DNA of 64,000 nucleotides from Nannochloropsis salina CCMP1776 (lineage: Eukaryota > Sar > Eustigmatophyceae > Eustigmatales > Monodopsidaceae), in the NCBI GenBank assembly GCA_004565275.1, contig SDOX01000006.1, positions 248,001 to 312,000 on the forward strand, given 5' to 3'. The notes beneath the pieces are model-generated. The model saw nothing but the letters and a program-made list of their open reading frames with translations. It was not told where the DNA came from and did no database searches. Of this stretch, positions 1-64,000 are shown in pieces (position 1 is the stretch's first letter; every line of letters starts with the position of its first letter). Both the position numbers and the translations under genes were made by a program.

Positions 1-868
1 TGTGGTGACGCTAGATTTCCTGTCATAAAAGTTCGCCACGCGTAAAAATGCAAGATGCTAATATGCCTGCACTGGACAGCATGTACACTACATATGCACA
101 TAAGAGAAACCAGAAGCCGCAAGCCGCCCCGTCCCCGTCACCCTTTATGACTTTCGGGCTCGAGATGAAGGAGATCCTATGGCCGCAGGTCCACGTCGGC
201 GCCGGCAGTTGACGAACAGTGTGACGTCACAATCTTTCTCGGAGTTCCGAGCCCCGCCTTGCGGGCCTACGGAGGCAAAGGTTGACTCGCAACCTCTCAT
301 AGGGAGCACTATGATAAGAAACATATTTCTAGGAACGAAAAAGACAAAATACGCTGTACAAGCTACGTAAAAGCATTAGAGGATACTTGCCAAAGTACGG
401 TCTGTTTTCATGTCATCGATATTCAGCTGCAAGGCTGAGCTGCATGGAATATATTAACCGAAGAAAAAAAACGCTTTCTCTTGTACCTATCGTCTTCTTC
501 CCTTACACTTCCGCTCCATACATGCTAAGGAAAGTATTAAACCCGCGCCAGATTCATATGAAACCACCAGACAGATACCACATACAAAAAAATCCCATCC
601 TTCCCAAACCTGCCCACAATCCATGAGGCCACGCAAACACGACATACATCCTCACGGCTCTTCAGTCCTTACCCCTTCATTCTTTCTGCGTTCCAGACAT
701 CTGATCCATGAGAAGACGAATGCAGTCAAACCAATTTCCATCAGACTTCTAGGACTTCAGGCGTGTGAGTGAACAGACACTGCCACCATCGATCCTTCAT
801 TCCCTCCACAATTTCTTCACATGGGTCCTTGTCATTTTCCTTTCCCTGGTCACGTCTCAAAGGAAAGC
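1..868. other. Intergenic, no gene recognised
   Basis: I see no conserved protein or RNA here. Short open frames exist on both strands but none has a recognisable motif or a convincing splice structure. The right part must hold the 3' UTR of the minus-strand RIQ-like gene that ends at 869. An exon of a gene lying off the left edge cannot be excluded. Confidence 0.5.
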
Positions 869-2335
869 TTACTTCTTGGCGACCTTCTTGGCAATATTCG
901 CAAAACTACCTTTGCCGGACGCCGCGGGGGCCTTGGCAGACAGGAGGGGAGACGCCTTAGCTGCTGCAGGGACTGCTTTTGGTGCCGGCGCGGGGGCCGT
1001 TGCAGCCTTCTTGACTGCCACAGCCGCTACTTTTTGGGGCGCGAGTGCTGCTTTGATCCCCAGAGGTTTCTTCGCGGCGGGAGCAGGCTGGGCAGCGGGC
1101 TTGGCAGCGGGCTTGGCAGCGGGTTTCGCGGCGGACTTGGCAGCGGGCTTGGCAGCGGGCTTGGCAGCGGGTTTCGCGGCGGGCTTGGCAGCGGGTTTCG
1201 CGGCGGGTTTGGCGACTGATTTCATCGCGGGCTTTACCGCAGCCTTGGCCTTCAGAGCAGGGGTGGGCCTGGCAGCAGGAGCTGTGGGAGCCCCGCCCCT
1301 GGCCGGGGCGGAGAGAGGGCCGAGGACGACGGGAGCCGCCGACTTTTTGGGAGGGGCGACAGCATCAGGCTGTGGTGGAAGTGCAAGCGAAAGGGTATGG
1401 TTGAGAAAAAGGAGGGTGGGATGCACCTGGCGCAACAGGGGACCAGACAGCAAATAGACTGGGTGTCACGACCAGTCCCAAAACCGTACGGAAGGGCATG
1501 AGACGTTGAAAGCACTGCCTGTCGGGCAACCTACCACGGACGCCACCACCTTAGCCGCCTTGACTCGGCCTTTCTTGCCCCCGCCGACCTTGAAAGCGGG
1601 CGTCACGTCTACGCCTCCACCGCTGGACGAGATCCTCCTCGGTGCGGCGGAAGGGATGGGGACGCCAGAAGAAAGGATGGTGCCTGTTACGGCCGATACA
1701 GCCGCCAAGCCCACCAGAGGAATCCCCGCCAAGACATCGATAAGGGGGTTCCCACTGACCAGCACAACCCCGGCTTCAGCCGCCAAAGCTGCGGCGGCGA
1801 CCGCAAAGAAGGTAGCGGGAGGCGTGCGAAGCACTCCAGTGAGGATGGGTAGGAGTGCTGGTGCTTGCTCGATGGCAATGGGCGCCAATGTCTGCAGGAT
1901 GAGTTCTTGGTTCTTCTCCGCCAAGGATAAGAGCTCTAGCTCCTCCACCAAAGGCAGCAACTTCTCCAGATCGCTCAGTCTGAGACCAAGCTCTTCCAAT
2001 CGAGACAACAAACCCGTCTCCGCAGTCAAAGACAGCAGCTTAAGCTCCGAGACTCGCCTGAACAAAGGGTAGCGCGCCCCGCCGACGATCATGCCATCGG
2101 GCTTGTAGGACGCGACAAATTTCCGGTAATTGGCCTCTCCTAAAATGGTGGAGGGGACATTTTCCGCCTGGTCCTCTCCAATAGGGAGGTTGAAATTCTC
2201 CATTTTCATGCTACGGGCACCAGTCGCCATGGATCGCACGCCCGATCTGCTAGACCCGAAAGCTGCAGGAGTAGGAGCCAGAAAGGCTTGCGACACAGCA
2301 AGGGACCCTAGGATGAACACGGCGAAGGTCTTCAT
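869..2335 (-). CDS. RIQ/DUF1118-like plastid membrane protein with Ala/Lys-rich tail
   Basis: Two exons, 2335-1535 and 1369-869, joined in phase 0 across a 165-bp intron (GTAGGT donor, CACAG acceptor); 433 residues. Residues 1-17 form a signal peptide ending SQA, followed by FLAP, the stramenopile plastid-import signature. The middle holds a Leu/Glu-rich block (SRLEELGL, LEKLLPLVEEL) and then two hydrophobic stretches. This resembles plant DUF1118 proteins (RIQ1/RIQ2), thylakoid proteins that affect grana stacking and light-harvesting antenna organisation. Exon 2 is almost only Ala, Pro and Lys, with about ten KPAA repeats like a histone H1 tail, and ends in IAKKVAKK. If the intron is retained the frame runs to a stop at 1466 and loses the tail. 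The plastid-protein call is strong from the presequence. The RIQ link rests on motif resemblance and is moderate. Confidence 0.75.
1090..1213 (-). repeat. 12-bp coding tandem repeat (KPAA)
   Basis: Tandem copies of a 12-bp unit (ggcagcgggctt on the plus strand, with gcgg/tttc variants) encode the KPAA repeats of the RIQ-like protein tail. The array lies wholly within the second exon and keeps the frame. Copy number is likely to vary between strains because the units are nearly identical. Confidence 0.85.
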
Positions 2336-3152
2336 GGTGTGAAACGACTGGGAAGAAGGGGAGAACCGCGGTCTATGTGTAGAGTTGAAAGGGGAAGCGG
2401 AACATGGTCAATCGAAACCTCTTCTGATTCGGATGAGTGGTCTTGGGTTGGTCCAATCCCGTCATGACACAATAGAGACAAAACCCTGGTCCACCATGCG
2501 CGATTTACAATGCGACGTAGGTCAGGCAACGATGATTTTCAGTATTAATGCCATTGTAGCCATTGCGGTGAAGTAAAAGAAGATCAAATTTCCAGGTATG
2601 ACTTGTCAGAGGGGCCAAGCCAGTAGTCGCTTATTTGGTGCGAGAGCATGCGTCACCAAGATACAGGGTTCAAGCACACCACCCATGTATGTGCCCGCAA
2701 AAGACGGGGCACAATTGAAAAACCATACAGAGAGGGGTGGTGGGGCGGGCACACAGCATAAATTTTATACCCGGGCGACGTTGTGGTGAGTACCGTGGAG
2801 AGGATCCTGTCTTCTCGCTGTTCGAAGGGGAGGAGACAAGAGCGCGAACGCCTCGCTTCCTCGCCCCTTGCCCTTGGCCCTTTGCGGCACACACCTACGA
2901 AAGAGGGTGTAAGGCCAGACTGAGATTGTATGGTTACAATAGTGACCACAAATAAGCTGGGAATGCTGTTCATACGAGAACGTAAGGTTTGGTATTCTGA
3001 TACATGAGCAATGGAATAAATAGCCATCTATAGTACGAAATACGGATCAAGTGCTTTTTGTACTCTTCGTGCCGCATCAAGTTCGCAAGGGGTTGCAGTA
3101 TGAGCATCATTCAAGAATCTCCTTTTTCAAACCTCGCCATTACAGAATTCTC
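2336..3152. other. Divergent spacer, likely shared promoter region
   Basis: This 817-bp spacer separates the start codons of the minus-strand RIQ-like gene and the plus-strand DUF1499 gene, so it must hold both 5' UTRs and promoters. I recognise no defined promoter element or RNA gene in it. Both flanking products carry plastid-type or secretory presequences, so co-regulation is possible, but the sequence does not show it. Confidence 0.5.
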
Positions 3153-3941
3153 ATGGGCTGCGGTCGAACTTTTCGTTTTTTCCTTGGCGGTAAAATTGTC
3201 GTCCTCTCTATTCTTCTCGGGTCTACAAATGCCTGGCGCTTGCCACCTCGACTTCACACACCCCCAGCACACTTTGAGACTCTTCCAACGTCGTCAGCCA
3301 TTGATGTTCATTCACTTCCCTCCTCGGTTGCCAGCCGGCTTGCATCAGCCATCTCTGGTCGCTTTCTCGAAAGCGTCCTTCTCCTCCTCCCTCTGACGGT
3401 CCTTCCTCCGTCTGCCTGTGCCTTCCCGGGCCTCGAGGATTGCAAAAGTGAATCCAATCCCTCTTTCACCATTGTGACCTGCGATCGTTTTGGCATAGAT
3501 CCTGTCGCGGGACGGCCGAAGCGCTGCTTGTCTGCTGAAAACTGCATCAGTTCCACGAGTGTGAATAATCCCAGCAAATACATGTCACCATGGGTCTTCA
3601 ATGGGGCTGGTGAAGACGTGCCTACCGCATGGTTGTCCCTGGTCCGTGCAGTGGAAGCCCAGGAAGGATTGAAAGTTGTGGAAATCGACAACGGAAGCAA
3701 GCAATACTATCTCCGGGCGGAAGCGCCGAGCAAGGTTCCCCCCGGCGGAGTGGACGACTTGGAATTCCTCTTATCGCCGAAAGATGGCTTGGTGTTCTTC
3801 CGCTCCGCCTCACGACAAATGGCCTTTCTCTACCCGTTGACCCAGCCCGTGGGCGACGGAGGGAGCATCAAGAAGAGGCTGGAAACGATCCAGAAGTCCG
3901 TGGGTTGGTCGACTGTTGAGGAGTTTTATGACTACAAGTAA
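3153..3941 (+). CDS. DUF1499 family protein, probably plastid lumenal
   Basis: Single exon of 262 residues. I chose ATG 3153 because it gives a clean secretory signal (GGKIVVLSILLGSTNA then W); the frame is open further upstream but without an ATG. A second hydrophobic segment (LESVLLLLPLTVLPPSACA) at about residues 70-90 looks like a thylakoid-transfer or membrane signal, so the mature protein may be lumenal. The C-terminal half matches DUF1499: CDRFGIDPVAGRPKRC near its start, WVFNGAGED, and the typical core FLLSPKDGLVFFRSASR. DUF1499 proteins occur in cyanobacteria and plastids and their biochemical role is not known. The gene converges on the mitochondrial uL3 gene with only 226 bp between stop codons. 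The family call is fairly sure; the location is inferred from the two hydrophobic signals. Confidence 0.8.
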   Translation: MGCGRTFRFFLGGKIVVLSILLGSTNAWRLPPRLHTPPAHFETLPTSSAIDVHSLPSSVASRLASAISGRFLESVLLLLPLTVLPPSACAFPGLEDCKSESNPSFTIVTCDRFGIDPVAGRPKRCLSAENCISSTSVNNPSKYMSPWVFNGAGEDVPTAWLSLVRAVEAQEGLKVVEIDNGSKQYYLRAEAPSKVPPGGVDDLEFLLSPKDGLVFFRSASRQMAFLYPLTQPVGDGGSIKKRLETIQKSVGWSTVEEFYDYK

Positions 3942-4167
3942 TTCTTGCGGCAAGGCAAGCGCCTGGTTAGCGGTTAGGATCACTTGTATATGCACTGAAT
4001 AGATTTTTATGTCGGCAAGGCATCGATTATTGGAAAAATCGGATGGTCTGGGTGGCATGTACAGAAGCATAGAAAGCAGAAAAAACAACCATCATCTGCG
4101 CGCCATGTTCGTCTCTCTTCCGGGCGACACGGTCCTTCTTTTTGAATTTCACTTGCTTTCTGGCTCT

Positions 4168-5175
4168 TTATTCATCGTCCCTCCCCTCTGGCGGTATCAA
4201 AGGATCCACTTCTGGAAGTTGCGCCGTGATTTCCCCCGGGTAGGCGATGCCTGCCTCGGGCACAAACGTGGGTACGGGGGGCGGCACAGGAAAATGTGCG
4301 CCTTTGATGGCATCGCTGACTCGCACGTAGGTTCCCTTCGGTCCTGGCACGTGCCCTTTCACGTACAGGAGGTTTCTCTCCGTGTCAATTTTATACAGCC
4401 AGAGGTTTTGCACTGTCACCCTCTCTCCTCCAAGACGACCCGGCATCTTTTTCCCTTTGAAGACACGGCCAGGGGACGTATTTTGTCCCGTAGAGCCCAA
4501 GGATCGATGAGAAAGGGACGCGCCGTGGGACGCCCCTTGACCTTTAAAATTCCATCGTTTCATGACCCCCTGGAAACCCTTGCCTTTGCTTGTCCCGACC
4601 ACATCCACCAGCTGGCCAGGCACGAAATGCTGGGCTAACACCGGGGTGCCTGGGGCCATGAGCGCATCTGGCGTCACTCTAAATTCCCATACTTTTCGTT
4701 TGGGTGCTGCGGTGCCGTGTCCATCTATCCAACGGTCCAAATGGCCCCGTTCAGGTCGAGAGGCGTTCTTCAGCTTCTTTTCTCCCGCCCCGAGTTGCAC
4801 CGAAGTGTATCCATCCGTCGCCTCCTTTTTCACTTGCACTACCTGAACGGCGTCAAGCTGAAGAACTGTACATGCGTACCGTCGGCCCCATTGGTCATAG
4901 ACGCCGAGCATTCCGACTTTCAATGCGATGGCGCCTGACCGGCGGGTCGGTGGTGGAGTGCTTTTATCCCGACGTGCTTTACCGTCCAATCCGGATTTCT
5001 GAGGCTCAAAATTTATCCGATCCATCAACCGTGTGGCGGTTGAAAGGGATGCTGATGGTGTCGCTTGCATGAGTGGAAAAGATGTCGGTTTACCCAATAG
5101 AGTCAAGGACGCATTCCCAGCACCGCTAGTTCTTCTCCCGGCCACGCTTCCCCCGGCACACAGCAAACGCCTCAT
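4168..5175 (-). CDS. MRPL3: Mitochondrial ribosomal protein uL3 (L3m)
   Basis: A 335-residue protein of the large ribosomal subunit. The C-terminal two thirds carry the bacterial-type L3 core: GMLGVYDQWG near the start, FVPGQLVDVVGTSKGKGF, GVMKRWNFKGQ, ASHGASLSHRSLGSTGQ and GRLGGERVTVQNL. I chose ATG 5175 because it gives an Arg-rich, acid-free start (MRRLLCAGGSVAGRR) typical of mitochondrial import. The frame stays open upstream to an ATG at 5364, but that stretch contains a T-rich run ending CTTGCAG near 5232, which looks like the acceptor of a 5' UTR intron. There is no plastid-type signal peptide. The C-terminus extends past the core by about 45 residues rich in Pro and acidic residues. 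A plastid L3 is the main alternative; the presequence argues against it. Confidence 0.85.
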   Translation of the reverse strand: MRRLLCAGGSVAGRRTSGAGNASLTLLGKPTSFPLMQATPSASLSTATRLMDRINFEPQKSGLDGKARRDKSTPPPTRRSGAIALKVGMLGVYDQWGRRYACTVLQLDAVQVVQVKKEATDGYTSVQLGAGEKKLKNASRPERGHLDRWIDGHGTAAPKRKVWEFRVTPDALMAPGTPVLAQHFVPGQLVDVVGTSKGKGFQGVMKRWNFKGQGASHGASLSHRSLGSTGQNTSPGRVFKGKKMPGRLGGERVTVQNLWLYKIDTERNLLYVKGHVPGPKGTYVRVSDAIKGAHFPVPPPVPTFVPEAGIAYPGEITAQLPEVDPLIPPEGRDDE

Positions 5176-5928
5176 CCGTAGAGACCGTTCCAATCTTTGC
5201 AATCGGTTCCTTACCACCCTGCAGCTCCTGCAAGGTGCAAAGGGATGATAAAGGTGAGCAACACTCGACTGTAAGAGGCTTTCGGGTTGTGAACAGACCG
5301 GCGGCTCTCCGATATCCAGCTCCGCACGCTGGGACTCGCGCTTAAAGCGATAAGAAAACAGCATGTCTCGCAGGTACAATGTTTGATCCTACAGCGACGC
5401 CTGAAGTACAATTCCTAGGCCTCATTTTAACGAGGCTGAGAGTTCAAAGCCTTTTCATGGCCATTGCGCACGAGCCAAAGGACATGGCGGGAGTGCATTA
5501 TTATCAATGCCACCAATATGATCCGCTTTTTCTACTTTATGGGGGGGGGGGCGTGGGAGGTGTCTGATCATATAGATCAAAATACCACGCAAGGGCGTCG
5601 ACACATCTCTGTGCAACGTTCCTGTGTCAGGAAGACACGAGAAAACTTGGCGTTCATGGCCAAGATCGCATGCGAAGGCAATAATGAGGAAGGATCCAGT
5701 GTGCCATTTTTCTGTGTGTGGTGTCCTTCAAGTTATCTGCTTGCACTTAGGTCGCGCTCTCAGCCCCGCTCAGCCCGTGGAAAATGCGCCGCACACAGAC
5801 ACATGTCAAGTCAACCTGTGAGCCATGCCTCACAACACCACACAAATTACACAGGATCTGGTGCTACCAAAGGGAGAAGCTGATCATTGGCGTGCTGCAT
5901 TAGGAGTGCTGGCATCCTCCACTTCACT
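5176..5928. other. Divergent spacer with an 11-G run
   Basis: This spacer of about 750 bp lies between the uL3m and epimerase start codons and must contain both promoters. It holds the probable 5' UTR intron of the uL3m gene (acceptor near 5232 on the minus strand) and a homopolymer of eleven G at 5541-5551, a likely site of length variation or sequencing error. No protein or RNA gene is recognised. Confidence 0.5.
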
Positions 5929-7151
5929 ATGGTGTCTGCGCTACCCAGCGTCAAAGTCTTAGTTACCGGTGGCGGCGGTTTTTTAGGCAGATACTTGTGT
6001 CAGACATTACTACGAAGAAAACGACTCAATGGTCGGGCCCTGGATAGCATCGCCATTCTTGACACAGGCGCAGATACTCATGTGCCCTGTGATACAAAAG
6101 TCCAAGTCTTCCCGCATGGACCTACCAACCAAGCATCTTCCGCCATCAGAGTGGAGAACTACAGAGGGGATATAACAGACCGCAAGCTGGTGGAGAAAGC
6201 CATGCAGCCGGGGTCGGAGGGGGGCCACGTCACAATATTCCACCTGGCCTCGGTGATGAGCGGGGAGGGCGAGGAGGAGTTTGATAAATGTGTAGCCGTC
6301 AACCTCGGTGAGTATTTCTTCCCCTTCTTTCGTGTGACACGCACGAATGCCCATGTTTCCAAGATGGCCATTGATGGCTCGAAAGGACATCCTTCTTTAC
6401 CATCTCCAATCCTCCCCTATCGCCCACAGATGGCACGCAAAACCTGTTAGAGAAAGCCCGTGCCTTACACGCCAGCGGTCGAGTAGGGGAGAAGCCTGTC
6501 CGCTTCGTCTTCCCTTCCTCTTTCGCTGCCTTTGGGCCGCACCCGGAGGTGAGTGACGAGACGAAACTCACCCCGCAAAGTACCTACGGGATGACGAAGG
6601 CAGTGGGGGAGCTGATGGTCAACGACTACACGCGGAAAGGGTGGGTGGATGGCCGCACGGGTCGATTGCCGACGGTGATCGTTCGGCCGGGGAACAAGAA
6701 TGGGGCGTCGACGGGGTGTTTCTCGGCAGTGGTTCGGGAGCTCTTGATGGGCCACGACTACGTGATTCCCTATGACCCCCGCCAGACCCACCCCGTGATC
6801 AGCACCCGGCGCACGATCAAGGGGCTCCTGGCCTTGGCCGAGGTGGAGGGGGAGTCCTTGGGGGGGGATCGAAGCGTGAACCTCCCGGCGTTGCAAACCA
6901 CGATGGAGGAGCTCTTGTTCCACACCCGGCAAATCGCCCAGGGGCGTGGGATCCCCATGGGGGAGGTGTCTGTCAAGATCGATCCATGGGTCAGTGGGAT
7001 AGTGGGCAGGTTCCCGCAGGTCATGCGAAGTCCACGCGCAGAAAGCTTGGGCCTTCCAAGGGACGGGAGCGTGGAGGCCGTCATCGAAGACTATGTGGAC
7101 GAGTTTTTGGACGACGAGATGAAGGACGATTACCCTCTCTTCTCGATTTAG
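5929..7151 (+). CDS. NAD-dependent sugar epimerase/dehydratase, DenD-like
   Basis: Two exons, 5929-6307 and 6430-7151, joined in phase 1 over a 122-bp GTGAGT...CACAG intron; 366 residues. It is an extended short-chain dehydrogenase: Rossmann glycine motif VTGGGGFLG at about residues 9-17, acidic residues after the second strand (ILDTGAD), FHLASVMSGEGE, FPSSFAAFGPHP, and the catalytic YGMTK (Tyr-x3-Lys). The order and wording of these motifs resemble bacterial D-erythronate dehydrogenase (DenD) and related NAD-dependent nucleoside-sugar epimerases. DenD oxidises D-erythronate at C2; the true substrate here is unknown. The first ATG in frame is at 5929 and no targeting peptide is evident, so the enzyme is probably cytosolic. 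The close likeness to bacterial enzymes may reflect old gene transfer, but the intron and normal base composition show it is settled in the nuclear genome. Confidence 0.85.
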
Positions 7152-8500
7152 AAAGGCGAAATTCATGTCGGTGTACCGGGTGTGAATGGGAAAGAATCTG
7201 TGCGAACGGCAGGGATTCAAGCGAAGCTTCCGGCAAGTGTGCAGTTGTACATCTTAGGAAGAATTAGGTTCGGATGGAGGAGCATACGAGTAAGGCTGAT
7301 TAATAAGAGATTCTAGTAGGAGGAGCAGATTCTCAATTCCCTGCCGATGCGACGATAAAAACGGTTCAATTCGGTGAGGACCGCAAGAAGTGGCGAGGAA
7401 AGCGCTGTGCGTACGACGCAAATTCAATGCCGGTAATCCGTGCGCGGAAGCGAATGAGAATTCTACAAGGAACCTTGCAGAAAGCTTTATGGCACATCAA
7501 GTAATTGCTGATAATGAAAACAAGAACACGATTTTTATGTATGCCATTTAAACCTCAAGCTTTCGCAAGGATTCATGCCAAAGCGATAACATTCTGGCTC
7601 ACGTTTATCATGAGAGTGAGATCGTTGGTTTGCCTTCCGAATGGAAACATAAGCGATATGATGAAATACAGCTTTATGGCGTTCTTAATCATAGGCAACG
7701 AAGCAAGGATGGTTTCCTCCCTCGCTTTTACGCGAGCTATCAGCGATTAAGCCATAGTCAGGACGGAAGAGCGCTTATGAGGTATCAAAAATTTGTCGGG
7801 AGCGGCCTTGTCATTTCTTATCCGAATAGCATGAACGTGTCGTAATATTTAATTGGTTTGATGAAGCCGGTGGCAAGACTCAATGCTTTCGTCGAGTCTG
7901 ACCAACTCTATTGAGGAGGCATAGATGTTTTTTTTTTCAATTTTGAAAATCCGTTGGGAGACACACGCCCTGGCGCGTGCTTGCTTCTAGCGCCTGAAGG
8001 GGCCCGTAGGCACGAGCCCAGGGCATTTTTTTCGTCCATCGCTTGTTAGGTATTTCTATTTCTACTCTTTTTGCAATGTAAAATGCGTGGTTGTTGCCCA
8101 ACCTTGTCAGCATCGCCCTTTATTTTCTCTTGCTAGTCGGAACCCGATCGTGCTGGGGCGACTCGTTACTTGCTTGAGTGTTTCATGAGCGAGTTATTCA
8201 CAAGCAGCACGCGCAGCACGCATAACAGGCCTTATTTTCCGCATGAAATTACCAGGGTATTTTGTCCAACGCTACACAAATAATATAATCGGCGGCTTAA
8301 CCCTTATACATTGTATTGCTCCTGAAAATTGTTCGCAGTGACGCCGAACACATGACATCCAAAAAGTGTCAAGGTTCTTCCCGCCCCTGACGGGCACACA
8401 TGGCAAACTTTTCTCACCAAAAGTATTTTCTCCTCCAATTCTGTTTCACTAGTCATAGACTTTCCACTGCTTCAGCTCTCAATCAAGGTCACCGTCAATC
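7152..8500. other. Long intergenic region, AT-richer, no gene recognised
   Basis: About 1.35 kb between two plus-strand genes. It contains no recognisable protein. The stretch 7450-7900 is AT-richer than the surrounding genes. A nested hairpin followed by a T run lies at 7967-8032 and is listed separately. The right end must hold the promoter of the HAT-repeat gene. Confidence 0.5.
7967..8032 (+). ncRNA. Possible structured small RNA or terminator
   Basis: GCCCTGG (7967-7973) pairs with CCAGGGC (8018-8024), and inside it CGTGC (7976-7980) pairs with GCACG (8010-8014); a run of seven T follows at 8026-8032. This looks like a nested hairpin with a Pol III-type T-run end. No family is recognised and no upstream internal promoter box was found, so a DNA-level or UTR hairpin is equally possible. 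Confidence 0.2.
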
Positions 8501-9214
8501 ATGCCTTCCGCCTTTGTCTCCCGATTCTGCCGCTCTAGGTGCGCGTCAATTTTCGCCTTCATTTTCTGCAGCATGCTGCTCCTAAATCCCATGCCTGTCG
8601 ATGGATATGTGACATTGCGACCCCCTAGCCTTTCCAGCATGACCCGTCCTTCCCCATCACCGTCGTCGACTGCTGCCGCCTCCGTATCTGCCAGCAACGT
8701 TGTTATTTCAGACTCAGGGCTTATGATCAAAAATTACCGCCCCCTTCCTCCCTCTGACAACGACCCCCTTGATGTACGCTGTGCGCTGCTGCACATCTCT
8801 GCGCGCAAGGCCATCAAGTCTGGAAAAATGGAAATCGCGCGTCGCTTTTACGAGCTTTTCCTGTTTAAATGGAAAGGCTACCGGACTGAGAACGCTATTG
8901 CTCACACCTACTTCCTCTGGGCCCTCCTTGAGCAGCGGGCGGAAGACTACTCGAAAGCCCGACGACTTTTTCAAGAAGCCACTGCGCGTTACCCTACCCA
9001 CGCACGTCTTTTCCAGGCCTGGGCGCTGATGGAATCTAAGTGTGGAAAGTTAGAAGAGGCGCGTCGTCTGATTGCTTCGGCAGTAGAGCATGACAAGAGC
9101 CTGGAGCCAGTCTTGAAGTGGAAAATGTGGGGATTGTCCCCTGCTGAGGCCGCTGCTGCTGCAGTAGCTGTAGCTGCCGGGGGGGGAGCGCCGAGAGCTG
9201 TTGGCAGCGCGTGA
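8501..9214 (+). CDS. HAT/TPR-repeat protein, plastid RNA-maturation-factor-like
   Basis: Single exon of 237 residues from ATG 8501. The N-terminus has a hydrophobic signal (ASIFAFIFCSMLLLNPMPVDG then Y), followed by a Ser/Pro-rich linker to about residue 70. The rest is built of helical half-a-TPR (HAT) units: AIKSGKMEIARRFYELFL, AHTYFLWALLEQRAEDY, KARRLFQEATARYP, and ARLFQAWALMESKCGKLEEAR. The W..ALxE and ARxLFxxA spacing is that of HCF107/Mbb1-type proteins, which bind and protect plastid mRNAs such as psbH and psbB. Those relatives have many more repeats, so this is a short member with about four. The C-terminus is a low-complexity Ala/Gly run. The repeat class is clear. Plastid location and RNA binding are inferred. 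Confidence 0.65.
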   Translation: MPSAFVSRFCRSRCASIFAFIFCSMLLLNPMPVDGYVTLRPPSLSSMTRPSPSPSSTAAASVSASNVVISDSGLMIKNYRPLPPSDNDPLDVRCALLHISARKAIKSGKMEIARRFYELFLFKWKGYRTENAIAHTYFLWALLEQRAEDYSKARRLFQEATARYPTHARLFQAWALMESKCGKLEEARRLIASAVEHDKSLEPVLKWKMWGLSPAEAAAAAVAVAAGGGAPRAVGSA

Positions 9215-10040
9215 TAGCGACAATTTTGGGAGTCGAGAGTGTGAAAAAGTTTGTGCATTGACTGTCAGTTCCAAAGAAAATTTTAGTTTAAGTGGCAAAA
9301 TACAGCTGTACAGAATTTTAGCAGGGCCGGTTTTAAAGCCGAAATGAAAGCAAGAGAAAGAGAGAAGAATTAGGAGAAATGCATGATGTAGGTGGAAGGA
9401 AGCAATGGAAGTAGAGCCAGGAGGACAATTCTGACAAAAATTACGTCTGGCCTGTTGTATATTTTAGACGACAAACGACCGAAGTGTTTCCCCAAAAAGC
9501 CGAAGAAGAAATCGACGAAAGCCAGATATGGGATCCTGATTCTCCTGCTGATTCCTCTTTCGTTTCTGACACGATCCACGTCTTCTCGTATGATCTTGTG
9601 GTGGGCACCTCTTGAGACGATCCAGACCTCACTTACGTCTTTGCTACAGCATCAAGAGCGTAGGTAACAAAAAAATACGTTAAATCATCTTCGTTCATCG
9701 AGAGGAACATGCAACTCAACAACCCATGCCCTGCTCCTCGTATCGTTTCTCCCAACCCTCTATGAGCGAAGCTAATTTCATCCCGTCCTTACGGGAAAAG
9801 TGGATCCATTCAGCATTATTGGGGAAAAAACAAAAAGGGATAAAAAGCGATTATGTAGCAAGCAGCATAGCCCGTTGCTTCTCGAATTATAAAAGTTTTG
9901 ACAACCAACACGTTGAACCTCCTCCCTCTCGCCGTAACCACAGTGCAATTAAGTAGGTGTAAGGCCACGTACCCCCTTAAAGTACGGGATACTTTCATTG
10001 AAAAAGCATCTCAAGCACCCTTTTAACTTCAAAGCTAGGC
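9215..10040. other. Intergenic region, AT-rich, one possible exon
   Basis: An 826-bp AT-rich spacer between two plus-strand genes. The only protein-like stretch is the frame at 9468-9615, listed separately. The remainder holds the 3' UTR of the HAT gene and the promoter of the methyltransferase gene; nothing else is recognised. Confidence 0.4.
9468..9615 (+). other. Possible terminal exon of an unrecognised gene
   Basis: After a T-rich run ending TTTTAG, a frame opens that encodes an acidic, protein-like stretch (RRQTTEVFPQ, EEEIDESQIWDPDSPADS, DTIHVFSYDLVVGTS) and ends in TGA at 9613-9615. I could not find a matching upstream exon with a start codon. Two other frames are open across the same bases, so chance cannot be excluded. 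Confidence 0.2.
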
Positions 10041-11585
10041 ATGTGGCTATCAGCGATGCTATCTGCACAGACAAGGGTTTCCTACAGAGGATTACGGCTG
10101 GCGGCGGTCACGCTCTGTCTTCTCAGTGGCCAGGCGCGTAGAGAACGTCTATGCCTTTTTTCCTGTGCGTTCTCTACTTCCCCTTCGCAGTCGCCACCAC
10201 CACCGGCAATACCTGCGTGTCATCCAACTACATTCTTTGGTCAATCTGTTCGCACTATTTTAGTCGTAGGCGACGGGGACTTCTCTTTTTCAGCGGCACT
10301 TCTCCCTTGGTTGCCTCCAAATGTGAAACTTGTTACGACATGCTTGCAGAGAGACGAGGACGATTTGATACAAAGGTACCCAGCCGCTGCAAGAAACCTC
10401 CAAATGCTTCGTGAGCAAAAAAGTGGTAAAGATTCTTTGGGAAATGCAATAGGATTTGGCCTGGATGTTATGTCATCTACGTTCATAGCTTCAGCTTTAG
10501 CTCATATAACTGCTCCAGAGGATCCGAACAGCCCTTCACGTGGGCAAAAGGTACAGAAGATAGAAACGCGCTCCTCGCAAAGTGAAAAGAATTTGTCTTA
10601 TTCATTCAATGACCTTGCGCTGCCAGGGAAAATCTCCAGCAAATACGATCGTGTCATTTTTAATTTTCCCCACGTCCCCGGCAAGAGTAATATCAAGATA
10701 AACCGTGCATTACTCAGCGCGTTCCTGAGCAAGTCAGCACACATCCTCCAAAATCCTGGCGGAGAAGTCCTGCTCTCGCTTTGCCGGGGTCAAAGCGGTG
10801 TGGAAGCCCGGGATAAGCGGGCGTACAAGGCCTCGTGGCGATTGCCAGTGTTGGCGGCAGATGCAGGTCTAGCCATATACAGCAACGAAGCATTCCCGGT
10901 CCGTGACACGAGATACGTCAAAGGTGTGTATCAGCCGTCAGGGCACCGAGACGGGGGAAAATCCTCGTACGTCTACGATGGAAAGGATCCGAAGCTTTAC
11001 ACGCTTCTCCGACCGTTCCCCTCCTCCTCTGCCTCCGGGCCTTCTTCTTTGCATCGCAAAGCCATATACGGCCCAGTATACGCGCATGAGGTACACATTT
11101 GGATGAGTCCTTGGTTGCAAATGAAAAGCCACTCGGAAGTAGCGTCTCTACTTAAAATTGCTATCGATAATTGCCTCGGACCGGAGGACGCGAGGCTAGT
11201 CGCAAAGGTCACATACACAGAAAGCTACTTGTCTCCGACACCGTCGCATCAGCCCAAAAATCGAAACAGCGGTTTCAGCAGCAGCGAATTGGAGGAAGAT
11301 AAAGTGGATTTTGCTTTGCAGGAGTCACGCGCCTTCGAGGTGCAATATGCCTGGCGAGAAGGCGGGGCATTGACCCGCGATAGGGCGGACGATCTGCGGC
11401 AACGCGTAGAGGATGGTTTGAAACAGCTTTCTTCGGGCCCTTGTTCCTCCGAAAGGAAAGATATGCATGACACAGCAGGACAAGGGCAGAGGGGTCTTGT
11501 GGGCGACATTTTGTTGCACAAGGCTGGCCTGCCCGTGGGAGACGTGACCCCATTGGCTGCACCTACTGTGTTTCAAGCCTTGTAA
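10041..11585 (+). CDS. DUF2431 methyltransferase-like protein (BMT5/FDXACB1 type)
   Basis: Single exon of 514 residues from ATG 10041. After a 65-residue N-terminus that could target an organelle (Arg-rich, with LRLAAVTLCLLSG) comes ILVVGDGDFSFSAAL, the hallmark of the DUF2431 Rossmann fold found in yeast Bmt5, which methylates N3 of a uridine in 25S rRNA, and in animal FDXACB1. Further family motifs are VTTCLQRDEDDLIQRYP, YDRVIFNFPHVPGK and the region around ILQNPGGEVLLSLC. Between these lies a Ser-rich insertion. The C-terminal 200 residues (VYAHEVHIWMSPWLQ, AKVTYTESYL) occupy the place of the ferredoxin-fold anticodon-binding domain of FDXACB1 but I cannot confirm that fold. S-adenosylmethionine-dependent rRNA methylation is the likely role. 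No neighbour supports it. Confidence 0.75.
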   Translation: MWLSAMLSAQTRVSYRGLRLAAVTLCLLSGQARRERLCLFSCAFSTSPSQSPPPPAIPACHPTTFFGQSVRTILVVGDGDFSFSAALLPWLPPNVKLVTTCLQRDEDDLIQRYPAAARNLQMLREQKSGKDSLGNAIGFGLDVMSSTFIASALAHITAPEDPNSPSRGQKVQKIETRSSQSEKNLSYSFNDLALPGKISSKYDRVIFNFPHVPGKSNIKINRALLSAFLSKSAHILQNPGGEVLLSLCRGQSGVEARDKRAYKASWRLPVLAADAGLAIYSNEAFPVRDTRYVKGVYQPSGHRDGGKSSYVYDGKDPKLYTLLRPFPSSSASGPSSLHRKAIYGPVYAHEVHIWMSPWLQMKSHSEVASLLKIAIDNCLGPEDARLVAKVTYTESYLSPTPSHQPKNRNSGFSSSELEEDKVDFALQESRAFEVQYAWREGGALTRDRADDLRQRVEDGLKQLSSGPCSSERKDMHDTAGQGQRGLVGDILLHKAGLPVGDVTPLAAPTVFQAL

Positions 11586-12330
11586 AAGTATGTGCCTCAT
11601 AAAACCTTCTGTATTGTGACCATGTACAGAGAGGAAGCTTGAAGCTAGCGATCTTCATCAAAATTTCTGCACAGAAGATGGGATGCACGCGAGCCTTCCT
11701 GACCTACCTATCTCTCTCGTCCCTTGGGGAATTTTCTTGGTCCCTTTCGGACTCGCCCGTTCAAGGAGCATTCAGCCATCGATCATTGTGTCCCCATACC
11801 ACGCATTGTCTACAAAATGATTGTTTGTCGAATATAGTTTTATGATTTATCTTGTAAAGGCCTTCTACATACGTGTGAGATTTAAAATCTACCTCGGAAC
11901 GCAAAAGCTTGTAAGCCGTGTGCTAGATTGTCTGTAAACCTTTTCTTTGTAAAAGCTAGTACTGGCCCTATCGATAGTTTTCATATTACATCAAGCCATC
12001 TCTTACGGCCCTTTCTTCACAGCCCGGCTGCTGCGACTCAGCCATCTGTATATTCCCCCCGCAATGTACAGTATTTTAGACACTATTGAGTCACACCCCT
12101 TTCATCGACAACTTTCTATCACCTCCTTCTCTGCATCCCGGTCCACTCCAAAGCTCGCGTTGATACAGTAGGATATGGCACTCACTTGATTTTTTCCCCT
12201 GTCCCCCCTTTCCCCTGCCACCTGGCATGTCTCTACGCTTGACGCTGGCGTCGTGGCAAGGCCCAGTCACTCAATGAGCGCGGAGTACGTCCGTTGCCAC
12301 CTGTCCCTTGCTTCACTTCCTTCCGTCCTC
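11586..12330. other. Convergent spacer, no gene recognised
   Basis: 745 bp between the stop codons of two convergent genes, so mainly 3' UTR and polyadenylation signals. Several T-rich and ATG-rich stretches occur but no conserved frame or RNA structure was recognised. Confidence 0.5.
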
Positions 12331-14198
12331 TTAGCCCACCTTTTTCCCAACCCGCACGGCTCTGTCTACCCAAATGCTCTGCACCTCCGGCATGTAACGG
12401 GCGTAGAATGGCCGACTCATTTTTTTTTCACAGTATTTCCTCATTTTCTCCTTTGCATCGAGCAGACTTTCGGCCACGAAGTACACAGGTTGATACGTGG
12501 TGATGGGATACGACTGCACGGCCGCTACCTCGGGATCCCACGGCAGGAAGGTCGGACCTCCCTCCTTCCCCTCCTCCCCCCCGCATGCGTATTCCAGCTC
12601 ACCAAAAGACGACAACAGACCAGCCCCGTAGGCCTTGATGCTGGAAGCAGTACCGTTGCCTTGTTCCTGAGAAAGCTCCGTCCCCGCTGCGTGCTGCCGG
12701 CAGAGACCAAACTCCACGGAATGCCAATAGCACGCGGCTAGCTTTTTGACTTCCTCGTCCGAAGCACCCAAAGAGGCCAGACCAATTTCTGGAGAATGTG
12801 AGGCAGGGGGAAATATTGGGTTGTTTAGAAGGGAGCCTTACGCTCCAACAGCTATCCTGACCCTCCGTAAGGGGCCTTGTGGTAGCCACGTGCCTCCACA
12901 ATGTCCTCGTTCTTCTTCCCTCCTTCCCTCACCCTCCCGAGTTAAAATCGACCCCACCGTTCGAAAAATCCGCAAAATCTGGATCTGCAAAAAGCGGCGC
13001 ATGCCCTAGGAGCTCGTGGCAGATATCTGGTTCTGGTGTGTACAAGGGACGGGAATGGTGCCTGCCAGCGAGCAAAATTGACGTCATGTCTATCAGTCAC
13101 CACAAAATTCAAAGCACGCCTAGGTATCAGACACTACCATCACAAAGTCACGTACCGGATGTATTGGGTGCAAAAAAATACCCGGAAAGCCAGGCCGTTC
13201 AAAAAATCCCGGGAGGAGAGCAAGCCTGCCACAGGGCGCAGCCGAAAGTCGGTACGCCGGGCGAGGAAACGGGTGATGTCCGCCTGTTGAGGAATGCTTT
13301 CAGGCCCGTATCCGCACTCCTCCTTCATCAAGGCCAAGATGTCCAGGTATTCCCGGCAGGCATACCGACGCAGGAGCTCGTCTTGGCGGCGAAACACCGC
13401 GCTCCAGGTCGCGGTTTCTGCTGGCGTGTAAGCAATGTGCGGAATCGTCTCTCCGTGCCGGTATTGCCGGGCAATCTGAGCAAGCTCGCCCCGCCGAGCC
13501 CGATAAACAGGGTCGGAGAACCCGGGGTGGTCACTGGTCAAGTCCACACCGGCGTCGAGTACACGGTTCGCGATCGTATCGAGTTGCCAGGCCTGTCGGG
13601 GAAACCAGGGAACCTCCGTCCTGTCCAATACCAACAACGAACGGCTGTGCTCGCCCAGTTCTTGGAGCAATGCATCCACCCGTGCAATCCCCCGCGATCC
13701 CTCAAAATCGACGTACATGTCGAACACCAACCGCCCCTGCCCCTGGTCATCGTAGTGCTTTTTCGATGGCCGGGACTCAAGACGGGTGATGTTGACGTGG
13801 TGGGCAGCAAAATAAGACAGCATCTCTGCCAAAGCGCCGGGTCGATCTTCAACCTCCATCAAAGCTGAGGTTTTGTCGAAAAAAGGGTCTTTGTCGTCTT
13901 CCTCGACGGCAACTGAAGACCGTTTCAGGTATTCGGCAGCTTCAGGATGGTGCGCATTGGGGTATTCCTCAGTGCTCACGGCGGTCGTAGTGGAGGAGGA
14001 AAATGATCTCCACACACGTGAAAGGGACTGACTTGCGGGCGACAGGTGCAATGGCGAAGGGGAAGACGATGAAGGATCAGGAGGCTTTTGCTCGTTTGGA
14101 AGGAGGGTATGCAGGGATCGGCACAAGGGGGCAGCTTTATGACGCGCCAGCAGTGCTCTGGACAGCTTCTTCGTCATGACGTGCTGAATAAGAGCCAT
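12331..14198 (-). CDS. Aromatic amino acid hydroxylase (phenylalanine hydroxylase type) with ACT domain
   Basis: Three exons, 14198-13156, 13061-12958 and 12788-12331; the introns (94 and 169 bp) were placed by frame and by the conserved core. The protein has 534 residues. An N-terminal Arg/Ser/Ala-rich presequence suggests mitochondrial or other organelle import; ATG 14282 and ATG 14177 are alternative starts. An ACT domain ([23 protein letters not shown]-like) at about residues 110-190 is the regulatory phenylalanine-binding part. The catalytic domain holds [17 protein letters not shown], with iron ligands His363 and His368, and the third ligand Glu408 in [10 protein letters not shown]; the 40-residue spacing equals that of human [22 protein letters not shown] and [17 protein letters not shown] complete the fold. 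It oxidises Phe to Tyr using O2 and a pterin or folate cofactor. Phe versus Trp specificity cannot be read from sequence. Confidence 0.9.
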
Positions 14199-14791
14199 GT
14201 GTGTTATCGCTAACCACACAGCCTGTGGCTTTGTGAACGTAGATCCTTTGTCCGGTGGGAGTGTGGAAAAAAAGAAATGCATGTCACGCTTGTTTGGGGG
14301 GATAAGTCACCAAGTTATTATTCCTATCGTCGGAGTGGAGCCAGAATTCAATGTTTACTATAGCCACTTGATCAGATGTATCCCTAGCAACATGTGGAAT
14401 GCAAGCGACCGTCGAAAGAATGGTTTCGGACCGGGGTGGAATGGCCCGGGGCTGGCATTTTATTGAAGCAGGCGTCGCCACGCACATGTTTCCACGAATA
14501 TCAGCGAGGGAGGTTTCCTTCTGCTTCAATTCCACGCTAAAAATAAAAACAGACGTCATCCTGGACGCCGAGGTGGGGCGTATGCGTGCGGTAGCCTCAA
14601 ATTTATGCCGTAACGTGTATACAATTGTGGATGTGGATGAAGATGTGGTTGGGCTATGGGACAACGAAAATTCAAGGAGGAGGTCCCTTGTTCCTGCCTG
14701 TCACGGAACGTAATTGGGTCACATGCATACAACCATACGAAGTTACTGGGATTTACAGCGATCCTGTCCATAGAACAGATTGACAAATAGT
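14199..14791. other. Divergent spacer
   Basis: 593 bp between the starts of the hydroxylase and HIBADH genes, holding both promoters. Part of it may be coding if the hydroxylase starts at ATG 14282. No other feature is recognised. Both neighbours act in amino acid breakdown, so shared control is conceivable but not shown. Confidence 0.5.
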
Positions 14792-15853
14792 ATGCTCCTT
14801 CGTTCTCCGACAAAGCTGGTCAGGCATGGGCTTGTGCTTCGTTCCTCTCTCTTCTCTCGCTTTGACGCAGACTGGCGACAACGACACTGCAGCACGACGA
14901 CTGAGAACATGGATAAAGGAGGAGTCACCTTGGGTTTTCTTGGCTTAGGTCAGATGGGATCACGCATGGCAAGCAATTTGCTGGATAAAACGGACCTTCC
15001 AGTTGTAATTTATGACAAAAATCCTAAAACAATGTCATCCCTCGAAGCGAAAGGTGCTCGAGTTGCTGCCTCGGGCGAGGAGGTAGCACGCCAAGCACAT
15101 GTCATTATGACCATGCTCCCGGCCACGCAACACGTCCAGGCTGTATTCGGTGACATTATCATCCCTCACGCCCGGAACGGAACGCTATTGATTGACGGTA
15201 GCACGATTGATCCCACGGCAAGCAAGGCCCTGGCCGCCCGAGCCAAAACGATGGGGCTGGACATGGTGGATGCGCCTGTCAGTGGTGGAGTAGGCGGAGC
15301 CGAAGCAGGAACATTAACATTCATGGTGGGTGGAGACGTGCAATGCGTTAAAAAGGCAGAAAGGTCCATGCTTAGGCACATGGGCAAGAAGGTGGTGCAC
15401 TGTGGACCTGTGGGCACGGGCGCTATCGCCAAGATATGTAATAATCTGATCCTTGGCATCAATATGGTGGGAGTTGCGGAAGCTATGCGGCTAGGTGTGG
15501 CCCTGGGAATGGATCCGCACATTTTGAACGGCGTGGTCAATGCTTCCAGTGGTCGGAGTTGGGTTACGGAGACCTACAACCCGTGCCCAACGGTCGTTCC
15601 CTCCGCCCCGTCCTCCCACGATTATCAAGGCGGGTTTGCCTCCAAGCTTATGCAGAAGGATCTTGGGATCGCAGGCGACGCCGCCAAGGTGGTCGGAGTA
15701 CCATTACCGTTGGGCGCCGCGGCGCAACAATTATACGCTTTGATGCAAGTCAATGGTCTTGGCAATAAAGATTTTTCCAGCGTTTATCGCTTTTTGGAGG
15801 GAGCGAGAGGGAGCGACAGCAGCAAGAATGAAACTCGTGGCGAAAGGGAATAA
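14792..15853 (+). CDS. HIBADH: 3-hydroxyisobutyrate dehydrogenase
   Basis: Single exon of 353 residues from ATG 14792. The first 40 residues (MLLRSPTKLVRHGLVLRSS) are a typical mitochondrial presequence. The mature enzyme starts with the dinucleotide motif LGFLGLGQMGSRMASNL, followed by the family signatures VDAPVSGGVGGAEAGTL (substrate loop) and GPVGTGAIAKICNN, which carries the catalytic lysine. Near the C-terminus GGFASKLMQKDLGIA and ALMQVNGLGNKDFSSV match the dehydrogenase tail. The enzyme oxidises 3-hydroxyisobutyrate to methylmalonate semialdehyde with NAD in mitochondrial valine breakdown. Its length is slightly above the usual 300-340 because of the presequence and a Ser/Glu-rich end. 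The related tartronate semialdehyde reductase is the main alternative, but the overall motif set favours HIBADH. Confidence 0.92.
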   Translation: MLLRSPTKLVRHGLVLRSSLFSRFDADWRQRHCSTTTENMDKGGVTLGFLGLGQMGSRMASNLLDKTDLPVVIYDKNPKTMSSLEAKGARVAASGEEVARQAHVIMTMLPATQHVQAVFGDIIIPHARNGTLLIDGSTIDPTASKALAARAKTMGLDMVDAPVSGGVGGAEAGTLTFMVGGDVQCVKKAERSMLRHMGKKVVHCGPVGTGAIAKICNNLILGINMVGVAEAMRLGVALGMDPHILNGVVNASSGRSWVTETYNPCPTVVPSAPSSHDYQGGFASKLMQKDLGIAGDAAKVVGVPLPLGAAAQQLYALMQVNGLGNKDFSSVYRFLEGARGSDSSKNETRGERE

Positions 15854-17026
15854 GGCGCAAAGCTGTAAAAATGATTGAGGCAAGCCGGTAGGGGCCCTTG
15901 TGACGATGGAAGCAGGTGGGGGAAACGGAAAATATTTTTTTGCGAAGACACGGAGAAAACCGATGTGCGACTGTGCTATCCCTCTTTATGAAGGATAAAA
16001 ATATCCCCAAATATCGATTTTAGGGCCTCGCCGTCCATCGAACAAGTCTACAAAAAATTGAGCGAGTACCCGAAAATCCTGCGCGCAGACGAGGGCTCCC
16101 ACCCCCGTCTCACAAGTCCTCGCAAGTCCAAACATCCTTCTCGCCGACACATCTCATCCAAGAATCTTTATTTCTTTCGTACGGCGGTTGTAGCTCGGTC
16201 ATACGTGATGCTCATGCAATGTCCACCTGTTGCCACACATGCAGGGTACGCGCACGTTAACCGCATCTCCCAATTCTCAACCTCTCGAGGGCTTTACAAA
16301 GATATCAACTAAAATTCACATTCTTACACAATTGGACCATCATCCGCTTTACACTCAACGTTTCTTTGATCTTCGTCGCGTAAGTTGGACGCACTCATAT
16401 CACACAGGGGGGAAAAGGAAAGAAATCAGGGCCCGAGAAATGTTTTTGTCAACGACTTCACATCTATTCAACATGTCTTTGCATGCATGCGTCTTGCGCG
16501 GGCGAAGGTTATGACACAACAGCCGATACTTCACTTTTTGACCAGCGAGGAGCCCAATGCAGCATTTCTCATGGTTTTAAAACTTGTTGCGCTTTCCTGC
16601 GATAGGTACAGATGCTGGAAGACAAACTGGATCTTGGCTTCTCCCTATCGGACGTAAATCCACTCGCTCTTCGAGAAACCTTCCGTCAGATGTACTTTCG
16701 CATCTGCTTCATAAGGCTTTTTCTTGTTTGCCGCATGCAAAATCTTACATGCTTTCTCTGGAGCATCGAAGGATGCTATTAAACAAAGTGGGGGATCCAG
16801 AGCATTTCTATCCTCCAATACGCCTGGCCCCACTTATTCGACGAATAAATTGCAGAAATGTCTAAAAAAAATTAAGAAGGGATGCCCCGGAGGCGACCAC
16901 CAGGCAACATCGCCCTCAAATTTCGTCGGAATCACCACTGAGGGCCCTCTACACATAATCACAACAAAATTGTACAACAATAGTCAGCGAAAATGCCAGT
17001 TCAAGAAATCAGGCTCACAACGTCAA
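15854..17026. other. Convergent spacer, no gene recognised
   Basis: 1.17 kb between two convergent stop codons. The length exceeds what two 3' UTRs need in such a compact genome, yet I recognise no protein motif and no complete tRNA or snRNA. A stretch near 16190 (tagctcggtcata) recalls a tRNA A box, but no matching B box or cloverleaf follows. Confidence 0.45.
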
Positions 17027-19861
17027 TCACACTTCGCCCTTTCCTACGGCTGCCACAGTCAGCGGGCGCCGGGTGAGAACAAATATCGAGCCTCTGTTTC
17101 CCCGGCATATTCGAATGTGCTCATCCACAAAGGTCGTATCCAGCCAGCCATTCACGCCAAACACATCCATGTGTGGGAACGTCACCTTGAAACCCCCCAC
17201 GTCCACTTTTGCCGAGGTGAACTGTACATCTTGGCGATGGCCCTTGTTCCTTCCTCCATCCTCCACCCCCAGCGCATCGCCCTTACTTTTCTGGCCTCCC
17301 GCGGGAGTGGAAATGATCCCGTTCAATTCCACCTTCGTCGTGATGCCCAGAAGCCCTTGATAGACCGCCGTGTTCGACAACAGGTTCTTCGACGTGTCGA
17401 TCGTCTGAGTAGATTCGTCTGTGTCCACCCACAAGGGTCGCCCTTTGGACGGTGTAAAATCTAGCAGATATCTCTCTCCACCGGCGGAACGCAGACGCTC
17501 CTGTAAACGCGCCGATTTTTCTTCGGAATACAGCAAGACATCGTCCGTCTCCCGAGGAGAACGGGGAAGAGGCTTGGATGCCGGTTCTGCAGCTGGAAGC
17601 GAATGGGCCGACCCTCCTTTCTCTTCTGGTTGCTGCATCCGCTCGCGCGCCTCACGGGTCACGCGTTGTTGCTGCCTTGGGGTCATGGTCCGCCATGGGT
17701 AGGGTCCTCCCGCCGCTGTGGCCGTCGCGTCCAATGCCGGGCGCAGGTCTTGCATTCGGAGGGACTGTTGTTCCCCCTCCTTCTGTTCATCGTCGGGAGG
17801 GAGGGACGCCAAATCACCAGGATTAGCATACACCAAATGCCATGTCCCATTTACGGCGCTGTCCTCTATCACTACCTCTCCATTCCCGCCTTCCTCGTCC
17901 TTGAACTGCCTGGCAAAGCCTCGTTCCAAACCTTGCACGATCGACAGAATCATGGAATGTTGGCCCCGGGTCGCTTTTCTTCCCCTCTCCGTGCACTCAA
18001 TCAACCGCAAGAGTTCCATTTCCAACGCGCGCCTTTCGGCCAAAAATTCACGAGACTTGCTAGCCTCCATGAATTCCTTCAAGGCTTTGCGATAGATTTT
18101 CAGAGGCTTGTCGTACCGACTCAAGACATACCCGGCCTGGTGTTCCTGATACAGAGACTCCAATATCTCCTTGTCCTCGTTCAACGTCAGACGCATGACC
18201 GACTGGAAGAAATGGTCCAGGCCCTTGTTGACGGGACTCTCGTCCTGCGGGTGCACGTACATGAAATTACGGTAGAGCTTGTAATGCACCACGGTCAACC
18301 CGTCCTCCACGGGGACGGCCACCACGTAGATTGTCTTGACGTCCTTCCCGAACTTGACGCGGGTCACCGTCGTGTACGGCAAGTGGAACTCGTTCTCCAC
18401 CACCACCTCTTTGACTTGGCCCACCACTTTACTGATACTCGTAGGTCCTGCCCGGTATTTGAAGGTGGTCCTGGCGTACGGGAGGAGCTGAGAGGCCTCG
18501 TCGTCGAAGAAATAGTCGTAATTCTCCGAGAACGGCAACGGTTCCTGCATGTTCCCAAAGGAGTGCACGTACGATATGTGGAGCATGTCCAACAAATTCT
18601 CAACCACCAAATTCGCGCTCGCCTTGATCTCCGTCACGCCTTCCACCACTCGGAAGGACGGGTCCACCTCCTCCGGTATCAGGAAGGGCTTCACGTGCTG
18701 TTCAATCGCGCCGGCCCGCATGGCATCCGGGAAGAGGTAGATCAAGCCTCCCTGCTCCAAGGTTTTGTACCACACCGTGCGCGCCGTCCGCTTGTTCTTG
18801 GCCAGCATGCCCTCGTCCACCCCCGGGATGTAGCGGAGCTTGCCTTCCCCGTCGAATTTGTAGGCATGGTAGGGGCAGACGACCAGGTCCCCGTCCAACC
18901 AGCCGTCCGACAGGGCAGCGGCCCGATGCAGACAAATGTCGCTGATGGCCTTGACCTCCCCCGAAGCGGCTCGAAAGAGGCAGATCGGCTTGTCGTCCAC
19001 CCAGATCTTTTTCAGCTCCTTCTTCTTGAGGGAGGAGGAATGACAAACGGCCAACCACGTGTTGGGCACTTTGCCCGAGATTCGCGCAATATTTTCGTTC
19101 ACCGGTTCTGGTACCTTGCCCAAGGCCACGTCGCTGGCGCTCAGGGACGTCGAGGGAGAAGGAGAGGAGGAGGAAGATTTAGCGACGGCGGCAGGCAAGG
19201 CACTGTCGCAAGGTGATTGCAAAGCGGCAGCCGCGACATCAGCGGCGCGGGATTGATCCGGAAACGACACGGTCGTAGTGGAAGGACTTCCAAGGGTTAC
19301 CAAGCTGCTTCCCCCTCGTCCCCCGGCCCCGCCCTTGGTCTTCGCCAACGCAGTTGCTGCAAGGGTTGCAACCGCCTCCTCGTGTGTCGAGTCCGCATGG
19401 CTGTCGATGGAGGCTATTCCCTCGAAAAGGGACTTAAACTTGGTCAGGATCTCATCGTGAAGGGAGGGCGTGGAGGACGACGGAGCCTGAGTGCCTTCGA
19501 CCTGGTCCTTATCCTTCCCCTTCGACGATTTTTTCTTTTCCGGCAGTCCATCGTCGTCGCGGTACTGCTCTTGGAACGGGCTAATGGCGTGGACCGGCAA
19601 GGAAGATCTGTCCCTGGCATGTCTCTTTCTTGCCCCGCCTTTTTCGAGACAGGTGGTAGGTAGAAAGTACGGGACGCGTTGGCAATGCGCCGTCCTCTGC
19701 GCTGTTGAAGACTTGTGGGGAGCCCATGAGAACTGAGTAGGCGGTGCAAAGGCATCCACCATGATGGGACTGTACAGGGAGGAGCCACGGAAGGTACTGG
19801 CAGCTGCAGCAGTGGCAGCAGCAACGGCCAAGAACGTATAAGATGAACTTGCACCGGACAT
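17027..19861 (-). CDS. Plastid Rieske oxygenase (PAO-like) fused to a PAP/fibrillin domain
   Basis: An uninterrupted frame; I start at ATG 19861 (944 residues) because it opens a better signal peptide. ATG 19930 adds 23 residues. The presequence ends VDA-FAPP, the plastid-import site of secondary red plastids. After a long Ser/Ala-rich linker comes a Rieske 2Fe-2S centre, CLHRAA...CPYHAYKF (Cys-x-His-x16-Cys-x2-His), at about residues 310-333. The mononuclear iron site NLLDMLHISYVHSFG (Asp-x2-His-x4-His) follows near residue 425. These are the marks of pheophorbide a oxygenase/Tic55/chlorophyllide oxygenase-like enzymes. From about residue 620 a second domain appears: LIECTERGRKA, NGTWHLVYAN, and the end GWLDTTFVDEHIRICRG with GSIFVLTRR. 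This is the lipocalin-like PAP/fibrillin fold of plastoglobule and thylakoid lipid-binding proteins. I infer an oxygenase acting on a lipophilic pigment or prenyl lipid held by the fibrillin domain. The exact substrate is unknown. Confidence 0.88.
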   Translation of the reverse strand: MSGASSSYTFLAVAAATAAAASTFRGSSLYSPIMVDAFAPPTQFSWAPHKSSTAQRTAHCQRVPYFLPTTCLEKGGARKRHARDRSSLPVHAISPFQEQYRDDDGLPEKKKSSKGKDKDQVEGTQAPSSSTPSLHDEILTKFKSLFEGIASIDSHADSTHEEAVATLAATALAKTKGGAGGRGGSSLVTLGSPSTTTVSFPDQSRAADVAAAALQSPCDSALPAAVAKSSSSSPSPSTSLSASDVALGKVPEPVNENIARISGKVPNTWLAVCHSSSLKKKELKKIWVDDKPICLFRAASGEVKAISDICLHRAAALSDGWLDGDLVVCPYHAYKFDGEGKLRYIPGVDEGMLAKNKRTARTVWYKTLEQGGLIYLFPDAMRAGAIEQHVKPFLIPEEVDPSFRVVEGVTEIKASANLVVENLLDMLHISYVHSFGNMQEPLPFSENYDYFFDDEASQLLPYARTTFKYRAGPTSISKVVGQVKEVVVENEFHLPYTTVTRVKFGKDVKTIYVVAVPVEDGLTVVHYKLYRNFMYVHPQDESPVNKGLDHFFQSVMRLTLNEDKEILESLYQEHQAGYVLSRYDKPLKIYRKALKEFMEASKSREFLAERRALEMELLRLIECTERGRKATRGQHSMILSIVQGLERGFARQFKDEEGGNGEVVIEDSAVNGTWHLVYANPGDLASLPPDDEQKEGEQQSLRMQDLRPALDATATAAGGPYPWRTMTPRQQQRVTREARERMQQPEEKGGSAHSLPAAEPASKPLPRSPRETDDVLLYSEEKSARLQERLRSAGGERYLLDFTPSKGRPLWVDTDESTQTIDTSKNLLSNTAVYQGLLGITTKVELNGIISTPAGGQKSKGDALGVEDGGRNKGHRQDVQFTSAKVDVGGFKVTFPHMDVFGVNGWLDTTFVDEHIRICRGNRGSIFVLTRRPLTVAAVGKGEV

Positions 19862-21458
19862 TTTGCGTTTCGTCCCAGCAGTCCGGCATAGATGAGGAGG
19901 TATTAGGAACGGGTCTTGCACTGGTGACATCTTTGATAAGGTTTGTCGAGGGCAAAGTCAGATAAGAAGTACCACAAGGCCCAGCGCGGAGAAATGGCCG
20001 CGGTGGCCCTCAAAGAGTTCTGAAAGACGACTTGCAAGCGCTGCTGTCGAAAAATGAAAATGGAGAAGTGGATTTAGAATGAAAAAATACCGATTGTCTT
20101 GGGGTAGACGAGAACGTGAACAAAAAGAGAGGGCGTTGTCAAGAGGAGTTGTGGGCCGAGCCCAAGTGACGAGGTAAATGGAGGACGAGAAGATCGAAGG
20201 CGTCAGAGGCACACGTAAACACCTAGCTGCCACTGAAGAAATGGCTGTGTGTGGCACGCAGCATACGGAGTAGATTGGTGACGGAATAAAGGCCTCGGAG
20301 GGGGTAGAACACATCAAGGAAAAAGACGACGCCACCGACTTTCGTCGCTTTTCTGCGGGGCCATGTCATCATCAACGCAAGCGACCAACCCCACTTCCTA
20401 TCACATCGCGAGCTCACAAACACCACAAATGAGCGGCATTGCCTTTAGAATTAGCTATATTTACTGTCATGATGCTTTCCGGGACCGCAAGGGTGTCATA
20501 GGCTCCGATTTCGACCAGGGCGGGAAGGCCATAAGGAAGAGGGCGCCTGACAGAAAAATCGTGACACGCACGTTCGCTTTAATTTTAGTCTCGCCAAGAC
20601 CCAAATAAATGAGGCCGCGCGTTCTGACACCGGCCAGGGCACATGCTGACTTGGACATCGGAGGACCACACGACAGCGGCTTGATCAAACTCGCGTGGCC
20701 CTGCCTGTCAGGCCCGCCAAACTCATTTTCAAGTACGTACCAATTTAAAAGGCAACACATGCGTCAGTTGGAGCCTGATCATGAGCGCGACGTACTTTAA
20801 GAGTAGTACGTGTTATGGATTCTCGCGGAGTGACCCGGCGAGATAAATGGTCTGGCTGGACATTTGTTGTATGAGGACACGAAGCAAGTGGACGCATTTA
20901 TTTGTCCATGGGTAGTCATGGACGACAACCAGCGCAATTACCGTGGTTTAAGTCGCGGGACAAAAAAGATATTACCCCCGGGCATTAAATACCCTCAAGT
21001 ACACAGCTAAATGGGCCAGGAAGGTGCTTCATCAAAAATACCACACCAAAACACATTAGCTATGGTGTGCACAGTTTGCAAAAACAGAGTGGCATAGCAC
21101 TTTAAGATTCAAAGAATGAAACGTCGAGGATTATTTATAATTGCAAGCACATTTTTCTCTATGTGTATTTGTTATACAATTGCCACTTTATCAATCACAA
21201 CTCTGAACGACGTTATCCACGTCGGGTTCCAAGATGGTACGCATGTCCTTTCAAAGAGCAATACACCAAGGCCATGTTTTCAAGTCTTATTCTTTAGCTC
21301 ATTACCTAAGCGTACATTTACATGACTCCCCGACAAGTCTTTCTCCGCCTTTACTTCCTGGTGTTATCGCATTATTTGCTTTGCAATCAAATTTTTAAGA
21401 TGGTTCTCATAACCGTTCAGTTACCGATGACCTATGTAATCTATGTCTAAAAACCATG
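19862..21458. other. Intergenic region, no confirmed gene
   Basis: About 1.6 kb upstream of the minus-strand Rieske-fibrillin gene. It should contain that gene's 5' UTR and promoter, and the 3' UTR of the alpha/beta hydrolase gene. A 49-codon frame on the minus strand (20372-20223, beginning MMTWPRRKATKVGG) looks mildly protein-like but has no recognised relative. The part 20800-21450 is AT-richer and holds nothing I can name. Confidence 0.4.
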
Positions 21459-24220
21459 CTACCAAGCCCGCGAAACTCGCAAGAACAAATGGCCCCGATA
21501 CTGCTTGTACACATAGTTTCCCAGCATCAGCTCACGCACCTCCGCATCCGTTGCCCGTGCCATGAGGGGAAAGTCGCCAATCTCCACCTCTCGATACGCC
21601 GAGGCCGTCAGCCACCGCAAATGGTTCTTGTTGTGCCCTTCGTAGGCGCCGTGCGAATAATACTCATGCCGCTGTTGCCTGCCCAGCAACTGGGCGTCGT
21701 CCTGCGAATGTGACGTCACGGTCACCTTGGAAGCGGGTGCGAGAGGAAGAGCGAGGGGGGGTTGAATGGTGGGCGACAAAGGTGGCAGAAGCGGCATGGC
21801 TTCTTGCAGGGAATTGAGGCTCTTGTTCCCAAGGGCCAGCGTCTTATGCGCGGGCACCCGACGCCGGAAAATCGCTGTGGCCATGTCCGTGGGAGACGTC
21901 ATCGAAGGGGGGGAAGTGGCACCATCGTCGGTCGGAAAGCATCGAAGGCTCTCGTTCGGATTTTCCTGATTTGACAAGGTCCCTGCACTGTGTCGACGTT
22001 GGAAAATAGACAGGGACACGGAGGTCCGCAAAGGCGGAGAATGGGAAGACGGCGACGCGCCCGAGATAAGGGTCGAGAGGGCGACACACGACGTGGCCCC
22101 CATGGCCCAAGCGCTGGGGTCGGCGTTTTGTTCTTCCTCCGTCTCCGGGAGGAGATGGCTCTTGAGGCCACTAAGCCCGCCTCCCAAGCTGCCACCCGCA
22201 CTGTTGAGGAGGCTGAAGCAGATCTCCACGGACTGATGCCGGCGGAGGTCGGCCTTTTTCAATCGGGGCCCGTCCACGGCATGACCAAAGGAGAGGAAGT
22301 ACATGTAGACTGCTGCCACGTGCCGTGATCGCAGCCGGTACCAGGGAATACCAGGGGGATCCAACTGAACGAAGGCGGTCAAATGGCGCAGAAAGAATCC
22401 CCTGCGGCCGATCAAGCTGGTCTGGAACTGTTCAAACACAATCCCAAGCCCTCGGAGGGCAAGCACCTCCTTCTGCACCACCACCATGATCGGCCATCCC
22501 GACAGGTAGGCCTTTACGCCGAGTGTGGCAAACGCGTCCAACAGGGCGATGCGTGTCGGTAGCTGCAAAGGGGCCTGTGTAGCTGCTGCTGCTTTCGCTG
22601 CCGTGCAAGCGGCTGCTTGTGCGGCCGTTGAGATTGCCGCAGCTCCGGAACGTTTAGCTGCCGCTACGGTCTTTCGTTTATCTTTCTTGCTTGCATATAC
22701 CCCCATTTTTGCCTTCATCGTGGCCGCTGCCCCCGTCCTGGCAACTGCCACGGCCGCCGAAGCGGCTGCGGCGGCTAAAACAGTCGCCGACCTGACTTCT
22801 TCTTCCTCTCGCGCTTTCCGCTGGCTAAGCAGGGTGGCGGCATGCACGACCACCTGTGTACCCAAACTATGCCCCACAAGCCTGTAGGGAGCCTGAGCCC
22901 CCCTAAACACGTCCGCCAACAGGTCCGCGAGGGTTTGGGAAATGGAGGGGGAAGGCCGGGAGGAGGCGTAGTACATGACGCGACCCCTCTGGGGACAGAT
23001 CGTCCGATAACGCATCCCGCACCGGCCGTTCGAGGTCCATATTTTGCTCTCTGTGTCCTGTGGAACCTCCTCTGATAGACAGAGCACGCCAGAAATGGGG
23101 AACAGATGAGCCTTGTGCACAAGGGGAGCGCATGCGGATCAGGGATATAAAACACCTTTCAATGCACCGCTCACTCCAACATTCTCCCCGTCCCCTCCCT
23201 CCAGTCGCACCTACCGTCGGCATGATTGTTCCAGAAGAATATTCCGATATTCCAGCCTTCCCGTACCCATCGATCGGCGGCATTGATATCCAGACCGTAC
23301 AGCTTATCGCTGTGTGCCCAGTTGAAGGTCTCTCGAAAACGTCGGGCCGTGGTCCGGCGGGAAAACCCATGGACATAGATGACAGTGGGTTTGTAGGGGT
23401 CAAAAAACTTGCACTGACCCTTGGGATTCGCGCCAATCGTGCTCTTTTTCCCCTTGCGCCCGCGTAGGAGGGACATGGGGAAAGTTGGAGCAAGATCCTC
23501 TGCCGCGGAGGAGGAAGATGAAGGCAACCATTTCTCACACTGGTTATCAAGGCCGAAGAAATAGAGACCCATGTCCACAGGAGCCTCGTCACCGTCGTGC
23601 ACGTGCACTGCTGGAGTTTGGAGGACGTTTTCGGAGAGAAAACGAGCCAGGCGGAAATATATCACCACCAGCATGCTCCAAACAGTCAAAACGAGAAGCA
23701 CCGCTGGCCACACCACATTGGCGACGACTGCCACAATCAGTGGGGCGTCATAGAAGGGGACGACGTCCTGCTTCTCGTAAATGTTGCGAGGCAGTGTGAA
23801 GGGAAGAGGTTTGACGGCCGAAGTGGAGGGTTCTGAGTTTATAATGCCGTCCAGCGGGTGCTGTGCGTGCGGGATGGATGCGAGTGGTGACCCCTCGTCG
23901 GAAAAGGACAGCGGATCCTCCCGTCTCCCGGCTACGAGCGGACCATCGGCCCTCACACTTGTTGAGGATGAATCCTGTGAGAATGAGTGAAAGACAATTT
24001 TAATTTTTTTATTTAAGAGACTGTGAATGAAAGATTGCCGACGTATTGCCGGTATGGTTGTCACCATAAAATGGGGCAGATTACACAAGTCACCTACGTT
24101 ACCCAACAAGTCGGTCGACAACAACGCCTCAAGCGACCAAATAAGAGAATTGTCTAGGACCATTACCTCAGCTGTACTATCGATGCTTTGCGGTACTACA
24201 GTCTGTCCGCCGCCACCCAT
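21459..24220 (-). CDS. Membrane-anchored alpha/beta hydrolase (lipase-like)
   Basis: Three exons in my model, 24220-24167, 23974-23215 and 23071-21459, giving 808 residues. The second junction (GTAGGT donor, CTATCAG acceptor, phase 1) is secure because it joins FFWNNHAD to EEVPQDTESKIW. The first is less sure: its intron is 192 bp, in phase 0 and free of stops. A single membrane span lies at about residues 96-125 (IVAVVANVVWPAVLLVLTVW). The hydrolase domain starts with TVIYVHGFSRRTT and carries the nucleophile elbow LVGHSLGTQ with Ser340. A roughly 70-residue Ala-rich insertion separates it from the next strand, RIALLDAF. HLTAFVQLDPPGIPWY and the closing ATDAEVRELMLGNYVY follow, after a second low-complexity Ser/Pro-rich stretch. 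A lipid or acyl substrate at a membrane surface is likely; the substrate is unknown. Confidence 0.75.
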
Positions 24221-25457
24221 GGCCTCAGAAGCCCCTCAAGCGAGCAAGCTGTCCCTCCTATCCTCCTGTTTGGTACGTTCGAAAAACAGAAAAATGTTAA
24301 TTTCTCCATCAAAAAATAGTTTGGCTTGTTAAGAGTAGGAGGAAATGGATGAGAAGTGTTTTTGAAAGTATCTGCCTTCCTGGGCAATCCAGCAAGCAAA
24401 TCGCGAGGAAGGGGGTCGGGGTTAAGGGTCAGGAGCGGATCTTTGGGAAAACCCGCCGCAATTACGATACGACGCGCAACATGAATTGCATATACTAAAC
24501 ATTTTATTAAGATTAAAGAAATTATCATCGTTGATTTTCATGAATGTGGCATGTGGTCGTATTTTTCTAGATATTGAAGACGTCACGGCGACACAGAGGA
24601 AGATGGTACTCCGTGACGCGTGGCAGCCGGCCCATTGAAAAAACTAAAAACATAATATCACAGGGGTAAGAGCCCGTCAAAAGCCTTGTGGTCCAGTGAG
24701 AAACAAGATCCACACCTCATTCACAATACGCATTGCGCACAAAGGTGTCAACAAACGCTGAGGCGGGCGGAGAAGGAACGCGAAGGGTCGGCGTTGACAC
24801 GGAATTTCCCCAACGGCTGGCCAAGAGCGATCCCGAGCATTTCGAGAGTTGAAGCAGTGGAAACGACGGGGAGCTTCCACAAAATTGAATTCCCTCCAGG
24901 ATCCCATGGCCCCGTTATCATTTTCTCTCCTTGTGGATGCGTCGGTGTATGAATTGTCGTGATTGCTTGCTACATCCTGTGGCAAATGTGTAGTTGGCCG
25001 TTAATTTTTTTAACCTCCTGGTACTGCATCCTCTTAGGAGTCTCATAGGAAGTCATTGTCCCAATACTTTCCGTTTGAGTTCTGAACGCCTTAAATCAAA
25101 AATCATGGCCAGTATATATATGTCTTAAAATACACAAATGATGTAATACACCGTCTTTTTTGATCTGTACAGGAGGGCTTGATTTCTCTGAGCGAGCCAG
25201 ATCGTACCGGAAGAAATGAATTTTTTTCCATTGCGCTGTGACAACTTCCTTGACGGCAAGCGTTAAAAAAAAAGGGCCTCATTTCCAAAATTATTCCCGT
25301 GTCATGTATCGGGTATTCCTCATTTCACATATCGACTGTTGACTGCCTTTGGCCCGGGCCTCCTTTTCAAAGGACTTTAAATAACACTCCCCTTGATACG
25401 CACAGGTAAATACTGTGTATGTTATTCTGCACACTAATGCACATCTTTTGACGACAT
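24221..25457. other. Intergenic region, no gene recognised
   Basis: 1.24 kb between two minus-strand genes: promoter of the hydrolase gene on the left, 3' UTR of the coiled-coil gene on the right. Only short frames without recognisable motifs occur. The right part (25000-25450) is AT-rich. Confidence 0.5.
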
Positions 25458-28400
25458 TTAAGTCATATCTTCTGCCTGAAGGGCAGCTCGCGTAGCCTCA
25501 ATCTCTTGTTGTAGCGTGATTTTCATGTGCAATATGTCAGTTTCTTCCCCCTCCTTCCTCTTCCCGTTTCGTTCTCCGTGTTGCCAGCCTTCCCAATTCC
25601 CTGTCTCATTGTCTCTTCTTTCCCCATTCTCGCCCTCTTCCAACGACGAATCGTCCTCCAACAAGGCCATATGGATCGACAAACGCTGCAACTTCGTTGT
25701 AAGCGCAAGCCTTCTCTGATTGAAGCCTGATTCCACCCCTGCATTCTCAGTTGCGTCCTGTACTTCCTCTTGGGGGTACTCGAAACTTACAACATGTTGT
25801 ACCGAGTTTTGGGGTTGTTGTCCATCGATTTCACCTTTTGCTTCTCCCACCGAACCAAGATTTATTTCGGAAAAGCGGTCTGCACCTGCGTGTCCTCCCT
25901 CTGCCCCTTTCCCCCCCGACCCTGTCTCTCCTGCGCGGCTTGCTTCCACCACCTCCTTGTTCCCAAGGCCTGTACGAGGATCAGTCTTCACGCCATAGCA
26001 CGTTGCATTCACCCCTTCCGTGCTGCATCGCCCCTGCTCCTCCATCTGCCTCTGGCCCGGGACCTCCGCGTCCGCTCCCATTCCTACGAAGATGGGTGAC
26101 GATGCAGTGGAGCTCAGGGACCTACCTGGAGATGAAGAGGAAGACAGCGACATAGGAGTCAATGGCATGCTCGGACATAACGGGGTACACGACGCCTCGT
26201 CGCTGCCTCCCTCTTCGAGCCGCCGGTGCCGGTAGGACTTGGGACCGAAGAGCATCTCATCCCGAGTTTGCACAGACGTGTTCAACGATTCCACCGCCGC
26301 TGCCATGCGCTGTTGAATCGACTCTAGAGTCAGGTCGTTGCCGTGGTCAGGCGGCCATTCCCCGTCGTCCGGTAAGGGCGTGGACCGCGCTAGTGCCTCC
26401 TGGGCCTTCGATGCCCCCGGGGGAGTACGAAAATCGGTCAACACAGGCGTTGCGGGCGGAGGGGAGGGTCTCGGCACTATGGGCGGAGAGCAAGAGACGG
26501 CTGGCGGTTGCGACATGTCCATCCGCGGGGCCGACGTCGCCTTCTCAATGGAGGCGGGAGAGGATGTCTGTTGGCGAGCCGTCGGAGCGGCTTCTGCTTC
26601 AAGCGCCTTGGCCGGCGCTCGGCCGCTTCCCTCGGCCATTTCCGTCACCGCGGCCACGAGTGCGACCGCCGCCCTGGTCCGGGGCGTGATGTCTTGCTCC
26701 TGGCCCTGCCTTTCCCTCGAACGCGTGGGCCCGGAGAGATTTGGCAGCCTGGGTTTGCCTGCCTCGGGCGGGTGGTCTGAGGCGGCCTCTCGCTCTTCCT
26801 GCGCACGTTCCCAGGCGGCTTCCACCTCGTGCATCTGCTGCAAGACCGTCTTTTCCACCAGAGCCACATGTTTGATCTTGGCCTGCAGCTTCACCCTCTC
26901 CTCTTCGATCCACCTGCGTGCTTCTTCCACCTCCTTCACTTTCACAGCCGCCGCCTCTGCCGAGACGAGCAGGCGCTGGCGCAGACTCTCCGTTTCTTCC
27001 TCTTTCCCCGTTGCCGCCGCATACTTCTCCAAAATCTCCGCCCGCATTCTCTCCATCTCCCCTTGCACTTCGTCGCGCCATGCCTCGAGCTCCCGGCGTC
27101 GTCGCTCTAGGCCGCGCTCCTCCTCAGTCACTGCCTCTTTCCATCGATCCACCCGCACGGCCTCTGCCTTCACTTCTTCCTCTTGCCGCAACACGCGTTG
27201 TGCCCGCTCCTCCAGAGCACGCCTTTCCCCGTCCCATTTCTCCCGCTTTTTGTCCAGCACGGCTTTCACTTGCGCCAACTTCTTCCTCTTCTCCTCCAAG
27301 CCCACCCTTTCCTCTTCCAGCATACGTGACACGCTTCTGGCCTCTCCCAACCGAGCCCGTACCTCGGCCGCATCCCGCTTCCTCCCCTCCACCACCAGCC
27401 TTTTATCGCTCCCTTCCTTTTGTCCTCCACTCCTCCCTCCCTCTTGGAAATACGCGTCCTCCAAACTGAGAAGAATTGCATCCCGACGGGCCACATTATC
27501 TGCCAAGCACTCCAACTCCAGAGCCCGGGACCGCAGCTGTGCCTCCTGGCGTTCCACCGCCTCTTTGGCAGCCTCCAACGCCATCCTCTCGCTCTCCTCG
27601 ATGGTCAGGCTCCGTCGACGTGCCTCCCCTTCACGACGCAACGCCTCCTCCAAAGCCTTTTGTCGTTCCGACAGAATCGCCTCGCTAGTCGCCAACCTCT
27701 CCCTCCACCGAGCCCCTTCGCCCTGCAAAGTCAGCACTTGAGCCTCTGCCTCTTCCAGGGCCTTTTTGTACTCCTCCATTCTTCTCTTCGCCTCTCGAAC
27801 TTGAGCGCGCCCTTCTTCAAGCTCTTGTGTGAACACCTCGTACCGTGCGGCGATTTCCTCCACTTCCCTTTCCTTCTTCAAGGCCTGCTTCAGCTTGCGC
27901 TCAGCCTCCCCCACTTTCTCCTCCGCCATGTCCAAGCGGTCCTCGGCACGCGACCGCTTCGCGTCTGCCTCCACATTTTTCGCTTCCAACAACGCTCTTT
28001 CCTGCTGGCAGGCCTCCACCTGTTCCCTCAGATCCTTCTGTGTCGCTTGAACCGCCAACCGCGTCGCTTCCACCGCGGTCCGCTCCTTCTCCACGGCCTC
28101 CCGCGCTTGCTTTACGTCCCCTGCTTCCCGCATCAGCCTCGACGTCCAAGTCTCCAATTCCTCACGTTCCCTCGCCAGAGCCTGCGCGGTCTGGGTGTTC
28201 TTTTCGGCCCGGGCGCTGACTTCCTCTTTCACCCCACTGAACCCCAGGAGCATCTCTTGCCTTTCCTTCTCCAGGGCGACCTCCCTTTTCCTCAACTCCC
28301 GGGCCAATGCTGATAATTTCTGTCCCTCTGCCACCACCCCTAGTTCTCTCACCTCCAGAGCCCTGCGGTCCTCCTCCAAGGTGGCGGCCGTCTTCTGCAA

Positions 28401-30347
28401 GGACTTCTCCGTCCGCTCCAGGTCTTCCCGCTCTTGCTTCATCCGAGCCTCGGTTTCGCGCAATTTCGTTTCGCGTCCACGTGCCTTCTCTTCCACGTCT
28501 CGCCGCAAGGAGGCCGCAGACTCCTCTTGTTCCACCCGCCCCGCTCGCAAAGCCCGTTCTTCGGCCCATTTTTTCTCTTCCCAGGCCTCCATCTCCTGCG
28601 CTAAGGCCCGTCGGTGGGCCGTGAGCTCGGCCTCCCACTCACGCTTGTCTGCCCGCCCCGCCTCTGCCTCCTTCTCGAAAGCCGCCAGTTCCTTCTCCAG
28701 CCGGCGCTTGGCCTGCACCAAACCTTCCTCCTGCTCACGATGACGGTGCTCCACGGCCTCCCGCATTCTCTCCAGCTGCTCTCTTTCCTTTTCCAAGGCT
28801 GCCCGCTCCGCCTTCCACTCCTCTCTCAACCGACCCGCCTCCGCCTCCGTCGCCTCTCCCTGAAGCCGCACCTCCTTCAAGGCCTGAGCCTTCATACGTT
28901 CCACCTCCTCTGTCGTCTCCCGCTGGTATTGGGCAAAGACCTCTTTCTCCCGCTCCACCTCGCGGTGCAAACCCTGCGCTTGCATCGAGGCCTTGGTCAA
29001 CTCCGCCGTTGCACCCTCCACCTTCTTGTCGAGCTCGCGCAGGTGGTGCCGTTTGGCGTGGATTTTTTTTCGCGCCATTTCTGCCCGCCCTTCCAACTCT
29101 CGCGTCTCTCCTGCCACCTCCGCCAGGCGCTGGCATTTCTCCTCCAGCTCCCTCCGGACGCCTTGCACATCCTCGTGCACGCTATCCCATGCCAACTCTC
29201 CTTGCCGCAACCGCTCTTCCATCGCCTCGCGTCGTCGGGCTTCCTCTCTTTGCAGGCCATCAATTTTTCCTTCCAATTCTTCCCTCCGAGCCGCCAAGGA
29301 CCTCACTCGCTCCTCCACCCTCTCCAAGGTGCCTCGTGTCTCCACCTCCCGCTCCCTCATCCTTTTCTCAGTCTGATCCATCGCCCTCTGTGCCTCTGAT
29401 TCTCGTCTTTCCAAATCGATCCGAGCCTCCTCCAAAGTGCGTTTGGTCTCGTCCATCCCCTCCTCCCTCGAACCCAATCGACCTTCCCACTCCTGGAGTC
29501 GAGCCCGTCGTTCCTCCAAAAGTTCCGCCTTCTCCTCGAGCGTAGCTTGCTTCGCTTCTATTTCTTTCGTCCGTGCATCGAGCTCCAGCCGCTCCTGACG
29601 TTGGCTTTCCAAGATACTATCCATAGACTGCACTTCGGTCTCTTTCTCCGCTACCACCTTGGCCCGTTCCGCCAGAGCCAGCTCTCTTTCGCGCAATTTT
29701 TCTGCTTTGACCCGCACCTCCGCCATGACCGCGTCCAAGTCGTGGGTGTGGGAGTCTAGGGCTTTTTCTTGGGCCTTGAGGGCCTCCACACGGTGTTTGA
29801 CCTCCTCCTGGTCCTGAGCGAGGTCCTGCTCGCGGGTCGCCAACTCTTGTTCCCGTTCCCGCAATGCCGTCGTCTGTTCCTGCGCATGTCGTAGCATGTC
29901 GGCCACACGTTCTTCACGGACCTTTGCAACACGTTCCAAACGCAAGGCTTCTTGTTCACGCCCTTCAATCTCACGGAGCAAGGCCCTCACTTCATCTTTC
30001 TTGGCCAATACTTCCTTCTCTAACGTTAATAAAAGCGCCTCCCGCTGACCACCTCCGATGCCACTGGCACCACTCGATGCAAAGGATGGTGTACTTGCTG
30101 CCATTTGGCTTCGCCTCAAACTGGCAATGGTCCCTTTCGCTCGTTTTGTTTCATCTTGGGCCCTCTGAAGTTTGACCTGCAAGGTCTCTCGTTCGCGCAA
30201 CAAGGTAGAGATTTGGGACTCTAACTCCGTGGCACACTGCAACAGAAGATCCTCCCGCGCAGCCAATGCTACGGCATCCATTGGCTGTAATGCTGACGCC
30301 GATGGGGCTGGCGTGAGTGCCATCGGCAGCGAGGGAGTTGACAGCAT
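25458..30347 (-). CDS. Giant coiled-coil protein, 1629 residues
   Basis: One uninterrupted frame from ATG 30347. After a short low-complexity start (residues 1-25) nearly 1200 residues consist of Glu/Arg/Lys/Ala-rich heptads (LEEKAELLEERRARLQEWE, for example), a long alpha-helical coiled coil with few breaks. From about residue 1230 the composition shifts to Pro/Ser-rich disordered sequence. A short second helix closes the protein (ILHMKITLQQEIEATRAAL). There is no signal peptide, membrane span, motor or other catalytic domain. Proteins of this build serve as golgins, centrosome or basal-body scaffolds, kinetochore fibres or cytoskeletal linkers; sequence alone does not choose among them. The opposite strand shows long Ser/Leu-rich frames across the gene, which are shadows of its GC-rich codon use. 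I cannot assign a family. Confidence 0.85.
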   Translation of the reverse strand: MLSTPSLPMALTPAPSASALQPMDAVALAAREDLLLQCATELESQISTLLRERETLQVKLQRAQDETKRAKGTIASLRRSQMAASTPSFASSGASGIGGGQREALLLTLEKEVLAKKDEVRALLREIEGREQEALRLERVAKVREERVADMLRHAQEQTTALREREQELATREQDLAQDQEEVKHRVEALKAQEKALDSHTHDLDAVMAEVRVKAEKLRERELALAERAKVVAEKETEVQSMDSILESQRQERLELDARTKEIEAKQATLEEKAELLEERRARLQEWEGRLGSREEGMDETKRTLEEARIDLERRESEAQRAMDQTEKRMREREVETRGTLERVEERVRSLAARREELEGKIDGLQREEARRREAMEERLRQGELAWDSVHEDVQGVRRELEEKCQRLAEVAGETRELEGRAEMARKKIHAKRHHLRELDKKVEGATAELTKASMQAQGLHREVEREKEVFAQYQRETTEEVERMKAQALKEVRLQGEATEAEAGRLREEWKAERAALEKEREQLERMREAVEHRHREQEEGLVQAKRRLEKELAAFEKEAEAGRADKREWEAELTAHRRALAQEMEAWEEKKWAEERALRAGRVEQEESAASLRRDVEEKARGRETKLRETEARMKQEREDLERTEKSLQKTAATLEEDRRALEVRELGVVAEGQKLSALARELRKREVALEKERQEMLLGFSGVKEEVSARAEKNTQTAQALAREREELETWTSRLMREAGDVKQAREAVEKERTAVEATRLAVQATQKDLREQVEACQQERALLEAKNVEADAKRSRAEDRLDMAEEKVGEAERKLKQALKKEREVEEIAARYEVFTQELEEGRAQVREAKRRMEEYKKALEEAEAQVLTLQGEGARWRERLATSEAILSERQKALEEALRREGEARRRSLTIEESERMALEAAKEAVERQEAQLRSRALELECLADNVARRDAILLSLEDAYFQEGGRSGGQKEGSDKRLVVEGRKRDAAEVRARLGEARSVSRMLEEERVGLEEKRKKLAQVKAVLDKKREKWDGERRALEERAQRVLRQEEEVKAEAVRVDRWKEAVTEEERGLERRRRELEAWRDEVQGEMERMRAEILEKYAAATGKEEETESLRQRLLVSAEAAAVKVKEVEEARRWIEEERVKLQAKIKHVALVEKTVLQQMHEVEAAWERAQEEREAASDHPPEAGKPRLPNLSGPTRSRERQGQEQDITPRTRAAVALVAAVTEMAEGSGRAPAKALEAEAAPTARQQTSSPASIEKATSAPRMDMSQPPAVSCSPPIVPRPSPPPATPVLTDFRTPPGASKAQEALARSTPLPDDGEWPPDHGNDLTLESIQQRMAAAVESLNTSVQTRDEMLFGPKSYRHRRLEEGGSDEASCTPLCPSMPLTPMSLSSSSSPGRSLSSTASSPIFVGMGADAEVPGQRQMEEQGRCSTEGVNATCYGVKTDPRTGLGNKEVVEASRAGETGSGGKGAEGGHAGADRFSEINLGSVGEAKGEIDGQQPQNSVQHVVSFEYPQEEVQDATENAGVESGFNQRRLALTTKLQRLSIHMALLEDDSSLEEGENGERRDNETGNWEGWQHGERNGKRKEGEETDILHMKITLQQEIEATRAALQAEDMT

Positions 30348-31012
30348 TTTAACAGCAAGTGCTGAAATTGCCTGTTACCGTGCTGCTTTTCGCGCCGTCG
30401 CTGAACGAGGCGCAGCCTCACTTGCCGCCGGCTTCTTCCACACCTCGCCTCCGCGCCTCTGCTATGGTACAAGGTGTGTGTAAGTCCCGTGAAGCGGGTC
30501 TGCATGAATGTATCGCGCGGACAAAGGGCTGCGTATTGGCATTGAAGAGGAGGAACACGGAAACACGGCCATGCTCATCAAATTTCGCGCCTTTTTTTCC
30601 TCTTCAAATGATGTTTCTCGTCCCTTCTTCGAGCGCTCGACGTCGACATGGGCCCATAGTGCGCCGCCACGCTATATGCCGATCCTCAGGGTGCATGCAC
30701 CAGTCTTCCAAGTGCGATACAAGGCATGCTCTGCCAACGCCATTCAGGGTATAAGATTTGCGAGACAATGCAGGTTTTCCAGGGGGTTTCCCGCTCACCC
30801 GATCATTTCACTAACCCTTTCTTGGCGACAGGCATCTGCCTGCCCTCCCTGCTAGGTGTCGTCGTGTCTCGCCTTCATCGTACCGGCGCGGAGGAGACAC
30901 TACAAGGACGATCCAGAAACTCCCTTCTGGAAATTTGGACGCATAAATTGAGACTTAGGCGGTAGATTATGTACAATATAGGCGAAAAGAAGGTATTTTA
31001 TAGTTGCGAGGA
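30348..31012. other. Divergent spacer
   Basis: 665 bp between the start of the coiled-coil gene (minus) and the proposed first exon of the PH-like gene (plus). It holds both promoters. Several open frames overlap here but none joins the downstream gene with proper splice sites. Confidence 0.45.
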
Positions 31013-33530
31013 ATGACAGACATACCCAGGCCCCTTCCCGACCACCTTGTAAAATGTAGCACTTTGCAAGGCAAAGCCATCATCAATCTTTCTCACCGCC
31101 ACTTCTTGCATCTTTTTATAGGCTTTCGTCAACGACTTGGCCACCAAGCTGTTGGGTGGCGACGCTATATTGGGCACGTCACCCCATCATCACCATCACT
31201 TCAAGTTTCAAGGCTTGCAGCAAAATAACAACGGAGTCCTGACTCTTGAAAATCTAGTCCTATTTAAAATCCAGGATTTTCGCCTCCAATTTTTGTCCAA
31301 ATGTCTGCAACTTCACGCCCTGTCCGGGAAAAATCAACTCGTCCTCAGCCTCACGCACTACGAGGTCCTGACCGACGTACTCCGGGTCATCCTGCGTGAA
31401 GCCAACAACGAGCAAGACTACCTGAGTATCCGCATGGTTTTTTTCCTTTCAGGTCTGGTAGGAACGTATCTAGGGCAGGGTGGGCGCGGCGGGCATTCTT
31501 CCTTGCGCACCATAAAATCAGCTTTGCGGACGCACGAGGCTTGGAAAAATGCGACCTTTTACTTGGGCGTCCTGGACGAGTGCCTGGCCAGGGATAAACA
31601 GCACTGGATGCATTTGCAGGGGCCACTGCAAGAAATTTTCTGCTGCGAGGTCAAAAACGAGGAGATCATCTCTTTGTTGCTTTCCTTTCGTCTCAAGGCT
31701 CTGGCGAAGGCCCTGCTGGAGCTGCAGGCCCCCTCCACCATCCTGGAAGAGCTGCTAGTGCATGTCCGCGAAAAGCATGGCTTCGCGCAAAGAAAGGAAG
31801 ATCTGTACGCTCCATTGGATCTTCGCCACATGCTCTGGCTTGTGGACGTCCTCGTTCGGGCGTGGCACCTACCCACACTGGCCGATGCAGGAGACAGCTG
31901 GGACACAGAGAAGAGCGCGGAGGTTACCCGTCCCGGCACAGACAGCAGCAGCGCCCGCACTGGTGGCAGCGGGCTAGGGGGCACAGAAGCATACCTGGAT
32001 ACACTTCGCCGCCGTTCCTCCTTGTCGGCCATGGTAGGGACCACCACCCCGAAATCCTCCCTCTCGAACGTCCTCCGGTGGGCTTCGGAGACGACGCTTC
32101 GGGCCGCCCACGGCGCCAGCCTGGGCTTCTCCCTCCACCACGAGATCTTCCGTATCGTTGTGGACCGAGTGGTGGCCAACCCGCGGAAAATCAATCTTCG
32201 CGCCTGCGTCTTGCCCCCGGGGCCGGCCGTGGAAGGCGGCAGTCCAGGCAAAGGCATCCCTCACCCCTCCGCTTGCCTCTGCGCCCGTCCCAACAAACCC
32301 TGGCGCGTCTTGGGAGGCTACGAGCCGCAGTGGGAGGGCATCCGTCGGTATGCACCTGTCATCCTCTGTGAGAGTTGCTTTCGTTTGGCCTTACATCGGG
32401 GAAAACTAGACCAGGCTTGTTTTTTGCAACCGGTCGGGATTGCGGCGTTGCCCGCCACCCAATCGCAGCGCCCGGAATCGATCCTGGCCTTCGTGTTTCC
32501 AGTGCCCGTGCCTGAGGTGGAGGAAATGGAGCCCAAGGGAAAAAGGGAGAACGGGAAGGCGGGACAGGAAGGCGACAGTGGCCGGGGGGGGAAGATGGTG
32601 ACGACAAGGAGGGCTGGGGTGCGGCGGAGAGTATCGTCCACCGGCAGTGAAGGCACCAGCATGAGCAGTCCTGCATTATCCGTGACCCCTACTGCCTCCC
32701 CACAGGTCGCCTCGACATCATATAATGCGCAGCGCAATGGCAGCGGCCGCGCGGACGGGGAGCTTTCTGCAAGCCGAAGGACAGATCGGAACGTGACGGA
32801 CGCCTTCCCCCGAGGTCGGGCCCTGCGAGGGTCAACGGAGAGGAGGGATTCGGATGACTCCTCCTCTGGCCGGTCTTTCTCGAAAACGAGAGGGCCTGGG
32901 GTCCACGGCGCGGGCGCCAGTCCTTACCACGTTCGAAGCAGCAGCGTGAGCTCGGCTTTGTCCTATCCCCCCCAGGCCCCCGGATGGATAGACCCCGACC
33001 ACCGGGGCAGCCATAGCCGGCCTGTTCGGAGGTTTGAGGGCACCCGATTGTCATCCTCCTCGGCCACCGGTCTCTCCCCGTCCTTGTCCGGGCATGCACG
33101 CGCCAACCGGCGGGCTTCGGGAGAAGCGTCGGTGTTGGGTGGGCGACGGCGGGAGGACCGTGGCTTTGATCTCCTGAGGGAGGTAGGCATTGAAGTGCTC
33201 AAGCATGGCCGCTTTGGGTGCGTCGTGCCGCATTACCGCGTCCTCTTTGTGGACCGGGAGGAAGTGTACTGGTGCCGACGGGAAGAGGTGGGAAAGAAGA
33301 AGAAGAAGGCAGGGGCCAGGCGAGGATGTTTGTCGCTGTCGCATCTGCTAGAGGTGAGGCTGAAGAAAGGGGCTCGCATCGTGTCTTTGACCTTTCAAGA
33401 GCGCGCGTTCGTGGTGGAGGCACTGTCCGACGAGGACTTTGACGTGCTCGCGGCTGTTTTCACGGCGGTGATGAAGGACAACGTGCAGGACAGCCGACAA
33501 CCGATCGTCATCAGCCGAAGACGGCGCTAG
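31013..33530 (+). CDS. Protein with SBF2-like helical region and C-terminal PH-like domain
   Basis: Proposed exons 31013-31048 and 31122-33530, joined in phase 0 by a 73-bp intron; 814 residues. The second exon must be preceded by another, since a TAG stands in frame exactly at the TTTTTATAG acceptor. The first exon (MTDIPRPLPDHL) is a guess from the nearest ATG with a usable donor. The N-terminal 220 residues are helical (AFVNDLATKLLGG, VLTDVLRVILREANNEQDYLS, WKNATFYLGVLDECLARDK) and recall the SBF2/KIAA0513 domain of myotubularin-related proteins 5 and 13. A Cys/Trp/His-containing patch follows (ACLCARPNKPW, GGYEPQWEG, ILCESCFRLAL), then a long Ser/Arg-rich linker. The end looks like a PH fold: EVLKHGRFG, HYRVLFVDREEVYWC, RIVSLTFQERAFVVEA and a last helix. 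A role in membrane trafficking or phosphoinositide signalling is inferred. Confidence 0.6.
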
Positions 33531-33880
33531 CGGACAATGCGGCCTCTCGCCATAAAAATGCAAGAAAGGTGGAGCAACATTGTAGATGACAAAAGGGTGG
33601 AAGCAGTGCTTCCTAATTGAGACGGTGCAGTCGGTTTATGGGATCTCAACAGCCTGGCTGCCCTGGTCACGCCATATATTTTTTAAACAAAATAAGTTTG
33701 CCGACAACACAAAAACCGAATTGCCAAGGTCCGTAATTTTGCTTTAATTGCGTGCGCCAAGTGTGTCAATGTCTGCATAATCATCATGTTTTTGATTCAT
33801 GCTCGTTGCACCTCCATGCATGCCGACACAATAAATTCAAATGTATTCACAAGGTCGGATCCTCCCTTTCCCGGACTCAT
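33531..33880. other. Convergent spacer
   Basis: 350 bp between two convergent stop codons; 3' UTR sequence with AT-rich stretches that could serve as polyadenylation signals. Nothing else is recognised. Confidence 0.6.
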
Positions 33881-34591
33881 TCAATACATGCGCCTCAGCC
33901 TTTCCATGCGCTCCTTCCGCTTGTTGTGCTTTACCATTCGGCCGTTCAATTTGTCGTTGTAGGCTTCCTCTCTCTCGCTTCCCGTTATTCTTCGCTGACG
34001 AGCCTTGCTGGATAAGACAGCCTTGCGTCCGGAGCCCCTGCTATCCATGATGCCGTGACCCCCACCGTTCCCACCACCTTTGCCGCCTTTGATCCGCTGC
34101 ATACGCTCAAAAGCAGCGAGGGATTCTGTCTCTTCTCCAAAGGATGCGGTAGCCTGTTCTAAAGCCGAAGACATGGCGAATTGCCCTCCTCTTTCCATTC
34201 CTCTCCCCCCTAATGCCCCTCGCTTCATTGCTGCAACCCCGCCTCGAGACGGAACAGGATCCAGGACGTTGACATGCTGCCGCATCCGAGCAATGTCTTT
34301 GAGTTCAAGCATAGTGCGCGCGGCCGATGGCACATTTTTAACCTGGGGTAAATCCGAGGTCGTGCTGCTGGACCCGCCTATGTCGCCCTCCTCGTTATCC
34401 AAGCTGATCTCGAGCAAGGACTCCAGGATATCACCTTTGTTTCGCCGCCCACGAGGGTCGGTGTGCAAGGGCGTAGGGGGTGGTGGGGGCGATTCCCGTT
34501 CACTCACATCATCGTCCAAGTCGTTCCCATTTGATTTGACTGTGGCAGCGGCTTCATTCAAGACCATCCCTCGACATTCCGGTTCGAGCAT
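33881..34591 (-). CDS. Small basic-tailed protein, unrecognised
   Basis: Single exon of 236 residues from ATG 34591; ATG 34567 is an alternative start. The N-terminal half is acidic and Ser/Pro-rich (SNGNDLDDDVSE, ESPPPPPTPLHTD) and probably disordered. A helical segment (DILESLLEISLDNEEG) and ARTMLELKDIARMRQH lie in the middle, then a Gly-rich stretch (GGKGGGNGGGHG). The last 45 residues are strongly basic and helical (SKARQRRITGSEREEAY, HNKRKERMERLRRMY), the kind of tail seen in nucleolar ribosome-assembly factors and other nucleic-acid-binding proteins. I do not recognise the family. Codon use matches its neighbours and the frame is clean, so the gene is probably real. A nuclear or nucleolar role is only an inference from the tail. 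Confidence 0.6.
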   Translation of the reverse strand: MLEPECRGMVLNEAAATVKSNGNDLDDDVSERESPPPPPTPLHTDPRGRRNKGDILESLLEISLDNEEGDIGGSSSTTSDLPQVKNVPSAARTMLELKDIARMRQHVNVLDPVPSRGGVAAMKRGALGGRGMERGGQFAMSSALEQATASFGEETESLAAFERMQRIKGGKGGGNGGGHGIMDSRGSGRKAVLSSKARQRRITGSEREEAYNDKLNGRMVKHNKRKERMERLRRMY

Positions 34592-35312
34592 GAGGCCTCC
34601 CGCGCCCAGCCGGCAAAACCACCGGCAGTGATTCCGTAGCTTCGAACGAAGCAGATGGAGTCCTATGGTACGCGGGAAAATGGTTCATATTTTGGACAGT
34701 GAGTCTCAAATTATCATTGGGTGTGAGTTTTGGGTCTTTTCGGAGTGGTGTCAGTGCATCCACTCGCCTTCTGCTGTCTTGAAGTTCTCCCTCCAGCGTT
34801 AGGGGGGTCCCAACAAATTACTTATACAATGCGACCAGACGACGCTTGTACAAATGGATTTACGTGCGGAGAGTTACATGCAGGGGTAGCAGGAGAGACG
34901 CGGCGGATGCTTCTGGATTCAATTTAAAAATCATTAAGGGCAACGAATGTCTTCTTTGGTAATACGATGAGAGCCTGCCCCGGGCGAAAAAGATGACTTG
35001 ACGTGACAAGTGTCTTGGGAGAGTTGGCGTCGAAGGTTTCGGCACAATATCCTCGTAAATTACTATACTGACAGCTTGCTCCCCTGGTTACCATATTTAT
35101 GGCACAAGTGGGATGAAAACAGTCCATTTTCCGCTCAAATCTGATGACACCTCCTGACGCAAAGTGCCAACGGGCACTCCATGTTCACATGCCACTTTCA
35201 TCTTATCCATCCATAAAAGCAGCCTCCACGTCTCTAGAATCAAAGAACCGCTAAATTGTGTAGCTTACCACGCAGATATTACGGTGTCGCCAAGACCTAC
35301 CGTTTCGGCAGC
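34592..35312. other. Divergent spacer
   Basis: 721 bp between the small basic-tailed protein gene and the sphingosine-1-phosphate lyase gene, holding both promoters. No feature is recognised. Confidence 0.5.
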
Positions 35313-37366
35313 ATGAGCGCACACAGGAGCGTCGGGCGGGGACGCGCATTAGCCTTGCATGGAATAGTGTTGCTCGAGCATGCAGTGTTTTTCGTCGTCG
35401 CTTGTAGGACTTTGAACATTATCCGGACAAAAGGAATCGTGGGCGTGTACAGTGCCACGTTCAAGGCTCTCAGGAACTTGCCAGGGGTGGAGAGGTTAAT
35501 CCAGCGGTTGCTTAGAAGGCAGGTGGAGGGAGCAGTACGGCGCCTGGCCAAGTCCGAGTCTCAGATATGCCGTGAAGCGCATCGACCTGTCCTCCGCCTT
35601 CCTGTCGAAGGGCTTTCCGGGGAGGAAATAATGCAACAGCTCGAGGCACTAAAAGCGGCAGAGCGCCGCAGCATGGAGCGAGGGTGCAAGGCGTTCGGTT
35701 ACGTGCATTACAATGCCGAAGGGACGCCATTGAGTGCCCATACCCAGGTGCTCTTGGAGGCCTTTCGATCCTTCGAAGAAAGCAGTGGAGCAGACGCGAC
35801 GGGCTACCATGACAAGGTGGTCAACATGGCCTTCACTGCTTTCCTGAGCGAGTCGACCAACCCCTCCAACCCCGTCTTGATCCCCGTCGTTCGCAAGGTA
35901 AGCCTTCGAGTCCGTGCGGATGCCCCTTGGATGTGCATATTGCAAGCCCGCGTGCATGACGCGCCTCATCCATACCCATGGATCCTCCCCCGTTGCCCCC
36001 CCCCCCTATTTTCAGTGCGAGAACGAGGTGATCGCCATGACCGCCTCCCTCCTCCACGGGGACGAGGAAGTGGTGGGTACCCTGACCAGCGGGTCCTCGG
36101 AAAGCATCCTGCTCACGGTTAAGACCTACCGCGACATGGCGCGGGCTACCCTCCCCCACGTCCGCGAGCCTGAAATCCTGGTGCCCATTACCGCACACCC
36201 GGCCTTCGTCAAGGCGGGTGCCTTGTTTGGCGTCCGAATCGTAATTGTCCCCGTTGGCCCCGACAAACGCGTCTCGCTTGCCGCCGTGGAGGCCGCCATT
36301 TCGCCCAACACGATTTTGCTCGTGGCCTCCGCCCCTCAACAGCCCCACGGCGTGGTGGATCCCATTCCCGCCTTGGCAGGGATGGCGCAGGAACAAAACG
36401 TGCCGTTGCACGTGGACGCCGGGCTGGGCGGGTTCATGCTCCCCTTTCTGGAGAAATTGGGCTACGAGGTCACGCCATGGGACTTCCGATTGGACGGTGT
36501 GTCCTCCATTTCCGTGGACATGCACAAATACGGATGTAGGTGCCAGGGTCCTTGGGGAGAGGGGCGGTGGGGCTTGGGAAACGTCTTTGTCAGACCTGGA
36601 CCTTTTGTGATCCCTCCTCCCTCCCTCCCTTGTCCCAGACTGTATCAAAGGGGCCTCGGTTTTGCTCTACCGGAACGCCGACATGCGCGCCCATCAATTC
36701 TTCTCCTACACGGAGTGGCCGGGGGGGGTCTTCGGTTCCCCCTCGCTCACGGGTACCCGTCCAGGGGGAAACGTGGCGGCGGCCTGGGCGGGCATGATGC
36801 AACTGGGTGAGAAGGGCTACTTGCGGCTGGCGAAAACCGCCATGGAGGTCTGCCATTGCTTGAAGGAAGGGGTGCGGAGCGTCCGAGGTTTGGGGTTGGT
36901 GGCGGAACCAGAGATGACCTGTCTGGCCATACTGAGCCGGGACCCGCGTCTCTGCATCCTCCTGGTCGGCGATGTGATGGAAGAGAAAGGCTGGTGGATG
37001 GAGCGGCAGCAGGCGCCGGCCTCGTTGCATTTGTCCGTGATGCCGCACCACCAGGAGATGGCGGACCGTTTCCTTCAGGATTTGAAGGCCTCGGTGGAGG
37101 ACGTGCGGCGACGAGGGGCCAGGGCCTTGCATTCCCGGGGGAAGGCAGACATTTACGGGATTGTCGAGAGCATACCCGACCGTTCCCTTCTGTCGAATTT
37201 CGTGGTGAAATTGTACAACGAGACGCACAGGTTACGTCGGGATGAGGACTCGGTGCTGATCTCGCCCTGCATGATAGAGGAGGGCCTGGGGGCATTGGGG
37301 GAGGAGGAGGAGGAAGAAGAGGAGGAGGAGGAGGAGGATGAAGGGGAGGAGGCGGAGGCGCAATGA
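35313..37366 (+). CDS. SGPL1: Sphingosine-1-phosphate lyase
   Basis: Three exons, 35313-35897, 36016-36535 and 36639-37366 (introns 118 and 103 bp), giving 610 residues. An N-terminal hydrophobic stretch (LALHGIVLLEHAVFFVVA) anchors the enzyme in the ER membrane, as in yeast Dpl1 and animal SPL. The pyridoxal-phosphate fold follows: GCKAFGYVHYN, TSGSSESILLTVKTYRD, PITAHPAFVKAG, HVDAGLGGFMLPF, and VDMHKYGYCIKGASVLLY with the Schiff-base lysine at residue 366. The intron splits the codon just after that motif, and splicing restores Tyr, as in other SPLs. WPGGVFGSPSLTGTRPGG is the second family signature. The enzyme cleaves sphingosine 1-phosphate to a long-chain aldehyde and phosphoethanolamine, the exit step of sphingolipid metabolism. 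The C-terminus adds an unusual run of about 20 Glu residues from a GAG repeat, not typical of the family. Confidence 0.95.
37300..37338 (+). repeat. GAG triplet repeat encoding poly-Glu
   Basis: A run of gag/gaa triplets in the last exon of the sphingosine-1-phosphate lyase gene codes for the acidic tail just before the stop. Length variation between strains is likely, and little effect on catalysis is expected because the fold ends upstream. Confidence 0.85.
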
Positions 37367-37874
37367 CGGTACGCGGGTGGACGAGGCAATTAAGGACATG
37401 GCCTCTCCACCCGCAGAGTCGTGCAAGAGCCCTATTTCCAGGCAGCTGGAACGCTGGGAGGGCAGGGGGGCGAAGGGGCGGTTGCTTAAGGATGCGAGGG
37501 AGGGCAATAGAGATCGCGGCTGGGTTGTGTAGAAAGGAGTGAGAAGAGGAGGAGGGAGGAATGTGCTGGAAGGGGGTGGTGGTAGTCGACGAGTGGAAGG
37601 GATGGGAAGGAGGGAGAGACGGGCCACTGTCGACGTGTTCATACACCTATATATCTATTGTGTGCACCGCATTCTCCAGTACCAATCAAGAAGTGAATGC
37701 GGCATCGATCAATCTTTACGCAAATGTAGACACGGGGTTCGTACCTTTGAGCATGAATAATCTTAGCAGAAATAAATTTGGCTTCCCATCCTCAGGACGA
37801 ATCTATACCAGGTAAATTTTTTTCATGCCGTTCTACCGCGCAACCTAGCTTCTATTACTTCCCCTTTCCCGACT
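37367..37874. other. Convergent spacer
   Basis: 508 bp between the stop codons of the SPL and HtrA2-like genes. It is purine-rich on the plus strand up to 37620 and AT-richer after that. No gene is recognised. Confidence 0.55.
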
Positions 37875-39835
37875 TCATCCCTTCCTTTCATCGGCCACGC
37901 TCGTCACGCTCATCATCAAGGGATGTCGCTGCCCGTGCCTAATAACCTTCACCGTGAAGGTCTTCTCTGGTTCCAATCCGATCTTCTCCGTGACATCCCC
38001 CAGGCCCTTCACCCGCGAGCCGTCAATTTCAATCACCACGTCCCCTTCCTGAAGACCAGCTTTCTCCGCGGGGCTCCCGGCCTTGACCTCCAGCACCAGC
38101 ATACCCAATTCTTTTTCCCCGACCCGCTCTCCCTCGGCGCCTTCCACGTTCACGAGGCGGAAGGACAGGCCCACGTAGGGCCGTCGGACACGCTTGTATT
38201 TAATCAGCTGCTGGACGACCTGGAAGGCGGAGTCGATGGGGATGGCGAAGCCGATGCCGTCGGAGTACTCCAATTTCATGCTGTTGATCCCCACCACCTC
38301 CCCGTCCAGGTTTACCAAAGGCCCCCCTGTGCAGAGGCAGAGGGGGGGAAAGGACAATGGAATCACATGGTCAACACCTGCAATCGTGTTCCCATGCCAC
38401 ACACGACAAAATCGATCGAAAATTTACCCAAAAAAACAAAAAACAAAAGAAAACAAACAGAGGCACATGCAGAAAATAGGATCGTCCCAAGCAATGCCCG
38501 CACCGGAATTCCCCGCATTGATGGCCGCGTCTGTCTGTATGTACTCCGCCCGTGTGTGCATAAGCCCCAGCTCCGAGCCCAAGCGGGCCACCGTGCTGAC
38601 GATCCCGACCGTCACTGTGTTCGCCAGGCCCTGCGGGCTGCCTAGAGCCACCACCCATTCCCCCGGCCGCAGGTTGCTGCTCTGTCCGATCCGAGCCACT
38701 GGCAGCTTGGCGCCCTGGGTGTCGGCTTGCAGCAAGGCCACGTCCGTCCGGGCGTCGATGCTGTGGACCTGGGCGGGGGTTCGCGGGGAGACAATGGAGG
38801 GGGACGGGGATCAGGGGGGATAAGGCCGAGGCTGGCAGGACACGGAGGGGTGGCCACCACCTGAGGTGTGGGATCGGGGAAGGCCAAAACTCACTTTCCC
38901 AGAAAATTTCCGTCCGTCTGTGAGCGTGATCATGACGGGTTCATCACCCCCCACGCTGGAGGCTATCACGTGCGCATTCGTGACGACCAAACCGTCTTCG
39001 CTGATGACAAAGCCGGATCCCGATTGCGTGGCATAGGTTGGGGTCCACCGCCCCGCGTGGAAACGAATATTCACCGTGATATTGGCAACGGCAGGTGCGG
39101 CGGCCTCGACTGCGTCGGCGACGAAATAGCGGCCGAGGCCATTTCCGTGGGCGGAGCCCTTGGGAGGGAGGGGCTGAGGAACCCGACAAACAGAGATCGA
39201 GCACGAAGGAAACAGGTGATTAGCGAAGAAAAGATGGGCAGAGCAGGGGTATGAAACGGGAGAGAAAAGAGCCATGTCATATCATAGCGCGCTGTAGGTA
39301 CAAACTGCACTCTGGCAATCCGGCGAAATAATGAGGAAAGGGGGCGGGGAGGCACCCCCGCAAGTTAAGATTACCACCACGGAGCCGGTTGACACCCACA
39401 TACCTTAGCGTCGGCGCGAGCAGTGGAGTCCTCATACGCGTATCCAAGCAACATCGATCCTAGCAAGAAGGCCGCGGCAACACCTTTCGATTTGGCATTG
39501 GGAACTGTCCGAATGGCGGCGGAGGAAACAGGCAGCAAGGGAGGAGTCGCGAGGGCCGTCGGGGACCTTGGCGCGTGCGATCCTCCAGCAGTCAGTCTGC
39601 ATCAATTCACGCAGGACAACAGACATAGGATAAAAAGAACGAGCGAGATGAGGCGCGCTCGTACCAACTTGCCCAGAAATGTTCGGGGAAGGGGAATCCT
39701 ATGCTCCAGTTCCCTCCTTCCAGGCCTCCCTAGTTACCTGTTGCGTGACGACCACGAGCACGCAAGCCTTCCTGTACCCACTCGCACGCGCAATGACCTG
39801 AAGAAAATTTGGTGACCTTCTCGGCGCAAGGCCAT
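37875..39835 (-). CDS. HTRA2: HtrA2/Omi-type mitochondrial serine protease
   Basis: Five exons: 39835-39738, 39596-39404, 39173-38895, 38768-38504 and 38326-37875, 428 residues; all introns are GT-AG (141, 230, 126 and 177 bp) with matching phases. Residues 1-34 form an Arg-rich mitochondrial presequence ([18 protein letters not shown]). A single span ([17 protein letters not shown]) at about residues 70-86 gives the membrane-anchored topology of animal HtrA2. The trypsin-like domain carries His165 ([10 protein letters not shown]), Asp199 (DARTDVALL) and Ser278 (NAGNSGGPLV); the Ser codon is interrupted just after by the last intron. One C-terminal PDZ domain follows ([28 protein letters not shown]). 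The protein should degrade damaged proteins in the intermembrane space. I reconstructed the first two exons by splice phase, not by direct homology, so the N-terminus is less sure than the rest. Confidence 0.9.
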
Positions 39836-40114
39836 GACCCCTGTGAAGGGCACCAATACAGATTTCCCTGTGTGAACGCGTGCCGGTCACAGGGAGGAAA
39901 GGGGGGAGGTCAGCGAGGGAGGCGGAAACGGCGACTGCTACATTAAAAACATTTCATTTATAAAGCCTTCCACCCTGCACACAGACCAGGCTCGTTTTCC
40001 TCGAGACGAACGCAACGATCTGCATGCGGCTGAGGAGGAGTTGCACGCATTCGTCGTGTTGCGCGCAGCCCGTGCTCGTCCCTAGGCTAGACTAGGAGGG
40101 GCATTTCCTTTTCC

Positions 40115-42717
40115 ATGATGCGAGACGAGCGTCCCCCCAACTGGGACGCTCGTTGTGCAATCATGCCCACCAAACTTCATGGGCGAAGAAGAACAAAGAC
40201 GAGCGCAGGACGGCGTGCACTCTGGCTTGGCGTCCTGTCGTGTGTTTTCTCAATCATGGACGCGCGGTGCTCATCTTGCCTGCCCTGGCAATGTGAGGAA
40301 TCCGCCCTCTCGTGCTCCTCTCGCTCCTCTTCTTGCCCCCGCACTACCACTTCAGCGTCCTTACTTTGTTCTTCGCGCTTTTTATCTTCGTTGCCCTCCT
40401 CTACCTTGGCGTCTTCCTTGAATTCCTTTGTTCATCGCCGCGAGCATTTGCACTGGGTCGCCCACGTTCGCGGAGGGATCAAGCGATCCTCCGGGTCCAC
40501 CACCACCACCACCACAGCCACGGCCATGAGCGAAAAAGATGATGGCAGAGAGCTCAGTCCTACCGAGGTCAGCAACGGAAAAGTCCGGGGTCGGACGGAC
40601 AAGGGTACGCTGGGGGTGGGGACACAGACCGCTAGCCCTCAATCCACGCGCAGGGCTTTGTCTCCCTCCGCACCATCAGGGCCGGCGGCCGATGGCGACA
40701 CGGCCAAAAAGGAGGTTGATGAGGGTACGCGTGGGAAGGAGGGGGCAGGTGTGGCTGAAGAGAAAGGGGGAGCCACAGACGCGGCCTCCGACAGGGAGGT
40801 AGGGAGAGTGAGGGGCCTGGAGCCGGGAAGGAAGGGTGACTCGGCCCGCTCTGCCCAGACGAGGGGGGACGCATTGTCGGGAGAGAAAGGGGGGCAAACG
40901 GCTGGAGACAAGCAAAATCGGAGAAGTCGGAAGGGAGGGGTAAGGGAAGCAGGCCGGTCCGAGGCACGGGAGGCAGGGGCATCTCTTTCGGACACGGAGG
41001 CCACAAAGATGGCCGCATCCCTCCCTGCTCCTCGCCCTCCCCCCCGCCCTCCTCGCCGGCGAGCGCCCAAACCGCCTCCCCCGGCGCCGGAGCCGCCCCT
41101 CTCTCCATTGGAGGAGAGCCTGCTTCAGACCGCAGCCGGGCGGATGACGCTGGCCATGGGCCTCGTGCTTCGGGAGCTCGCCCAGGTGTACGTCCTCCAA
41201 CTCTACCTCCTCGTGGCCGTGGTCATGCGGGTCCTGCTTCGGTATACGACCCTCCTGCATCGACTGGGGCTCGTGGGAGACGTGCGCCGCCCGGAAAGGG
41301 AAAGGCGGGGGCGGCCGGAAGGGAGGGAGAGCGGGGTGGTGATGGATCTGGAGGATGAAGAGGACGAGGCGGAAATTCTGTCGGCCGAGAATTTGATGCC
41401 AGCGCCTGTAGAGCGGTTCAAGCGTGTGTCCGCGGCGTTTTTAATGCGGCACGGGCTGATCGACACGGAGGCAGAGAGGGACACGACAGGAGGCTGGGGG
41501 GAGGGAGGGAGGGAGGGAGGGAAGGGAGAGGGGGGTCCGTCCTTCACCTTTAGCTTCACGCCCAGCGATATGGCAGCGGGGAAGCGTGGATCAACGACGT
41601 TGAAGAGTCCAGCCATGCTGCGGGGGAACAGGGGGCTGGGCGGAGGGTTGGCGGCCCTGAAGAAAGGAGGGCGGGAAGAAGGGAGGAGGAAGACGAGGGG
41701 AAGGGAGGGAAGGACGGCGACGTCACCTTCCGCCTGGAAGCAGCTGGTCCCGGACGTGGCAGAGGGCGCGCAAGTTCTGTCCAAGTCCTGGACGAGCCTG
41801 ACCAAGGGGCTGCGGAAAGGAATATTGGGGTCCGAGAAGCAGGGTAGGATCAAGCTTCCCCCCCGGCGCCGGGTCCTCTTTGAAGACGACGACGAGGACG
41901 AGGACGAGGAGGGCGACGATGGCAGAGGGGAGGCATGGCCCAACGGGCGTGGAAGCGTCAGGGACCGCACTGGTTTGGCGCCGCGGACGGATCGGATCGG
42001 GGTTCCCCCTCGAGCCCGACGTTTGTCGCCCCCCGGGGAGGAGGCAGGGCAACAGGCACACCGGCTGCCGCGGCAGACAGAGGCAGGTCAACGCACCGCA
42101 TCGGGTACGTGGTTCACAGGTGATACAGTCTGTCTTGATTTTTTATTTTTTTTAAAATATGCTCACTCAGTCCCGCCTTTACCTATGCCCTTTCCCCAGG
42201 CCGCACGTCCGAGGTGAGGGCCGAAGGTCTGCCCGCCCCCGCACCGGAGGACGAGGACGGGGACGAGGACTGGTTGGCCTCTTTGCAGCGCCGTGGGGAA
42301 GCGGATAAGAAAACATCGCCCCTCTCTTCAGACTCTGTCGCGTCGCGAAGGCGAAGAGGCAAGCCCAGGGACGACATTGTCGAGGACGGTCCCCTCCGCA
42401 GCAGGAAAAACGGAATCTCGGTCAGAAAACATGCTCCTGTAGACTCCTCGTCCACCGTCTCTTCGTCCCTGAATCCCTTTGCGTCCTCAACTTCTTCCTT
42501 ATCCTTAAAAGCCGCCCCACGTCCCTCTTCCAGAGCACCACGTGAAAGGTTTGTTAGGGGAATCGAAGACGTGGCAGGTGGTAAGTTTGCAGGTGCAGGA
42601 GATGCGCGAGCACAGGCAAGAGAAAAAGTCGACGAACTCCGACGGAAAACGGCTATGTCGTGGTCTGTACGGAAAAATATGGCGGACCGGCAGAGAAAGC
42701 AAGGCCGAGACGAGTGA
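40115..42717 (+). CDS. Large low-complexity protein with one hydrophobic region, unrecognised
   Basis: Two exons, 40115-42104 and 42200-42717, joined in phase 1 (GTACGT donor, CCCCAG acceptor); 835 residues. The N-terminus has a weak signal-anchor (RRALWLGVLSCVFSIMDA) and Cys/Ser-rich sequence. Residues 130-340 are charged, Gly/Arg/Glu-rich and probably disordered, ending in a Pro-rich block (PAPRPPPRPPRRRAPKPP). A hydrophobic helical region follows at about residues 340-385 (MTLAMGLVLRELAQVY, LQLYLLVAVVMRVLLR), then LMPAPVERFKRVSAAFLMRHGLID and further basic and acidic low-complexity runs (DDDEDEDEEGDD). The C-terminal exon ends in a helix (EKVDELRRKTAMSWSVRKNM). No family is recognised. The helical hydrophobic region with flanking charge suggests membrane attachment; nothing more can be said. 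The start could be the second ATG at 40118. Confidence 0.6.
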
Positions 42718-43405
42718 AAAGAAAGCAGTCCTGCGATACGCGAATCGATAAAAGTAGCAAATAATGACATGGTTTTTGGTCGAGGGGTGTTCATCTTGTT
42801 TAATCGTTTTATGAGTTCGAAGGGGAATGGATTATCTCGAGGTCCGCAATACTACTTCGAGCACACAGGGCTTCGCATTACCCGTAGATGAACATTTGCT
42901 TCTTCACAGACAATTGATGAAAAATTATATCGCATATTAAAATTTAAGTCTTCCTAGCTTAGTGAGTCATCTTTCTTTGAACGCTCACACGTTTGGCGTT
43001 CGTCTGTGTTTGTGCGGCCTCTGCCTCGTCTCTGGAAAGCGACCCGGAGGTTAGCGCTGCTGACGCCTTGGGAACCGCACATCACGGATTTTCATATTGA
43101 TGCTTTTTCGACCATTTGGCCTTATTGGCGACAGTTGGTCACCGTGTTTATGACGATAGAGGCGTGGGAATGGAAGGGAGTAACAGCGTAGGTGTGTAGG
43201 CGTAGTCGCGAGCATGTGTATTGGAAATCTTTGCCCGAGCGCCACTCCCTGGTGGTGCGCTTCAATATGCAACAACCTCAAATTACTTGCCCTTTTCCGC
43301 ACGCAAAGGAGTGACAGGGTAAAGTTGCCAGCATCCAGGAAAAGTAGCAGCAAGTACGAGGGCAAGGGCGGTGACAGGGCGACTGGAATTTGTAATCAAG
43401 AAGGA
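42718..43405. other. Intergenic region, AT-rich left half
   Basis: 688 bp between two plus-strand genes. The first 300 bases are AT-rich (3' UTR); the right half holds the promoter and 5' UTR of the secreted-protein gene. No RNA or protein gene is recognised. Confidence 0.5.
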
Positions 43406-44723
43406 ATGGCGTTGTTGAGCAGAAAAGGCATGAGGGGAACATGCCTAGTTGTGATGGTCGTGGTCATGGGAATGACGGTGGTGCGGGGAGACTCAGCCGA
43501 TCTTTATGCCGTTCAGTGTGCAAAGGTAAGAATGTTCATGGGGAAGGCGGGAGAGAAGGCGGATGGATGTTGGATCAAATGCGTAGTAGAGCCTGTGGCG
43601 TAATGTGGGCTTCGTCTGAGCATAAGCATGGCGTCTAAGAGTGATGTACGCGACCTTTATCTCGCGACGCTCGGTCAAGGTATTCGGAAATGGCAAGGTT
43701 TTGTCTCGTATTCCGTCTTTTGGAAAAGCGGTATCGAATATGAAGCTCAATGACTAGGATGCATGTAGATGTAGAGAGGCGAGGGAGGGCGTGGGGCGCG
43801 CCGAGCCCATCCGTCATCGTGACGTGCACCGCCTCGTTATGGGTCGTCCAGACGCTTGAAAAGGGCGAGAACAGTAGCATGGTTGCCATCTTCGTTTGGA
43901 CGCGAGACCTCTTCACCCGCAAACCTCTTGCTCACGGCTCCTCCCGCCCTCTACACTGCAGGCATTCGGCAAAGCCCTCAAAGCCGCGACGACGGAAATC
44001 GAAAGTTTGAAAGGCGAGGTGGCGGAAGGAAAGCTCGTGTCAGGTTTTGGGGCCAGGGCGGACGGGATCTGCAACACCGCCCTGAGCACCTTTGCGATGG
44101 AGGCCCCGGACGCGGACAGGGACCCGATCAAGGTCCAGATCCATGACAAGCAAGTAGAGGAGCTGGAGAAATCTTTGGACCCACCGCTGAATGTGCTCTT
44201 CATTCGACAACTCTTGACCTTGCGGGACAAGGCCCTCCAACGCTACAAGACGCAGGCGAAAGGAACGGAGACCAGCGACTACGAGGCCATGCAGGCTGCC
44301 GACGCCTTCTTTACCTCGGAAGCAGAGGCCTGCCTGCGGGCCGGTTCCGACTGGGACTATGCTGCCGAGCGGGCTAGCTTGCAGCAAACCATGAATTTTA
44401 TCGCCCAGAAAAACAAGAAGCTCCTGGACGTGAAGAGTCAAGCTGCGCAAACCCAGCAACAGACCATGGCCCTCCTGCAGCAGCAGCAGTCCCAGATGAT
44501 GCAGCTTCAAAACGCCCTCGGAGGCGGGAGCCCCCTCAATTTCGGTCTGAGCTACCGTATCCCCGACACAAACATCAACGTGCAATACACCTTCCAGCAG
44601 GGGAAAACGAATGTCCAGTTCACCTGCATTCCGGACGACCAAGCGCCCTTCTTGGGACCCCAGGGGTTCACTCACGGCATTGGCCCGGGGAATCTGGGCG
44701 TAACGGTGAATTTGAATGTGTAA
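43406..44723 (+). CDS. Secreted protein with helical core and beta-like C-terminus, unrecognised
   Basis: Two exons, 43406-43525 and 43962-44723, separated by a 436-bp intron, the longest in the window; 293 residues. Exon 1 is almost exactly a secretory signal peptide (GTCLVVMVVVMGMTVVRG) plus DSADLYAVQC. Exon 2 is helical and charged (ALKAATTEIESLKGEVAEG, DPIKVQIHDKQVEELEKSL, LFIRQLLTLRDKALQRYKT). It then has a conserved-looking stretch (FFTSEAEACLRAGSDWDY, AERASLQQTMNF), a Gln-rich coil (QTQQQTMALLQQQQSQMM), and a C-terminal region with alternating pattern (INVQYTFQQGKTNVQFTC) ending LGVTVNLNV. The helical part faintly recalls the stalk of Sey1/guanylate-binding GTPases, but no GTPase domain is present. 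The protein probably enters the secretory pathway or the extracellular space. I cannot name the family. Confidence 0.7.
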
Positions 44724-45019
44724 CGGCTGCCCGGAATGTGTAGAAGACGGGGAGAGGGAGAGAGTGAGGGAAGGGGACGAAGGGGGGAGGGAGACGGGAT
44801 CAGAATGGAAGGAATCAGAGAAAGAAAAAGCACTCATGGACGGGAAGCAAGAAAGGTCCCCGCTGGGACCACGTCTGTTTCTCAGCGCGTTTCATTTCAA
44901 GTGTGGTTATCGACCGTGGTGCCAGCAAGCCTTCCCGCTTGTTGATCCGGTGCTCATGTCTCACAGGAAGTTCTCACCGCCCGATCCCTTATCTACATCC
45001 ATGTCTTCACGAGTTACTT

Positions 45020-45583
45020 TCAACTAGGAGGAGGGTGTACCTTTTGGTGATGAGCTGTGGAAGGCGCCAATCCAAAGTCGTGGGGCAGATTAGCTTGTAT
45101 ACCTAATTCCGAGGCAATCGCCTTGATAAGCGCATGGTGATGGATGGCATGATGGGTGCAGAACCCTAACTCCCTTCCCACGGTCGAAGACAATGCTGCG
45201 GCGTCCCCCTCCGCGGAAAGGACAAACGTGGCCTGAACAGGATCTTTTAATCGTTCGCTCGAAAGGGCTTTCACGTCGGCTATCAGACGTTTTACTTCTC
45301 GCCGGGCTGCGTCGAGGTCCTTCTCTATTTCCGTGCCTCTATCCCGTACGTCATATTGGATGGAACCATGCGAGTGAGAGGATGAGGAAGACACAGTCCC
45401 AACTTTGGGGACGGCGATGCCTTCGAAAAGTTTGCGAAAATGGTCAAGAGAGTGCCGAAGATGCTGCCCGACGCTCCCTCCCCCGACCAACAGACATGGC
45501 TGCGTATACTGCGCCGGTTGGAGGGCAGAAAGCAAAGACTGTTTTTGTCGCAACACAGCAAGGCTTGCGTTCCGGAGAGACAT
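45020..45583 (-). CDS. DinB-like four-helix protein
   Basis: Single exon of 187 residues from ATG 45583; the frame is open upstream to 45964 without conserved sequence, so I take the first Met of the conserved part. GGSVGQHLRHSLDHFRKLFEG near residue 40 and FCTHHAIHHHALIKAIASELG near residue 150 match the first and last helices of the DinB/YfiT superfamily. Each carries a His of the metal site found in that fold. DFGLAPSTAHHQ at the end is shared by a bacterial subgroup of unknown function. DinB-fold proteins often bind a divalent metal and some are thiol S-transferases; the reaction here is unknown. The N-terminus (MSLRNASLAVLRQKQSLLSA) is amphipathic and could target mitochondria. The resemblance to bacterial proteins suggests an endosymbiont or transferred origin, which is an inference. 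Confidence 0.75.
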   Translation of the reverse strand: MSLRNASLAVLRQKQSLLSALQPAQYTQPCLLVGGGSVGQHLRHSLDHFRKLFEGIAVPKVGTVSSSSSHSHGSIQYDVRDRGTEIEKDLDAARREVKRLIADVKALSSERLKDPVQATFVLSAEGDAAALSSTVGRELGFCTHHAIHHHALIKAIASELGIQANLPHDFGLAPSTAHHQKVHPPPS

Positions 45584-46290
45584 GCCTGGAGGGTTTTGTG
45601 ATGAGAGAAAGAAATTTAGACTATGTACTTGACGACCACGATCACTGTGCAAGCAACAGAAAGCCGTCAGGCATCCGGACACCCTGCGGAATAAACATCG
45701 AGGTCCAAAGCACGCATCCAGCAAGCACGGCGCCAGGAAGTGTGGCCAAGTAAGTAACTGACAGGAACTACACTGGAAAGGTACTGTGGCGTCGCATTGC
45801 AGTACAGCGCGAGAAGTCACGGCAGGGATTGCAAAAAAACAACTCAAGACGCCTGCAATCGGATTAGGCGGCCCATCCACTGTTCTATGCCGCTCCCTGT
45901 CTGCAAACTTTAAAAAAAACACCCAAGTCTGTTCCAGCTTTCCTCTTATGAGGCAAATACGCAATCAATGACTTTTTCTTCTTACTCTGTTGACTTTTTT
46001 GAGGCACTTGATAATTATAAAACCAATAAGAACGACTGCCAGCTTTTTCTGTATGTCAGGCCCCTTAGCCTCAATCTCATAAAAATCTCCGAAATTTATC
46101 TCCACCTTTATTTTCGCCGTGCACATCGTGGTGATTATAAATGTCCTAGTGAGGACTTGTGATGGTAAATCCCTCCGGCTGAGTCCATGTTACGTGTCTT
46201 GATCTCGCCGCCTATTTTTCCCCGTCCCCCTTTTCAAGGCCGATCGCTTCGTCCACGAGAAGCCGAGGCATGCGACTTATGTCCTGTCAC
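45584..46290. other. Intergenic region, no gene recognised
   Basis: 707 bp between two minus-strand genes: promoter and 5' UTR of the DinB-like gene, then the AT-rich 3' UTR of the CENP-C gene. Nothing else is recognised. Confidence 0.5.
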
Positions 46291-48720
46291 TCACTCCGAT
46301 ACATCAGAGCCTGACGACTCGCTTTCACTCACTTCCTCGCCTTGCTCACTCTCGCTCTCCTCCCCGCTCGACACCTCAAGCTCTTCCTCTTCACTTTCAC
46401 TGGCTTGTGAGCGCGCGTCATTTTCCTTGACGGCACTGACTGGCATGGAAGGCCTTTTCCTCCCTCCCTTCCCCGCCCCCGTGACCACCGACGACTTTCG
46501 TCCACGCTTGGCCGCAACGGGCGTATCCTTCCCCCCAGTCGACCCCTCTTTCCCCCCATCCGCCCCGCCCGCCCCGCCCTCCTCCTCCTCCTCGCTCCAA
46601 GGCTTGACGATGGTCCAGAACACCTTGGCCGGGCCCCGTTTCGAATGGTTGAACAATTTGTACACGTTCATGGGGGGCAAGTGGAAGCTGTCCCCCGGTC
46701 CCAACAAAAACCGGGTCGCCGCCTCCTCATTGAATTTGAATGCGTCCTCCCCCAACTCCCCTACCGCCAGCTCCAAGGCGTTCTTCTCGCAGGCAAGCAC
46801 GTGGAAGACTTGTGAACATGGGCCCACGTTCTCCGGGTCTTTTCCCTTGCGCGGCATCAGGGTCATGTGCCCCGCCACCCACCCAGGATACCCTGCTAAG
46901 GAAGGTTCATGCGCCGCTCGGTCTTCCCGGGAACGCGCCACTTGCAGGACCCGAAAGGCGTGCCCCGCCTCAAGAGCCACGCCGTCCTCCTCCTCGTTCT
47001 CCAGGGGCCGCATCACCACCTGGTCGACCCGCATCACCACCCGCCGCGTCGTCCTCAGGGCCTTCCGCTCGTCCCACACCCGCCCTTTCCCTTGCCCGTC
47101 TCTCACGTAGGTGTAGTTTGGGTGTTTCTTGTACACCCTCTCAGGGTCCATCTCCCCCCAGGCCTCCCTCTGGACCTCCTTCCCTTCCTCCCCCTTCCCC
47201 CGCTTGGCCTCCCGGCCGTCTCCCCGCCCTCCTTTCCTCTTCCTCCTCCGTGGGGCCACCGGCGTCTGGTTCGCCACCAGCACCTCCTTCATAGCCATGC
47301 AGTCCACCGCTTCCTCCCTCCCGCCCTCCTTCCCGCCTTCCTCCCGCCTCCGTCTCTCATCCACCCCCTCCGTGCTCTCCACCGCGTACAAGACCCGCTC
47401 GTTTTTCCAAAACTGCAGGGGCTGCACCTTTCGACGCGTCGACCGCCGCTCCCCCACCGGGCCCTCCCCCCCGCCCTCCCCCGATCCTTCCTGCAACAAA
47501 CTCTTTCCGCCCATTTCTCGATTATACTCGGACAGCCGCAAACGTCGAAAGCGCTCCTGGGTCTTTCGCCGCTCTTCCTTGTCCTCTCCTTCGTCCTCGT
47601 AGGAGCTCACCTCCGTGTCCCGCTCCGACTCCGGCGCCCTAGGTCGCGACGGCTGCGACTTTCCACCCTTCTTCTTCCTCTCTACCGCTTTCTTCTCCCG
47701 AGCCACCATTTTCCCCTTTTTCTTCTCCTTTGTGTCCACCCGTTCCGCTTTTTCCTCCCTCGCTTCCTCCACCTCTTCCTCGACCGGTTCCTCCACTGGC
47801 TCCTCCCCCGCTCCCTCGTCCAGGTACTCGTCGGCTCCCCCTGCACCCCAGTCGTCCACGAAGCCGCCCCCGTCCCCGTTCGAAGCACTGCTACGCCGTC
47901 TACCCGCCACTGCTGCCACTGCAGCTGCATCCTCTGTTCCCTCAAACTCTTCCTCCGTCGGGGCCTCGCTCTCCCCCTCGCTCTCCTCCCCGCCCTCCTT
48001 CCCTTCCCTCTGCCCCAAGACCACAGCGCCTCCTCCCAAACTTTCCTTCTGACTCAGGAGGAAATCCAGGCGACGCGAAGGTGCCTTGATTTTGGAAAGA
48101 CGGGCAGCAGCGCTCAGACCCGCCGGCGTGTGGTCATCTTCCGCCATGCCCTCCGGAGAGACAATCAAGCCAGGGCCCTCGGAGAGGGGCGTGGATCCCG
48201 CCATGGGGGAAGAGGATTCGTACGACAGCGTGCTGCTGCGCCGTCGGGAGCGAGCCGCCGCGACGGCCTCCGCGGGCAAGGAGGAAGACCGAAGGTTCTT
48301 CTTGGCAGACACCACATCCTCCGATGGGGGGGCCCCGAGGCTGCTGGCACTACTGCGGCGTCCCCCATCCTCACCCGGGAGGGAATCCAAGCCCAATGCC
48401 AGCCCCTGGCTGTCACGCGAGTACCTACCCACACTCAGGTTTGTCGCCCGCCTGTCCGACCGCCGGGCGCCACGCAAGGAACTCTCATCCCCCTGCGAGG
48501 CCATCTCCCAGAAGGCGTCAATGTCCTCGAAGCCCTCCGAATCTTTGCTGATGCGGTTGTCGATCACCAACCCCGTACGTCGGCCTTGAATATCCTTCAG
48601 AATTGGGGCCACGGCTTTGTGGTTGAGCGCTTGTCCCGCACGGTATTTGGCTAGTTCCTCCTTGTCTGCTCCGAATGGAGTTTTGGCCGTGGTGGGCATG
48701 ATGGCTTCCAAGGAGGCCAT
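46291..48720 (-). CDS. CENPC: Centromere protein C (CENP-C/Mif2)
   Basis: Single exon of 809 residues from ATG 48720. Near residues 421-441 stands the CENP-C motif (RRSTRRKVQPLQFW, followed by KNERVLY), which binds the centromeric CENP-A nucleosome. The C-terminal cupin fold that dimerises the protein lies at about residues 630-706: VFHVLACEKNALELAVG, FLLGPGDSFHLPPMNVYKL and GPAKVFWTIVKP. The N-terminus has a short conserved-looking patch (GRRTGLVIDNRISKDSEGFED) resembling the Mis12-binding region of Mif2. Long charged, Ser-rich linkers join these parts, and a Ser/Glu-rich acidic tail follows the cupin domain. CENP-C connects centromeric chromatin to the Mis12 complex at the inner kinetochore. 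Motif, cupin domain and their order make the call firm although linkers show no conservation. Confidence 0.92.
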   Translation of the reverse strand: MASLEAIMPTTAKTPFGADKEELAKYRAGQALNHKAVAPILKDIQGRRTGLVIDNRISKDSEGFEDIDAFWEMASQGDESSLRGARRSDRRATNLSVGRYSRDSQGLALGLDSLPGEDGGRRSSASSLGAPPSEDVVSAKKNLRSSSLPAEAVAAARSRRRSSTLSYESSSPMAGSTPLSEGPGLIVSPEGMAEDDHTPAGLSAAARLSKIKAPSRRLDFLLSQKESLGGGAVVLGQREGKEGGEESEGESEAPTEEEFEGTEDAAAVAAVAGRRRSSASNGDGGGFVDDWGAGGADEYLDEGAGEEPVEEPVEEEVEEAREEKAERVDTKEKKKGKMVAREKKAVERKKKGGKSQPSRPRAPESERDTEVSSYEDEGEDKEERRKTQERFRRLRLSEYNREMGGKSLLQEGSGEGGGEGPVGERRSTRRKVQPLQFWKNERVLYAVESTEGVDERRRREEGGKEGGREEAVDCMAMKEVLVANQTPVAPRRRKRKGGRGDGREAKRGKGEEGKEVQREAWGEMDPERVYKKHPNYTYVRDGQGKGRVWDERKALRTTRRVVMRVDQVVMRPLENEEEDGVALEAGHAFRVLQVARSREDRAAHEPSLAGYPGWVAGHMTLMPRKGKDPENVGPCSQVFHVLACEKNALELAVGELGEDAFKFNEEAATRFLLGPGDSFHLPPMNVYKLFNHSKRGPAKVFWTIVKPWSEEEEEGGAGGADGGKEGSTGGKDTPVAAKRGRKSSVVTGAGKGGRKRPSMPVSAVKENDARSQASESEEEELEVSSGEESESEQGEEVSESESSGSDVSE

Positions 48721-49775
48721 GGCCAAAATGCCTTGTTCGACCCGATCACAAGTATGAGACTGATATCACTGCCTTTCTTGGCCAAGGCGTGGCTCGCTGT
48801 TGAAAGGGCTGCATGTTTGTGAAGAAATTGTAGATAAGTTACTTGAGGCGGCAGGTCGCACATGCAGAGGTGGGATCAGGTCGTCAAATGAAACCGAAAA
48901 TTGTGTCATAAATTTCGTCCTCCTTCCCCTCCCTTCGAGCTTTTCCAAAAGCTCGTGAAGATTGATAGTTCGCACTACACGTCTAAGACACAGATCAATC
49001 GCGCAGCAAATAAGGTCGTTTTCCGCTTCGGACAGGAGCAAACCAAGCAATATGAGAAGGACAACGATCCCTCTGACCTCTACCTCCTTGAACACATACA
49101 AAGACAATACTCTCGTAAAACATTACTTTTCGACACGAGCCGTTGCCGAAGGTTCAAAATTACACAAAAGATGGGCACGTCACAGGGTAATAGATGCGAG
49201 GCGCGCGAGTTTTCTTTTTCTGCGCTCCGGTGGGAAAGCGAGCGGGAACTCAAAACGACGGAGCACTCGCTTCATCATCGAAACTTTCTGATCAACTTCA
49301 CCACCCAAACCAAGCATCACTATCACCAGGCATGTAACTGGGGCATAAGGTCGAGGGTCTACCACTTAAGAAGGCTCCAGAGACAACAAACGGGCAAGTG
49401 TCTAAGGAGGGGGCTGGTGGTCGTTGTCCTCGAGCTTGTGGACCGGCACCGGAGCAACGCCTTTGGCGGCCCATATAACCTCCCCCCTTTCCAGCCGGAC
49501 CTAAGTGTGGTTTTGTGATAACAGATTTTTCTACTAGTTGCCGGAGGTTGTGTGCATATGGTGGAGAAGAGGAACGCACATTTCCCCTTCTTAGACAGAG
49601 GGATGTCTCTCCAAAAGCTTCGCATCAAACAATTTGACCGAACGCAAATATGTCAAAGTAATGGCCAAAAATTGACGACCCAAAGTTCGTCGCATGCTCC
49701 TGTCTTCTCAATCTCAATCTTGCAACAACCCTTGAGGTTTACAATCAATTGCTTTACGCCGTTGCATTCTATTCG
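48721..49775. other. Intergenic region with one likely terminal exon
   Basis: 1.05 kb between CENP-C (upstream end) and SYS1 (stop), both on the minus strand. It holds the CENP-C promoter and the exon-like frame at 49402-49500 listed separately. A plus-strand frame of about 200 codons overlaps (from 48901) but shows no recognisable motif and is probably accidental. Confidence 0.45.
49402..49500 (-). other. Probable terminal exon of a small unrecognised gene
   Basis: Immediately after a CACACTTAG acceptor a 32-codon frame reads VRLERGEVIWAAKGVAPV and then PVHKLEDNDHQPPP before a TAG stop at 49404-49402. The stretch looks like a real protein end and the TAG of the acceptor closes the frame upstream, as expected for an exon. 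A candidate first exon starts at ATG 49695 (MRRTLGRQFLAITLTYLRSV), which would give a mitochondrial-type protein of about 65 residues. The donor needed (TCT-GTCTAA near 49596) is weak. I do not recognise the product. Confidence 0.35.
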
Positions 49776-51063
49776 TTAAGGCCCGCTTTGGCTCACGACG
49801 AAGAGAGGGATATCACGAAGTTCACTCCTAGCGCAGAGGTGCTCGCCTAGCGTCATGAGACAAGAAGGGGGAAGAGGACTCATCCGTCATCCTTTTTTGA
49901 ATTCACAACCCACCAATTGTGCGCATACATGCCAATGGAATGGCAGTCATACATGATCTCACCAGGCTCCCAAGTAAGTTCCCGAGACCCTGCGGCAAGA
50001 GGAACGTGCGGGCTACTTACCAAGGAGTGTCATGATGGAGACCCCGACCAGGTGGCAGAGCCACCATAAGAGGGTTGCGGGAAAGGACTGTTGGGCATGA
50101 GTGCATGGGACAAGGGGGTACCACGTTCACGTCAAGTTTTGCGATGGGACCTGCCTTGGTGAGCGCTTCATGTTATAGCCTATAAAAACAGCCCCATGAA
50201 GCTTGTTCGTGAATGCCGACTTCCAAATTATACCGTATTAACAAACGCAGGTGAAGTGGAATGGACACAGTAAAAGACATGATAATTGTCTCAAGCTCTC
50301 ACCTCGTAGAAGGCACATGCCAGCAGATGGAAAAAAAATAGGGTGACGGTAAAATCGAGGCACTTCTTAGCCCGCTCCACCACCACGCATAGCAGAACCG
50401 ACCTGTCAGAGTCGAAAGGGGTGGCCGATTTTGGAATGTGTCGCACATGCATGGCGATGTGGGCGACCTCTATTCGGAGCTTTTCTGCACAGGCGCCCTT
50501 CCGTAAAGCTCTTTATTTCTCTTCCATTTAATTGATGATCTCCATACAGCACTTCTTAGAAGCTACAATAAGCCAGACTTCAAAGGTTGAGAATTGTACC
50601 CCAAAAGGACAGAGCTTAGCCTCCTCTTCCCCACCCTCTCATTCCTCCCTCCGTACCCTGCGACAAACGACAATAACAGCGCTAGGACGTTGAGCAGCCC
50701 TTCCGCCGACTCGATCTCCAATCCTCTTGGCGTAAAAATCTGGGCCAGCGATACATCCAGGCCAAAGACCAGATTAAACCCCATGAGGATTCCTCCTTCG
50801 ACGAGATAGTAGAGGCACTGGCGGGAAGAAAAAGAAAGAAGGGAAGAAGTCACGAGGCCGTGAGACGCGGCAACGCACACTGTAGGAAAAAGGAGAGTGG
50901 ATGTTACCTGGAGGGCGATGATCTGGTAAATTATCATTTTCGGGTCAAAGTCTAGTATGGCGGGTATCGGACAAGAACAGAGAGGATGTCAAGGACGGGA
51001 AAGGATGAGATTTCATGTGCCCCTGTACGTTGCATCCCTTTGCGACAAACCTGGTGCACCCAT
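49776..51063 (-). CDS. SYS1: SYS1 Golgi membrane protein
   Basis: Six short exons: 51063-51051, 50951-50908, 50817-50657, 50402-50303, 50087-50021 and 49846-49776, 151 residues. Each junction is GT-AG with matching phase, and the joined protein follows SYS1 from end to end: DFDPKMIIYQIIALQ, LYYLVEGGILMGF, ESAEGLLNVLALLLSFVAG, VVVERAKKCLDFTVTL, FHLLACAFYESFPATLLWW, and the last helix into GEHLCARSELRDIPL. Four membrane spans are visible, the usual number. SYS1 recruits the small GTPase Arl3/ARFRP1 to the trans-Golgi and is needed for Golgi-endosome traffic. Human SYS1 has 156 residues, so the length fits. The 13-base first exon (Met-Gly-Ala-Pro plus one base) is the least certain part; the next exons are firm. 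No single frame longer than about 120 codons betrays this gene. Confidence 0.9.
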
Positions 51064-52101
51064 GATGGCAAACCACGCTCAGCACTGCTTTTTTTCGCGG
51101 TGCCTTTGTAAAGAAGCTCGCCGATGTGGGTGAAGAAGTGCTGCACTGATACGCTGTCACGCTGGCAACCCCGCGGCTAATTGACCCTGCATCCTGTCTT
51201 TTCGAAGGGTGACCTCGTAAAGCGTACTCCTGCTTGCACCTATTTGTCAGTCTCGCTCAGGAGACAAGTTATCGGACCTGTGTTTGGGGATGGAGGGCAG
51301 CGTGGACATAGCACGTGAAGAAGGAGGGGGGACATGTCGCGTCGCCGACTTTTCTCAAGCGATACCCGCGACGGAGGGTCAAGCCAAATGGACGTCAAGG
51401 AAAGACACGGGAATAAAAACCTTCTTCAGGACGAAGGACCTTGTGATGAAAACGGGCGGCAATCGCGACGAATGCATGTCCCTGTGACGTTGCTGAAGGA
51501 CCGGAGTGCGGGCAGGATGGTTATATCGTGCATGCCGGGGGGGCTCCCTAACTGGGCTTCGAGCCCAGCCGGCGAGTCAGGGGCCCTGCCACCAATTCGC
51601 TGCTTTCCGCAAGACATACTATGAAATAAAACCGGACTTCTGGCGCATGTGCGCCTCAAGCGAGAAGAACACTTCTTAAATCTGAATTTTCTCACCCGGT
51701 TGCGAGGTATTGTGCCTTTTTGAAAGCCCGGTAGCGTCAGAAGTTTTCCGTCTTCTGAGACACTCTCCTTGACGGCCATTCCGCTTCCTTTCGTCACTCT
51801 TACACCTCTTTTACACATCCTGTAGAAATCCCAAGGGAGAACCCTTGATCGTAAGGAGATGGAAAGTTTCTGATCATGGCCAGAGACGGTAATCAGATCT
51901 GAAAGGAGTCGAAGGTCAGTTTATATTCCCAGCATTCAATCTGGTTATTCGCCATACTCATTCCATCTCTCTCCTGCTCTGGGTTTGCACCTCGCGTAGC
52001 GAAAATACACAGGAGGACTAGCAGAGGGCCTTGGAAGGCAAGGCATCTTTGTATAAGGCTGGCTGAGAAGAAGACACAGGGACGGAGAGGGACGACGTAA
52101 T
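51064..52101. other. Divergent spacer with a perfect hairpin
   Basis: 1.04 kb between the starts of SYS1 (minus) and the MAP kinase gene (plus). It must hold both promoters. CTGGGCT (51552-51558) and AGCCCAG (51562-51568) form a perfect seven-base stem with a TCG loop. A nearby CAGGGGCCCTG adds a second self-complementary stretch. No tRNA cloverleaf fits, and no protein is recognised. Confidence 0.45.
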
Positions 52102-54390
52102 ATGACTGGTCGCTCTGCCTTCCACTCGAGCGGCAGCAAACATCAGCACGCTGCTCCGCCTCCACACACCACTGCAGCCGCTGCACTGGCAGGTAATCAG
52201 AGGAGCAAGAGTCAGACAGTGCCGTCCAATCAAAGCATATCAAGTAAAGGACCGGGGGCAGTAATGGTGCCTGGTGGTCGCCCAAGCGGGATGGAAGGTC
52301 AGCGCCAAGAGCGCGGCTGTAACTCTCACGAAGATAGCATGACGAGTGCCGAGGACGGCGCGGGCAAGAGCCATTTCAGCAGCGTGCCGGCAGGTCGGGA
52401 GGTTTCGTACAACGTGTGCGGGACGATTTTCAAAGTCGACAAGGCCTACCAGGACCTCAAGCCAGTTGGCAAAGGCTCGTACGGCATTGTATGTTCGGCG
52501 CTGAACGTGGAAACGAAAGAAAACGTGGCCATCAAGCGTGTCTCGCCCATTTCTACGCACGTCATCGATGCCAAACACGTCCTGCGCGAGATTCGTATGA
52601 TGCGGTACCTGGGTACTCATGAGAACATCATCACGCTCAAGGACCTCGCCCTCCGGGACGCGGACGACGAGCTTTACATCGTCATGGAGCTCTTGGACTC
52701 GGACCTGCACCGGATCATCCAATCCAAGCAGGCTCTTTCGGATGCCCACTTTCGATTCTTCATGCACCAGGTCTTGAAAGGCCTCAAATTTCTCCACGAC
52801 CACCGGATCATCCATCGGGACCTCAAACCGGGGAACCTGTTGGTCACCCGGGCCTGCGAGCTTCGGATCACGGATTTCGGCCTTGCCCGTGCCCGCCCCG
52901 CCGGGAAAGGACAGAACCCCGACGATTCCATCGAGGAGCCCATGACGGAGCACGTCGTCACACGCTGGTACCGGCCCCCGGAGCTGATGCTGTGCCCCGA
53001 CGGCCTCTACGACTACGCAGTGGATATGTGGTCTGTCGGCTGCATTTTCGCCGAGTTGCTGGGACGGAAGCCTCTTTTCCCTGGGAAAAATTTCGTCCAC
53101 CAGCTGACCTTGATCTTTGACGTGATCGGGGCCCCCCGCCCCCAGGAAGTCGCCCACGTGAAGAGCAGTCAAGCCAAGCGGTTCTTGGACTCTGTCGCGG
53201 CCAAGAAGAAAGTGCCTTTTGCCACCCTCTTCCCGGAGGCGAGTCGCGAGGCCCTCTCCCTTTTGAACTCCCTGCTCGTCTTTGAACCCGCCCACCGGTT
53301 GACCGTCGATCAGGCCTTGGGTCACAAGTACTTCGAACCTTTGCGGCATTCGGTCCAATTGCAGCAGCAGCAATTGGCCGCAGACGCCGCCCAGGCAGCA
53401 CGGCCTCCCCCCAAACTGGACTTTGATTTCGAGACGGGTCATCTGAACAAGGGCCAGCTGAAGCAGATGATCCAGCGGGAGGTAGAGTCTTTCCGGGTGG
53501 AGCGGAGGAAGCTCTTGGGGTTGGAGGAGCCAGCCGAGGTGGCGGAGGCAGAGGTGGGACCCTCTGGAAGAAGACACGACGGGGCTGCGGCTTTTGGCAT
53601 GCCAAATGCCTCGCAGGAGGCTTCGACCGTGAACGGGTGGGGCCCTTTGCAAGCCGAGCGGCGGCAGTCAGTCATCACCCGAGAGGGCACCGCGGCGGCC
53701 ACAGCGACGGCATCCCTGGGCGGGAGGCATGCCCTCACCTCCCGACCGGCAGTGCCCCAAGGACCAAGTTTCCCGGACACCCGCTCTTCCTCCCTGATGG
53801 AGGCAGACGAGGGCGGGAATCCCCCCGACCTGACCGCCTCCGTCTCATCTTCCTCCTCGACCGTGTCCATGGCCCCTACCCAGCGCGCGGGGTTGACCGC
53901 CGCCTGTGTCAGGGGTTTAGGCGGGAACATCGGCTGTCCCGGTCCTCACGAGCAAGCATCCACCGGCTACTTTTCAGCCTCGCAAACCTCGTCTCAATTC
54001 TCGGCCTCCGGGGCCTCCTCTGCCTCCGCCCCAACGGGTGCTTGCGGTGGCCCCCAGCCCTCCCACCACACCCCTTGGTCCGGCTGTCCTGTCCAGGGGG
54101 CGGGCGTCCTCCATCCTTCCAAGCCTCCACATCCCATCCAGGGGCCTCGTCGACAAAGCCTACCCGCTGCCGTCCCCATGCCCCATTCGGCGTCGGTGGC
54201 GGGCATGATGCCGATCCTCGACGGCCATGGCCGCCCGCCACATGCGCATCCTCCTGTGTTCACGCAGACACACCCCTTGCCCAGCATTTACGGTCGTCAA
54301 ATTAGTGCCCAGCCGCATCAGCAGTCAGGCGTTTATGATCAGCAGCAATTCCTGTTGCGGCAACGGGGATGGTCGGCAGAAACCTGTAGC

Positions 54391-54424
<34 letters not shown>

Positions 54425-55959
54425 GCAGCGGCCGCAGTACGGTCAGTACCAGCCATTCTCGGGAACGAAGGAGGAGGAGTAGCGGGTGCAATCGACAGGG
54501 TCCGCAGGACGCCCTTGCCATAGACGAAGAGGGGGAGGAGGAAGCCATGGGGAGGAGGTTGGCCAGAGGGAGGGTGGGAGGGGAAGGGATCGAGAACCAG
54601 CCTGGACACCAGAATTTGGAGGCACAGAATGCGGCATGCACGGTAGGCACGGGCGCTGCCGGTAGCAGCCGGAGCTTGTGGGGGGCCGTCGGCCATAATC
54701 ATGACGTGTCAACCATAATGATGGCTGGCAAGGCTCCTATGGCTGGCAAGGCACCTATGGCTGTCCCGGAGGGAGGCAACTCGGAGGGAGGGGCTTCATG
54801 GCCCTGTGAGGCAGCGGAGGGCGAAAGGGGAGATGCCATGGACGTGGAGCACGCGACGCATTCAAACCCGTCGCAGTACGATTGCGGCGCCAATGGGAGC
54901 CAAACCGGTGGGGCCAGCTCTCAGGCGGCGGCAGCAGCTCTCGGAATGGCCGCCCCGGGTGGTCTCAAACCCAGCCTGTGCTCCCCCTACGAGGGCGTAA
55001 GGCATGGCAATTGCTCGGTATCTTCCCTGGCTGCGAACTTGAACCCCACCCCTCCGATAGCCGGACACTACGCTGGCAATCCCGCACCGTATAGTCAGGT
55101 CGGATTAGGAAGCTTGGGTAGGAGAGGGCAGGCGGGACGGCCGACGCTGGGGGCGAGCAAACGGCGACATTCCGGGTGCGATGTTCCTGAGAGCAACCAC
55201 CACGCCATGCGTTTCCAGGGCCACCACATGCAATACCAACCGCAAATGATGCAGCCGCAGAACCTTCTGCAGCCACAATCCCACTCTTATTACTGTAAGC
55301 AAGGTGCACCCTGTCCTTCCAGCCTTCGCCGCGATGAGCGTCCTGACAACCCCGGTAAATCCATGCTGTCTTCCTCTTCCTCCTCGCCGGCCTTGTACCA
55401 TCCTCCGGCGGGCGCCACTCGCCTCGCACCTCTAAATCGAAACGCTGGAGCCGGTGATCCTGGAGCTGACCCGACCGAGGGAATGTGCTCGGACTCCAGA
55501 GTCGAGCTGCCGCACCAAAGACAACAGGAAGGACTGCAGTGCTCCCAGGAACAGCACCAGCATCAGGCGCTATTCCATATGCAAGAAGCCAACGGTGCTC
55601 ACTCTGGTCCATCACCGGCACTAAGGGGTGGAATCCACACGCAGAACACTGCCTTTGGTAATCACTTTCCCGTCCCTGCAGCTGCGACGGCAATGGATAC
55701 TTTGTTGCCCTTTCATAGGGCGTCACTCCATTCCCACCGGCCTTCCTCCCCGGGGCCCGGACGCCCCAGTGCCGCCTGGCAGATGAAAGGGGTCTCGCCC
55801 TCTCCGGCCCATCCCGACCCCAGCAGTACGAAACGTGAGGGTATGCAGGGCGCCTCGGACATGGCCACCCATCCAACCGGTACCGATAAACATTGTAAGC
55901 AGACCAATGCCCTCCGCCCGTCAGCCCCTTCTTCCTCCTCCAGGAATTTGTGGAGATAG
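52102..55959 (+). CDS. MAP kinase with TEH activation loop and long C-terminal extension
   Basis: One uninterrupted frame of 1285 residues from ATG 52102. The kinase domain spans about residues 115-415: glycine loop VGKGSYGIV, Lys145 in VAIKRV, catalytic Asp240 in IIHRDLKPGN, Asp258 in ITDFGLAR, then MTEHVVTRWYRPPELML. The last is the MAP kinase activation lip with Thr282-Glu283-His284 where TEY or TDY is usual. CDK/MAPK-type insert residues and the C-lobe (MWSVGCIFAELLGRKPLFPG) are intact. After the kinase, FDFETGHLNKGQLKQMIQRE resembles the helical extension of algal and plant TDY-type MAPKs. Then come some 800 residues of Ser/Pro/Gln/His-rich low complexity, including a poly-Ser run near residue 765. 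The N-terminal 100 residues are also low complexity. Serine/threonine kinase activity is expected. Loss of the tyrosine suggests single-site (Thr) or atypical activation. Confidence 0.9.
54388..54430 (+). repeat. AGC triplet repeat (poly-Ser) in the MAP kinase tail
   Basis: About fourteen consecutive agc/agt triplets encode a serine run in the disordered tail of the MAP kinase. The repeat is pure enough to vary in length between strains and stays in frame. Confidence 0.9.
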
Positions 55960-56897
55960 ATTTGATGCCCGTGAAGAGAACAGGAATAATGTGACTGATG
56001 ATGGATGTGAGTGTGCCTGACAACCGCCTCTTCTTCTCGTGTGCGGGCTCTGGCCCCACCCTCGCACTTGTTCGTGTACGATATGACACCATGCCAGAGC
56101 AGGGAACGAGTCCGATTGCCAATCTTTCCCCCGCGTTTGACTTTATCAGAATTGTCCGCTCGACTTAAGGACGGAAATACGGCGCTCTCTCGTACATGTA
56201 TCTGGCTCAGGTGGAAGGCACGGCCGAGAAACGTTTTTTATTTGTTTGAATATTGCTTTGCTTTGATAATAGAGACGGAGATCGAAATTTGATAGACGAT
56301 GAACCTGCGAATGAACCACTGGTCTGAAGAAATGAGAGTAAGAAGTTGACTGAGATGAACAGAAACGCAAAGCGAGCACCATGGGCGGAAAGCAGGCAAA
56401 GTCCGCATGGCATCACAATGCCTCTGTAAAAATAGGAAGCGGGAGACGATGGGAGGGCTCGAGAGGAGCGAAAGAAATTAGAAGTACCCCCTGAGCTCGA
56501 ATAAAGTACGCGAGAAGGAAATAAGGGAGGTGATTAGACAAGAAATCGGCAACAGTACAAAATACAGCGCGAGAGGCTCGTGTAGAAAATTGTCTAAGGA
56601 TGGAGGGAAGAAAAGCGAAAGATAACCAGACAGATGGAGGCTGGTTAACACGAGAAAACAAAGGAGTAATAGGTCGACCACGCAAACACAGCACACGTCG
56701 CAGCGTGTCCCTTCCTTTCTAATTTACAAGTGCGCCTCCCTGGTATTGAGTCGGTCGACGAGACGGCTACAGGGTCTCGCGAGACCTGTCGGCTTTCACT
56801 ATCCCTCTATTTGTCTATTGTTTGAAGCAACAGCACATCATCCATTCCCTGGCATACGCCGACGCCCGTGGGAGTGCACCCCATGACATATTCCGTC
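55960..56897. other. Convergent spacer, no gene recognised
   Basis: 938 bp between two convergent stop codons. The sequence is mixed with AT-rich stretches near 56230-56330; no conserved frame or RNA is seen. Confidence 0.5.
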
Positions 56898-59708
56898 TTA
56901 TACGGACAATTTCTTGTGAATAACCTCCTCCTGCAGCTGATGCACCACCAGCTCCTTGTACATGCCCTCCCTGAGCAGAAGCTCCTTGTGGGTTCCCTCC
57001 TCAACAATTTTGCCTTTGGCCATCACAAGGATGCGGTCCGCGTCTACTACGGTGCTTAAGCGGTGGGCGATGGTGAGTAGGGTAATAGACGGCTGCGTAC
57101 GGTGCAAAGCCATCAATGCTTCTTGACATTTGCTTTCCGAAAGCGAATCCAAGCTACTCGTACACTCGTCCATGATAATAATTTTTGGTCGACGCAGCAG
57201 GGCCCGGGCAATGCCGACCCTCTGACGTTCTCCCCCTGACAAAGTTACCCCCCTCTCACCCACCACCGTGTCGTAGGCATGGGGCAAGGTGAGAATAAAA
57301 TCGTGAATTGCCGCCATTTGCGCTGCCTGCTTAACTGCCTCCTCCTGAATACCTTCCAGACCATACGTGATGTTCTCACGGATTGAAACGCCGCCAAAAA
57401 GCATGGGATCTTGGAGAGCCACGCCAAGCTGTGCCTTGAGCCAACGCGGGTCCAGGCTCTGGACGTCGTGGCCTCCGAACAAGATACGTCCGGTGGTCGG
57501 CTTGTAAAAGCGCAAAAGCAAGGAGATGAGTGACGATTTCCCTGACCCCGAAAGACCCACGATTGCAACGCGTTGTCCCTCGGGGATCCGCAGGTTCAGG
57601 TGGGAGAGGACAGGCGCCCGATGAAGGGACTGCTGGGAATCCGTTTCGGAGGAATACGTGAGGGAGACGTCATCGAAGACCAGGTCGAACGATTTCGGTG
57701 CAGGCAAGGCCTTGGGCACGGACATGCTGGAGGAGACAATTGGTGGGGAGAAAGGGGCTACGCGTGCCGCAAAAGACGGCACCGTGCCTCCTTTGACCGG
57801 GATGGTGGGCTTGTGGGCGATGATATCCATGATCTTCTCACCGGCACCGAGGCCCGTGAGGATGCTCAAGACGTTGTCTGCCAGTGACTGCATCGCCTCC
57901 GTGATTGTCGTGCTGTAGAAGTAGAAGGCGGTCAAGGACCGGGCGGACAAACCGCCGTCCGAAACCAGGTAGCCCCCCAAGAGAAGAACCACAAGGACCA
58001 GTCCGTTCTGGAGGAGGAAGACGAGCGGGACATAGAGTGTCCAAAGCATCTTCACCTCCAATTCTTTGGCGACATTGCGCAAGGTCCGTGTGTCGTAGCG
58101 TCCTTTCTCCCAGTCCTCAGTGGCAAAGGCTCGAACCAACCGCAGCAGGGCGATCGATTGGTCGGCCACGGCGTTGGCCTCTGCTTTAAGGGTTTGAATT
58201 TGAATTTGCATTTTCTTGGCGTAGGCGCCAAACACACGGGTCAAGAGCATGAAAGCCAAGACCAGGGCCAAGTAGGCCCCGGCCAGGCGCGCGTCCAATA
58301 CAAACAAGTAAGCCGTGGAGCCGAGCAAATTGATCGCTGCTTGGATGGCCACGTTGAAATTGGTCGTGAATATGGACCCAAGCAGCGTACAGTCGGAGGT
58401 CAACCGCGAGGTCAACGCGCCCGTTCCTTGCGCGTCGTGGAAGGCGACATCTTGGCGGAGGATCGCGAAGAACAAGATCCGCTGTAGCCTCGCCACCAAT
58501 CGGACCTCTGTCTTGGCGGTCGTCCATATACGAAGAGAGGTGAAAAATGCCAGGCCTAGGACGGATACAAGGAAGTAAAACAAGGCCTCCCGGAATGGCG
58601 CCGTGTGGAGAGTGGGCACCGGGGGTGTGGCTGTGGCACCTTCTATGATGAGGGTCAGCAGCGATGAAGCGAAATTGGGGATGGCCAGCTTGAATAGTGA
58701 GCTGAGGATGATAAAGGAGAGGCCGGCGAAGAGAAGGCCATGGTCGGGGCGGGCGTAGTGATAGAGCAGGAACAGCATGGGCCGTCGAACCGACGGCATG
58801 TCCGGAGGTACTGATGCCGCCATGCTCTTTTTTGTGTCCGTCGCGTCCCTGTCACCACCGGCGCCGGGCACATGGCCCTCCTCTTCGTTGTCCGGGTCGT
58901 CCATAAGCAGCCGGTAGGCATCCGCCCTTCCACCGTCATCAGCCAGGCCTCCAAAACCACTGCTACCCATTGCAGCGCCCGAGTGCTGCGATGTACCTTT
59001 CTTTTTGTCCTCCACGCGTGCTACCTTCCTGTTGTCAACCCATTCCCGCCCCTCTAGGCTCTCCGCTAAGCTTGCGTCCGGATCCCTGGTCGTACTCTGA
59101 GTCTTCCACACGCCAACAAGCTGCACCATCGCGGAAAGCGAGGATAGAGCCATCACCACCGCTGGTACGGTTTTATTGCGCGAGTTCCACTCATCATAAA
59201 CCGCCATTTTAATCAGGCAAAATCCTGTCGCTACGACAGGGAGGATTAGAGCCAGGAGCCGCCCATGGGCAAAGGACCAAAAGGCGCATAACACGCAAGC
59301 TTTTAGCAAATTCAAACCCAAGATATCGCTGACACTTTTTTTGAAACAATAGTCTGCAACTCCATTTTTGTAGGCGGTGGAAGTCGAGAACCCCGATTGA
59401 GAGAAATAAAGCAGCAGGAGGCCGGGGGAGTCAAGCGCCAGCGCCTAGACGACCCAGATAGGATGGGTAAAAAGGAGAAAAAGTTTGAAAGACATCGAAA
59501 GGGAGATTGTGCGGCATCAATCTATAGAGAGATAAGAGAGATGAACTATGCCGGATACGCGAGGCACAATGCTTGAGCATATCTTAAAAACGAATAAGGC
59601 CAGGTTGCACCTCTCCGACAGCTTCCTCCAAGTCGTACGTACCAAGGCCACGGCTATGGCCACCACCTGAGACTTTATGATGGCACTTCGAGCATAGTCG
59701 AAACCCAT
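56898..59708 (-). CDS. TAP/ABCB-type ABC half-transporter
   Basis: Two exons, 59708-59643 and 59444-56898 (198-bp intron, GTACGT donor, GTCTAG acceptor, phase 0), 870 residues. Exon 2 is secure because its frame is blocked by the TAG of the acceptor; exon 1 (MGFDYARSAIIKSQ...) is the best upstream candidate. An N-terminal hydrophobic domain of several spans (DILGLNLLKACVLCAF, LLALILPVVATGFCLI) precedes a charged linker and six core spans, as in TAP-like (TMD0-bearing) transporters. The nucleotide-binding domain is complete: Walker A GLSGSGKSS, Q-loop ALQDPMLF, signature LSGGERQRVGIARALL, Walker B IIIMDE with catalytic Glu, D-loop SSLD and switch His in IAHRLSTV. It should work as a homodimer or with a partner, exporting peptides or lipids from an internal compartment. 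Substrate and membrane cannot be read from sequence. ABCB mitochondrial exporters are an alternative, but no presequence is evident. Confidence 0.88.
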
Positions 59709-60622
59709 TCTTGCGTGTCGCTGCTAATGTGCGGCACGAAGTACGCCACGACGGAGGAGGTAGGTGAGATGCCAACAACGCGTGCCCTCGAACTGCCCTA
59801 TCAAAAAGGTAGTGCTCCCATCCACACCATTCGCACCTTCACTGCCCGAATTGGTACGAAATAGACCCCCTTCCCTGCAGCGTGAAGGAAATAATGAGTC
59901 CGAATACAATGGCTTGTGCTAGTAATGGCAAGCCATTCCAAAATAAGATGACCAATTATTTATAAACATGTCAAGCGACACAGACTTGCATCAACGGAAG
60001 CGAGAGCTCACTCGCGGCGGGCGAAAGGAAAAAACAAAACAACACAAAGGAAGTTTCGGAAAGCGATGCCATTTTGCCCGCTTCGTTTTACTTTGTTGTT
60101 AAGAATTGACCATCCTCCTATTCTTGCAATTCGCTTGATTATTTTTTGCGCAAAGTTCATTTTTATTCAAGCTCATTGTTTGGCTTTCTTTCAGAAAAAA
60201 GTAGTAACAGTTAGATGAAAATTTTCGAAAGTCCACAGGGCCTCCTGTAAAAATATTTCAATGTCCTATTCAGCTTCACTGACCATATCCGTTAATTCTA
60301 TAGGTCGATTTTCGTGTAGTTTTATTTTTAAAGCGTAGTTGTCCACATCCCCGTGTATTGGCAACATCGGCTTGTTATCTTTCAGCCACTGAATGATGTC
60401 CCTTTATTAAATCATATCAACTAAATACACGAAGAGAGTGACGATAAGGAAGAATGATGTCTCTGCCATCGAATATCTTATGACGAAAATTGGATAAAAG
60501 TACGTACTATCGAATGTCTCTTTATCGGGACCTGAATATTTCTCACAACCTGCCGTACTGCCTTCTTTTCTGATCACCTTTCTATTCGGAAAAAGACTGG
60601 CGACTTGTATTAATATTGCTAA
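59709..60622. other. AT-rich intergenic region
   Basis: 914 bp between two minus-strand genes. From about 59940 to 60620 the sequence is clearly AT-richer than anywhere else in the window, with many T and A runs and no open frame of note. It holds the 3' UTR of the OsmC-like gene and the ABC transporter promoter. No mobile element or RNA gene is recognised. Confidence 0.5.
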
Positions 60623-61165
60623 TTAATCTTTTACCAGAACGGTGGTAATCCCGTTCTTAACGCCTCCTTTCATCATTCGCTTCACCGGGCATTTTTCCGC
60701 TGCAGCCACGAGGCGTTTGATCTGTTCCTCGTCGAGGTTTGACCGCAATTTAAGCTCCACTTGGATGTTAAGCGGTACATGCTGATCGTCTCCGTGCTCA
60801 CTGCACGAAACGGACAATTTTTCGATACTTTTCCCGGGCCATTTCCCGCTCTTGATCATGGAGTCGGAATACATTCGCACCGTCATCAAGGTGCATGAGC
60901 TGAGAGCAACCAATGCGTATTCTTTAGGACTCGGTCCCTTATCATTACCTCCAGCCTCTGGCATCAAATCACTGTACAATGTGTGACGGCCCGAGACAAT
61001 TTGGATGCCGTAGCCAGCATTGGCTTCTCGTGTCTCCTCTGCAGCGACCTGCGTAGGAGAACCTTTCGCAAGGCCTCGAAAAGGTATGATCAATCGACTA
61101 CGGACAGGCGACGACCTAGAGAGGGCGAACAAGGATTGCCTTAAAGCTGCGTTGGCCAGAATCAT
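60623..61165 (-). CDS. OsmC-family redox protein, mitochondrial
   Basis: Single exon of 180 residues from ATG 61165. The first 35 residues (MILANAALRQSLFALSRSS, then RSRLIIPFRG) are Arg/Ser/Ala-rich without acids, a standard mitochondrial presequence. The OsmC fold follows: a glycine-rich start (GYGIQIVSGRHTLYSDLMPEAGG), GPSPKEYALVALSSCTLMTV with Cys91, and AAAEKCPVKRMMKGG with Cys159. The two cysteines are the redox pair of OsmC and Ohr proteins, which reduce organic hydroperoxides. Spacing and the GGNDKGPSPKE wording place it nearer the YhfA/OsmC-like group than Ohr. A likely role is detoxifying lipid or organic peroxides in mitochondria. A T-rich run ending CATACAG just upstream of the ATG suggests a 5' UTR intron. 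The next gene, on the other strand, is a plastid redox enzyme; the shared 493-bp spacer might coordinate them, but this is not shown. Confidence 0.88.
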   Translation of the reverse strand: MILANAALRQSLFALSRSSPVRSRLIIPFRGLAKGSPTQVAAEETREANAGYGIQIVSGRHTLYSDLMPEAGGNDKGPSPKEYALVALSSCTLMTVRMYSDSMIKSGKWPGKSIEKLSVSCSEHGDDQHVPLNIQVELKLRSNLDEEQIKRLVAAAEKCPVKRMMKGGVKNGITTVLVKD

Positions 61166-61658
61166 GGCGTGGTGTTGTTGTATGATCTGTATGAGGGAGG
61201 GAAAGAGGCAAGAACGGGAAACATATGGAACGGATCGAAGGGCATGTCCCACTTAATTTAAAGCGGACGAATATTCCGTTCATCGCGCGCAAAAGCCACA
61301 CCAAGTGTCGACCTCAAATGTATGATCTATTTTGAACCATTTCGTATAAAAAAACATGTTTTGACGAAGAACATGACGAAAAAAATACTGCCACTTGGGG
61401 CGCCGCGACGTCATCGCCGCCTGATGTTCGCGGTGCGGCGGCAGTACGAGGTTCGACAGGGTGGTTCCTTCTGCTTTTATGTCCCCTTGCTTTTCTTTTT
61501 AACGCCTGCTCGCGAGTCCGCCGGGACGGTAACGTGGTTTTGCCACGTGATGAAGGTAAAACCTACGGATTGTCGTCGCGTGCACTCATTGATCTGACTT
61601 TTGCCCCACAGGGACACGAAGAACAATTCGATCGGCAGGGTAAGAGGACCTTCTAAAT
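61166..61658. other. Divergent spacer
   Basis: 493 bp between the OsmC-like and NDH-2 start codons. It holds both promoters and a probable OsmC 5' UTR exon. A long T run (61490-61500) is present; no defined regulatory site is recognised. Confidence 0.5.
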
Positions 61659-63796
61659 ATGACAGCCTCTGTTTCTGGTGCCGCTTACACGGCCGCATTT
61701 GGACAACATCGCAAGAATTTGTTATTATTATGTCTGACTATTGTGACGGTATTGAAGACCCATGCATTTTTGCCATTGCGGACTTTGGGTCACGCCAACC
61801 GGGGCAGTTCACCTTCAACCGCGCAAGTGAGACCTCTTGTTGCCCCTTTGCAAGCGGCCCCTGCCCCCTCAGAGGAGCCGCCATTTTGGTCTCTGGTATT
61901 CAGTGATCTATTCCTTTTGTTCGATCGCACGCTCGACACCGTAGAGGACATCGGTGTCCACTTGCGCCGGGCAACGGAAAGAGACATGGACCGGCGCTTT
62001 CGCCGAGATCGCCTGACCACGAAGGCTGGCACCAAGAAGCGGGTGATGATCTTGGGCACTGGATGGGGGGGGCATGCTGTAACCAAGGTGGTGGATACGG
62101 GGTTGTACGAGGTGGTGATCGTCTCGCCGCGAAACTTCTTCTTGTTCACTCCCATGCTCGCCGGCAGCTCGGTCGGTACTGTCGATTATCGGTCTATCAT
62201 CGAGCCCATTCGAGCAGCCAACCCTCTTGCAGACTACTACGAAGCACAAGGTAGGGAAAAGGCCTTGTGGCTTGGGATTTCTGTGCTAGTTTTGCCTGTC
62301 GCTTGGTGGCCAGAAGAGAAGTGCGGCGCGTCGGAGTCACTGCAGCCTCGGTGGTCTTTCGAGGGAGGTGTCTTTTATCCATGTAATTTCCTCTCCCAAT
62401 CAAATGCGCGCCATCCACTTCCCTGCTCACATGCACTCTTCTCAAGCTTTGCCGAATCCATCCTTCTCGTAAAACGCGCTCGTCACACACACCTCCCCCT
62501 CTGGGCGTATCCCATGCCCCCCTCTCATCCCCACAGCCCTGGCCATATATCCCAACAATCAAACGGTGCGCATCCGCTCCGAAATTCCGAACGAAGTCGG
62601 GGAATACGAGGACTTTTTGGCGCCTTATGATATCCTGGTGTACGGGTGCGGGGCTCAGAGCGGCACGTTTGGCACCCCGGGCGTGCGGGAGCATGCTTTC
62701 TTCCTGAAAGAAATCAGCGATGCGGTCAAATTGCGTCAAGCCCTGGTGGATCGCTTTGAACGAGCCAACATGCCGAGCGTGTCCATGGAGGAGAAAAAGC
62801 GGATCTTGAGTTTCGTCGTGGTGGGGGGGGGGCCTACTGGTGTCGAATTCTCGGGCGAGTTCTCCGATTTTCTTAACAGAGACTTGGCCAAGGTAGGTGA
62901 AACAAACCAAAATAAATAGTACGGGGTATCTTGACGGTATGGTGTCAACTGGGAAAAGACAAGCGCCTAACGGAGGTGCAATTTCCTCTACTTGCCTATT
63001 TCAACAGTACTATCCCGCCTTGGTCGACCTGGTGTCCTTCAAAATTATTCAAGCCGGTTCCCGCATCCTCCCTGTCTTCGACGCTGCACTGCAAGAACAA
63101 GGGCTAGAGGTGTTGAAGGCGCAGGGTATCGAGGTCATGCTGAACCGCAAGGTCCTGAAAGTCGAAGAGAAGCACATCGAGCTCGACGGAGGCGAGATAT
63201 TGCCCTATGGTCTCTGTGTGTGGGCTGCGGGTACGGCCCCCCGCGATATCACCAAATCCTTGATCGCCGCGATCCCAGAGCAAAGCGCCTCCACGGCAGG
63301 CCAACGAGGTCGACTCTCTGTGGACAGGTGGCTGCGCGTGCAAGGTACGAATGGAAGCATCTTGGCCCTGGGAGACGCGGTCGAGGTGGAGGGCCTGCCT
63401 TTGCCAGCCACGGGACAAGTAGCTGCACAGCACGGTGCGTTTCTCGGCCGCTTGCTCAACCGTGAGTACGATTTGAGCACATCTAACCCGACGTTCGATC
63501 TGGAAAAAGTGAACGCTTTTGGCAAAGTCGCCAACGTGCTCCGTCTTCGCGGGCGCTTGGAGGCGCAGGCCTTCTCCTTCCTGAACCTGGGCTTGTTGGC
63601 TTACGTTGGCCAAGCCAATGCTCTGGCTCAAGTCCAGACGGGGAACCTCAAATTCGGAGAATATTCGGCCAGGGCTGGCAACCTCTTGTGGCGCAGTGTT
63701 TATCTGGTCAAACAGGTTTCGACGCGAAACCGAGTCTTGGTGCTGAACGACTGGCTGAGGACCCGTGTCTTTGGTCGAGACATTAGTCGCTTCTAG
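61659..63796 (+). CDS. NDH2: Type II NAD(P)H dehydrogenase, plastid-targeted
   Basis: Three exons, 61659-62250, 62537-62892 and 63008-63796 (introns 286 and 115 bp), 578 residues. The start reads as a signal peptide (KNLLLLCLTIVTVLKTHA) with FLPL after the cleavage site, the import signature of secondary red plastids, then a Ser/Ala-rich transit region. Two Rossmann motifs follow: RVMILGTGWGGHAV for FAD at about residue 128 and FVVVGGGPTGVEFSGE for NAD(P)H. Other family marks are VSPRNFFLFTPMLAGSSVGTVD, VYGCGAQSGTFGTPGV, FFLKEISDAVKLR, PYGLCVWAAGTAP and GDAVEVEGLPLPATGQVAAQHG. The C-terminal membrane-binding helix region (YVGQANALAQ, LNDWLRTRVFGRDISRF) is complete. The enzyme passes electrons from stromal NAD(P)H to plastoquinone without pumping protons, as in chlororespiration. 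A ten-G run at 62823-62832 codes for the NAD(P)H glycine motif and is prone to slippage or assembly error. Confidence 0.92.
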
Positions 63797-64000
63797 GAAT
63801 GCTTGGGGTTGGAGCGAAAACTTGCAGTAGAATTATAGATGGCTTCAATTGCTCATTGGGTATTGTACTTTTGAGGGGAAATTTTCTGATTCGAAAATGT
63901 ATATTCATGCGATACCACAGAACCAGCGTTACAGACAATTTTATTCCATCGCTCTTCGCTCAACGTTGTACCCCTCAAATGGGCACAGGCCCTTTCCTAG

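Follow-up and report, generated by a model that had tools for sequence, protein, structure and literature searches.

A single open frame of 967 codons (17027..19930, minus strand; ORF call and Pfam scan), located in the 64,000-nucleotide stretch of Nannochloropsis salina CCMP1776 DNA analysed here (the window), encodes a Rieske oxygenase fused to a PAP/fibrillin domain. The presence of both parts in one protein, as proposed in the preliminary description, was borne out by this uninterrupted frame and by the recurrence of the same domain order in ochrophytes.

The frame contained no internal stops. Its coding sequence likely starts at Met24 (19861), since the database copy of the window protein (P0001) has residue 24 as its first residue. 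From Met24 the presequence (19745..19861, minus strand; sequence and hydropathy) comprises a hydrophobic stretch at residues 33-44 and, about 15 residues further on, an AFAP motif at residues 60-63, whose proline codon lies just below 19745 and so past the edge of this interval. Stramenopile plastid proteins carry a signal peptide followed by an ASAFAP-type motif, and the hydrophobic start and AFAP motif of the window protein fit a complex-plastid targeting signal; by sequence and hydropathy, the plastid-type presequence claimed earlier appears to be present. Hydrophobic starts were also seen in the fusion models P0007, P0010 and P0012 and in the unfused P0008 and P0014, while the fusion models P0002, P0003, P0006, P0009 and P0011 start without such a stretch and are perhaps truncated at that end. 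Behind the presequence lies a Ser/Ala-rich linker (residues 63-282; 19085..19744, minus strand) that was poorly conserved in the alignment. A genome search found no second copy in the 26.5-Mb genome of the strain.

The oxygenase part is complete in the elements expected of this enzyme class. The Rieske [2Fe-2S] domain (residues 291-373; 18812..19060, minus strand) matched PF00355 over the curated Pfam cut-off (E 2.8e-20), with all ligands of the C-x-H ... C-x2-H motif in place (C333-x-H335 ... C352-x2-H355). The VanA_C-type catalytic domain (residues 435-622; 18065..18628, minus strand) was identified by PF19112 (E 1e-10; 42.5 bits vs a cut-off of 23.5), by near-invariant alignment columns and by a DdmC-like predicted fold. 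Its mononuclear iron site consists of N445-x2-D448-x2-H451-x4-H456 plus D586, and includes all the expected iron ligands (H451, H456 and D586, a 2-His-1-carboxylate set) and the bridging D448, roles that we assume by analogy with Rieske oxygenases. The catalytic ligands hardly varied across 23 aligned rows, four of them bacterial-type, and 21 of the 23 members matched PF19112 at E <= 0.001. Rieske_2 and KshA_C also matched the window protein, each below its own cut-off. The claim that one frame holds a complete Rieske centre and mononuclear iron site thus stands, and the putative oxygenase chemistry follows from these domains.

The label "PAO-like", in contrast, had to be given up. No match to the PaO domain PF08417 was listed for the window protein at E up to 10 (a range in which the filters of HMMER discard the majority of matches with E beyond roughly 0.1), and the oxygenase groups with the VanA/DdmC-type enzymes. 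Plant plastid PAO, TIC55, PTC52 and CAO likewise combine a Rieske centre with a mononuclear iron in the plastid; in this genome, PF08417 was matched over the cut-off by three other, PAO-like loci and not by the window protein. An enzyme of chlorophyll breakdown resembling pheophorbide a oxygenase would agree with the Rieske centre, with the plastid-type presequence and with the weak similarity to these three loci (26-38% over parts of the protein), but given the unmatched PF08417 and a tree position far from both PAO-like paralogues included, we regard this identity as highly improbable. PAO membership was rejected on the absence of PF08417, the three separate PAO-like loci and the distance in the tree.

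Between the oxygenase and the fibrillin part, a 685-residue AlphaFold2 model predicts a bridge of two long helices (residues 605-646 and 655-679; 17894..18118, minus strand), which are numbered 323-364 and 373-397 in the model. The fibrillin domain begins with an N-terminal helix motif (residues 637-680, ELLRLI..TERG..AT..; 17891..18022, minus strand), recognised from alignments and from the PF04755 match of P0010, and continues with the G-T-W strand of the barrel (residues 695-712; 17795..17848, minus strand; alignment). A low-complexity insert follows (residues 713-815; 17486..17794, minus strand), delimited by alignment and with much of its pLDDT under 50, and then the barrel itself (residues 829-955, GRPLW...GWLDTTFVDEHIRICRGNRGSIFVLTR; 17066..17446, minus strand). 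When the C-terminal third was checked against PF04755, as had been suggested, a match was found at residues 829-952 (E 9.5e-13; 49 bits vs a cut-off of 22). This best stretch covered only profile positions 71-197 of 198, and the Chrysoparadoxa orthologue P0010 matched positions 4-197. The apparently complete fibrillin domain described earlier was thus recovered, and from its sequence it looks complete yet split by the insert of about 100 residues.

Stretches of the barrel such as GRPLW, GW and RGN were identical across a four-row alignment, and the C-terminal stretch aligned with solved fibrillin 5 entries, FBN5 being the sole fibrillin among the solved-structure matches. The 685-residue model had a mean pLDDT of 72.5, with at least 83 in 31 of the first 35 ten-residue blocks, which make up the oxygenase part, and values from 39 to 83 in the barrel blocks. 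The orthologous domain from Hapterophycus was modelled poorly (pLDDT 51.7), and the best Foldseek match of this low-confidence model was rice FBN5 (E 4.1e-4, TM 0.20-0.30). Since the fibrillin-domain models are of low to medium confidence, the assignment rests on the profile match and not on the fold. Elsewhere in the genome, the fibrillin frame nearest to the four-row profile lies on C45 (L002/L004), with E 1.3e-10 against a small set.

A first protein search returned eight proteins, one of them the window protein itself. PF00355, PF19112 and PF04755 occurred together in P0002, P0003, P0006 and P0007, the fragment P0005 had PF19112 and PF04755, P0004 stops within the low-complexity insert and P0008 is an oxygenase without the fibrillin part. 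Close relatives with the fusion were 80-82% identical to the window protein, and P0006, P0007, P0009, P0010 and P0013, a set that takes in Tribonema, Chrysoparadoxa and brown-alga-like proteins, were 40-45% identical. The profile search extended this to 72 proteins, 12 of them with an organism name: Tribonema minus, Chrysoparadoxa australica, four Ectocarpus entries, Phaeothamnion, Phaeomonas, Hapterophycus, Laminaria, Discosporangium and Sphacelaria. Four of the matched lineages were looked up in the taxonomy and all were ochrophytes; the remaining named matches we take to be brown algae. Among these 72 proteins there was no diatom, haptophyte or green-alga name. PF04755 was found in 7 of the 12 named proteins; the Phaeomonas model P0014 (623 aa) comprises the oxygenase only, and the other four without the domain are entries marked partial, one of which (P0016) runs into the fibrillin motif.

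Scanning ten of the proteins for domains gave PF04755 in eight, the exceptions being P0008 and P0014, with all three domains jointly over the cut-off in P0002, P0003, P0006, P0007, P0009 and P0010. In the model from Phaeothamnion (P0013) the Rieske part is missing, and the VanA_C match of P0012 fell under the cut-off. The central stretch of the oxygenase is absent from P0011 and P0012, both from Ectocarpus, probably through a skipped exon; it is present in P0006, which is 77-78% identical to them where aligned. In the tree the unfused P0008 grouped with Phaeomonas P0014. As to a single origin of the fusion or its loss in the Phaeomonas group, a p-AU of 0.34 does not discriminate.

Outside the algae, a prokaryote scan with the fusion alignment matched 124 stretches, none encoding a relative. 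The same kind of scan with the bacterial-type relatives yielded at least 584 relative-encoding stretches among at least 590 matched, of which the best 80 were kept. Some relatives were lysine-rich and single-domain, which brought algal viruses to mind; screening a viral collection turned up 39 pattern matches, none of them a relative. The neighbouring genes offered no pathway hint among the 10 ORFs scanned, out of 77 with at least 150 aa.

Could the fusion be an artefact, with two genes run together or a stop-containing intron lying between the domains? In favour of this, the third-position GC content, GC3, differs along the frame, being 0.81 in the oxygenase part vs 0.61-0.63 elsewhere. Against this, one open frame runs through the two bridging helices, and the order of domains that the preliminary description had proposed to look for in other stramenopiles was found in several ochrophyte lineages, for instance in P0009 and P0010. 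As the same join appears across independently annotated algae, a gene-model accident is, from the sequences compared, very unlikely, and we give the two-gene or intron explanation almost no credence. Found as it is in several other groups of brown and yellow-green algae, the join looks real and old.

The nearest known enzymes are the DdmC/VanA-type Rieske monooxygenases (PF19112), which are bacterial, have neither fibrillin nor plastid presequence and share about 20% identity with the window protein. Its oxygenase is predicted to adopt a DdmC-like fold; Foldseek ranked saxitoxin-pathway oxygenases first and DdmC fourth, and DdmC, SxtT/GxtA and NdmA are among the solved enzymes nearest to it. 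These enzymes act on small substrates, which for the saxitoxin-pathway oxygenases and DdmC are also polar. The best named profile (NF052579; E 3.5e-23, residues 281-456) was that of SdmA, a bacterial 4beta-methylsterol monooxygenase working on sterol methyl groups, according to an extract of PMC10202945. The window protein reached 82.1 bits vs an equivalog cut-off of 600 and, unlike SdmA, carries a fibrillin domain. The profile search also matched P0073 (E 8.1e-17), named as a renierapurpurin 18,18'-hydroxylase, with 30% identity over about one third of the query and a branch length of 3.0. This protein is presumably CruH, the cyanobacterial carotenoid hydroxylase, and CruH is a Rieske enzyme acting on a carotenoid. 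Synechoxanthin synthesis uses CruE and CruH, as stated in a passage of PMC9958174. Because of the 82 vs 600 bits and the branch length of 3.0, neither SdmA nor P0073 fixes the substrate of the fusion.

We lean towards a ferredoxin-fed plastid Rieske monooxygenase that acts on an isoprenoid lipid, with the fibrillin part docking the enzyme or holding its substrate. In Rieske oxygenases the Rieske cluster takes up electrons and hands them on to the iron in the adjacent subunit of the trimer, which drives the insertion of O2. The window protein would be a nucleus-encoded ochrophyte plastid enzyme of the VanA/DdmC type, a non-heme iron monooxygenase with a C-terminal PAP/fibrillin domain. Electrons would enter its [2Fe-2S] cluster, the simplest plastid donor being photosynthetic ferredoxin, and would cross to the mononuclear iron of the neighbouring subunit in a trimer, as in dicamba demethylase; this iron would activate O2 for hydroxylation or demethylation. 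Its fibrillin barrel would anchor the protein to the lipid of plastoglobules or thylakoids, keep a hydrophobic, probably isoprenoid, substrate close to the active site, or do both; such roles, put forward in the preliminary description, are plausible. An isoprenoid substrate is suggested indirectly, by analogy, since SdmA acts on sterol methyls, the carotenoid hydroxylase is a distant match, and a diatom overexpressing a fibrillin had more fucoxanthin alongside (an extract of PMC10160619).

The fibrillin part may be dispensable for catalysis, since the P0008 and P0014 models are without it. A plainer role is accordingly conceivable, if rather unlikely in our estimate: a mere address label or scaffold that never touches the substrate, which may then be small or soluble, and that docks the enzyme on plastoglobules or thylakoids or, as plant fibrillins do, makes contact with other proteins. 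Such a role would suit the hydrophobic starts of those two unfused relatives and the small substrates generally associated with DdmC, SxtT/GxtA and NdmA, as well as the protein contacts made by plant FBN1a, FBN1b and FBN2 (an extract of PMC8793873). The identity of GRPLW, GW and RGN in the four rows perhaps exceeds what an anchor needs, but does not decide the matter.

In a bolder version of the isoprenoid reading, the plastid oxygenase would load itself and hydroxylate a xanthophyll or prenylquinone that its own fibrillin barrel holds. In eustigmatophytes and xanthophytes such an enzyme could account for the oxidation leading from neoxanthin towards vaucheriaxanthin, and in brown algae and allied groups for related reactions. 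We consider this improbable. The step was attributed to "unknown enzymes" as of 2023 in a passage of PMC10157934. Vaucheriaxanthin was not adopted as the general function because brown algae also carry the fusion and a fragment of the pigment table in PMC11857680 assigns vaucheriaxanthin esters to Xanthophyceae and Eustigmatophyceae but not to Phaeophyceae. Likewise, a role connected with chlorophyll c was dropped because Eustigmatophyceae are without chlorophyll c according to that review.

Finally, fibrillins of the PAP family share PF04755 with the window protein, in which it follows an oxygenase in the same chain. Recorded cases of other fused fibrillins are a kinase fusion (FBN11) and a dual-module FBN10, according to an extract of PMC11580037, and fusions to FHA domains in Ostreococcus, in an extract of PMC2716323. 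No published description of a Rieske-fibrillin fusion was found in the literature searched, from which subscription journals were mostly out of reach, and the suggestion that the system is undescribed is consistent with that literature. To judge from that literature, the architecture is new and its parts are known, with a function that is likely but unproven. A fibrillin joined to an enzyme with readable chemistry offers an entry point to the ligands of fibrillin barrels, and the fusion marks a plastid-type trait common to several ochrophyte lineages.

The fibrillin domain of the fusion carries a low-complexity insert (17486-17794, minus strand), which the alignment shows to be common to the window protein and its close relatives; in other lineages the domain has Ala-rich inserts, at a different point than in the window protein. 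In two Ectocarpus gene models of the fusion, P0011 and P0012, the Rieske domain is missing its end and the segment with the iron site is absent, a gap that probably reflects an exon skipped during annotation.

The alga's own genome holds three PAO-like Rieske loci, namely L008 (contig C2), L011 (C86) and L009/L018 (C6), the last of which appears to be split by an intron. A further Rieske oxygenase frame, L012 (C19:168479-168739), was absent from the PaO matches in this genome and, judged by family features, looks like a choline or glycine-betaine monooxygenase. Neighbouring the fusion are a DUF1118 protein (1466-2335, minus), a BMT5-like rRNA methyltransferase (10041-11585, plus), a 3-hydroxyisobutyrate dehydrogenase-like gene (14780-15853, plus) and an alpha/beta hydrolase-like gene (21459-23120, minus). 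An open frame of 1629 codons (25458-30347, minus) gave no Pfam match at E <= 0.001.

A scan of viral contigs turned up no relative. In the tree, nine single-domain relatives of 322-357 aa (P0025, P0026 and P0028-P0034) form the sister group to the oxygenase part of the fusion. Several are lysine/asparagine-rich, two of the nine have possible plastid-type starts, and their hosts are possibly small algae or the viruses of small algae.
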